Positions 1 through 35,404 of a DNA stretch of 35,404 nt are shown here, piece after piece. Source of the DNA: Thermoplasmatota archaeon (GTDB lineage Archaea; Thermoplasmatota; Thermoplasmata; Thermoplasmatales; Thermoplasmataceae); NCBI GenBank assembly GCA_023379435.1, contig JAMCUH010000017.1, positions 1 to 35,404 of the forward strand. Reading direction: 5' to 3'. Within the stretch, counting starts at the first letter, position 1, and the number at the start of each line of letters is the position of its first letter. The notes under the pieces are model-generated. The model was not told the origin of the DNA. It did not search any database and saw nothing but the letters and a program-made list of their open reading frames with translations. The position numbers and the translations under genes are program-made.

Positions 1-319
1 GGTTTTCTTTTTTATAATATAAATATCAAAAAAGGCAAGCCCCATAATGTTTAATTCATGAAAGGTTAAAACATAGACAATGGAAATGAATAAAAGAAAC
101 TGCATTTCGCTGTGTATATTCTTCAGCTACCGCGAAATAAAAACAATGTGTTTGGTGAAGTAACCAAAGAAAAAAATAGGCAAAAAATGAATTAAGAGAA
201 CGGAGGATATACACACAAAATCTACTGGGTTGAACCACATACTTTGTAAATCACTGAGAAATGCTGAAAAAATTTACAGGTAAAAATTAAAGAAATTGAA
301 ATAAAAATTCTGAAACAGC
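1..319. other. AT-rich intergenic stretch with no supported gene
   Basis: I see no convincing gene here. The only open frame (minus strand, about 60 codons) is rich in Phe, Cys and His and resembles no protein I know. The right-hand third holds the poly-U tracts that probably end the neighbouring YceI transcript. Confidence 0.5.
282..311 (-). terminator. Poly-U terminator region downstream of the yceI-like gene
   Basis: Read on the minus strand just past the stop codon at 320, the sequence has two runs of five U and shorter U-rich pieces within about 30 nt. Archaeal RNA polymerase terminates at such U tracts without a strong hairpin. No stable stem is visible, so this is inferred from base composition and position. 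Confidence 0.4.
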
Positions 320-862
320 TCACTGTTCAGGTAATTGAACAAGCTCACTGTGAACTTCAAACTTAACTTTGGAACCAACAAGAACGCCGCCTGTCTCCAT
401 GATAGAGTTCCACTTGAGACCAAAATCTTCCCTGATGAGTTCACCGTAAGCGCTCACACCGATCCTCATATTGCCGTACGGATCCTTTATTTTTCCCTCA
501 TGTTCAACCTTTACAGTTATCTCCTTTGTGACGTTCCTGATGGTAAGATTTCCAGTGACACTGTATTCGTTGTCGCCTTCCTTTTTTATCTCCTTTGAAA
601 CAAACGTCATGAATGGGTAGTTTTTTACAGAGAAGAAATCATCAGATCTGAGGTGATTGTTCCTGTTTTCGTCAAAAGTTTCAACACTGTTAAGGTCAAT
701 CTTCACAGTGACATCTCCTCCTTCAAAATTATCCCCGTTTCCACTGTATTCCACTTCCACCTTCGTAAATCTTCCCTTGACAGTGGCTATCATCATGTGT
801 CTCACACTGAACTCTGCCACGCTATGCACAACATCTGATTTATATTGCTCTGATTTCAGCAT
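320..862 (-). CDS. YceI family lipocalin-like protein
   Basis: This 180-aa protein matches the YceI family along its whole length: an N-terminal SVAEFSVRHMM block, HLRSDDFFSVKNYP in the middle, NLTIRNVTKEITV, and the C-terminal DFGLKWN...ETGGVLVG signature. YceI proteins form an extended beta-barrel that binds isoprenoid or quinone-like lipids. No signal peptide is visible (it starts MLKSEQYKSD), so it is probably cytoplasmic, unlike the periplasmic bacterial forms. The ATG at 862 is preceded by a GTGATG element as ribosome-binding site. It is transcribed divergently from an HxlR-type regulator, which may control it. The ligand is unknown; family assignment is firm. Confidence 0.9.
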   Translation of the reverse strand: MLKSEQYKSDVVHSVAEFSVRHMMIATVKGRFTKVEVEYSGNGDNFEGGDVTVKIDLNSVETFDENRNNHLRSDDFFSVKNYPFMTFVSKEIKKEGDNEYSVTGNLTIRNVTKEITVKVEHEGKIKDPYGNMRIGVSAYGELIREDFGLKWNSIMETGGVLVGSKVKFEVHSELVQLPEQ

Positions 863-900
863 TTTTCATCACTTTACTTTTGTTATCTGATATCACAAAT

Positions 901-921
901 ACACTTAAATACTTAATGTGT
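901..921. promoter_or_regulatory. Near-palindromic element in the yceI/hxlR divergent promoter
   Basis: ACAC-TTAA-N4-TTAA-T-GTGT is a dyad broken by one inserted base. It lies in the divergent intergenic region and overlaps the AT-rich TATA-like stretch of the HxlR gene. HxlR proteins bind dyads as dimers and often autoregulate, so this is a candidate operator; that link is inference. Confidence 0.3.
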
Positions 922-945
922 CTATACTGCCGTGGAGTGGCGCCA

Positions 946-1296
946 ATGACTCATGAAATTGAATCGGTTAGTGTCGTTGAGAAGGTGAAGTGCCCCATAG
1001 TTGAGGCCATTAAGACCATTGGCGGTCAGTGGAACATGGTTGTTGTCAGATACCTCTCTGAAAGGCCAATGGGTTTTAATGAAATTTTAAGGGAATCAGG
1101 AAGCATGAATTCTAAGACACTCTCAAGGGTTTTAAAGATACTTCAGCAAAGGGGGCTGATCAAGAGAGAGATCATATCAACTCAGCCATTTCAGGTGAGA
1201 TATTCACTCACTGAGAAAGGTGAAGCACTGAAACCAGTCATGGATAGCCTTGGCGACTGGGGAAAACGCTGGGTAATTGATAAGAGTATGCAATAA
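946..1296 (+). CDS. HxlR family winged-helix transcriptional regulator
   Basis: The 116-aa product from the ATG at 946 has the HxlR (MarR-like) pattern: a Cys near the N-terminus followed by VEAIKTIGGQWNMVVVRYL, the recognition region MGFNEILRESGSMNSKTLSRVLKILQQRGLI, and the wing with VRYSLTEKG. HxlR proteins are dimeric DNA-binding regulators, often responding to aldehydes or redox signals through that Cys. An upstream in-frame start at 880 would add 22 unrelated residues. The ATG at 946 is better because GGAG lies 8 nt before it and the protein then begins like its relatives. It is divergent from yceI and followed after about 30 bp by marC, so either may be its target. Confidence 0.88.
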   Translation: MTHEIESVSVVEKVKCPIVEAIKTIGGQWNMVVVRYLSERPMGFNEILRESGSMNSKTLSRVLKILQQRGLIKREIISTQPFQVRYSLTEKGEALKPVMDSLGDWGKRWVIDKSMQ

Positions 1297-1327
1297 AATA
1301 CTTTAGGAACTTAAGAATGCATATTCA

Positions 1328-1957
1328 TTGATTTCTCTTGCAATTTATTTTGTTACTGTTGCAGTATCAATTTTTGCAATAATGAATCCAATTGGTGCAG
1401 TGCCAACACTTATGGTGCTCACGGAGAATTTTAAGCATGAGGAGAGAATGAAGGTGATCAGAAAGAGCATCCTTGTTGCTGGCGGTATGATCATTGGTTT
1501 CATGCTCATCGGTGTCTATATATTTTCTGTGCTTGGTATAAATATTTCTGACTTCAAGGTGGCTGGTGGCGTTCTTCTGTTCAAAGTGGCCTTCGATATG
1601 CTTCAGGGAAAAACATCCAACACCAAGCTCACCCAGCAGGAAGAACAGGAATCCGTCGATAGGGAAGCGGTAGGTATAGTCCCGATAGGCACTCCTCTTC
1701 TTGCTGGCCCGGGAACCATAACAACATCCATTATCTACTTCAACTCAGGTTCAACAACGATTCCAGAGAAATTAATCGTTTTTGGTGCAGTAGTTGTGGT
1801 GTTGATCGCATCATACATTGTCCTTAGCCTCTCGACGATTCTCTTTAAGAAGATGGGTAAAACAGGATCCCTACTCATATCACGAATCATGGGGCTCTTG
1901 CTTGCATCAATTGCAGTTGAATTCATATCCACAGGAATAATATCCATTGTGAAATAA
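1328..1957 (+). CDS. MarC family integral membrane protein
   Basis: The 209-aa protein has about six hydrophobic segments and the MarC hallmarks: a first helix with IMNPIGAVPTLMVLT, a central GIVPIGTPLLAGPGTITTSI, and a last helix with RIMGLLLASIAVEFISTGI. MarC proteins were once linked to multiple antibiotic resistance, but their real function and substrate are unknown. The start appears to be TTG at 1328: no in-frame ATG or GTG lies between it and the in-frame stop at 1304, and it places the first helix at the N-terminus as usual. The preceding HxlR gene is on the same strand about 30 bp away, so cotranscription is possible. Confidence 0.88.
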   Translation: MISLAIYFVTVAVSIFAIMNPIGAVPTLMVLTENFKHEERMKVIRKSILVAGGMIIGFMLIGVYIFSVLGINISDFKVAGGVLLFKVAFDMLQGKTSNTKLTQQEEQESVDREAVGIVPIGTPLLAGPGTITTSIIYFNSGSTTIPEKLIVFGAVVVVLIASYIVLSLSTILFKKMGKTGSLLISRIMGLLLASIAVEFISTGIISIVK

Positions 1958-1964
1958 CCCTGAG

Positions 1965-1990
1965 GTACAATGAGTTCTATCTCATGGTAC
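1965..1990 (+). terminator. Hairpin after marC
   Basis: A 10-bp stem with one mismatch (GTACAATGAG, 6-nt loop, CTCATGGTAC) begins seven bases after the marC stop codon. No U tract follows, so it may be a 3'-end stabilising hairpin rather than a terminator. Confidence 0.3.
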
Positions 1991-2056
1991 TAAAACTATC
2001 CAGGGTAAGGTGCCATCTCCAAGTTTAAGTTTAAAAAGGATCGAGGTGATGAGTAA

Positions 2057-2506
2057 ATGGCAGATGAAATGAAAGATTCCATGGTTATCAAAGTCAGTCA
2101 TCAACTTAAAGAGGTAATTGAGCAGGTGGCCGCAGCTGCCCAGGTATCAGAGTATGCAGTTATTGAAACCGTCCTGAGTTCCCTGATTGAATCAGTGAGT
2201 TTGATAAACGAGGGAATGAGTAAAAGGGAGTTAATAATGCAGATCCTGAAAAAGGATGGCGAGCTATCATGGTTGCGGTACAGAAACAATGAACTCCAGT
2301 CAGATAATCGGTACAGAAACAATGAACTCCAGTCAGATAATGAGAAACTTCTAATCAAGCTGAATGGATGCAGTTCAATGCTAAAGATATGTGAACGGTC
2401 AATTAATCGAAAGGTGCAATCCTCTGAGATGACATTCAATGGTGATTCCGGTCATTTTTCCCCGCAGGAGCAGGCCAAAATGGAGAAAAAGTACCTGAAA
2501 AAATAG
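2057..2506 (+). CDS. Hypothetical protein: possible RHH-like N-terminus plus coiled coil
   Basis: I do not recognise this 149-aa protein. Its N-terminus (SMVIKVSHQL, a helix rich in Ala, then SEYAVIETVLSSLIESV) has a strand-helix-helix pattern compatible with a ribbon-helix-helix DNA-binding domain, which is only a shape argument. The middle is a heptad-like, charged and Asn-rich region containing a perfect 11-residue tandem repeat (RYRNNELQSDN twice). The C-terminus is Lys-rich and polar. GAGGTGATG 5 nt or so before the ATG is a good ribosome-binding site. It stands alone between marC and a non-coding stretch, and a hairpin with a U run follows. A DNA-binding or scaffolding role would be a guess. 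Confidence 0.65.
   Translation: MADEMKDSMVIKVSHQLKEVIEQVAAAAQVSEYAVIETVLSSLIESVSLINEGMSKRELIMQILKKDGELSWLRYRNNELQSDNRYRNNELQSDNEKLLIKLNGCSSMLKICERSINRKVQSSEMTFNGDSGHFSPQEQAKMEKKYLKK
2276..2341 (+). repeat. Perfect 33-bp tandem duplication
   Basis: Two identical 33-bp units (2276-2308 and 2309-2341) follow each other without a gap. They encode the same 11 residues twice and keep the reading frame. The absence of any mismatch suggests a recent replication-slippage event, or that the copy number varies among strains. Confidence 0.95.
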
Positions 2507-2561
2507 TAAATTTCAACATTTGTCTATAAACAAAATTATTTTCGTTGGGATCTTAATGGTC

Positions 2562-2622
2562 TTGTTTCACTAATGAGACAATTTCTGCAGTTCTAATCTC
2601 TTCAACCTGCAGAAATGTTTTT
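2562..2622 (+). terminator. Two adjacent hairpins followed by a U run
   Basis: TTGTTTCA/TGAGACAA (2562-2581, 4-nt loop, one G-U pair) is followed directly by a perfect 10-bp stem ATTTCTGCAG/CTGCAGAAAT (2581-2590 and 2607-2616) and then GTTTTTT. On the plus strand this looks like a hairpin-plus-U terminator after the gene ending at 2506. A small structured RNA is an alternative. The rest of 2507-2781 holds one more weak stem (2638-2645 with 2670-2678) and no open frame of note. Confidence 0.45.
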
Positions 2623-2781
2623 TACAATTATGGAAGGATGCCTACTATCTATATGACACCTAATGAAATGTAAGGCATTCTTATCAGCATTTTTTAACGA
2701 TCAATTTTGCAAAAGCATTCCTGTTCACACTTACATAATGGCAAATATTATTTAGAAGTGTGATCTTCCGCTTTGATTGAT

Positions 2782-2940
2782 ATGCAGGAACTTATATGCA
2801 ATATAGAGTTCGAACAGTCCGGTAATGAGTTCCTAGGCCGTTTGAGAACGGAAATGGGAGGTACAAGAGAGTTCACCGGCATAACCTTTGAGGAGGTTCT
2901 GAATCAGATTGTGGTTGAACTCGAGGAGGAGTTCCTTTAA
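2782..2940 (+). CDS. 52-aa conserved-looking small protein
   Basis: An ATG at 2782 opens a 52-codon frame ending in TAA. The translation begins MQELICNIEF and ends ITFEEVLNQIVVELEEEFL. It looks like a beta-hairpin followed by an acidic amphipathic helix, a common shape among small archaeal proteins. Codon use (GAG/GAA, AGA, CTT) is like the neighbours. An AT-rich TATA-like element (2744-2755) lies about 30 bp upstream, fitting an almost leaderless transcript. It lies 68 bp before the secreted glycoprotein gene, which has its own promoter. No function can be assigned. Confidence 0.6.
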   Translation: MQELICNIEFEQSGNEFLGRLRTEMGGTREFTGITFEEVLNQIVVELEEEFL

Positions 2941-2978
2941 TCGCTGCATTAAATAAAACAATAATTGTACCAAAAAAA

Positions 2979-2988
2979 AGTTATAAGG
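2979..2988 (+). promoter_or_regulatory. TATA box of the secreted glycoprotein gene
   Basis: AGTTATAAGG is centred about 25 bp before the ATG at 3009. That spacing would put the transcription start at or next to the start codon, so the mRNA is probably leaderless. Confidence 0.5.
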
Positions 2989-3008
2989 ATCATGGATCGA
3001 TTAATGGA

Positions 3009-3992
3009 ATGAAAGGATTCTTTGTCTTGTTCGCAGTTGCCATATTGCTATTCGTTCCATCGGGTTTTGGCTCTCATTTTGGAGCTAATATAAGAGCAGG
3101 AAATTATCCGACCCTTACTGTTACGAATAGTGATAACGTAACAATGAACCTTTCACTATATGCAGTTGCTATTTCATCTCCGTACCTTCCAGTATATTTT
3201 GTAAACATTCTTTCCACTGATACGTGGAACGTTTCAAGGACTTCGAACGATGGAGTATCGTACTTTGCAGATATTTCTCTTATTCCGAGTATGAACCTTC
3301 CGAACTTCTCTTATCCGTTTAATGATTCATTTCTCTCACCCGTCAAACTCATGAATGTTACCTTGAGGATGTATGTGAACCTAACAAAGTTCAGCGGTGA
3401 GCTACCATCTGTGTACATATACAACAAGACAAGCCCTGCAAACAATTACACCCTAACAGACATAGACAACCACACTCTTGAGATAACGGTCACAATAATT
3501 GAGAGTCATAATTTCCGTATGCCTTTGAACGTTCTGCTATTCCAGAAAGCGAGTGGAATTTCCAGAAGAAATGTGCAAATACCGTACCTGGGTTTTAATG
3601 CCTCAAACATGAAGAATCAACACAGTAAGTGGGGAGGAATAGCATTCAGTACGGATCATTTGCTTACCAATTCCACCGACCTTTACTGGTGGTACAACAA
3701 TTATACCATAAATGGTGTTAACGAGACGTTGAACTCCTTTGTTCTTCTTCACGGATCACCATATGTCGTTTTCGTTTTTACTGACAGGACGGGTTCCGCA
3801 TTCAAAATAGTTCAGGACCCTTTCCTTACTGTACCATCATCTGACTTCTCCAAGGTACCTATAATATCACAGCCTCTCCAGGAAATATACCACTATATTT
3901 TGGACAACAGCATTTACTCGGTGGCAGGTGTTATTGTTGGCCTTTCCTTAATAATGGTAACATATGTTTCCTACCGCAGAAGGAAAATATAA
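3009..3992 (+). CDS. Secreted, C-terminally anchored glycoprotein of unknown function
   Basis: The 327-aa protein has a typical N-terminal signal sequence (MKGFFVLFAVAILLFVPSGFG, about 21 residues) and one hydrophobic segment near the C-terminus (about residues 300-320) followed by the basic tail YRRRKI. This predicts a large extracellular domain held by a single membrane anchor. The ectodomain has more than a dozen N-x-S/T sequons, as in glycosylated surface proteins of acidophilic archaea, and is rich in Asn, Ser, Tyr and Thr, suggesting beta structure. I recognise no enzymatic motif. Its stop codon directly abuts that of the convergent regulator gene. Confidence 0.75.
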   Translation: MKGFFVLFAVAILLFVPSGFGSHFGANIRAGNYPTLTVTNSDNVTMNLSLYAVAISSPYLPVYFVNILSTDTWNVSRTSNDGVSYFADISLIPSMNLPNFSYPFNDSFLSPVKLMNVTLRMYVNLTKFSGELPSVYIYNKTSPANNYTLTDIDNHTLEITVTIIESHNFRMPLNVLLFQKASGISRRNVQIPYLGFNASNMKNQHSKWGGIAFSTDHLLTNSTDLYWWYNNYTINGVNETLNSFVLLHGSPYVVFVFTDRTGSAFKIVQDPFLTVPSSDFSKVPIISQPLQEIYHYILDNSIYSVAGVIVGLSLIMVTYVSYRRRKI

Positions 3993-4490
3993 TCACTTCA
4001 ATAGAGAGAACAGGTTTAGGGCCAGCGTATCCAGGAATGATTCCCTGAATCTCTTCAGCACGTTTTTTATGTAATCGACGTCGGTGAGGGAGAATGTTGC
4101 CTGATCACCTGTACCTGTTTTTTTCACAATGCCGTCTTTGACAAGCAGGTTCATCCTGTCCAGAAATTTCCTGTTTCCCTTCTTTCCCATCAGATCAGCT
4201 TCACGTATATCACCGCGGAGAAGCTTGCTGATCAAGTAGAGAGAATCCCTGTTCCTGAGATGGAAAAGTAGGTTTCTTTCCATAACTGTTCCAGATTCAT
4301 TTGAAAAATACCTGGTAATCTTACCGTCTACCTTCCTTACCAGTATGCCATCCCTTTCCAACTGGTAGAGATGATACTGAAGTTGCCCGTTTGCACACAA
4401 CGTTCTCCTCTGGATTTCTCTGAAATGCAACCCTGGATTCTCTTCCACAGTTTTTAGAATCATTGATCTTGTATCCAGATGTTCAGGCAA
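3993..4490 (-). CDS. Tandem winged-helix transcriptional regulator
   Basis: The 165-aa protein contains a winged-helix domain at residues about 10-55 (GLHFREIQRRTLCANGQLQYHLYQLERDGIL, then a VDGKITRYF wing). A second, weaker winged-helix unit follows (DLMGKKGNRKFLDRMNLLVKDGIV, then ATFSLTD). This layout is common among euryarchaeal ArsR/MarR-like regulators that are paired with small membrane proteins. The start is TTG at 4490; an AGGT ribosome-binding site overlaps the stop of the upstream gene, 5 bp away, indicating translational coupling. The target and signal are unknown. The membrane partner could be a sensor or an antagonist. Confidence 0.8.
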   Translation of the reverse strand: MPEHLDTRSMILKTVEENPGLHFREIQRRTLCANGQLQYHLYQLERDGILVRKVDGKITRYFSNESGTVMERNLLFHLRNRDSLYLISKLLRGDIREADLMGKKGNRKFLDRMNLLVKDGIVKKTGTGDQATFSLTDVDYIKNVLKRFRESFLDTLALNLFSLLK

Positions 4491-4495
4491 CTGAC

Positions 4496-4765
4496 CTATC
4501 TCCTCTGCATTGTGCCAGTGTAGAAGATTAGCAGGAGAACAAACTCTGAGAGAATGTAAAGTGCCAGAATATACGAGTTAATGTTCCTTATAACAAAAAT
4601 TGAGAGTATGGATGCAACACTGTCAGCCAGAATGACAATGAAACCACCAAGGATAAAATAAAAGAGAGAGACCCTGAACTTCCTGATGGCTCTCAATATT
4701 ACAATCAGAAGAAATACTGATAAGACAAGATTCACTGCCGAAAAAAACGATATGATGAATGACAC
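4496..4765 (-). CDS. Small three-helix membrane protein, partner of the regulator
   Basis: The 89-aa product is almost entirely hydrophobic, with about three transmembrane segments (residues about 5-25, 33-57 and 63-83) separated by a short basic loop (RAIRKFRVS) and ending in QRR. No catalytic motif is visible. It is immediately upstream of, and probably cotranscribed with, the tandem winged-helix gene. Small membrane protein plus winged-helix pairs recur in archaea and have been suggested to act as signal-transducing units; for this pair that is inference. Confidence 0.7.
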   Translation of the reverse strand: MSFIISFFSAVNLVLSVFLLIVILRAIRKFRVSLFYFILGGFIVILADSVASILSIFVIRNINSYILALYILSEFVLLLIFYTGTMQRR

Positions 4766-4820
4766 GATTGATTATACTCCAAGGATTAAAAGTATTTTCG
4801 TGATGACATCGAAAAGATGA

Positions 4821-7800
4821 TCATGACTCCTTGATATTGACAGAAAATCCCAGCCTTGTGAGTTCGCTCTTTAGATCTTTTATAGCTTTTCTGTTTCCAG
4901 TTACACTGGTAACCTCCATCAGCCTTCCGTTTTTCTGGGCGGAAAATGCGCACTCTATCCTTCCTGATGAGATGAAGTAATGCATACCCCTCCCCCTGGT
5001 CTCGTTCCTGAATATCTTCTCATATGCCCTGTAAAGAAGATCTTTCGGTGATATTATTCTTCTGACATCTCCATGATTTGCCTTACCCAGCTCAGCCGCA
5101 GTTTCAGGAAGACAGTAGACAACGGACCTGAGATCAGAAAAAGCAACCTTGGAGAGTTTCCCCTGGGAAAGGAGATCTTCCAGATACCTGGCAACATTGG
5201 TGTCCTGGAATCCTATAATCCTGGAAAAGAGGTCAGTATTTACGTATCCTATTTCAGCTGCAGATGCCATTATTAAACGCTCGTAAGCCTCCTCCTTTCT
5301 GTATTTCTCTCCGACAAAAACGTATTTTCCCTCGAATTCCTTTGCTATGTAACATCTACTGAACAGTTCCTTGACAATTGCTCTGACCGTGATCTTAAGA
5401 CCTCCCACCCTCCTGTGAATGTCCTCATCTGAAGCTTTCCCGAGTTCTATTATGATCTTCAGTACTTTCTGCGACTCCTGACTGAGGGGCTCACCTTCCC
5501 TGAGCGTTCTGTAAAGGGAGATGACATCCTGCGTGGCGTAGCTGTTGACACCAAATGGCCCGTTGAATTGAAGAATCAATCTGCTCTCAACGTAGTTCCT
5601 GAATTGCACACCCGTCATCCCGAGATATGCAATCTCAAAATCAGACCTTACGCCGAATATCTGTTTACCTAGCAAACTGTAGATTCCACCCTTACGGTCT
5701 ATACTGGAGTTTCTGGATATTGCGTGGAACAGAAATTCCTTTATGGATTCCCCTGTCACGAAGATTGAGCCAATGGAATATAGCTTTCCAGAATGCCTGA
5801 AACCGCTACCCGGAAGTATTGAAGCGAGAACATTGGGGGGGTCTTCTATTACAACCGACCCATAGTGCCCGGCATATGCCTCCTTTAGATGTAAAACAAG
5901 ATCATGTGCGGCAGATTCGTTTTCAAACCTGATAGAAGATATCCAGAGAAGGTCGCCGGTGCGATCTATATTCATTACAGCTGAGTCCTTTCCATTATGA
6001 ATGTACATGGAGTTATATTCAGAAAATGAGTAGTTACCGTAATAAATCTCAAGCGGATCGCCTTTCCTGATGATTATGTCCCTCTGCTGGTCCTCGATGA
6101 AATCACCAAACAGCGTTCTTCCGGAGACAATGGATTTTCTTGCACCACAGGTATCAGGCAGATTATGGACATAAAACCAGAAATTCCTTGAGATCTCTTC
6201 TGCGGAAAAAGGTCCGTACTTATCAAGGAGGATCCTGAAAGCATCGCACCTATCCATGGGCTGGGCATCTGGCATAAAGGATCTGAACAAACCGTATTCG
6301 TCCCTGTATATCATAACCTGATATTCCATCGCGGTAAGAACCTTTTTCAGGTAGGATTTTTCCATCCCGCTTCTCTGGGCAATCTCCTTTTCGTTTCCGT
6401 AACCCTGCTCAATGATATGGAGGATCTTCTTCATATCATCCGTTGGGTTCTCATATCTGAGTGATCTTAGCGCCTCTGCTAGCCATACAGCCATATAGGT
6501 GTCCTTGTGCTTGACTATCTTTCCGAATATTACTTTTCCTTCCCTCTGAAGCTTTAAGAGCTCCTCACTGGAAAATCCATGGTATCTGGACATGACGCTC
6601 CAGGGATCAACAAAATATCCGTATTTGAGGAAGTACTCTTCAATGTTGTTCACCGGTACTGCGAGCCTGGCAATCCTACCCTGAAGTATATCCACGGGAG
6701 AGAACTCTGCCAGTTCCTTCAGGTCATCGTTCAATATGTACTGTTTAGCATATACCGGGGAAACGTAATCATATGCCACCTCCCCTGATTCGCTCATTCT
6801 GTTGAGTACCTCAGCAAGAGATTCCTCATCCACCGGTATCCTTATGAGTATTTCGTCCCTTGTCATTGGCCCCATGGATGATAGCACAAGTCTCACAGCC
6901 TTGACAAGTGCATCTTTGAATTCCATTTCTCTGAACGGAAGTTCATCTCTTGTGTAAACAATGTTATTATCCACATATTTTCTTCTCACCATGTATGATG
7001 ATTCAAGCCTTACCAGCGACTCCTTGAGTTCGCTATCGCTGAGGTTTGACCTGGATCTTAGATGCGCGAATGATATGGAATCACAGAACTCGAGAACTCT
7101 CCTGTCATTTTCGTATAGTGTGAGGTCCTTTCTGAAAAGTGTTCTCACAATATCTCTGTAATCCCTGTGGACCCATTCTGTATTCCTCACGTGCGATGAA
7201 ACAATGACATCACTCTGGATCAGGGATTCAATGTCACTTGAGATATCGTAGGTTGCGTAATCTCTCGGTCCGTTGAATCGTGCCCTGAAAGGATCAATAT
7301 ACAGGAAGTGTTTGGCAAATCTTTCAATGTCATCCTTTCCCCTAATAGTGCCAGCCTTGGACCTGTAGAACTGCTCAACTGTCCTGACATTGTCAACAAG
7401 AAATCTTACCGTCCTGTCACCATATATTTTGTCGAGAATCTTTCCCTGAAGCTCCCTGAGAAGCTTTGCCCTATCCTCCATTAAAACAATGTCTGAAACA
7501 CCAGCAAGTATCATTCCATAGGAGAAGGGAGAGGATTCAGGCCTAAAGTCTATGATCGTATATCTTCCGGCATCAATGACATCCCTGACATAATTCAATG
7601 CACGCGGGACATCCATCATATCCTCCATGATCTCTCTGTATGTCTCTATCATCACCGGAAAGTCCTTTGTCTCCTCGAGCGCCCTTAGAACCTTATCGCT
7701 CCTGAGCTGCTGCCTCGTAACTGACATGTCATAGCCCTTGTATCTGCGCAGTACCATTAGAGACCTGGTAGCACAGTGCCTGAACCGCTGTTTGAAAGCC

Positions 7801-9965
7801 TCAGTGTTAACAACAGATCGCTCCACAGTGTCAACGAAATTACCTGAATTTATCAGCCTTATCTGTTCGCTGATGGGTATCCTCACCGGTGAAGTAATGA
7901 TGAAACCATCATCAGTGACCGTTATCCTCGAGTTGACAGAATACCTGTTGGCAAGTGCCTGTGCATATGCCCTTGACAGAGCATCGTTCACTCTCCTTCC
8001 CAGAGGAACATGAAAGATTGTGCTGTAAAGGTTCTGGGAATCAATGTAACCTTCCACCAGAAGCATATTATCAGTGGGCATTCCGAACTTCATCTGTCCT
8101 TTCAGATATGATATAATGCTGTTGGCGCCAAAATCATCCAAATGGTAGTCCTTCATCAGCCAGTCGGTTATATCAATGCCTGCCTTAATCCTGGCAGAAG
8201 CTTCTTCCCTGAACCTTCCAATTAATCTTCCAAGGTCATAGCTCCTTGGAAGCATTTCTCCAGTCCATGAAGGAACGGTAGGTCTCATGCCCTGTCCGTC
8301 TTTAACCATTACCTTGTTCTTTGAGGTTCGGAGATACATGTAGGTCCTGGCGCCAAGGACAAATATATCGCCGGATTTTAGCCGTTCAACAAACTTGTCG
8401 CTGAGCTTCCCAATGTTTTTTCCTCTTTCGTTAATCACCTGATAGTCTGCGTCCTCTGGAATAGTACCAACATTCATGAAATAAATCATTCTGGACGATC
8501 TTTTTTTACCGAAGACGCCCTCATCACGGTCAAACCATATTTTTGAATATATGGCATTCTCCTCGACAGTTCCGGCCAGATAGTTGAGTACAGAGATAAA
8601 ATCCTCTTCCTTGAGTGTGTGATATGAGTATGACTTCCTTATGAGAGAAAGGGCATCTTTCACCGACCAGGAATGCTCAAGGGACATTCCAACAATTACC
8701 TGTGCCAGGACATCTAGGGCATTGGTTGGCACAACCACCTTATCTATTTCGCGATCGTAGGCTGCCTTCGTAAGCACCGCGCATTCCACAAGGTCATCAA
8801 GATCGAACACAACAAACCTTCCCTTGGATATGTCGTTTATTCCATGACCGGCCCTTCCAGTCCTCTGAAGGGCCTTTGAAACAGATTTCGGTGTTCCTAT
8901 TTGTACAACAAGATCAATGTATCCTATGTCTATTCCAAGTTCAAGGGACGTTGATGTTATGACGCACTTCAGTTCGCCATCCTTAAGCTTCTGTTCAACG
9001 TCCAGTCTTGTTTCTTTTCCAAGGGAGGAATGGTGTGCCTCAATACTCTCTATTCCCCTTGCCTTGAGCCTCATGGCAACGTGCTCTGTTCCGCTCCTTG
9101 TATTTGTAAAAATGAGAGTTGTACGGTGTTTTGATATGAGGTCTGTAAGAACATCATACATCTTTTCATTGGCAACCTCATAGCTTGTCATGGTAAGGTC
9201 ATGCACGGGCGTGATTGTTTTCAGATCAAGGAATTTTTTTGTATCAACGTCAATTATCTTGCACTGCCTCGGTTTTTCCCCATCATATCCGCAAAGAAAG
9301 TGACCAATGGTTTCCAGTGGTGCCTGTGTTGCTGATAACCCTATCCTGATAAAGTTAGGAACGACATCACTTAGCCTCTCAAGGTTAAGTGAAAGAAGTG
9401 AGCCCCTCTTGTTGCTGGAGATCTCGTGAATTTCATCAACTATGACATACTTAACGCTTTTCAATGATTCCTTGAATTTAGGTGCAGAAAGTGAAAGGGA
9501 AAACGATTCAGGTGTTGTTATGAGTATATGGGGCGGCTTCCTGAGCATCTTCTGCCTTTCGTTTTGTGGTGTGTCACCTGATCTCACTGCCACCCTGATC
9601 TCTTTCAGAACCAGACCATCCTGTCGTGATAACGTATAAATGCCCTCGAGAGGCTGTTTCAGGTTCTTGTTGATGTCGTTGGCCAGGGCCTTGAGAGGAC
9701 TGATGTACAAACAGTATATCTTATCCTCAAGCTCACCATTTCTCGCCTTTATGAATAATTCATTTATTATGGCCAGGAAGCCTGAAAGCGTCTTTCCGGT
9801 CCCGGTTGGACTTGATACTAATACATTCTCACCTGAATGAATGAGCGGTATGGCTCTGCTCTGTGCTTCTGTTAGACCGGAATAGGAATTGTTGAACCAT
9901 TTTGCCACCAGGGGATCAAGAAATGTAAGTTCATCCTCTACATGAAAGTTCTTTTGTGTTTCCAT
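4821..9965 (-). CDS. lhr: Lhr-type large superfamily 2 ATP-dependent helicase, extended form
   Basis: At 1714 aa this is the largest gene in the window. The N-terminal third is an Lhr/SF2 helicase core: Walker A SPTGTGKT (52-59), DEIH box (177-180), motif III SAT (211-213), HHSSLGKETR, motif V TSTSLELGIDIG, and motif VI QRTGRAGHG (367-375). Winged-helix and Lhr-specific domains follow. The C-terminal 800 or so residues contain several further winged-helix-like stretches (for example LHIIEQGYGNEKEIAQRSGMEKSYL and SEDADIH-type modules), resembling the extended bacterial Lhr (about 1540 aa) rather than the 900-aa archaeal Lhr core. Lhr proteins translocate 3'-5' on DNA and act in repair. The ATG at 9965 fits; the DUF763 gene lies 51 bp upstream on the same strand, a possible operon. 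Confidence 0.93.
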   Translation of the reverse strand: METQKNFHVEDELTFLDPLVAKWFNNSYSGLTEAQSRAIPLIHSGENVLVSSPTGTGKTLSGFLAIINELFIKARNGELEDKIYCLYISPLKALANDINKNLKQPLEGIYTLSRQDGLVLKEIRVAVRSGDTPQNERQKMLRKPPHILITTPESFSLSLSAPKFKESLKSVKYVIVDEIHEISSNKRGSLLSLNLERLSDVVPNFIRIGLSATQAPLETIGHFLCGYDGEKPRQCKIIDVDTKKFLDLKTITPVHDLTMTSYEVANEKMYDVLTDLISKHRTTLIFTNTRSGTEHVAMRLKARGIESIEAHHSSLGKETRLDVEQKLKDGELKCVITSTSLELGIDIGYIDLVVQIGTPKSVSKALQRTGRAGHGINDISKGRFVVFDLDDLVECAVLTKAAYDREIDKVVVPTNALDVLAQVIVGMSLEHSWSVKDALSLIRKSYSYHTLKEEDFISVLNYLAGTVEENAIYSKIWFDRDEGVFGKKRSSRMIYFMNVGTIPEDADYQVINERGKNIGKLSDKFVERLKSGDIFVLGARTYMYLRTSKNKVMVKDGQGMRPTVPSWTGEMLPRSYDLGRLIGRFREEASARIKAGIDITDWLMKDYHLDDFGANSIISYLKGQMKFGMPTDNMLLVEGYIDSQNLYSTIFHVPLGRRVNDALSRAYAQALANRYSVNSRITVTDDGFIITSPVRIPISEQIRLINSGNFVDTVERSVVNTEAFKQRFRHCATRSLMVLRRYKGYDMSVTRQQLRSDKVLRALEETKDFPVMIETYREIMEDMMDVPRALNYVRDVIDAGRYTIIDFRPESSPFSYGMILAGVSDIVLMEDRAKLLRELQGKILDKIYGDRTVRFLVDNVRTVEQFYRSKAGTIRGKDDIERFAKHFLYIDPFRARFNGPRDYATYDISSDIESLIQSDVIVSSHVRNTEWVHRDYRDIVRTLFRKDLTLYENDRRVLEFCDSISFAHLRSRSNLSDSELKESLVRLESSYMVRRKYVDNNIVYTRDELPFREMEFKDALVKAVRLVLSSMGPMTRDEILIRIPVDEESLAEVLNRMSESGEVAYDYVSPVYAKQYILNDDLKELAEFSPVDILQGRIARLAVPVNNIEEYFLKYGYFVDPWSVMSRYHGFSSEELLKLQREGKVIFGKIVKHKDTYMAVWLAEALRSLRYENPTDDMKKILHIIEQGYGNEKEIAQRSGMEKSYLKKVLTAMEYQVMIYRDEYGLFRSFMPDAQPMDRCDAFRILLDKYGPFSAEEISRNFWFYVHNLPDTCGARKSIVSGRTLFGDFIEDQQRDIIIRKGDPLEIYYGNYSFSEYNSMYIHNGKDSAVMNIDRTGDLLWISSIRFENESAAHDLVLHLKEAYAGHYGSVVIEDPPNVLASILPGSGFRHSGKLYSIGSIFVTGESIKEFLFHAISRNSSIDRKGGIYSLLGKQIFGVRSDFEIAYLGMTGVQFRNYVESRLILQFNGPFGVNSYATQDVISLYRTLREGEPLSQESQKVLKIIIELGKASDEDIHRRVGGLKITVRAIVKELFSRCYIAKEFEGKYVFVGEKYRKEEAYERLIMASAAEIGYVNTDLFSRIIGFQDTNVARYLEDLLSQGKLSKVAFSDLRSVVYCLPETAAELGKANHGDVRRIISPKDLLYRAYEKIFRNETRGRGMHYFISSGRIECAFSAQKNGRLMEVTSVTGNRKAIKDLKSELTRLGFSVNIKES

Positions 9966-10016
9966 GGCGGTTCAATCCTAGCTACAGCATAGAATCGTAT
10001 ATAACCATTTTCAAAA

Positions 10017-11195
10017 CTATTTTGGATAATTTTTCTTGTCATGGCCGTGAGAGGAAAGAATGAAGCTTGCCCTGGCAAGGTTTCTGGCAATCATCTCAAG
10101 ATCATGGTTTCCAGACACGGAACTTCCAAGAACCTCCTGATAGAATTCGATGCATCTATCGTAATCAGGATAATTCACTGGTTTCGGTATTCCATCTTTA
10201 CCCCCGAGGGCGAACGAGTATTTTATGGGGTCTTTGAAAGATGGTTCCTCTCCATATACAATCTCTGCCAGGTAGGATAGTGCCCTGATTGTAGTCTTTC
10301 CAACGCCCTTTAATTCAAAAAGCTCATGGAAGTCACTGGGCTGATACTCATAGATTTCGCGAAGTTTAGACCAGTTTACACCAATATCAAGGTTCAGGAT
10401 CTTCTCATTACCACTGGAGTACAGAGTTTTCTGTTTACCCATAACAAATGAATCCTGATCTATTTTATCTTTTGCAAGATCCAGAATGGCACTGCGATGC
10501 TTTCTGCTTCTTATGGTTGAGAGGTCCCTGACCCTTGGCAAAATGTCCAGATCTGCTATCCCATTTCTTGCATCATCAATTGGGTCGGCATCAGTGTCGG
10601 TCCAGTGGTATCTCCTGGCATTTCTTGATTCACTGCATATTCCCTGCTGAATCAATGAGAATTCATTGTGTGAATCTATTGCTATGAATTGAAGGTAGAG
10701 ATCATAACCATCCTGAAGAAGGTTGTTATCCACCCTGGCAATGGTCCTCGCCTTCTTCCTTACAAATTCGGCATTCCTGTTGGAGAGAAATCCCATTTTT
10801 TCCAAAGAATCAAGCTCGTTTCCAGTTTCAGACATGACCTTCCCCTTTCCCCCAACAATCTTCAGATCAGCGTCTTTTTGGGAAAAGTAATCCTTTAGAG
10901 CATACATCGTTGTTGTAGTGGTCCCGCTCGAATTCCAGTCAAATCCTATGGCAAGTGAAAGTGAATGAAACCAGAATGGATCAGCCAATCTTTCCAGGTA
11001 GTCTCTGGTGCCGTACTTTTCCAAAATCAGTTCGGATAGAATGCCACCAAGCCTAACCATCCTCTTGTAAAGGAATTCCGGTGGATGGCCGTAATGCAGA
11101 GGAAGTATTGAAACCCCTGTTCTTTTCAATGCATGATGATCAGTGGCAGGTTTAAAACTTTTGGCAATAAATTTGTCAAATTCATACAGATCCAA
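10017..11195 (-). CDS. DUF763 family protein with helix-hairpin-helix motif
   Basis: The 392-aa sequence matches DUF763: KRTGVSILPLHYGHPPEFLYKRMVRLGG near the N-terminus, LADPFWFHSLSLAIGFDWNSSGTTTTTM, IVGGKGK, and ARRYHWTD in the middle. A helix-hairpin-helix (FHELFELKGVGKTTIRALSYLAEIVYG) sits near residue 300, followed by the family's DPIKYSFALGGKDGIPKPV. The family is uncharacterised. The HhH suggests DNA binding, and the position upstream of the Lhr helicase on the same strand suggests a shared DNA-repair or DNA-processing role (inference). The start appears to be TTG at 11195, which gives about 22 residues before the first family block; no better ATG exists nearby. Confidence 0.88.
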   Translation of the reverse strand: MDLYEFDKFIAKSFKPATDHHALKRTGVSILPLHYGHPPEFLYKRMVRLGGILSELILEKYGTRDYLERLADPFWFHSLSLAIGFDWNSSGTTTTTMYALKDYFSQKDADLKIVGGKGKVMSETGNELDSLEKMGFLSNRNAEFVRKKARTIARVDNNLLQDGYDLYLQFIAIDSHNEFSLIQQGICSESRNARRYHWTDTDADPIDDARNGIADLDILPRVRDLSTIRSRKHRSAILDLAKDKIDQDSFVMGKQKTLYSSGNEKILNLDIGVNWSKLREIYEYQPSDFHELFELKGVGKTTIRALSYLAEIVYGEEPSFKDPIKYSFALGGKDGIPKPVNYPDYDRCIEFYQEVLGSSVSGNHDLEMIARNLARASFILSSHGHDKKNYPK

Positions 11196-11278
11196 AAGAA
11201 TAAAATTGATATTTCTCTCAAGCTGCAGAATTTTTTTGAAAATTTTCCATTCAAGCTGTTGGTGTTAGCTCAGCCTTT

Positions 11279-11304
11279 GGGAATTATTTAATAGAGTAAT
11301 TCCC
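11279..11304. promoter_or_regulatory. Inverted repeat enclosing the TATA box of the sugar operon
   Basis: GGGAATTA (11279-11286) and TAATTCCC (11297-11304) are a perfect 8-bp inverted repeat separated by 10 bp. The TATA-like TTATTTAATA (11284-11293) lies inside it, about 27 bp before the ATG at 11316, so the transcript is probably leaderless. A protein bound to this dyad would exclude TBP. It is therefore a strong candidate repressor operator, although no cognate regulator is visible in the window. Confidence 0.55.
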
Positions 11305-11315
11305 TACTCTTCCCT

Positions 11316-12227
11316 ATGCCAAAGGAATACCTTGTTACCGGCGGAGCCGGATTCATTGGAAGTAATCTTGTGGAAAGACTGTCAAAGGAAGGAAAGGTAA
11401 CGATCATTGATAACCTGCATACAGGATCAGAAAAGAATCTTGAAGGTGCAAGGAAGGAAGTAGTTTTTGTTAAGGGCGATTCAGAGAACCTTGAAAGTGT
11501 CAGCGTCAGACCATCTGTCATCTACCATCTCGGGATATATTCAGCTTCTCCTATGTACAGGGAGAATCCTAAACTTGTTGGAAAAGTTATAAACGGCATG
11601 ATATCTGTTCTTGAACTTGCCAGAAAGAATGATTCAAATGTCGTTTTCGCATCCACATCTTCCATATACAATGGAGTGAAGCCACCACACAGGGAGGATA
11701 TTATTCCATCTGTTACTGATTTTTACACCGAGGCAAGAATAGGAGCAGAGAGAATTTCGGAGCTTTACAACAAGCTCTATGGCATCAACGTTCAGGCCAT
11801 GAGGTTTTTCTCCGTATATGGGTATCATGAGGATGAGAAAGGGGGATATGCAAACCTTGCAACGCAGTTCTTCAAGGAAATGAAAGAAAATAGGCAACCA
11901 GTCATATATGGTGATGGAAAGCAGAGGAGGGATTTTGTTTTTGTTGATGACGTCGTTGAAGCTCTTATCCTCGCATCATCTGTGAAGGGATTTAATGTTT
12001 TCAATGTTGGTTTCGGTAAAAATTATTCTCTCCTAGAACTTGTGGAGAAAATCAACGGTCTGCTTGGAAAAGACATTAAGCCCAAATTTATAGAAATGCC
12101 TGTAAAGAACTACGTAATGGAGACACTTGCAGATACAACAAAGAGCCAGAAAGTTTTGGGCTTCCGTGCAAAGATCAGCCTTGATGAAGGTCTGAGGAGA
12201 ATTAAAGAATACTACGATGCAAGATGA
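11316..12227 (+). CDS. NAD-dependent nucleotide-sugar epimerase/dehydratase (extended SDR)
   Basis: The 303-aa protein has the Rossmann motif TGGAGFIGSN (8-17), VVFASTSSIYN with the catalytic Ser/Thr position at T114, and the extended-SDR block FSVYGYHEDEKGGYANL. Relatives include UDP-glucose 4-epimerase and GDP-mannose 4,6-dehydratase. Unusually, the catalytic YxxxK motif reads Y137-T-E-A-R141, with Arg in place of Lys. It is the first gene of an operon with a heptose kinase (4-bp ATGA overlap) and a heptose isomerase, so its substrate may be a nucleotide-activated heptose or a related sugar for surface glycans. The substrate is inferred from neighbours only. Confidence 0.85.
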   Translation: MPKEYLVTGGAGFIGSNLVERLSKEGKVTIIDNLHTGSEKNLEGARKEVVFVKGDSENLESVSVRPSVIYHLGIYSASPMYRENPKLVGKVINGMISVLELARKNDSNVVFASTSSIYNGVKPPHREDIIPSVTDFYTEARIGAERISELYNKLYGINVQAMRFFSVYGYHEDEKGGYANLATQFFKEMKENRQPVIYGDGKQRRDFVFVDDVVEALILASSVKGFNVFNVGFGKNYSLLELVEKINGLLGKDIKPKFIEMPVKNYVMETLADTTKSQKVLGFRAKISLDEGLRRIKEYYDAR

Positions 12228-13216
12228 CCTCAAGTTCGATGTTCATGGCAAGAACACCCCTGCGCATAACATTTGTTGGAGGCGGCACAGATATTCCGGA
12301 TTACTACAGGAATTACGGTCACGGAATGTGCGTTTCTGCGGCCATTAACAAATACATATACGTAATGGTCAATAAGAAATTCGACGAAAAGATAAGGGTT
12401 AGCTATTCCAGGACAGAGATCGTTGATAAGGTTGAGGAGATAGAACATCCCACCGTAAGGGAAGCGCTCAAACTTCTTGATATAAAAGGCGGTATTGAGA
12501 TCGTAAGCATCTCTGATATACCCTCATCTGGTACCGGTCTAGGATCCAGCAGCACATTTCTAGTCAGCCTTCTTAACGCTCTTCATGCTTACATAGGCGA
12601 GCATGCGTCAGCGAAGACACTTGCCGAGGAGGCTGTAAAAATAGAGAGGTATATCCTCAAGGAACCTGGTGGTAAACAGGATCAGTATATAGCGGCATAC
12701 GGTGGTTTCAGGTCTCTCAGATTCCACAGCAACGAAGGCGTTACTGTAACTCCAATAATTGCGAAAAATGGAAACCACAAGGAGTTTCAGGAGTCCCTCA
12801 TGCTCCTCTATACAGGAAGATCAAGGAGATCAGCAGACATACACCGTCGACAGGCCATGGGAGTGTCAGAAAATGTGGATAAATACAAGAGGATGGTGGA
12901 GATCGCTGAATCTTTCCCTAGATATGCAGGATCCGGTAATCTGGAGATGTGTGCAAAACTGATGGATGAAAACTGGAGGCTTAAGACAAAGCTTGCTGAT
13001 GGTATCTCCGATCCATGGATAGATGAGCATTATGAAAGGGCACTGAGAGCCGGTGCATTGGGCGGAAAGCTACTTGGTGCCGGAGGCGGCGGTTTTATAT
13101 TGCTCGTGGTACCAAAGGAGAAAAGGGAGGAAGTGAAAGGTGCAATGAGCGATCTCAGGGAGGAGAAATTTTCCATAGACTTCATGGGATCAAATATTAT
13201 TTATGTTGGCGAATAA
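12224..13216 (+). CDS. hddA: GHMP kinase, D-glycero-D-manno-heptose 7-phosphate kinase-like (HddA)
   Basis: The 330-aa product has GHMP kinase features: RTPLRITFVGGGTDIPDYY near the N-terminus, the phosphate-binding loop PSSGTGLGSSS (100-110), the EPGGKQDQYIAAYGG segment typical of HddA and fucokinase-type enzymes, and the C-terminal GGKLLGAGGGGFIL. HddA phosphorylates D-glycero-alpha-D-manno-heptose 7-phosphate at C1. The gene overlaps the epimerase stop codon (ATGA) and is followed by gmhA, which strengthens the heptose assignment. Met at 12239 or 12245 is an alternative start nearer to the usual family N-terminus. A 6-deoxy-sugar or other hexose kinase remains possible. Confidence 0.82.
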   Translation: MTSSSMFMARTPLRITFVGGGTDIPDYYRNYGHGMCVSAAINKYIYVMVNKKFDEKIRVSYSRTEIVDKVEEIEHPTVREALKLLDIKGGIEIVSISDIPSSGTGLGSSSTFLVSLLNALHAYIGEHASAKTLAEEAVKIERYILKEPGGKQDQYIAAYGGFRSLRFHSNEGVTVTPIIAKNGNHKEFQESLMLLYTGRSRRSADIHRRQAMGVSENVDKYKRMVEIAESFPRYAGSGNLEMCAKLMDENWRLKTKLADGISDPWIDEHYERALRAGALGGKLLGAGGGGFILLVVPKEKREEVKGAMSDLREEKFSIDFMGSNIIYVGE

Positions 13217-13239
13217 CTATACCGTAGAGGTTGATAAAA

Positions 13240-13815
13240 ATGGATTATATGGATCAGTATATTGAAGAGGGGGTGAGGGCGAGGAAAGCCATTTCCACAG
13301 GAATTGTGAGGGAGTTTGCAGGGTTGATGCTGGAAAGATTGTCAAAGAATGGTCTTCTTATCACCTTTGGCAATGGTGGTTCTGCTGCTGATGCACAGCA
13401 TTTCGCAGCTGAACTTAACGGACACTTTCTGAAGGAGAGAAAGGCGTTTCCTGCCATCGCACTCTCAACCAACACATCAACACTCACAGCAATAGGCAAT
13501 GACTACAGCTTTGATGCGGTATTCGAACGTCAGGTGGAAGCTTTCGTAACAAAGAAAGACATGGTGGTTGGCATAAGCACTTCCGGCAATTCCAGAAATG
13601 TTGTTTCAGCCGTTAGAAAAGCAAGAAAAATAGGTGCACTGACATTTTCAATGACCGGCGGAAATGGAGGATTGCTGAAAGATGTCTCCGAAAAGTGCTT
13701 CATTGCTGGAAGTGACAAGACGCCCATAATACAGGAAACTCACATCACGTTTATCCATATGGTTTGTGCCGAGTTTGATTTGCTTCTTGAAAAATCACAA
13801 AAAATAGAGCAATAA
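13240..13815 (+). CDS. gmhA: Phosphoheptose isomerase-like SIS-domain protein (GmhA)
   Basis: This 191-aa SIS-domain protein matches GmhA, which converts sedoheptulose 7-phosphate to D-glycero-D-manno-heptose 7-phosphate. Visible motifs are FGNGGSAADAQHFAAEL (with the His and Glu that bind zinc in GmhA), STNTSTLTAIGNDYSFD, GISTSGNSRNVVSA, and IIQETHITFIHMVC (carrying the second metal site Gln and His). ATG at 13240 is preferred to the TTG at 13231 because GAGGT sits 8 nt before it. It is 23 bp downstream of the hddA-like gene in the same operon. The nucleotidyltransferase (HddC) and phosphatase (GmhB) needed to complete the pathway are not in the window. Confidence 0.87.
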   Translation: MDYMDQYIEEGVRARKAISTGIVREFAGLMLERLSKNGLLITFGNGGSAADAQHFAAELNGHFLKERKAFPAIALSTNTSTLTAIGNDYSFDAVFERQVEAFVTKKDMVVGISTSGNSRNVVSAVRKARKIGALTFSMTGGNGGLLKDVSEKCFIAGSDKTPIIQETHITFIHMVCAEFDLLLEKSQKIEQ

Positions 13816-13844
13816 TTGTATCCTGTAAATATGGATCTGGGGAA

Positions 13845-13854
13845 GATTATTTAG
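13845..13854 (+). promoter_or_regulatory. TATA box of the cyclase-family gene
   Basis: GATTATTTAG is centred 26 bp before the ATG at 13876, consistent with a leaderless transcript separate from the sugar operon. Confidence 0.45.
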
Positions 13855-13875
13855 CACAATGCCATATCTTTTCCC

Positions 13876-14988
13876 ATGAGTGAATGGTTTGAGGATGATA
13901 GTCCCTGGTATCCTTCGAAATTTGGTTCTGACGACATTCTTGGCACATTGAATTATCTGAGTCCGGATAAAATTATATCTGCAGTGAAACTTGTCAGGCA
14001 TGGTCTTGTTATAAGACTTTCACACGAGATATACAACGGAATGCCGGGAAGAGACACACATGGCCCATTCTATTATCTGCATTCGCAGAGGGCATACGAT
14101 GTAAGGCCACCCTTAAGGCAGGCAACAAGAAACAAGTTTGGTGGCGCTCTATGCAGGATAGAGACATCCGATCACATGGCTACGCACCTTGATTCTCTGA
14201 ATCACATATCATTCGATGGTAAATTTTATAATGGCATCGACTCGTATGAAAACAGTACAGTATACGGATCATTGAAACTTGGTATTGAATCTGTCCCGCC
14301 GATCGTCACCAGGGGAATAGTTGTTGCTCTATTTTTTGTGATTGGTGGCGCATTATGCAGGATAGAGACATCCGATCACATGGCTACGCACCTTGATTCT
14401 CTTAATCACATATCATTCGATGGTAAATTTTATAATGGCATCGACTCGTATGAAAACAGTACAGTATACGGATCTTTGAAACTTGGTATTGAATCAGTCC
14501 CGCCGATCGTCACCAGGGGAATAGTTGTTGATTGCACGGACTCCGGTAAAATAATGGAACCGGGTGAACCCATCGCTGTGGAAAGGGTTGAGAAATTCCT
14601 GGATGAAAATGAACTGAAAGTGAGGGAGGGTGACGCTGTATTTTTCCACACTGGTGTTTCTTCATTCTGGAACAATCCTCAGAAATATAACACATACTAC
14701 GACAGATCCCCCGGGATTGGAATGGAACTTGCAAAATGGATCTCGGATCGCGGTGTATCCGTTACCGGATCAGATACGCCTGCCACAGAGGTTTCTCCTC
14801 CTGAAATTGATGGAACAAGGTTGCCTGTTCACCAGTATCTCATAACAAAGTCTGGTATTAGGCTCATAGATAACATCAACACACAGGAGGCAGCATCAAA
14901 GAAAGTGTACCAGTTTCTATTTGTATGCGCTCCGCTCAGGATCAGGGGAGCAACAGCATCTCCTGTGGTGCCGCTTGCAATATACTGA
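13876..14988 (+). CDS. Cyclase / kynurenine formamidase-like family protein with internal duplication
   Basis: The 370-aa product belongs to the metal-dependent cyclase family (PF04199, which includes kynurenine formamidase). N-terminal DDSPWYPSKFGSDDILGTLNYLSPDKI and C-terminal GSDTPATEVSPPEI and FLFVCAPLRIRGATASPV are typical of the roughly 300-aa members. The metal-binding motif DHMATHLDSLNHI occurs twice because a 204-bp segment (68 codons) is duplicated in frame. Removing one unit gives 302 aa, the normal length. The inserted block would repeat the core metal site with a hydrophobic junction ALFFVI, so activity of the product is uncertain. A TATA box suggests independent, leaderless transcription. 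The substrate is unknown. Confidence 0.82.
   Translation: MSEWFEDDSPWYPSKFGSDDILGTLNYLSPDKIISAVKLVRHGLVIRLSHEIYNGMPGRDTHGPFYYLHSQRAYDVRPPLRQATRNKFGGALCRIETSDHMATHLDSLNHISFDGKFYNGIDSYENSTVYGSLKLGIESVPPIVTRGIVVALFFVIGGALCRIETSDHMATHLDSLNHISFDGKFYNGIDSYENSTVYGSLKLGIESVPPIVTRGIVVDCTDSGKIMEPGEPIAVERVEKFLDENELKVREGDAVFFHTGVSSFWNNPQKYNTYYDRSPGIGMELAKWISDRGVSVTGSDTPATEVSPPEIDGTRLPVHQYLITKSGIRLIDNINTQEAASKKVYQFLFVCAPLRIRGATASPVVPLAIY
14138..14530 (+). repeat. 204-bp-period tandem duplication within the cyclase gene
   Basis: Copy 1 (14138-14326) and copy 2 (14342-14530) are 189 bp each with 184 identities by eye, separated by a 15-bp T-rich spacer (14327-14341). The period is 204 bp, so the frame is kept. 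All five differences are synonymous (GCT/GCA, CTA/TTA, CTG/CTT, TCA/TCT, TCT/TCA), leaving 62 identical residues in each copy. Confidence 0.97.
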
Positions 14989-15032
14989 CGTCACAATGGA
15001 AAAAAAGCTTTAGCTAATTCCGTTACAGTGAT

Positions 15033-15505
15033 ATGAACAAGGATCTTGGAAAGAAACTGATTTCCCTTGTGGCCTTATCCAGGAAGGGGAAGGAAAGCCT
15101 TGAATTGGGAGATTTCTTGAATTGGGAGATTTTGTCAAGGAACTTGCCTTCAAACGAAAGCTCCTTCCTGCAGAAGAGATTGAAAAATTCGTTAACAAAT
15201 CTGTTGAAAACAAGCTTTTGATTCAGGAAGGGGACAAATACAAGTCAAATTTTGTTGTCACGGAATATACCATTCCACTGGATTTCACTGTTGACCTCCA
15301 GGATCTGTACAGTGACAGGGAGAGAGATTTCCTGGACAGGGTCCTGGAAACCATAACCTCCAAAGGAAAAATAAAGGCTGAAGATGCATTGAAACGGGCC
15401 AAGGACCTGACCAGTTATTTGAGATATATTGACTTCAATATAGCCATTCTTGCAGTTGCCACAGAGGAGGGAATAAACGTGAAGGAGTACTTGGATGAAG
15501 TATAG
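15033..15505 (+). pseudogene. DUF2240 family gene disrupted by a 17-bp tandem duplication
   Basis: Two overlapping frames together make one archaeal DUF2240-like protein. The first half (from ATG 15033: MNKDLGKKLISLVALSRKGKESLELGDF) runs out of frame after the duplication and stops at 15221. The second half (VKELAFKRKLLPAEEIEKFV ... FLDRVLETITSKGKIKAEDALKRA ... AVATEEGINVKEYL) continues to 15505. Deleting one 17-bp unit joins them in frame as ELGDF-VKELAF, about 151 residues, the usual family length. The function of DUF2240 is unknown. The break may be real, a slippage-prone on/off switch, or a sequencing or assembly error. A truncated product could initiate at the GTG/ATG codons after 15110. 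Confidence 0.85.
15099..15132 (+). repeat. Perfect 17-bp tandem duplication causing a frameshift
   Basis: CTTGAATTGGGAGATTT occurs at 15099-15115 and again at 15116-15132 with no gap. Because 17 is not a multiple of three, the second copy shifts the DUF2240 reading frame. Confidence 0.97.
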
Positions 15506-15507
15506 AT

Positions 15508-16236
15508 CTAGTCCCTGTTCATCCTTTCAGCGATTTCAATTGCCTCCGTAACTCTCTCCATATCCATTGCCAGATCGGAGGCAATATCATACATGAAGGA
15601 AACTGACTTTCTGAATTCCTTCCTTTCCTTCTTATTCTTGATCTTAGAGCAGATAGAATCAATCTTGTCAATCATTTCCTTTGAGAGTTTATAAGCGCCC
15701 TCGATCTCGCCCCTGTCCTTCATTATGGATATGATACCGTATTCAGCAGTGAAGAATATTTCATAGTCTTCACTTTTTTCGGAAGCTTCAGAAATATCCC
15801 TGTAAAGAGCCAGGGCCTCATTCATTCTCTTTTTTGATGACGAAAGAATGTCAGCCAGTGTTAGCTTGATCTCATTCTGCATAATCATGTCATCCCCAGC
15901 TTCCTTCATGGATTCTTTTATGTACTCCTCGGCTGATTTTATATTGTTCGAATCCTGCATAATGTAGGCAAGATTCATGAGATCACCAATCACTGACTCC
16001 CTGTCATTGAGGGAACGGTGCATCTCCAGTGCTTTCTTTCCGTGAAGAAGAGACTCGTCACTCCTCCTTCTGTCCATGTCATGATAGGATCTGGACAGTT
16101 TGTAATGTAGATCTGCCATCACATGGGAGTCTCCACCAATCTCCAGGGCTTTTGTGTAAGCCCTTATGGAATCAATGAACTTCTCCTTTTCATAGGAAAT
16201 GTCTCCCTGCTTGATCAGATCCTCAAGCTCGCCCAA
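15508..16236 (-). CDS. TPR-like helical repeat protein
   Basis: The 242-aa protein is built of amphipathic helix pairs resembling tetratricopeptide repeats: IKQGDISYEKEKFIDSIRAYTKALEIG (residues about 9-34), ADLHYKLSRSYHDMDRRRSDESLLHGKKALEM, and VIGDLMNLAYIMQDSNNIKSAEEYIKESMKEA, with weaker repeats further on. TPRs mediate protein-protein contacts. The start appears to be TTG at 16236, preceded by a G-rich stretch; no in-frame ATG lies close. It ends 2 bp from the convergent DUF2240 gene. The binding partner is unknown. Confidence 0.75.
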   Translation of the reverse strand: MGELEDLIKQGDISYEKEKFIDSIRAYTKALEIGGDSHVMADLHYKLSRSYHDMDRRRSDESLLHGKKALEMHRSLNDRESVIGDLMNLAYIMQDSNNIKSAEEYIKESMKEAGDDMIMQNEIKLTLADILSSSKKRMNEALALYRDISEASEKSEDYEIFFTAEYGIISIMKDRGEIEGAYKLSKEMIDKIDSICSKIKNKKERKEFRKSVSFMYDIASDLAMDMERVTEAIEIAERMNRD

Positions 16237-16419
16237 GATGACCCGCCCCCTCTTACCTCATAATACATGCTCAAGTGATCCGTAGCTTTTACATATTACT
16301 TTTTGACACTTCTAACAATGCTGCATTTCCATGATCCAGTAAATGTGGAATATTCCCAATGGAAAATCACCCTCTTAGCAGGGCATTCCGGAAGGTGATA
16401 TTCTTGTTTATTTGTGACT

Positions 16420-17697
16420 TCATTCTTTCCGGTCACTATTATTGTGAAGATACTGCTCGAGAAGTTCCACTGCCCGGGATGGTGAAATGTTTTTCTCTTT
16501 CACCATTCTGGATGAGATTATGTCAACCAGTTCACCCTTGGCACCAGCCGCGATTGCTATATTTCGGGAATGAAGTTTCATGTGGCCATGCTGTATTCCT
16601 TCATTTGCCAAAGCTCTGACAGCCGCAAAGTTCTGAGCCAGACCAACAGAAGCAAGAACCTGTGCAAATTCTGAGGAAGAGCCAACCCCGAGTATTTTCA
16701 TGGAAACCATTGCCACCGGCGATGATCTCATGGAACCACCTACCGTGCCCACTGCCATGGGTATGGATATAGATCCGATAACGTCACCCTTAGAATCAAG
16801 GGCGAATCTTGTGAGAGGACCGTAACCACCCATGGATGCGTATGAATGTGCTCCTGCCTCGACAGCCCTCCAGTCGTTAAGAGTCGCAATGAGTACTGCA
16901 TCGATGCCGTTCATGATCCCCTTGTTGTGAGTGGCTGCACGGTGAATATCATTTTTTGCGAATGAGTATGCCTTCACAATACGTCTTGAAACTTCCTTTC
17001 CACCGATCAGATCGGTTTTGAATGTTGCTGAACAATGTACCATCCTTCTATCAGAAAGGTTGGAAAGTATCCTAAGGTTTACTTTTCCGCCAGAAATTTC
17101 CTCCACAGCAGGGGCAATATATTCACACATTGTATTTACTATATTTGCCCCCATGGCATCCCTGACATCTACCAGCAGGTTCAGGACAAGCACATCCTGA
17201 TCATCATGGTATCCAGTTATGTAAAGATCTTTCGCACCAGCTTTCATTTGTGAAAGTGATTTGCTTTTCTCATTGGCCATTTCGAGAAGTTTCTCCCTGT
17301 TTTTCATCAGAGTGATTCTGGCGTAATCAGGATTTGGGATATCTATGATCTGTATCTCCCCTATCATAAGAGGGTCTGATGCATAGCAGGTGAACCCACC
17401 GCTCTGCCTGGCGATCTTAGCTGCGTAGGAACATGCGGCGATTACAGATGGTTCCTCTATTGCCATGGGAATTAGATAGTCCTTCCCATTAATCAGAAAG
17501 TTCGTTGCAATACCCATGGGTATCTCAATCTTCGTTACAAAATTCTCCACCATTGATTCAGCAGTTTCCAGGCTCAGGTTCCTTCGGCCTTCAAGCACAT
17601 CCACATCACCTTGTGAAAGATTTGCGAAGTCTGCAACCAATCTGATTCTCTCCTTAAGGTGCTTCTTGTGAAAATCCTTAAGTGCTGAGTTCTTCAT
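16420..17697 (-). CDS. Hydroxymethylglutaryl-CoA reductase, class II type
   Basis: The 425-aa protein matches class II HMG-CoA reductase: EEPSVIAACSYAAKIARQSGGF with the catalytic Glu near residue 82, HNKGIMNGIDAVLIATLNDWRAVEAGAH with catalytic Lys and Asp, a middle Gly-rich SIPMAVGTVGGSMRSSP, and the C-terminal GHMKLHSRNIA with the catalytic His. The class is named degradative from Pseudomonas mevalonii, but in Thermoplasmatales and Archaeoglobus it serves the mevalonate pathway to archaeal lipids. ATG 17697 is chosen because the 21 residues that an upstream start would add do not fit the family. It is divergent from msrB across a shared promoter region. The 180-bp gap to the TPR gene holds nothing else I can identify. 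Confidence 0.93.
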   Translation of the reverse strand: MKNSALKDFHKKHLKERIRLVADFANLSQGDVDVLEGRRNLSLETAESMVENFVTKIEIPMGIATNFLINGKDYLIPMAIEEPSVIAACSYAAKIARQSGGFTCYASDPLMIGEIQIIDIPNPDYARITLMKNREKLLEMANEKSKSLSQMKAGAKDLYITGYHDDQDVLVLNLLVDVRDAMGANIVNTMCEYIAPAVEEISGGKVNLRILSNLSDRRMVHCSATFKTDLIGGKEVSRRIVKAYSFAKNDIHRAATHNKGIMNGIDAVLIATLNDWRAVEAGAHSYASMGGYGPLTRFALDSKGDVIGSISIPMAVGTVGGSMRSSPVAMVSMKILGVGSSSEFAQVLASVGLAQNFAAVRALANEGIQHGHMKLHSRNIAIAAGAKGELVDIISSRMVKEKNISPSRAVELLEQYLHNNSDRKE

Positions 17698-17792
17698 GTC
17701 ATGACACATGCTTAGGATAGTAATGGATTTTACATTCTTTTGAAAATTCCGTTTATACATGTTTAAGTAATCAAGATTTATAATGATTCAAT

Positions 17793-18155
17793 ATGGAGTA
17801 CAGGAAACTCACTAATGAAGAGGAGAGAGTGATTCTTTACAGAGGTACTGAAAGACCTTTCACTGGAGAATACGAGAACAATCATAGAAAAGGGACATAC
17901 TTATGCAAAAGATGCGGTCAGCCACTTTACAGATCAGAGAACAAGTTTGATTCTGGCTGTGGTTGGCCGAGTTTTGACGATGAAATTCCTGGTGCTGTGA
18001 AACGGGTTCCCGATCAGGATGGTGTTAGAACTGAGATTGAGTGCAGCAAGTGCGGAGGCCATCTTGGACATGTCTTCACTGGTGAAGGATTTACAAGGAA
18101 GAACGTTAGACATTGTGTAAATTCCATTTCTCTACTTTTCGTACCGGAGGAGTGA
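17793..18155 (+). CDS. msrB: Peptide-methionine (R)-S-oxide reductase MsrB
   Basis: The 120-aa protein contains all MsrB landmarks: [19 protein letters not shown], a zinc site of two Cys pairs (CKRCG and CSKCG), [17 protein letters not shown], and the active-site RHCVNSISL with the catalytic Cys. It reduces the R epimer of methionine sulfoxide in proteins. A TATA-like GTTTATAC about 40 bp upstream and a short leader fit. msrA follows after 2 bp, so both epimers are repaired from one operon, suited to an oxidising acidic habitat. Confidence 0.96.
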
Positions 18156-18157
18156 AC

Positions 18158-18700
18158 ATGTCTGATAAATATGAAATCGCATATCTTGCAGGTGGTTGTT
18201 TCTGGTGCACTGAGGCTATTTTTCAGAATGTTGATGGCGTAACAGAGGTAGTGTCAGGATACTCTGGAGGTCACCTGGCAAATCCTACCTATGAGGATGT
18301 TTGCACCGGTATGACCGGACATGCTGAAACTGTGAAAGTCACATATGATCCGGAAATTATAAAGTTCAAGGAAATACTGGAAATATTTTTCCATACGCAT
18401 GATCCAACAACAGTTAACAGGCAAGGCGCAGACGTTGGTCCACAGTACAGATCAGCAATATTCTACACCAATGAGGAGCAGAGAAATATAGCCAGGGAAT
18501 ACATCCGCGAACTTTCCGCAAGCGGCGATTTCAAAAAGCCCATTGTTACGTCTGTGGAAGAGTTCACGAATTTCTATCCATCTGAGGGTTACCACAGGAA
18601 CTATTATGTTAAAAATCCTGATTCTCCATACTGCCAGTACGTAATAGCTCCAAAGGTACAGAAGTTCATGAAGAAGTTCAAACCCTTGCTCAAAAAATAA
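18158..18700 (+). CDS. msrA: Peptide-methionine (S)-S-oxide reductase MsrA
   Basis: The 180-aa protein has the MsrA active site GCFWC (13-17, catalytic C14), [36 protein letters not shown], and [27 protein letters not shown]. It reduces the S epimer of methionine sulfoxide. The ATG at 18158 is preferred over an upstream in-frame start because GGAGGAG sits just before it, overlapping the end of msrB, and the protein then begins like its relatives. The two Msr genes are coupled; bacteria often fuse these domains. Confidence 0.96.
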
Positions 18701-18747
18701 TCGGACTATTAATCTCCTAAGCAAGTATGCGTCTGAGTTAGATAAAG

Positions 18748-18760
18748 ACTTATAAATATT
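18748..18760 (+). promoter_or_regulatory. TATA-like element upstream of pyrB
   Basis: GACTTATAAATAT is the best TATA match between msrA and pyrB. It lies about 80 bp before the pyrB ATG, so it would give a leader of roughly 55 nt. A weaker AT-rich stretch closer to the gene (about 18800-18812) is an alternative. Confidence 0.35.
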
Positions 18761-18835
18761 GCATCATTTACGTGATTATCCTTCCTTCCATTTTTCAATG
18801 AAAAATTAATTACATCTCTTAAGCTCACCAACTGC

Positions 18836-19753
18836 ATGCTAGAAAGAAAAAGTATCGTTTCAATTGAAGATGTTTCGACTGAAGAAATGTTTGAAATATT
18901 CAGAGTGACAGATGAGATGCAGGGATCAATTGATAAGAAAAAGCGTCTCACTTCCATGTCAGGAAGGATAATGAGTACTCTTTTCTATGAGCCCAGCACA
19001 CGCACAAGGATGTCCTTTGAGGCTGCGATGCATCGTCTTGGAGGCTCAGTGATCTCAATGGCAGAGCCAAAAGCATCATCCGCAGCCAAGGGCGAGACGC
19101 TTGCAGATTCCATCAGAATGTTTTCTTCATATTCTGACATCATTGTTATAAGACATCCTCTGGACGGAGCGGCAAGGCTGGCAGCTAAATTCTCATCAGT
19201 ACCGGTGATCAACGGCGGAGACGGATCAGGTCAGCATCCCACTCAAACGCTTCTTGATCTTTATACAATATACCATTCGTTTTCCAGTATTGACGGACTG
19301 AAGATAGCTATCCTTGGTGATCTGAAGTATGGAAGAACAGTTCACTCTCTGGTAATGGCGCTTTCGAGGTTCGACGTTGAGATCAGTCTTGTTTCACCTC
19401 CTATTCTCAGGATTCCTGATTATATTAAGAGCAGAGTTCAGGACAATGTAAAATTAAGGGAGGAGACCGATCTTAATGAAGTACTTTCCAATTGTGATGT
19501 TCTTTATGTGACGAGGATACAGAAGGAGAGGTTTTCAGACATGAATGAATACAACAGTGTGATTGGAACATACAGCATCGATGTCTCAGATGTTGACAAG
19601 ATGAAGAAGAACGCCATGATTCTTCATCCTCTTCCCAGGGTGGATGAGATTAAACCAACTGTCGACTATGATCCGAGATCGGCATACTTTAAGCAAGCTG
19701 CAAACGGAGTACCGGTAAGAATGGCGCTTATCTCGTTAATTTTGGGTGATTGA
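18836..19753 (+). CDS. pyrB: Aspartate carbamoyltransferase catalytic subunit PyrB
   Basis: The 305-aa protein has the carbamoyl-phosphate loop STRTR (54-58) followed by MSFEAAMHRLGG, the KGETLADS loop, IRHPLDGAA, GDGSGQHPTQTLLDLYTI, GDLKYGRTVHSL, and the C-terminal HPLPRVDEI. It catalyses the committed step of pyrimidine synthesis, carbamoyl phosphate plus aspartate to carbamoyl aspartate. The regulatory chain gene follows immediately with overlapping codons, so the enzyme is the allosteric PyrB-PyrI type. Confidence 0.97.
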   Translation: MLERKSIVSIEDVSTEEMFEIFRVTDEMQGSIDKKKRLTSMSGRIMSTLFYEPSTRTRMSFEAAMHRLGGSVISMAEPKASSAAKGETLADSIRMFSSYSDIIVIRHPLDGAARLAAKFSSVPVINGGDGSGQHPTQTLLDLYTIYHSFSSIDGLKIAILGDLKYGRTVHSLVMALSRFDVEISLVSPPILRIPDYIKSRVQDNVKLREETDLNEVLSNCDVLYVTRIQKERFSDMNEYNSVIGTYSIDVSDVDKMKKNAMILHPLPRVDEIKPTVDYDPRSAYFKQAANGVPVRMALISLILGD

Positions 19754-19755
19754 AT

Positions 19756-20217
19756 ATGGAAAGAACACTTAGAATATCCAAAATAAGGGAAGGAATTGTC
19801 ATTGATCACATACCTGGAGGAAAATCACTTAAGGTTCTTTCAGTGCTTAACATAGGAGAGAAATCCGGATACACTGTAAGCGTTGCCATGTTTGTTCAGA
19901 GCAACAGGATGAAAACAAAGGATGTGCTCAAGATAGAATCAAGGTTTCTGGAAAAGAGCGAGTTGGACAGGATCGCGCTCATTGCTCCTGATGCAACGAT
20001 CAGTGTGATCAAGAATTATGAAATATCTGAAAAGTTCACGGTTGAAATACCAAAAAGGATCCTTGGAATTTTGAAATGCAATAATCAGAACTGCATAACG
20101 AATGGAAGAGAGCCAATAAGACCTGAATTTGAGCTTTTGTCGAGATCACCGTTGGTCATAAGGTGTATTTTCTGTGAAAGGAACATGGGTGAGAGTGAAA
20201 TTCACTCCTCGCTATGA
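19756..20217 (+). CDS. pyrI: Aspartate carbamoyltransferase regulatory subunit PyrI
   Basis: The 153-aa protein starts TLRISKIREGIVIDHIPGGKSLKVLSVL, the nucleotide-binding domain of PyrI. It ends with the zinc domain C-x4-C ... C-x2-C (KCNNQNC and CIFC) that contacts PyrB. It binds CTP/ATP effectors. The ATG at 19756 is 2 bp after the pyrB stop; a TTG at 19750 overlapping that stop would add only two residues. Cotranscription with pyrB is evident. Confidence 0.96.
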   Translation: MERTLRISKIREGIVIDHIPGGKSLKVLSVLNIGEKSGYTVSVAMFVQSNRMKTKDVLKIESRFLEKSELDRIALIAPDATISVIKNYEISEKFTVEIPKRILGILKCNNQNCITNGREPIRPEFELLSRSPLVIRCIFCERNMGESEIHSSL

Positions 20218-20220
20218 TCA

Positions 20221-20238
20221 AAGAATATTATTATTCTT
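20221..20238. other. Perfect-looking AT-rich hairpin between convergent genes
   Basis: AAGAATA and TATTCTT flank a 4-nt loop directly after the pyrI stop, with T6 about 20 bp further on. It may help end transcription of pyrBI. The remaining bases up to 20341 hold A/T runs and no gene. Confidence 0.3.
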
Positions 20239-20341
20239 GAGGCAGAGGATGAAGTTTTTTACAGTCAGAATCCATCCTGGAAAGAATTGGTATAATAAAA
20301 TAGTTTATGAAAAGGTTATAAAAAATTTTGAAAAAGGAATA

Positions 20342-21136
20342 TCACAATTCGCCCTTGAGTATTCCCATGCTATCTGTTAGTCTCAGGTTGTAATGTATAA
20401 TGTCAAGGCCTATCTTCTCATTGATCCTGTTGATGATCTGGGATGAATAAAGTGGGTCAAACATTCTCCTGCTGTCTATGTAATCCTGGTTGTCATATAC
20501 CTTAACATTCATGTCAACCTTCATCAGTTCTGTCAGTCCTCTGAGAGCCCTGGATCTCCTTTCCTTCTCGGTCTTTGCTGGTAGTATTACAATGTTCATA
20601 TGGGGCATCCTGCGTTTATTCAGCATGAGCGCAAATTCAGTGTGCATTGTCTGTCCAAATGTACCCCCAAATCCAGACACAAGTATATACACCGACGACT
20701 TTCCAACCTGACTAAGTACCTCGTTAGCCGCCAATTTTGGAGAGCTGAGGAACTGATCATATGAAACGCTGAACTTGTTCACTCTGGATTGCATTGTCTC
20801 CACAACAAGACTCGTGCCTACTGGGCTGTGTGATGATGATGGCTGCTCTTCCAGATCCACCTCTGCGTAGCTTGACCTTTTGAGGATCTTCTTCAGGTTT
20901 TTCTTTGCCTTTGGAGTCAAGGCAACCACTGTAGATGTATCTTGAACCACCATTTTCAGTTGGGTTTTGTCTGATTCTATGGGTAACATTGATTTGATTA
21001 CCCTTGAACCAGCCCTTCCGAAGGAAACTATGGTGCTTCTCTCGTGCTCCTCAAAGTAACTCCTTATTGCCCTCAGTTTAGCCTGCTTTATTTCTTCTGC
21101 CGTCAACATCTTTCCATCATATTCATCCATTTCCAT
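20342..21136 (-). CDS. Diverged FtsZ/tubulin-like protein lacking the C-terminal domain
   Basis: No close family is recognised in this 264-aa protein, but several blocks align in order with FtsZ. IVSFGRAGSRVI (36-47) stands where the first Gly-rich loop lies. YILVSGFGGTFGQT (150-163) fits the tubulin signature loop GGGTGTG. PAKTEKERRSRALRGLTELM (186-205) fits the FtsZ helix after it, and VYDNQDYID (213-221) fits IPNDRLLE. The end NLRLTDS (250-256) resembles the T7 loop NxDxxD, with Arg in place of the first catalytic Asp. The protein stops there, so the C-terminal domain is missing. It follows an RHH gene by 10 bp with GAGGTG before the ATG. The assignment is inference from motifs, not a database match. 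Confidence 0.5.
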   Translation of the reverse strand: MEMDEYDGKMLTAEEIKQAKLRAIRSYFEEHERSTIVSFGRAGSRVIKSMLPIESDKTQLKMVVQDTSTVVALTPKAKKNLKKILKRSSYAEVDLEEQPSSSHSPVGTSLVVETMQSRVNKFSVSYDQFLSSPKLAANEVLSQVGKSSVYILVSGFGGTFGQTMHTEFALMLNKRRMPHMNIVILPAKTEKERRSRALRGLTELMKVDMNVKVYDNQDYIDSRRMFDPLYSSQIINRINEKIGLDIIHYNLRLTDSMGILKGEL

Positions 21137-21146
21137 TTTTTACACC

Positions 21147-21566
21147 TCACTTCTTTTCCGTTCTTTCAACCTTGACATCACCCATGGACTCCATGTTCCT
21201 TCTGTAATTCATAAAGTTCTCCTTTGCCTGTCTTGCACTTTCCAACCTCTTGATCAATATATTAAAAAGCTGTCCTCCAGCGGCAAGCTCATTTATAACA
21301 ACTGTCAGCGCTTCGCTGAGGTTGTTGAAAAAGCCCAGATCCACTGATTCAGAAAGAGGTTCGCGAATGGCGCCTGGTATCTGAACACACACAACTTCCG
21401 GAGTCTGCACCTGTACGTTAGACCTGCTTTTAGCTATGTACTCCACGGCAAGGTTCCTGAGAAATTCAGATCTGTTCCCGAGAGTTGGATTCCTCTCAAG
21501 GAATTCGTCTATATCCTCAAGAATATCTCTTGATATTCTAATTGTTATCTTTTCATCTTGTTCCAT
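21147..21566 (-). CDS. Ribbon-helix-helix (CopG-like) regulator with C-terminal extension
   Basis: The 139-aa protein begins with a clear RHH domain (EKITIRISRDILEDIDEFLERNPTLGNRSEFLRNLAVEYIA, residues about 4-45). It continues with an unrecognised segment (SVDLGFFNNLSEALTVVINELAAGG) and a charged C-terminal helix. RHH dimers bind operators with their beta strands. The ATG at 21566 is preferred over in-frame starts at 21581 and 21590, because the TATA box at 21596-21604 would place the transcript start near 21573. It is the first gene of an operon with the FtsZ-like gene. Haloarchaeal RHH proteins of the CdrS type control ftsZ, so a cell-division link is plausible but inferred. Confidence 0.82.
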   Translation of the reverse strand: MEQDEKITIRISRDILEDIDEFLERNPTLGNRSEFLRNLAVEYIAKSRSNVQVQTPEVVCVQIPGAIREPLSESVDLGFFNNLSEALTVVINELAAGGQLFNILIKRLESARQAKENFMNYRRNMESMGDVKVERTEKK

Positions 21567-21595
21567 GTTGAAGCGTAACATAATAAACAAGGAAC

Positions 21596-21604
21596 TATAT
21601 AAAC
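21596..21604 (-). promoter_or_regulatory. TATA box of the RHH/FtsZ-like operon
   Basis: On the minus strand the element reads TTTATATAG. Its centre is about 34 bp before the ATG at 21566, giving a leader of a few nucleotides. The flank up to 21845 is AT-rich and otherwise holds only the aIF2-beta promoter. Confidence 0.5.
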
Positions 21605-21816
21605 ATATCGATTTTGACTGGTCAATGTATGGACATATAATATAGCAATTATTTATTAACTCTCTCTCTAAAAGCCAGTAAAATAGTATTTTTTAAACAT
21701 ATAATAATTTAAACAGTTAACAATTGTCCTGACAAAATTGTGAAAACTGGAATACAAAGATCCTTCATCGCTATTTTCCTAACCTCTTCGTAACTGTCTG
21801 ACTTTTCTTACTTTAG

Positions 21817-21825
21817 TTTTAATAT
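21817..21825 (+). promoter_or_regulatory. TATA box of the aIF2-beta operon
   Basis: TTTTAATAT is centred 25 bp before the ATG at 21846, fitting a leaderless mRNA. Confidence 0.45.
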
Positions 21826-21845
21826 CCGAAAGAAATAACACAGGG

Positions 21846-22460
21846 ATGACCAGTGACGATTATTTTAATCTCCTGAACAAGGCAAACGGGAACTTTTCAG
21901 ATCTTAACCGCACACAGAGCAGGCTGAAGATCCCTGATCCTGATGTTATCTATGAGGGTAAATCCACCATTGTCAGGAATTTTGGTGACATTCTGGAGAT
22001 GATCAACAGACCAGAGAAATCAGTTGTTAAGTTTCTCTCAGTTGAACTGGGGATTGGTATTACCATAGACGGTTCAAGGATGATAATAAACAGAAAGGTT
22101 TCACCAGAAATCATTCAGGATAAAATAAAGAAATACATGGATTCTTTTGTTATATGCTATGAATGTGGTTCTCCCGACACAGAAATACAGAGGTTGGGAA
22201 GAGTTGAGGTTCTTGTTTGCAAAGCATGTGGTGCCCAGCACTCCATAAGAATGGATAAGGATTTGAAGAAAACTGAGGCGGATATAGAAGAGGGTAAAAA
22301 GTACACAGTGACAATAACGGAATCCGGAAACTCCGGAGAGGGGAAGGCCATATACAAAGGCTATACTATTCTTGTTCCAGGTGCAAAGAAGGGTGAGACC
22401 GTAACGGTTCTAATAAGAAAGATAAGAAGGAAGGTAGCAGTCTCTGAAATAGTAAAATGA
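21846..22460 (+). CDS. Translation initiation factor aIF2 subunit beta with C-terminal TRAM domain
   Basis: The 204-aa protein contains the aIF2-beta core (residues about 1-135): the alpha-beta domain with KIPDPDVIYEGKSTIVRNF, IINRPEKSVVKFL-like helix and IDGSRMIINRKVS, then the zinc ribbon CYECGSPDTEI ... CKACGAQHSI. A TRAM domain follows (about 145-204: YTVTITESGNSGEGKAIYKGYTILVPGAKKGETVTVLI), adding a putative RNA-binding module absent from most aIF2-beta proteins. As part of the aIF2 heterotrimer it helps deliver initiator tRNA. It leads an operon with a PIN-domain gene, overlapping by ATGA. Confidence 0.93.
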   Translation: MTSDDYFNLLNKANGNFSDLNRTQSRLKIPDPDVIYEGKSTIVRNFGDILEMINRPEKSVVKFLSVELGIGITIDGSRMIINRKVSPEIIQDKIKKYMDSFVICYECGSPDTEIQRLGRVEVLVCKACGAQHSIRMDKDLKKTEADIEEGKKYTVTITESGNSGEGKAIYKGYTILVPGAKKGETVTVLIRKIRRKVAVSEIVK

Positions 22461-22843
22461 AGACCTCCATGAAACGCTCAGACGGGAAAATGATCATCCT
22501 TGACACAAATTTCATCATCTATTCCGTGATAAATAAGATAAACATTGTGGAAACTGTAAGGGAGAAACTTCCTGATACAGTACCGGTGGTAACAGATTCT
22601 GTTATTCAGGAGCTTGAAGGACTTTCGCATTCAAAATCTGAAGCTGCAGTTGGTCTGAGACTGGTCAGGAATTTTCCAAAAGTAACTTCGACCAGAAATG
22701 GAGACGATGGAATACTGGAGGCATCTTTAAAGTACGGCTTGCCGGTGATTACCAATGACAGGAAACTTTCAAGTCTTCTAAGGAACAACCATATACGGGT
22801 ATATTCCTTACGGGACAGAAGATACCTGGAGGTTAGGAAATAA
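22457..22843 (+). CDS. PIN-domain protein, possible endoribonuclease (FCF1/VapC-like)
   Basis: The 128-aa protein is a stand-alone PIN domain: IILDTNFIIYSV with the first catalytic Asp, DSVIQELEGLS with the Glu, NGDDGILEASLKYG and PVITNDRKLSSLL with the remaining acidic residues, and the terminal strand IRVYSLRDRRYL. PIN domains cleave RNA using bound metal. No antitoxin gene is adjacent, and the neighbours are a translation factor and riboflavin kinase. An archaeal rRNA-processing (Fcf1/Utp24-like) role is more likely than toxin, though not proven. The ATG at 22457 overlaps the preceding stop; Met12 is an alternative start. Confidence 0.87.
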   Translation: MKTSMKRSDGKMIILDTNFIIYSVINKINIVETVREKLPDTVPVVTDSVIQELEGLSHSKSEAAVGLRLVRNFPKVTSTRNGDDGILEASLKYGLPVITNDRKLSSLLRNNHIRVYSLRDRRYLEVRK

Positions 22844-23524
22844 TTGAGTGAGAATAAGCCCATTAACGGAAATTCTGTGAGATACGATGTTTTAAAAAAA
22901 ATCAAGGAATTGCAGGGCAGTTCAGAATCCGTTACAACATCATCAGGGAAGCTTGCAAAAATAATTGGCATGAGCCAGCAGTCATCTTCCAGGATAATAA
23001 TTGATCTTGTCAGATCCGGGTACATTGTGAGGGATTTTGAAAGAAGAATGCAAAGGTTACGTGTCACTGAACTTGGTCTCAAAGTGCTTTATGAAGAGGT
23101 TGTATCCCTGAATCGCGCTCTGGGTCTTATGTCACTTGTAAAAATAGCTGGATCAGTCTTCAGTGGCCTTGGAGAGGGTAAGTATTATCTCTCCAGGGAA
23201 GGATACAAAATACAGTTTGTTGAAAAACTTGGTTATGTCCCTTTCGCTGGAACACTTAATCTAAAGGTGATGAAAAACGACTGGAACAAACTTGTTCTAC
23301 TTCGACAGTCTCCTGGCATACACATAGACGGTTTTTCAGCGGAGGGAAGAAGTTTTGGGCCAGTTAAAGCCTTCCCCGCGATGATAGAAGGAATTAGTGG
23401 AGCAATAATAATGCCAGAGAGGACGGTTTATACAGATGTTATGGAGGCTATATCGTCAGCGTATCTCAGGGAAAAACTTCATCTCAAGGACGGTTCAGTG
23501 GTCACTGCTGAAATCCGGATCTAA
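22844..23524 (+). CDS. ribK: CTP-dependent riboflavin kinase with N-terminal winged helix
   Basis: The 226-aa protein has two parts. A winged-helix DNA-binding domain (about 10-80: SGKLAKIIGMSQQSSSRIIIDLVRSGYI) is followed by the archaeal riboflavin kinase domain (about 100-226: GLGEGKYYLSREGYKIQFVEKLGYVPFAGTLNLKV, GRSFGPVKAFPAMIEGI, LREKLHLKDGSVV). RibK makes FMN from riboflavin using CTP. The fused winged helix suggests it may also act as a flavin-responsive regulator, as in other euryarchaea. The start is TTG at 22844, right after the PIN stop, with GGAGGT 10 bp upstream. Its stop overlaps that of the convergent gene by 4 bp. Confidence 0.92.
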   Translation: MSENKPINGNSVRYDVLKKIKELQGSSESVTTSSGKLAKIIGMSQQSSSRIIIDLVRSGYIVRDFERRMQRLRVTELGLKVLYEEVVSLNRALGLMSLVKIAGSVFSGLGEGKYYLSREGYKIQFVEKLGYVPFAGTLNLKVMKNDWNKLVLLRQSPGIHIDGFSAEGRSFGPVKAFPAMIEGISGAIIMPERTVYTDVMEAISSAYLREKLHLKDGSVVTAEIRI

Positions 23525-23775
23525 AGATCAAGATCCAGCTTCCCTGTTTCAATTTCCGTGACAAGTCTGTCAAGCTTTTCCTTTGCCTCAGAGTCGGACA
23601 GACCACATGGATATAATTCCATGTAGAGTTCAAAAGCCTCTTCCGTTTCATTTGGATTTCCAGAAAACACTTTAGAATATCCACAGGAGGCCTCCCCGTC
23701 GAAATTAAGCCTGTAACTGAACTCAATGTAAAGGTTATCGCCCACCTTTCTTAAAAATTTCAACAGATCAGACAT
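23521..23775 (-). CDS. Hypothetical 84-aa acidic protein
   Basis: I do not recognise this small protein. It is acidic, has a predicted helix (SDLLKFLRKVG), a few strands (LYIEFSYRLNFDGEASCGYSKV) and a C-terminal helix-rich part (LSDSEAKEKLDRLVTEIETG). It directly follows the zinc-finger gene (a GTG start at 23784 would abut its stop codon; ATG 23775 is 9 bp later), so the two are cotranscribed. A role linked to the upstream protein is likely but unspecified. Confidence 0.6.
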   Translation of the reverse strand: MSDLLKFLRKVGDNLYIEFSYRLNFDGEASCGYSKVFSGNPNETEEAFELYMELYPCGLSDSEAKEKLDRLVTEIETGKLDLDL

Positions 23776-23784
23776 TTTAAACAC

Positions 23785-24684
23785 TTATCTGGCTTCAAAC
23801 TGCTTTATTCTTGTTGCCCTGGCCTGAAGATGGCGCTCAAGAGCATCAATTGACCTCAAAAAAGTAGCCTGAACAATCTCCACCATGTTGAGATCCTCAG
23901 AGTATTTCTCCACAAGTTCCAGTGCCACATCAGCGTTCTTTCCAGTTACATCTCTGCTAAGTTTCAGATACGCCTTCACTTCATCTGGAATCCATTCATT
24001 GTCAATCACACCCTTTCCATAGAATGAAATTTTTCCGCCCATTTCAGTGACCCTGGGGGAATAAACCAGATCAAGAAGATTCATTGATGCCATTATCTCA
24101 AGCCAGTGCCCAGTTTCGGCTATACTATTCCAGAGTTTTATAGCATGAAGTGTGGGCGGCAGTGGCATGGTGTTCATAACGGTCTCTTTTGGGAGACCAA
24201 CACTTTCAGCCATGTTGAGAAGAAGTGCTATATTTGAGGCATTGGATTTCCCATTGTAAACAAGATCATGGGATATTAATTCTGCCTCGTAAGACTGCAC
24301 ATCGTCAGAATCAGTCTTAGCGATAACATAAGCGAAGCTTTTGACTCTCTGCTTCACGTAGGGATAATTCTCCATGGAGTATCCCATGAACGTGACCTTT
24401 TTCGGTCTCTGCATGGATTCAATAAATGGATTTGGCTTTTCACCGAAAAACTTGTCTATGAGCCTCTTCCATATCCAATCGGAGAGCTTCCCAGGTTTTA
24501 TCTCAAAGTATGCCTTGAGTCTTTCAACAAATGTATCAGATTCGTAGTCTGCCATAGGAACATTTGATCTGATCCAGTCAATGTGCGAAAGATCATTTTT
24601 ATTTATGTTTCTATTGAAATGAGATGCTAGTGAATTATAATCCCCTATTTCGAATCTTTCTCCACAAACCGGACAACTCGTCAT
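23785..24684 (-). CDS. Zinc-finger protein with possible TenA/heme-oxygenase-like domain
   Basis: The 299-aa protein starts with a C2H2-like finger (CPVCGERF, with His at about residues 22 and 34). A linker follows with DWIRSNVP and a helical body. The C-terminal half is all-helical: LLLNMAESVGLPKETVMNTMPLPPTLHAIKLWNSIAETGHWLEIMASMNLLDLV, and IVQATFLRSIDALERHLQARATRIKQF. That pattern (P.P......W..IA..GHWLE) recalls the TenA/PqqC heme-oxygenase-like fold, though I cannot confirm catalytic ligands. The start is ATG at 24684. Upstream (24685-24877) is AT-rich promoter sequence without a gene. Confidence 0.6.
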   Translation of the reverse strand: MTSCPVCGERFEIGDYNSLASHFNRNINKNDLSHIDWIRSNVPMADYESDTFVERLKAYFEIKPGKLSDWIWKRLIDKFFGEKPNPFIESMQRPKKVTFMGYSMENYPYVKQRVKSFAYVIAKTDSDDVQSYEAELISHDLVYNGKSNASNIALLLNMAESVGLPKETVMNTMPLPPTLHAIKLWNSIAETGHWLEIMASMNLLDLVYSPRVTEMGGKISFYGKGVIDNEWIPDEVKAYLKLSRDVTGKNADVALELVEKYSEDLNMVEIVQATFLRSIDALERHLQARATRIKQFEAR

Positions 24685-24877
24685 GATATCATCGTTCCCT
24701 AATCCTTTTCGCAGTATCTGACTATATCGAACGGAAGAGATAACTTTTTTTCATATAATAATATTGTTTTTCAATACTAAAAATAGATCGGAACGTCCAC
24801 TTTCATCATAATGATCAGCGGCAAAGTATAATTTTAGCACTTCTGCCAGCATGCATCAGCAGAAAAAGACGCATTTT

Positions 24878-25705
24878 TCATGGTTTTGGATGAATCTCTA
24901 TCCTGAAACCGCAGGTAAATGTATCACCTGAACTAAGAGTCAGAAGCCCTATGTTATTATGATAGCAGTCAGGGGCTCCTGTCATGGGCTCAATTGCGAC
25001 AGATGTCCCCCTGGAATACTTTCCATTGTATACATGAAGGAACGGCATATTAAAACGTTCCATCTTTAAGTCAAGTTCAGGGCTCCTGATGTATACATCT
25101 CCGTAACAGAGGAAGGGATCATCAAATGTGTTGGTTGAATTGACTTCATCCGTATTGGTTCTGCTTAATTCTCCATTGGGCCAGTAGGATTCATCCCTCT
25201 CCAAAAGATAGAGTGGACTTGTACAGGATATGTTCCACTCCTTGAACCCGAAGTATGGATGGAAACCGATCATCAGGGGAGCTTCCCTTAAACCAATATT
25301 TTGGCATGTTGCGATGACAGAGAATGAGAATTCTGATAAGGAGTAAATCACCGATACTCTGGCTGGCGAAGGGTACCCTTCATTATGCATTACATATAGG
25401 AGCTCAATCTTATTATCTGATATCTTTCTTGCCTCCCATTTTTCATTTCTCACCAGACCGTGGATTGAATTACCCTCGTTGTCTTCAGGAAGTGAGTACT
25501 TTCTTCCACCAAAACTGTATTCAGCGCCCTTTATCCGGTTGGCATAAGGAATCAAAACAGCAGAACCACCGTGTGTCTGGTGCCCATCTAAGGATTTCTG
25601 TATTATATCTATATCCTTAAATTTTAGAAATGTGAGATATGCCCCCTCATATGTAAGACCGCATTTCATCTGGCCGTATTCAATTTCCAAATCTGGCCCA
25701 TTCAT
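24878..25705 (-). CDS. Aldose 1-epimerase (galactose mutarotase) family protein
   Basis: The 275-aa beta-rich protein fits the aldose-1-epimerase family: VLIPYANRIKGAEYSFGG with the sugar-binding Asn-Arg, EGNSIHGLVRNEKWE and MIGFHPYFG with the two catalytic-site His residues, and SVAIEPMTGAPDCYHN with the catalytic Glu. These enzymes interconvert alpha and beta anomers of hexoses. The length is close to bacterial GalM-like proteins (about 300). The gene stands alone; its sugar is unknown. A TATA-like ATTATATG lies about 38 bp upstream on the minus strand. Confidence 0.88.
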   Translation of the reverse strand: MNGPDLEIEYGQMKCGLTYEGAYLTFLKFKDIDIIQKSLDGHQTHGGSAVLIPYANRIKGAEYSFGGRKYSLPEDNEGNSIHGLVRNEKWEARKISDNKIELLYVMHNEGYPSPARVSVIYSLSEFSFSVIATCQNIGLREAPLMIGFHPYFGFKEWNISCTSPLYLLERDESYWPNGELSRTNTDEVNSTNTFDDPFLCYGDVYIRSPELDLKMERFNMPFLHVYNGKYSRGTSVAIEPMTGAPDCYHNNIGLLTLSSGDTFTCGFRIEIHPKP

Positions 25706-25968
25706 AAGCTATGTATAACAATAAGCCATAAGAACGTTCATATAATAGTTACTAAAATATTGATCCCTTACTGTTTTTAATAATGAAGAGAAGCCTTGAG
25801 TTTACCTAACATTGTTATATGAAAATAGAAACAGTGTATCAAATGCCTTATGACCCTCATATCTGATTGCATTCTCATCAGGTTGCTTTTTAGATACAGG
25901 ATTCCGGAAGACGGTCTTTTTCAATTCACCTGGTTTGTGAAATAAAGATTAAATAATTACGCGTCATA

Positions 25969-26040
25969 ATGCATTGCCATTCTCCGGGACATCCAGGTTT
26001 CGTGATGTGCAATGTAGAATCGTGGTACAGATGCGCCTAA
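25969..26040 (+). CDS. Possible 23-codon Cys/His-rich leader ORF upstream of DUF211
   Basis: ATG at 25969 opens MHCHSPGHPGFVMCN..., 23 codons with three Cys and three His, ending in TAA at 26038-26040. The stop overlaps the DUF211 start region (ATG 26031) in another frame, so translation of one could affect the other. This is a short frame that could occur by chance. It is listed because the composition suits metal binding and the next genes resemble a metal-transport module. Confidence 0.2.
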   Translation: MHCHSPGHPGFVMCNVESWYRCA

Positions 26041-26315
26041 GACGGTTAGTGCTTGATGTGGTTAAGGGTTTAAATAAACCGACAGTGATAGAGCTGGCGG
26101 CGGAAATAGTTAAGGTTGCAGGTGTCGAAAGCGTTAATATAACTGTTAATGAAACGGACATAGAGGTAATGGGCCTGACTGTTACGGTTGAGGGGTCAGA
26201 CATAGATTATCCGCAGCTTTCAGAAGGAATTGAAGATATTGGATGTTCCATCAGGTCGGTCGATCAGGTATCGGCTTCGAAGAAGGATATAGAACTCGAA
26301 AGGAAAACACGGTGA
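26031..26315 (+). CDS. DUF211 family protein
   Basis: The 94-aa protein matches DUF211: MRLRRLVLDVVKGLNKPTVIELAAEIVKVAGVESVNITV, then IEVMGLTVTVEGSDIDYPQLSEGIEDIGCSIRSVDQV. The family forms a ferredoxin-like alpha-beta fold, assembles into rings and has no known function. ATG 26031 is preferred to a TTG at 25974 because the family begins right before the RRLVLDV strand. It overlaps by one codon register (GTGA) the VIT1-like gene and is thus coupled to it. The 25706-25968 stretch upstream is intergenic, with AT-rich promoter-like sequence at 25941-25958. Confidence 0.88.
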   Translation: MRLRRLVLDVVKGLNKPTVIELAAEIVKVAGVESVNITVNETDIEVMGLTVTVEGSDIDYPQLSEGIEDIGCSIRSVDQVSASKKDIELERKTR

Positions 26316-26836
26316 ACGATAAGTACATCTTTCCACTGATTTTTGGTTTGACGGATGGAATCGTCACATCTTTAATGATAGCAACAACCATCATTATTAA
26401 TCCTGGTGATGGGCCAACCTTTCTCTTCTTAAGAATAGCATTTGGATCTGCATCAGTTGGAGCGATTAGTTTCTTTACAGCTGATTACGCAACTGTGAAA
26501 CACAACTATTTGAGGATTTCAAGGCAGATGAATCCGGGCCACACCAGAAGAGTTCTGGGAAGCAAATTGTGGAAAGATATGATCACCGACTCAATCTTGA
26601 GAACAATGACTTCAACTGGATCAGGCTTCGCAGGAGCTCTCATACCACTGGGGCTCAGCATTGTCTTCGGGCATTATTATTATCTGACTTTCCTATCATC
26701 TGTATTGATTCTATCAATCCTCGGCATATTCCTCGCAAGGGTACAGGAAGGAAACTATATTTTCTGGGGAACAGTAATGGCTGCGATTGGCATCGTCATG
26801 ATAATCATAGGTAGGTTCGTTCACATCGTCACTTAG
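26312..26836 (+). CDS. VIT1/CCC1-like membrane protein, putative metal transporter
   Basis: The 174-aa protein has four or five hydrophobic segments. The first, FPLIFGLTDGIVTSLMIATTIIIN, carries the G-x-x-DG signature of VIT1/CCC1 iron and manganese transporters. ISFFTADYATVKHNYLRISRQM resembles the second conserved segment. The loop NPGHTRRVLGSKLWKDMITDSILRTMTSTGSGFAGALIPLG precedes the last helices. It is shorter than typical members and lacks a visible large cytosolic metal-binding domain. The GTG at 26312 overlaps the DUF211 stop (GTGA). Transport of ferrous iron or manganese is an inference from the family. Its stop lies 1 bp from the convergent hypothetical gene. Confidence 0.72.
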   Translation: MNDKYIFPLIFGLTDGIVTSLMIATTIIINPGDGPTFLFLRIAFGSASVGAISFFTADYATVKHNYLRISRQMNPGHTRRVLGSKLWKDMITDSILRTMTSTGSGFAGALIPLGLSIVFGHYYYLTFLSSVLILSILGIFLARVQEGNYIFWGTVMAAIGIVMIIIGRFVHIVT

Positions 26837-26837
26837 A

Positions 26838-27182
26838 TCAAAAGAATCGGAAGGTAGATCTGTCAAGAACCTCCAGGAAGTAAGAAACAATAGGTTCTGC
26901 AATGTCATCATTAAACCTCAAGAATTCATTATGAATTTCCAGCGACACTTTTGAATTTTTGAGGCCTGAGACAAGAAGGGATAAGGAAGTTACACGGTCA
27001 GGTGCATTCTTGTCAGGAAAATCATCCCAGATTTCTGTTCGCCCGCTGGAAACGTCGACAAGAACCGTGGCTTCACAGTATTCCATATTGAATCTATCTA
27101 TATTTACGCTCTTAACACGGTTCTTCGCAAAAAGGTTTGAAAAATAGAGAAGTATATCGGAATAATCGCCTTCAACATCCAT
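26838..27182 (-). CDS. Hypothetical 114-aa protein
   Basis: I do not recognise this protein. It alternates strands and helices: DVEGDYSDILLYFSNLFAKNRVKSVNIDRFNMEYCEATVLVDV, then TEIWDDFPDKNAPDRVTSLSLLVSGLKNSKVSLEIHNEFLRF, and a C-terminal helix. That order suggests an alpha-beta sandwich. The ATG at 27182 is preferred to an upstream start because a TATA box (TAATTATATC, 27201-27210 on the minus strand) lies about 24 bp before it, implying a leaderless mRNA. The intergenic space separates it divergently from the esterase-like gene. Confidence 0.6.
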   Translation of the reverse strand: MDVEGDYSDILLYFSNLFAKNRVKSVNIDRFNMEYCEATVLVDVSSGRTEIWDDFPDKNAPDRVTSLSLLVSGLKNSKVSLEIHNEFLRFNDDIAEPIVSYFLEVLDRSTFRFF

Positions 27183-27246
27183 TTGAATTTTAAGGCTTAA
27201 GATATAATTAATATTTTTCCATTGCTGTTGAAATAATGCGGTCAAG

Positions 27247-27257
27247 TTTTATAAATA
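27247..27257 (+). promoter_or_regulatory. TATA box of the esterase-like gene
   Basis: TTTTATAAATA is centred 26 bp before the ATG at 27278, a textbook archaeal position for a leaderless transcript. Confidence 0.55.
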
Positions 27258-27277
27258 CCTAAACAATTATATCTTTG

Positions 27278-28252
27278 ATGGTAAAGAAAAGCATTCTGAC
27301 CATAAAAAGCGCTGCACTCAATGGCAACCCATTCGGTGACAAGCTTGAAAGGGAGATCATAGTATACATCCCGGACAATCCCAGAAACAAAGCTCCACTT
27401 CTCGTAGGTCTTCCGCCATTTGGATCAAACCATAACAACTTCGTTCTGAACAGTGCCCTCACAGAGAGCCTTGAGGATGTCATTGTCAGGTTACACCAGC
27501 AGGATAAGATAAATTCCGCAATAGTGGCCATTCCGGATACATTTACCCACCTGGGAGGAAACCAATATCTGAATTCTCCGGCGGTTGGAATGTGGGAGAA
27601 TTTCATAATTCAGGAAGTGATACCGACGCTGAAATCAAAATTTTCAACGGCACAGACAGCATTGTTTGGAAAGGGATCAGGCGGGTTTGGTGCATACACG
27701 CTTGCCATGAGAAATCCCGGTGTAGTAAGTGGATTCGCTGCGCATTCCCCAGATGCCGGGTTCGAGTTTGCCTATATCCCTGAATTTCATCATGTTATGG
27801 AAGAATTCAGGAGAACGGGCGGGCCATCCAAATGGCTGGATTCATACTGGTCTTCATACAACAGAACCAGGCAGGATTTGGTCAAAACCCTCGGGATAAT
27901 CTGCTTTTCCGCATTTTATTCACCCAACCCGTCCTCACCATACATGGGGATTGACTTTCCCTTTGATTGGATTACTGGTGCATTTAACTCTGAGGTATGG
28001 AACAAATGGCTTTCTCTTGATCCAGCAAGAAATATCCGTAAATTTTCAAGGCAACTCGACGTTATGAAACTGATCTATCTGGACGTGGGTCTAAGGGATG
28101 AATTCTCGCTCATCTGGGGAGCAAGATCAATGGATTCCTTCCTTACAGAAACCGGTATCAAACACGTTTACGAAGAATATGAAGACGGTCATTTTGGCAC
28201 TGTTTACAGGATGGAAAAATCACTTTCGCAACTTGCCGCATCTCTTTCCTGA
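27278..28252 (+). CDS. Alpha/beta-hydrolase fold, esterase D-like protein with altered nucleophile elbow
   Basis: The 324-aa protein resembles the putative-esterase family (PF00756): IIVYIPDNPRNKAPLLVGLPPFGSNHNNF, VAIPDTFTHLGGNQYLNS, and the elbow region TALFGKGSGGFGAYTLAMRNPGVVSGFAAHSPD. In relatives the elbow is GxSxGG; here it reads GKGSGG (about residues 131-136), so Gly occupies the nucleophile position and a Ser lies one residue later. A C-terminal Asp region (DVGLRDEF) and the His in YEDGHFGTVY are in place. ATG 27278 is preferred to the TTG at 27275. The protein may be catalytically altered; the substrate is unknown. Confidence 0.78.
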   Translation: MVKKSILTIKSAALNGNPFGDKLEREIIVYIPDNPRNKAPLLVGLPPFGSNHNNFVLNSALTESLEDVIVRLHQQDKINSAIVAIPDTFTHLGGNQYLNSPAVGMWENFIIQEVIPTLKSKFSTAQTALFGKGSGGFGAYTLAMRNPGVVSGFAAHSPDAGFEFAYIPEFHHVMEEFRRTGGPSKWLDSYWSSYNRTRQDLVKTLGIICFSAFYSPNPSSPYMGIDFPFDWITGAFNSEVWNKWLSLDPARNIRKFSRQLDVMKLIYLDVGLRDEFSLIWGARSMDSFLTETGIKHVYEEYEDGHFGTVYRMEKSLSQLAASLS

Positions 28253-28277
28253 TTTCTAATTTCTCTGATTGTAAATA

Positions 28278-29000
28278 TTATGATAGGAGTCTCGCCCCTC
28301 CGTCCACTGGTATAATGACGCCATCTACCCAGTCAGATGATGGGGAAGTGAGCCAGAAGATTACCTCAGCTATATCCTCTGGAGGAGTCATGGAATCACC
28401 GAATTTTCTCAGCTCACGCCATTCCCTTTCTGGAACGAAGCTGTCCATGATCTGATAGGGTGCGATACCGTTCACCCTTACTCCTTTCTTGTGAAAGAAT
28501 ACTGCGGACATTTCAACGATCTTGTTCAGGGCAGTCTTGCCGATGGTATAGGAGTATGAAGCAGTGTTTGGCCTGGAATTAACCTGAATACTGCTTATCA
28601 TCACAATTGACGATCCTGCATTCAGGAATCGTGAAAGGCTCTGGATTATTTTTGCAGGAATCCTGACATGGTTTTCCAGCATTTGATCCAGTGAACTTGG
28701 GTCCGCAGGAGAATCTCCGGCATATCCGCCTACAAGTATTACAGTATGGTCTATTCTTCCCCATTCCTGAATGCATTTGCGGATCAGGGCATCGTGATCC
28801 TTTTCGGACGAGAGGTCCCAGGGTATATAATGAATATCGCCATAACTTTCCAACTCTGACTTTATGGTTTTCAGCTTTTCCTCGTTTCTTGAAACAATAA
28901 TTACCCTGCAGTTATTTCTCAGGTATTTGTAGGCAACAGCTCTACCCAGTGATCTGCTCACTCCGAGGAGCAGTATAACCTGTTTGTTATCATCGTCCAT
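28278..29000 (-). CDS. Short-chain dehydrogenase/reductase
   Basis: The 240-aa classical SDR has a variant nucleotide-binding motif LLGVSRSLGRAVAYKYL (residues about 10-26), the DLS strand, VILVGGYAG in place of NNAG, the catalytic Ser in MISSIQ, YSYTIGKTALNKI with the YxxxK pair, VNGIAPYQIMDSF, and a C-terminal DWVDGVIIPVDGGARL. It oxidises or reduces an alcohol or carbonyl with NAD(P). The substrate is unknown. It is convergent with the esterase-like gene and divergent from the SIS isomerase, across 124 bp of AT-rich promoter sequence. Confidence 0.87.
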   Translation of the reverse strand: MDDDNKQVILLLGVSRSLGRAVAYKYLRNNCRVIIVSRNEEKLKTIKSELESYGDIHYIPWDLSSEKDHDALIRKCIQEWGRIDHTVILVGGYAGDSPADPSSLDQMLENHVRIPAKIIQSLSRFLNAGSSIVMISSIQVNSRPNTASYSYTIGKTALNKIVEMSAVFFHKKGVRVNGIAPYQIMDSFVPEREWRELRKFGDSMTPPEDIAEVIFWLTSPSSDWVDGVIIPVDGGARLLS

Positions 29001-29097
29001 GAAGGGATATTGGCTGCCGATAATTTACGTTTACTCAAAATTTGTCATGTAGTGATGTTGCATAAGTTATTTCATTAAAGAAATTTTTTAAAAATAA

Positions 29098-29106
29098 TAT
29101 ATAAAA
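29098..29106 (+). promoter_or_regulatory. TATA box of the SIS isomerase gene
   Basis: TATATAAAA is centred about 23-25 bp before the ATG at 29125, next to a long A/T tract, consistent with a leaderless mRNA. Confidence 0.5.
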
Positions 29107-29124
29107 TAAAGCACTCAACCATAC

Positions 29125-30162
29125 ATGACCGATGACCTTCCAGAAATCAGAAAAGGGCATCCGTTCGTAATGTATGACATGTTGAAGGATATCACGAACG
29201 GTCTGAATTCCACAGTCAAGGTATCAGAAACACTGAGCATTGATCTTTCAAATGGGCCATTCTATTTCACAGGGAATGGAACTGCCTATCATGCAGCAAT
29301 AGCTGGATCACAGGTTCCTGACAACAGTGACCATTCGGTTGTGAATGTGCAGGCATTTGAGCTTGAAAGATTCTGGAAGCCAAGGGGCACCATAGTTGCA
29401 TTCTCTCACACAGGGAAAACAAAGTCGACAATTGATGCAGTTCTCCGACATAAAAAAAACAACTATACAATGGGGATATCACATTATCAGAACGCACCTT
29501 TGATGAATCAGACAGACAGAGGAATACTCATAGGAAATGGTCCAGATTATTCTCTATGCAATACCAAGGCGTTTTTCGACAATGCTCTGTTCTCGCTCAT
29601 ATTGTCATCAAGGATTAGGAAATCGGAATTCGATCCGGAAATTCTAATCAGGATCATGGATGCGCTACCACAACAGATAGAGAACAGGGTAAAAGAAATA
29701 GCTGGTAACCTTTCTGATGTAAGGAAAATATATGTTATGGGCGCTGGACTGGATTATGTTTTCGCCAGGGAGACAGCGCAGAAAATAAGAGAGGCGACGC
29801 ACATTTTCGCCGAGGGAACAGAGCTTGAGGAATTTAATCATGGCTGCACAGCCGTTATGGACAGTGAAACCCTCCTAATTATGGCAGATAACGATGTAGT
29901 TGATGACAGGGTGGGTGACATTGTTAGGGGATCAAGAGTTATTGGAACGAAAACTCTTGTTCTAAACGGAAATGGTGATTTCACCATAGATTTCCCTCTG
30001 GACGATGACCCACGGGTCAATGTCTTTTCAAACATACTGGCTGTATATTATTTTGCATATTACATGGCAGTGAAACGTGGAATTAATCCCGATATGCTGA
30101 GATTCGAAGATAGGGCTTATAGGGAATACGACAACATAATATTTCCACCAGGCACGCACTAA
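29125..30162 (+). CDS. Double-SIS sugar isomerase (GlmS isomerase-domain-like)
   Basis: The 345-aa protein carries two SIS modules like the isomerase half of glucosamine-fructose-6-phosphate aminotransferase but no glutaminase domain. The first includes GPFYFTGNGTAYHAAIAGSQV and VAFSHTGKTKSTIDAV. The second includes YVMGAGLDYVFARETAQKIREATHIFAEGTELEEFNHG, where the Glu-rich EGTELEEFNHG matches the GlmS signature that binds the sugar phosphate. Such proteins act as ketose/aldose isomerases, deaminases or sugar-binding proteins, for example AgaS, FrlB or Glm-type enzymes. The exact substrate cannot be told. Confidence 0.85.
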   Translation: MTDDLPEIRKGHPFVMYDMLKDITNGLNSTVKVSETLSIDLSNGPFYFTGNGTAYHAAIAGSQVPDNSDHSVVNVQAFELERFWKPRGTIVAFSHTGKTKSTIDAVLRHKKNNYTMGISHYQNAPLMNQTDRGILIGNGPDYSLCNTKAFFDNALFSLILSSRIRKSEFDPEILIRIMDALPQQIENRVKEIAGNLSDVRKIYVMGAGLDYVFARETAQKIREATHIFAEGTELEEFNHGCTAVMDSETLLIMADNDVVDDRVGDIVRGSRVIGTKTLVLNGNGDFTIDFPLDDDPRVNVFSNILAVYYFAYYMAVKRGINPDMLRFEDRAYREYDNIIFPPGTH

Positions 30163-30226
30163 AAAACATAACATATAACCCCTATCATTAAGGAAACAGA
30201 TTATATTTTAAATGTGATAATGAACG

Positions 30227-30685
30227 GTGGTGATCCTAAGAAAGTATGTGAGTTCTGATCTACAAAACATCGTTGACCTGGAGAAAAAGGCCTTTGTAGT
30301 GGGGCCCTACGATGAATCCATGATCAGAGAGATCATGGAATCAAGGAACTCCATAAATCTCATTGCATTGGACAATGGAAGAATCGTTGGATATATTGTA
30401 GCATTATTGCTTGACGGATCAAGCTCCGACATAGAGAGCATTGCAGTTGATCCTGAATCGTCCAGAAGAGGTATCGGAACAACGCTCCTTTTGGCCATGG
30501 AGGAACAGCTCCGTGTCATGGGCGTCGTGAAGAGTTATCTTGAGGTTCGTGAAAACAACAACGAGGCCATAAGATTTTACATAAAGCATGGATATAAGAC
30601 GGTACAGTTTTTAAAAAATTATTACACAGAGAAATTCAGGGGATCAAGAAATGCATACAGAATGGTTAAGATACTGATTCCCTGA
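30227..30685 (+). CDS. GNAT family N-acetyltransferase, RimI-like
   Basis: The 152-aa protein shows the GNAT fold: ILRKYVSSDLQNIVDLEKKAF, the ESIAVDPESSRRGIGTTLLLAMEE motif A with the acetyl-CoA loop RRGIG, and YLEVRENNNEAIRFYIKHGYKTV typical of RimI. RimI-like archaeal enzymes acetylate protein N-termini. The start is GTG at 30227 (or the next codon, also GTG), with a TATA-like TTATATTTTA at 30201-30210 giving a nearly leaderless mRNA. The 3' end overlaps the convergent HD gene by 20 bp. Confidence 0.9.
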   Translation: MVILRKYVSSDLQNIVDLEKKAFVVGPYDESMIREIMESRNSINLIALDNGRIVGYIVALLLDGSSSDIESIAVDPESSRRGIGTTLLLAMEEQLRVMGVVKSYLEVRENNNEAIRFYIKHGYKTVQFLKNYYTEKFRGSRNAYRMVKILIP

Positions 30686-31835
30686 GTGCTTCCATTACGG
30701 CTTCCTCCATGTCTCTCCGGGAAGAAATGCATATGGTTCTGTGGTCCAGAACTGCAGATAGTGACCTGACAACCTCCGATACTTCAGAAATAACTTTTAA
30801 TTCATTACCCATTTGAATCAGTTGAGTTGTCTTCAGACCTGAAGATCCTGAAAAACTTAATGGAGGAATGATATCAATCAAAACACCGTCTTTCATACCA
30901 TTACGATTCAGAGATGTTTCAATGCTGTGCATTGACTTCTTTGTATAAGGAGTCCTAAACACGGTTTTAAATATATCTCTCCTCTGAACAGATTCCCATG
31001 TGTCTCTTGTTTCCCTTCTTGATAGGAGAAGATCAACGAAATGAAAGTCATCCATATTCACGGCTTTCAGCATGCTCTCATCATCGACGGCTTCGAGCGA
31101 TTTTCTCACCATGAGGGACGCTATCCTGACCGTTCGATGAAAATACACCGTTCTGTACATAAAAAAACGATTTATATAGAGGGACTCAAGTGCTGTCAAT
31201 CCCTTCTCCTTAACGTAAAGGTTGGGGCCATCAAATTCCATGGTATTCAGAAGACGAGAGAAATCAATGTTACCTATGGGGACACCGCAAAAAAATGCGT
31301 CCCTTCTGAGATAATCAAGTTCATCCATATCAAGCGGACCACTGATCAGCGAAGGGATAAATTCTCCTGAATTCGTGGGAGTCCCCTTGAGCAACCCTGC
31401 TATCTTTTTCGTATCGACGCCATGTTTTTCCAGAATAGCATTAATTCTCGAGGAGTATGATTCGCCAGATCCCGTTATTATATCACAGCCAAGGTCCTCG
31501 TGGCTCTTTCCTGAAATTCCTTTGAAAATATCCTCAAAGGTGTGACTGAATGGAGGATGCCCTATATCATGGAGAAGACCTGCAATCTTTTCGTAATAGA
31601 GATCTTTGTCACGCCAGATACTCTCCATCTGGCTTAGAAGAAAATATGTACCCAGTGAATGAGAAAATCTTGTATGGTTAGCCTCTGGAAATACAAGGTA
31701 GCAGAGACCAAGCTGCTTTATATTCCTGAGTCTCTGAAATTCAGGCGTATCAACCAATTCAAGGAAGATTCCCTCAATTCTAATAGGGCCGTAAAGAGGA
31801 TCTTGAATGATTTTTCCTTCAGTCAAACTTATCAT
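30666..31835 (-). CDS. HD-domain phosphohydrolase (dGTPase/SAMHD1-like)
   Basis: The 389-aa protein contains an HD domain: H-x4-H at NHTRFSHSLG (residues 54-59), the HD pair at LLHDIGHPPFSHTFE (89-90), and PLDMDELDYLRRDAFFCGV with the final Asp. Such proteins hydrolyse nucleotides, notably dNTPs to nucleoside and triphosphate. The N-terminus VDTPEFQRLRNIKQLGLCYLVFPEANHTRFSH is typical of the family. The ATG at 31835 begins about 8 nt after the SRP RNA 3' end, so its promoter must lie inside, or be shared with, the RNA gene. An alternative start, TTG at 31826, is near. The substrate is unproven. Confidence 0.93.
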   Translation of the reverse strand: MISLTEGKIIQDPLYGPIRIEGIFLELVDTPEFQRLRNIKQLGLCYLVFPEANHTRFSHSLGTYFLLSQMESIWRDKDLYYEKIAGLLHDIGHPPFSHTFEDIFKGISGKSHEDLGCDIITGSGESYSSRINAILEKHGVDTKKIAGLLKGTPTNSGEFIPSLISGPLDMDELDYLRRDAFFCGVPIGNIDFSRLLNTMEFDGPNLYVKEKGLTALESLYINRFFMYRTVYFHRTVRIASLMVRKSLEAVDDESMLKAVNMDDFHFVDLLLSRRETRDTWESVQRRDIFKTVFRTPYTKKSMHSIETSLNRNGMKDGVLIDIIPPLSFSGSSGLKTTQLIQMGNELKVISEVSEVVRSLSAVLDHRTICISSRRDMEEAVMEALRESVS

Positions 31836-31843
31836 CCGGAAGA

Positions 31844-32148
31844 GACCGAACAGGGCCCGATTGGTCCAGATGTCCTGGCGGGTACCCCCCGGGTTCCCTC
31901 AACCCCGCACCCCTCCAGCATCAAGAGTACAGCTTACCGCTGCTCCCTTCCGGGCCTGGCGGATTCCACTGTTGAATTCACAGGGAATCATCCTTTGATG
32001 TTTCTCCATGAAACCTCCGACCTAGAGGGACGAGACCTCATCGAGTTGCCGGGGCCCGACAGAAGTCTGGTCGGCCTCTCGGGTCCGTCGCTCCCGCCTA
32101 TAGACTTCGGGTTACAGCAGATGCCTAGTCTGCCAGCCAAGTTCGGTC
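31844..32148 (-). ncRNA. ffs: Signal recognition particle RNA (archaeal 7S RNA)
   Basis: On the minus strand the helix 8 signature CAGGCCCGGAAGGGAGCAGC lies at 31939-31958, continuing GGTAAGCTG. CTGTAACCCG near the 5' end (32108-32117) is the conserved helix 3/4 loop sequence of archaeal SRP RNA. The 5' GACCGAAC (32141-32148) pairs perfectly with the 3' GTTCGGTC (31844-31851) as helix 1, giving a length of about 305 nt, normal for archaea. A TATA element (32170-32178) lies about 25 bp upstream. SRP RNA with SRP19 and SRP54 targets proteins to the membrane. The ends are set by helix 1 pairing, so they may be off by a few bases. Confidence 0.93.
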
Positions 32149-32169
32149 ATGCTGTAGATGCAATCGGCT

Positions 32170-32178
32170 CATAAAAAG
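32170..32178 (-). promoter_or_regulatory. TATA box of the SRP RNA gene
   Basis: On the minus strand CTTTTTATG is centred about 26 bp before the predicted 5' end of the SRP RNA at 32148. Confidence 0.5.
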
Positions 32179-32196
32179 GTTGTATTTGCAAAAATG

Positions 32197-32230
32197 TAAA
32201 GTAAACTTTATAATTAGTAAAATCATTTAC
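32197..32230. promoter_or_regulatory. Promoter of the ABC importer with two short dyads
   Basis: Two 14-bp inverted repeats with 5-4-5 layout lie 20 bp apart: TAAAG-TAAA-CTTTA (32197-32210) and GTAAA-ATCA-TTTAC (32217-32230). A TATA box (ACTTTATAATT, 32205-32215) overlaps the first, and the second ends 1 bp before the ATG at 32232. Bound protein at either would block transcription. A metal-responsive repressor is a reasonable guess, given the importer downstream. Confidence 0.45.
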
Positions 32231-32231
32231 C

Positions 32232-33212
32232 ATGATGAAGTCCATAACAAAGCTCATAGCCGTGGTGGTAGTTGTGGCCATAATTGCAAGTGGTTTAGGG
32301 ATATACTCATATGAACATACGGTTTCCAATGACAAAGTATCCAGCCATCCAATAACTGTTACGGATTCACTCGGAAGGACATTCACCTTTAATCATACCG
32401 TTACGAGAATTGTTTCAATAGATCCAGCTGCAACAGCAACATTATACGCTCTGGGGGCATACAAGTACCTCGTTGGCGGTAATGAATTTGATTGTTACCC
32501 ACCAAATGAATCCCTGCCAAACACAGGAAACGCTTTTGGAATTAACTATGAGGAGATAGTAAACCTTAGTCCACAGGTCGTTCTCTACTACGGTGATGCC
32601 ATGAATAAATATACCGATTATGTCAACAACACTCTTCACATCCCGGTGCTTGTTGATAACCCGGAGAATTTTCAGGAGATTGAGAACTTCACACTCATGC
32701 TTGGAACACTTACAGGAACAGAGAAGAACGCAAGTATCATAACTGAATGGATGAACGAATCCCTCAGTGCTATAAACAATGCAACATCCAATATTACGAA
32801 TAGACTTTCCGCCTTCTACTATCTCTGTTATTTCGGTGGTTATTATACAGTGGGAAACGATACATTCATTGGTAAGATTATGTATTACGCACATCTGAGA
32901 AACATTGCGACTAATCCGTGCTACTACGACATGCCCGCTGAGGATATTGTGAACGACTCTCCTCAGGTGATAATATTAGATCAGTACGTGAATTACTCCG
33001 CAGTTGAACAGGAACCTTTCAACAGTACTCCTGCATTCCAGGACGGAATGATATTTCATGTTCCCAACGACAATTTCATGGATGAACCAGATTTCAGAAC
33101 AATATATTCAGTGGAATGGCTTGTTAACCAGGTTTATCCATTTGCTCTCCTTTCGATTCCAAAATTCCCCTTATCACTGCAGTACCCACCAACATACGGA
33201 TTTAGAGCTTAA
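32232..33212 (+). CDS. ABC transporter substrate-binding protein (iron-chelate/cobalamin type)
   Basis: The 326-aa protein starts with an N-terminal hydrophobic signal or anchor (MKSITKLIAVVVVVAIIASGLGIYSYE). The FepB/BtuF-like fold follows: ITVTDSLGRTFTFNHTVTRIVSIDPAATATLYALGAYKYLVGG, YEEIVNLSPQVVLYYGDA, and a C-terminal PDFRTIYSVEWLVNQVYP. No lipobox Cys is visible, so it may be tethered by the uncleaved helix, as is common in archaea. Many N-x-S/T sequons suggest glycosylation. It is the first gene of a complete importer operon. The substrate is probably a metal chelate (iron, heme or cobalamin); it cannot be fixed from sequence. ATG 32232 or 32235 would be nearly leaderless. Confidence 0.88.
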   Translation: MMKSITKLIAVVVVVAIIASGLGIYSYEHTVSNDKVSSHPITVTDSLGRTFTFNHTVTRIVSIDPAATATLYALGAYKYLVGGNEFDCYPPNESLPNTGNAFGINYEEIVNLSPQVVLYYGDAMNKYTDYVNNTLHIPVLVDNPENFQEIENFTLMLGTLTGTEKNASIITEWMNESLSAINNATSNITNRLSAFYYLCYFGGYYTVGNDTFIGKIMYYAHLRNIATNPCYYDMPAEDIVNDSPQVIILDQYVNYSAVEQEPFNSTPAFQDGMIFHVPNDNFMDEPDFRTIYSVEWLVNQVYPFALLSIPKFPLSLQYPPTYGFRA

Positions 33213-33214
33213 GA

Positions 33215-34264
33215 ATGATAAATCTCCGGAATATTGACAGTAAAATAAAATTCCTATTTCTTTCTTTCTTACTTCTTATTCTGGTCATATTCTCCATGTT
33301 TATTGGACCTGTTAGGGTATCCATGTATGATATAGGGGCCACTCTATACAACGAGACATTCGGGCTCTTCCTTGATCCTTTCAAAGTTCCGGAAAAGGAT
33401 TTTGTAATTGTTTATTATCTCAGAGAGCCTGAAATCCTGGCTGCGCTTGTTGTTGGATCCGCACTCGGAATTGGTGGAGCAGTTGTTCAGAGCATATTCC
33501 GAAATCCAATAACAGAACCGTACATAATCGGAGTATCAAGTGGCGCTGCACTCGGAGCCGTTGCTTCCATAGGTTACTCAATCACATTTCTTGGTTTCTA
33601 CTCCACACAGATATTCGCTTTTTTATTTGCTCTCATAATAGTATTCATAATATATGGCATTTCATCAAGAAGAGGGAGGGTTCCTGTTACTTATTTTCTC
33701 CTCATAGGTATATCCATTTCTCTTTTTGTGTCATCCCTGGTTGCATATGTTCTCATCACAAATGTGAAGCTTGAAGGTGAGGAGGTGATCCTTTCATGGC
33801 TTCTTGGCTCCCTCCAGGCAATAACATGGAAGGAGCTTACAGTGGTGTTCTTCATAGTTCTTGTCACGTCACTGGTAAGCATGCTCAATTACAGGGAACT
33901 TGACACCATGCAGATGGGTGAGGATTTTGCCAGATCAGTGGGAGTAAATGTCGAGAGAACAAAAAAGGTATCCATAGTTGCAGTTGCCCTTGGAGTTTCT
34001 GCTGTTGTTTCTATCAGTGGTCTCATAGGCTTTGTTGGTCTGATCGTTCCACATGTGGGGAGACTTCTTTTTGGCGGATCAAACCGCTATGTTATACCTG
34101 CCTCTGCTTTGATCGGATCCATTTTCCTTCTCTGCGCGAATGATCTTTCCACAATGATCATTTCACAAGAAGTTGTCCCAGTTGGTATAATAACAGCGTT
34201 CGTAGGAGTTCCGGTATTTATCTACCTGCTACACAAACTTGCCGTTGGTTCTTATGAAAGTTGA
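33215..34264 (+). CDS. ABC transporter permease, FecCD/BtuC family
   Basis: The 349-aa integral membrane protein has about ten hydrophobic segments and the FecCD landmarks: YYLREPEILAALVVGSALGIGGAVVQSIFRNPITEPYIIGVSSGAALGAV, WLLGSLQAITWKEL, and SISGLIGFVGLIVPHVGRLLFGGSNRYVIPASALIG, which includes the coupling-helix region contacting the ATPase. It lies 2 bp after the binding-protein gene and overlaps the ATPase gene by 11 bp, showing tight coupling. Family members import iron siderophores, heme or vitamin B12. Confidence 0.94.
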   Translation: MINLRNIDSKIKFLFLSFLLLILVIFSMFIGPVRVSMYDIGATLYNETFGLFLDPFKVPEKDFVIVYYLREPEILAALVVGSALGIGGAVVQSIFRNPITEPYIIGVSSGAALGAVASIGYSITFLGFYSTQIFAFLFALIIVFIIYGISSRRGRVPVTYFLLIGISISLFVSSLVAYVLITNVKLEGEEVILSWLLGSLQAITWKELTVVFFIVLVTSLVSMLNYRELDTMQMGEDFARSVGVNVERTKKVSIVAVALGVSAVVSISGLIGFVGLIVPHVGRLLFGGSNRYVIPASALIGSIFLLCANDLSTMIISQEVVPVGIITAFVGVPVFIYLLHKLAVGSYES

Positions 34265-35003
34265 AATCAATAACCTGGAAATCAGGCTGGGATCGTTCAG
34301 GTCCAGCGTCAATCATTTATCCATGGAAAACGGTGTCTGGGGAATCGCCGGCCCAAACGGTTCTGGAAAGACTTCTTTGGTCAAGGTAATTGACGGCCTC
34401 ATTGAGCCCGTGAGCGGTAATGTTAACATAGACGGTAAAAACGTGCAGGAAATGAACTACAGGGAAAGGGCAAAGATCATTTCTTATCTTCCACAGGAGA
34501 TTGCCAACCCATTCAATTTCAGGGTATCTGATGTTGTAAAATTATCAGGGTACTCTGGAGATGGAAATGAAGGAAGGGTTGCAGATGCGCTTGAGATGGT
34601 GGGTATACCTGATCTTAAGGACAGGGAATTCAGCACACTTAGTGGCGGAGAGAAGAGGCTTGTAATGCTGGCAGGTACGATTTATCAAAACTCTTCGCTT
34701 ATCATTATGGATGAACCTGAAACCTTTCTTGACATTAAACACAAACACATTCTGAAGAAGGTCGTGAGGAAACTGTCCAGAAATGGAAAGATGATACTTG
34801 TAGTTCTCCATGACATTGAGAGCATTGTCTCAATGACAGACTCCACAGTTCTGTTATCACAAGGCCAAGTGGTGGATAGTGGCACTACTGGGAGCGTTAT
34901 TAACGAAAAAAATCTGGAAACCGTGTTTGGGATAAGGTTCATTAAAGACAGTTCTTCACAGACAGCAAGGTTCATTGAATACGATGATGAGGTTGATACG
35001 TGA
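34254..35003 (+). CDS. ABC transporter ATP-binding protein
   Basis: The 249-aa ATPase has Walker A GPNGSGKT (33-40), Q-loop YLPQE, signature LSGGEKR, Walker B LIIMDEPE followed by the D-loop TFLD, and the switch His in VVLHDIES. ATG 34254 is chosen because upstream in-frame starts inside the permease gene add residues before the usual MKVEINNLEI strand. It powers the adjacent FecCD-type permease. The operon ends here, 4 bp before the convergent glycerol-3-phosphate dehydrogenase stop. Confidence 0.94.
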   Translation: MKVEINNLEIRLGSFRSSVNHLSMENGVWGIAGPNGSGKTSLVKVIDGLIEPVSGNVNIDGKNVQEMNYRERAKIISYLPQEIANPFNFRVSDVVKLSGYSGDGNEGRVADALEMVGIPDLKDREFSTLSGGEKRLVMLAGTIYQNSSLIIMDEPETFLDIKHKHILKKVVRKLSRNGKMILVVLHDIESIVSMTDSTVLLSQGQVVDSGTTGSVINEKNLETVFGIRFIKDSSSQTARFIEYDDEVDT

Positions 35004-35007
35004 TCTT

Positions 35008-35404
35008 TCATGACTTTAGGGCATTATCACCAAAATATTCAGAGATGGAAGTTTTCAGATTTTTTGCCTGGTCTGGATCAAGGATTGATACAGCCGTTCT
35101 TCTCCTCAGGATGTCTTCCGGGGTAATGGCACATTCATGTCTGATAAAATATGATGGGTCAGCTATTACTTTAGGTCTCCTATATATTATTTCTGGAAGA
35201 CCTTTTGTTCTGATCTTGATTCCGGAGACCCTTGAAAATTGCACTGCAACTTTTCTGGCAACGTTCCTGTAATCTGTGAGTTTCCCCCCATATACCGATA
35301 TAAAACCATTATGGGATTTTACGAAGAAGTCTCTTGACACTTCCCCGGGCGTATCTCCTTTGCCGAATAATGGTCTAATGCCTGCGTATGAGGATACAAT
35401 TTTC
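35008..35404 (-). CDS. Glycerol-3-phosphate dehydrogenase (FAD), C-terminal part; cut by the window edge
   Basis: The reading frame is open to the window end, so only the last 131 or so residues are seen. SSYAGIRPLFGKGDTPGEVSRDFFV, then FISVYGGKLTDYRNVARKVAVQF are the C-terminal signature of GlpA/GlpD flavoprotein dehydrogenases, which oxidise glycerol 3-phosphate to dihydroxyacetone phosphate. The remainder is a helical C-terminal tail (ECAITPEDILRRRTAVSI). In archaea the physiological role with sn-glycerol-3-phosphate is probably catabolic. The N-terminal FAD domain lies outside the window. Confidence 0.9.
   Translation of the reverse strand, partial: KIVSSYAGIRPLFGKGDTPGEVSRDFFVKSHNGFISVYGGKLTDYRNVARKVAVQFSRVSGIKIRTKGLPEIIYRRPKVIADPSYFIRHECAITPEDILRRRTAVSILDPDQAKNLKTSISEYFGDNALKS

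Follow-up and report, generated by a model that had tools for sequence, protein, structure and literature searches.

A doubled metal site in an archaeal Cyclase-family gene is very probably an artefact that joins strain variants

A Cyclase-family gene in a draft genome of a Thermoplasmatota archaeon reads as though it encodes its metal-binding segment twice, and the locus raises the question of whether the doubled segment belongs to the cell or to the way in which the draft was made. A sequence-only reading of the window (the whole 35,404-nucleotide stretch of DNA analysed here) had offered three answers: that both copies are under protein-level selection, that a segment of a diverged allele has recombined into the gene, or that two strain variants were joined in assembly. 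Here, the anatomy of the locus, its homologues, and the occurrence of comparable duplications across the source draft genome and its relatives are used to choose between them.

Results

The doubled block in the Cyclase ORF

The ORF (13876–14988, forward strand; Pfam PF04199, Cyclase) is open over 370 codons and encodes a predicted protein of 370 residues. It contains two forward-strand copies of a 189-nt block, at 14138–14326 and 14342–14530, with an offset of 204 nt and an identity of 97.4%. The in-frame duplication with 204-nt spacing is thus as it had been described, and position-by-position comparison upholds the description of the copies as differing at five sites (14148/14352, 14149/14353, 14199/14403, 14271/14475 and 14292/14496), all five of them synonymous. 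The predicted product was also said to hold two metal motifs, and DHMATHLDSLNH, carried by copy 1, does occur twice in the assembled ORF. For mutations falling at random on an unselected copy, the chance that five out of five would be synonymous was computed for the 189-nt block as P ≈ 0.0007–0.0018.

Homologues of the predicted protein

Against the PF04199 profile the predicted protein scores 101 bits (gathering cut-off 23.1), and the match spans residues 162–305 of the 370, starting at the second copy and running onward, with the first copy outside it. The nearest solved structure found by phmmer is the uncharacterised 5ibz_A (E = 2.7e-19); kynurenine formamidase (4cz1/4co9) is matched weakly. 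Assignment as a kynurenine formamidase was rejected on the score obtained with NCBIfam TIGR03035 (26 bits, against an equivalog cut-off of 223.05). The family score, the match to 5ibz_A and the presence of H-x3-H-x-D, which we take to be the metal motif of PF04199 Cyclase, all liken the window protein to this family; it differs in having two copies of the motif and 68 extra residues, where every aligned homologue has one motif.

This difference was examined at 34 homologue loci (L003–L036), of which 10 came from a scan of genome contigs and 24 from a family search; the search gave a match in 47 of 77 genomes, the source genome included, and the alignment took 34 loci rather than all matches. 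The loci encode 29 distinct proteins, there being five pairs of identical ones, and H-x3-H-x-D is present at all 34, as it is in the window protein. Alignment with homologues of about 302 residues had been proposed as a check on the duplication, and it returned a single copy at 34/34 loci, every one of them gapped across the 68 extra residues; a second alignment, of nine of these homologues directly with the window protein, gave the same gap. Nearly all of the aligned homologues are about 296–321 residues long (locus L004, read from an early ATG, extends to 468 residues and still has one motif), and the closest are about 60–66% identical to the window protein across the second copy and the C-terminal region. 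One motif per protein of about 300 residues is therefore the arrangement of the homologues and not that of the assembled ORF, which has two. No cyclase homologue was found in the only other genome of the genus (G001, 76% complete). An AlphaFold2 model of the 370-residue form, built with nine homologues, had a mean pLDDT of 46.6, too poor to weigh on a two-motif protein. The gene itself most likely encodes a Cyclase-family metalloenzyme of the ordinary kind, with one motif and about 302 residues.

A real duplication under selection would give a 370-residue protein with two metal motifs, both copies of which are kept by purifying selection, and it would account for the open frame and for five synonymous differences out of five at a neutral probability of about 0.001. 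It is opposed by the absence of a duplication from all of the aligned homologues and by the confinement of the Pfam match to residues 162–305, from the second copy onward.

The junction and its inverted linker

The copies are separated by a 15-nt linker (14327–14341, forward strand) that lies wholly within a 20-nt arm (14324–14343, forward strand), which reaches 3 nt into copy 1 and 2 nt into copy 2. This arm is the exact reverse complement of 13793–13812 (source on the reverse strand), where the upstream SIS-domain ORF ends, about 510 bp away; when extended, the arms match over 23 nt at 96%. Shuffling the junction 30-mer (n = 500) produced reverse-complement matches of at most 15 nt within the window. 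Against that background, the piece separating the copies appears to have been copied from the other strand, about 510 bp upstream, which is the signature of fold-back (copy-back). The sequence-only reading was sound as to the copies and overlooked this inverted upstream origin of the linker. The inverted junction, the nearby source and the short complementary stretch for priming, all present here, are features of copy-back and of the inverted chimeras made by multiple displacement amplification (MDA). When the 581-nt strand was folded as DNA the two arms could pair (z = −3.2), a result that fits fold-back yet is expected from the inverted repeat itself. Slippage or repeat expansion as the source of the duplication is ruled out by the linker, which is inverted upstream sequence, and by the differences between the copies.

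The same anatomy, a 20-nt inverted insert with 3-nt and 2-nt edge overlaps, is predicted by template switching at a replication fork in the cell. A fold-back copy followed by resumption at an earlier point, of the kind known from small inverted triplications or microhomology-mediated repair, would produce a real tandem duplication with an inverted insert, the copies later diverging or exchanging with another allele; the part of PMC13334657 drawn on here describes small inverted triplications from yeast and from cancer genomes. Such an origin would, however, call for five synonymous changes unaccompanied by any amino acid change, and presence of the duplication in independent relatives is not seen, all 34 homologue loci being without it.

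Surroundings in the window

The cyclase gene is flanked by the SIS-domain gene upstream and by a DUF2240 gene on the other side. A mobile element or a system of programmed diversification was considered, and no such gene is evident in the list of neighbouring ORFs; a promoter and terminator scan of 13700–15100 found nothing useful. A 17-nt exact tandem duplication (15099–15132, forward strand) shifts the frame at the N-terminus of the DUF2240 gene, a defect of the same class as that in the cyclase gene, and the DUF2240 domain lies in open frames of 155–196 residues in 18 other genomes, against 133 here. A second exact tandem duplication, of 33 nt (2276–2341, forward strand), falls within the ORF at 2057–2506, which has no Pfam match and in which RYRNNELQSDN is read twice; it may belong to the same class of artefact, or be a true repeat.

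Local duplications across the draft genome

The source draft genome (G000) comprises 1,149,446 bases in 59 contigs and is 68.67% complete. Local duplications of at least 60 nt with nearly abutting copies were counted in 490,772 non-N bases of it (the window included; some of the sampled stretches overlap, by about 2 kb in total) and in 1,143,135 non-N bases of seven other genomes of the family. The source draft yielded seven and the seven relatives none; if such duplications were equally frequent everywhere, the probability that all seven fall in the source draft would be about 0.0002 (arithmetic from the sampled totals). Lowering the threshold to at least 16 nt gave 10 in the source draft, nine from the census together with the pair in L040, which was probably missed there because of an indel; G001 has two short exact ones. 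Thirteen tandem-like rows in the control genome G021 are one regular array, which is below the 60-nt criterion and was not counted; this array (L174, G021:C1, 15–920) consists of repeats of about 30 nt spaced 66–69 nt apart and is CRISPR-like by look only.

The duplications fall on genes of various kinds. A radical SAM gene is split by a 101-nt duplication, an ABC ATPase gene carries one of 117 nt in frame, two others (239 nt and 297/298 nt) repeat gene boundaries, and a 29-nt duplication in contig C7 shifts a frame. Duplications of this kind, repeating gene boundaries or breaking genes (radical SAM, ABC ATPase), lie in L130 (G000:C33, 869–1346 and 1559–1789), L154 (G000:C5, 6276–6475), L040 (G000:C4, 12235–12822) and L119 (the end of G000:C7, 1607–1664). 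Of the eight duplications in coding frames, four keep the frame and four shift it (P = 0.26 for at least four, given one third), so selection for the reading frame is not apparent.

The matched blocks of the seven long pairs show 12 coding differences, of which 10 are synonymous and two nonsynonymous, the latter both in the 239-nt pair of L130; in non-coding DNA, the L040 pair differs by an indel and a single substitution. Differences that are mostly synonymous, 10 of 12, are the pattern that separate strains under ordinary purifying selection would be expected to show. Given that pattern, the five synonymous differences of the cyclase pair do not indicate that its two copies function together in a single protein. 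Not every join in the draft need be between strains: since two of the seven long pairs, along with all three short pairs, have no difference within the matched block, strain mixing alone leaves some pairs unexplained.

Damage to ribosomal protein genes

On contig C3 of the same draft, a 76-nt duplication (L039, 9525–9678, copies from 9525 and 9601) splits the ribosomal L4 gene into two frames, the parts of which match the archaeal L4 model at 2–202 and 177–249 of 251. No second L4 locus was found in G000, an assembly that at 68.67% completeness may be missing a copy. An L4 match was obtained in 11 relatives, and in 10 of them it lies in an open frame of at least 254 residues; the exception is a poor genome, G058. 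In that genome, L4 and S3 matches with in-frame stop codons lie at about 29328–31915 of contig C1, reflecting either an error-prone draft or true breaks. Within the limits set by the incomplete assembly, a defect of this kind in a sole copy of L4 is not expected in a living cell. Less than 1 kb beyond L4, the ribosomal L2 gene contains an in-frame repeat of 28 residues (L039, 10277–10446) with two synonymous differences; these residues occur once in 11/11 relatives and twice in the source draft.

Recurrence across the draft and in essential genes, irrespective of frame, is the behaviour of an artefact, and it is what the seven duplications, the L4 frameshift and the L2 repeat display; as a counterpoint, the cyclase copy happens to keep its frame. 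The L4 and L2 defects demonstrate that this draft yields such repeats without selection, and with the homologues single-copy throughout we regard a selected two-motif protein as scarcely credible. Template switching in the cell would have had to happen many times over in this genome and to frameshift the sole L4 locus detected there; it is the main rival to an artefact and an improbable one. We likewise think it improbable that the lineage has a replication or repair defect causing frequent fold-back template-switch duplications (several per 500 kb) and that one of these created a two-motif Cyclase. The joins in L4 and L2, and the absence of a duplicated homologue, favour the last of the three answers set out at the start, the joining of strain variants in assembly. 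The other two fare poorly: protein-level selection on both copies does not sit with the like joins in L4 and L2 or with single copies at 34/34 homologue loci, and recombination of a diverged allele does not sit with an L4 gene broken and an L2 gene altered by similar joins while homologues are single-copy.

A contig end with an inverted tail

Contig C3 ends in a 19-nt tail (L039, 12255–12273) that is the reverse complement of 11817–11835, 438 bp upstream. The tail is flush with the contig end and replaces the continuation of ribosomal S3: relatives continue -GFS-x-AK- (5/5 aligned), whereas the source draft reads GFSSYV and then stops at the end of the contig. Such flush inverted tails were found at 1 of 66 contig ends examined in the source draft and at 0 of 67 control ends, a count that leaves out a match in L133 (a run of N), two matches in the source draft (13 nt, not at an end) and one control match (11 nt); an apparent inverted repeat in L038, also a run of N, was disregarded. 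In the whole sample, the C3 tail and the cyclase linker are the only inverted exact matches of at least 19 nt within 1.5 kb.

Because the linker resembles the C3 tail in length and in distance from its source, a contig tailed in this way was probably attached to an overlapping one from another strain. In the first step, a DNA strand or contig of one strain would have terminated near 14326 and formed a fold-back. Its 3′ end (..TTGTTG) would have primed at an approximately matching site about 510 bp upstream, so that some 17–20 nt of the opposite strand were copied and an inverted tail, the present linker, was formed. In the second step, the assembler or scaffolder would have connected the tailed end with the contig of a second, slightly different strain, which overlapped it and started near 14138; with the overlap unrecognised, the shared 189 bp would have been kept twice with their strain differences. 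The all-synonymous pattern would then arise because the alleles had diverged in separate lineages before the join. We infer the order, tail and then join, from few cases (1 of 66 contig ends).

Assembly error by itself, with no chimeric molecule, would also connect contigs of two strains, the linker then being a wrong graph path or the product of gap filling. Other joins in the draft fit this, being blunt or almost blunt (0–3 nt of overlap or linker where measured), and duplicated overlaps at scaffold joins are published for metagenome assemblies in the part of PMC7111523 used here. A copied strand is nevertheless the simpler source of a 20-nt inverted piece from 510 bp away, and contig C3 carries a similar 19-nt inverted tail. 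We therefore give assembly error by itself a very small probability, and it is a variant of the explanation by tailing and joining, not its opposite.

Discussion

The doubled stretch consists of real letters in the deposited sequence that are, with high probability, artefactual as biology. On the strength of the junction, the homologues and the census, we are confident that the cyclase duplication would prove to be a combined artefact of library preparation or amplification and of assembly, joining strain variants, and not a feature of the cell. Because doubling of the same kind breaks essential genes elsewhere in the draft, the cyclase gene most likely does not encode a novel enzyme with two sites.

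A duplication that keeps the frame and differs only at synonymous sites resembles the outcome of selection on both copies and can arise from joined strain alleles. Two inexpensive checks that need no reads are suggested by this locus: scanning the neighbourhood for the linker's reverse complement, and inspecting the assembly's own single-copy ribosomal genes for repeats of this class. Caution is warranted with the gene calls of this draft for L4, L2, S3, the DUF2240 gene, the radical SAM gene and the ABC ATPase.

Three known systems bear comparison with the locus. As set out in the part of PMC7111523 drawn on here, metagenome-assembled genomes show local assembly errors, artificial concatenation, and overlaps duplicated where scaffolds are joined. 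The cyclase locus is like these errors in that overlapping flanks are kept twice at a join, or concatenated, in an uncurated draft; it differs from those described there in having no N gap, copies with strain-like single-nucleotide differences, and a linker that is inverted nearby sequence. Small inverted triplications, for which the consulted portion of PMC13334657 gives a mean DUP/IN/DUP of 148/160/148 bp with a 30-bp spacer, share with the cyclase locus a duplication with an inverted templated insert at its junction, whereas here the inverted part is 20 nt long and comes from 510 bp away, and the copies differ. For chimeras of MDA, the sections of PMC1855051 that we used report that more than 85% are inverted and that more than 70% of junctions were primed at 2–21 nt of complementarity. 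By sequence alone, the cyclase junction is like these chimeras in its inverted orientation, short priming overlap and local source; it departs from them, as they are described in those sections, in that its inverted piece is only about 20 nt long, after which the sequence reverts to the original strand.
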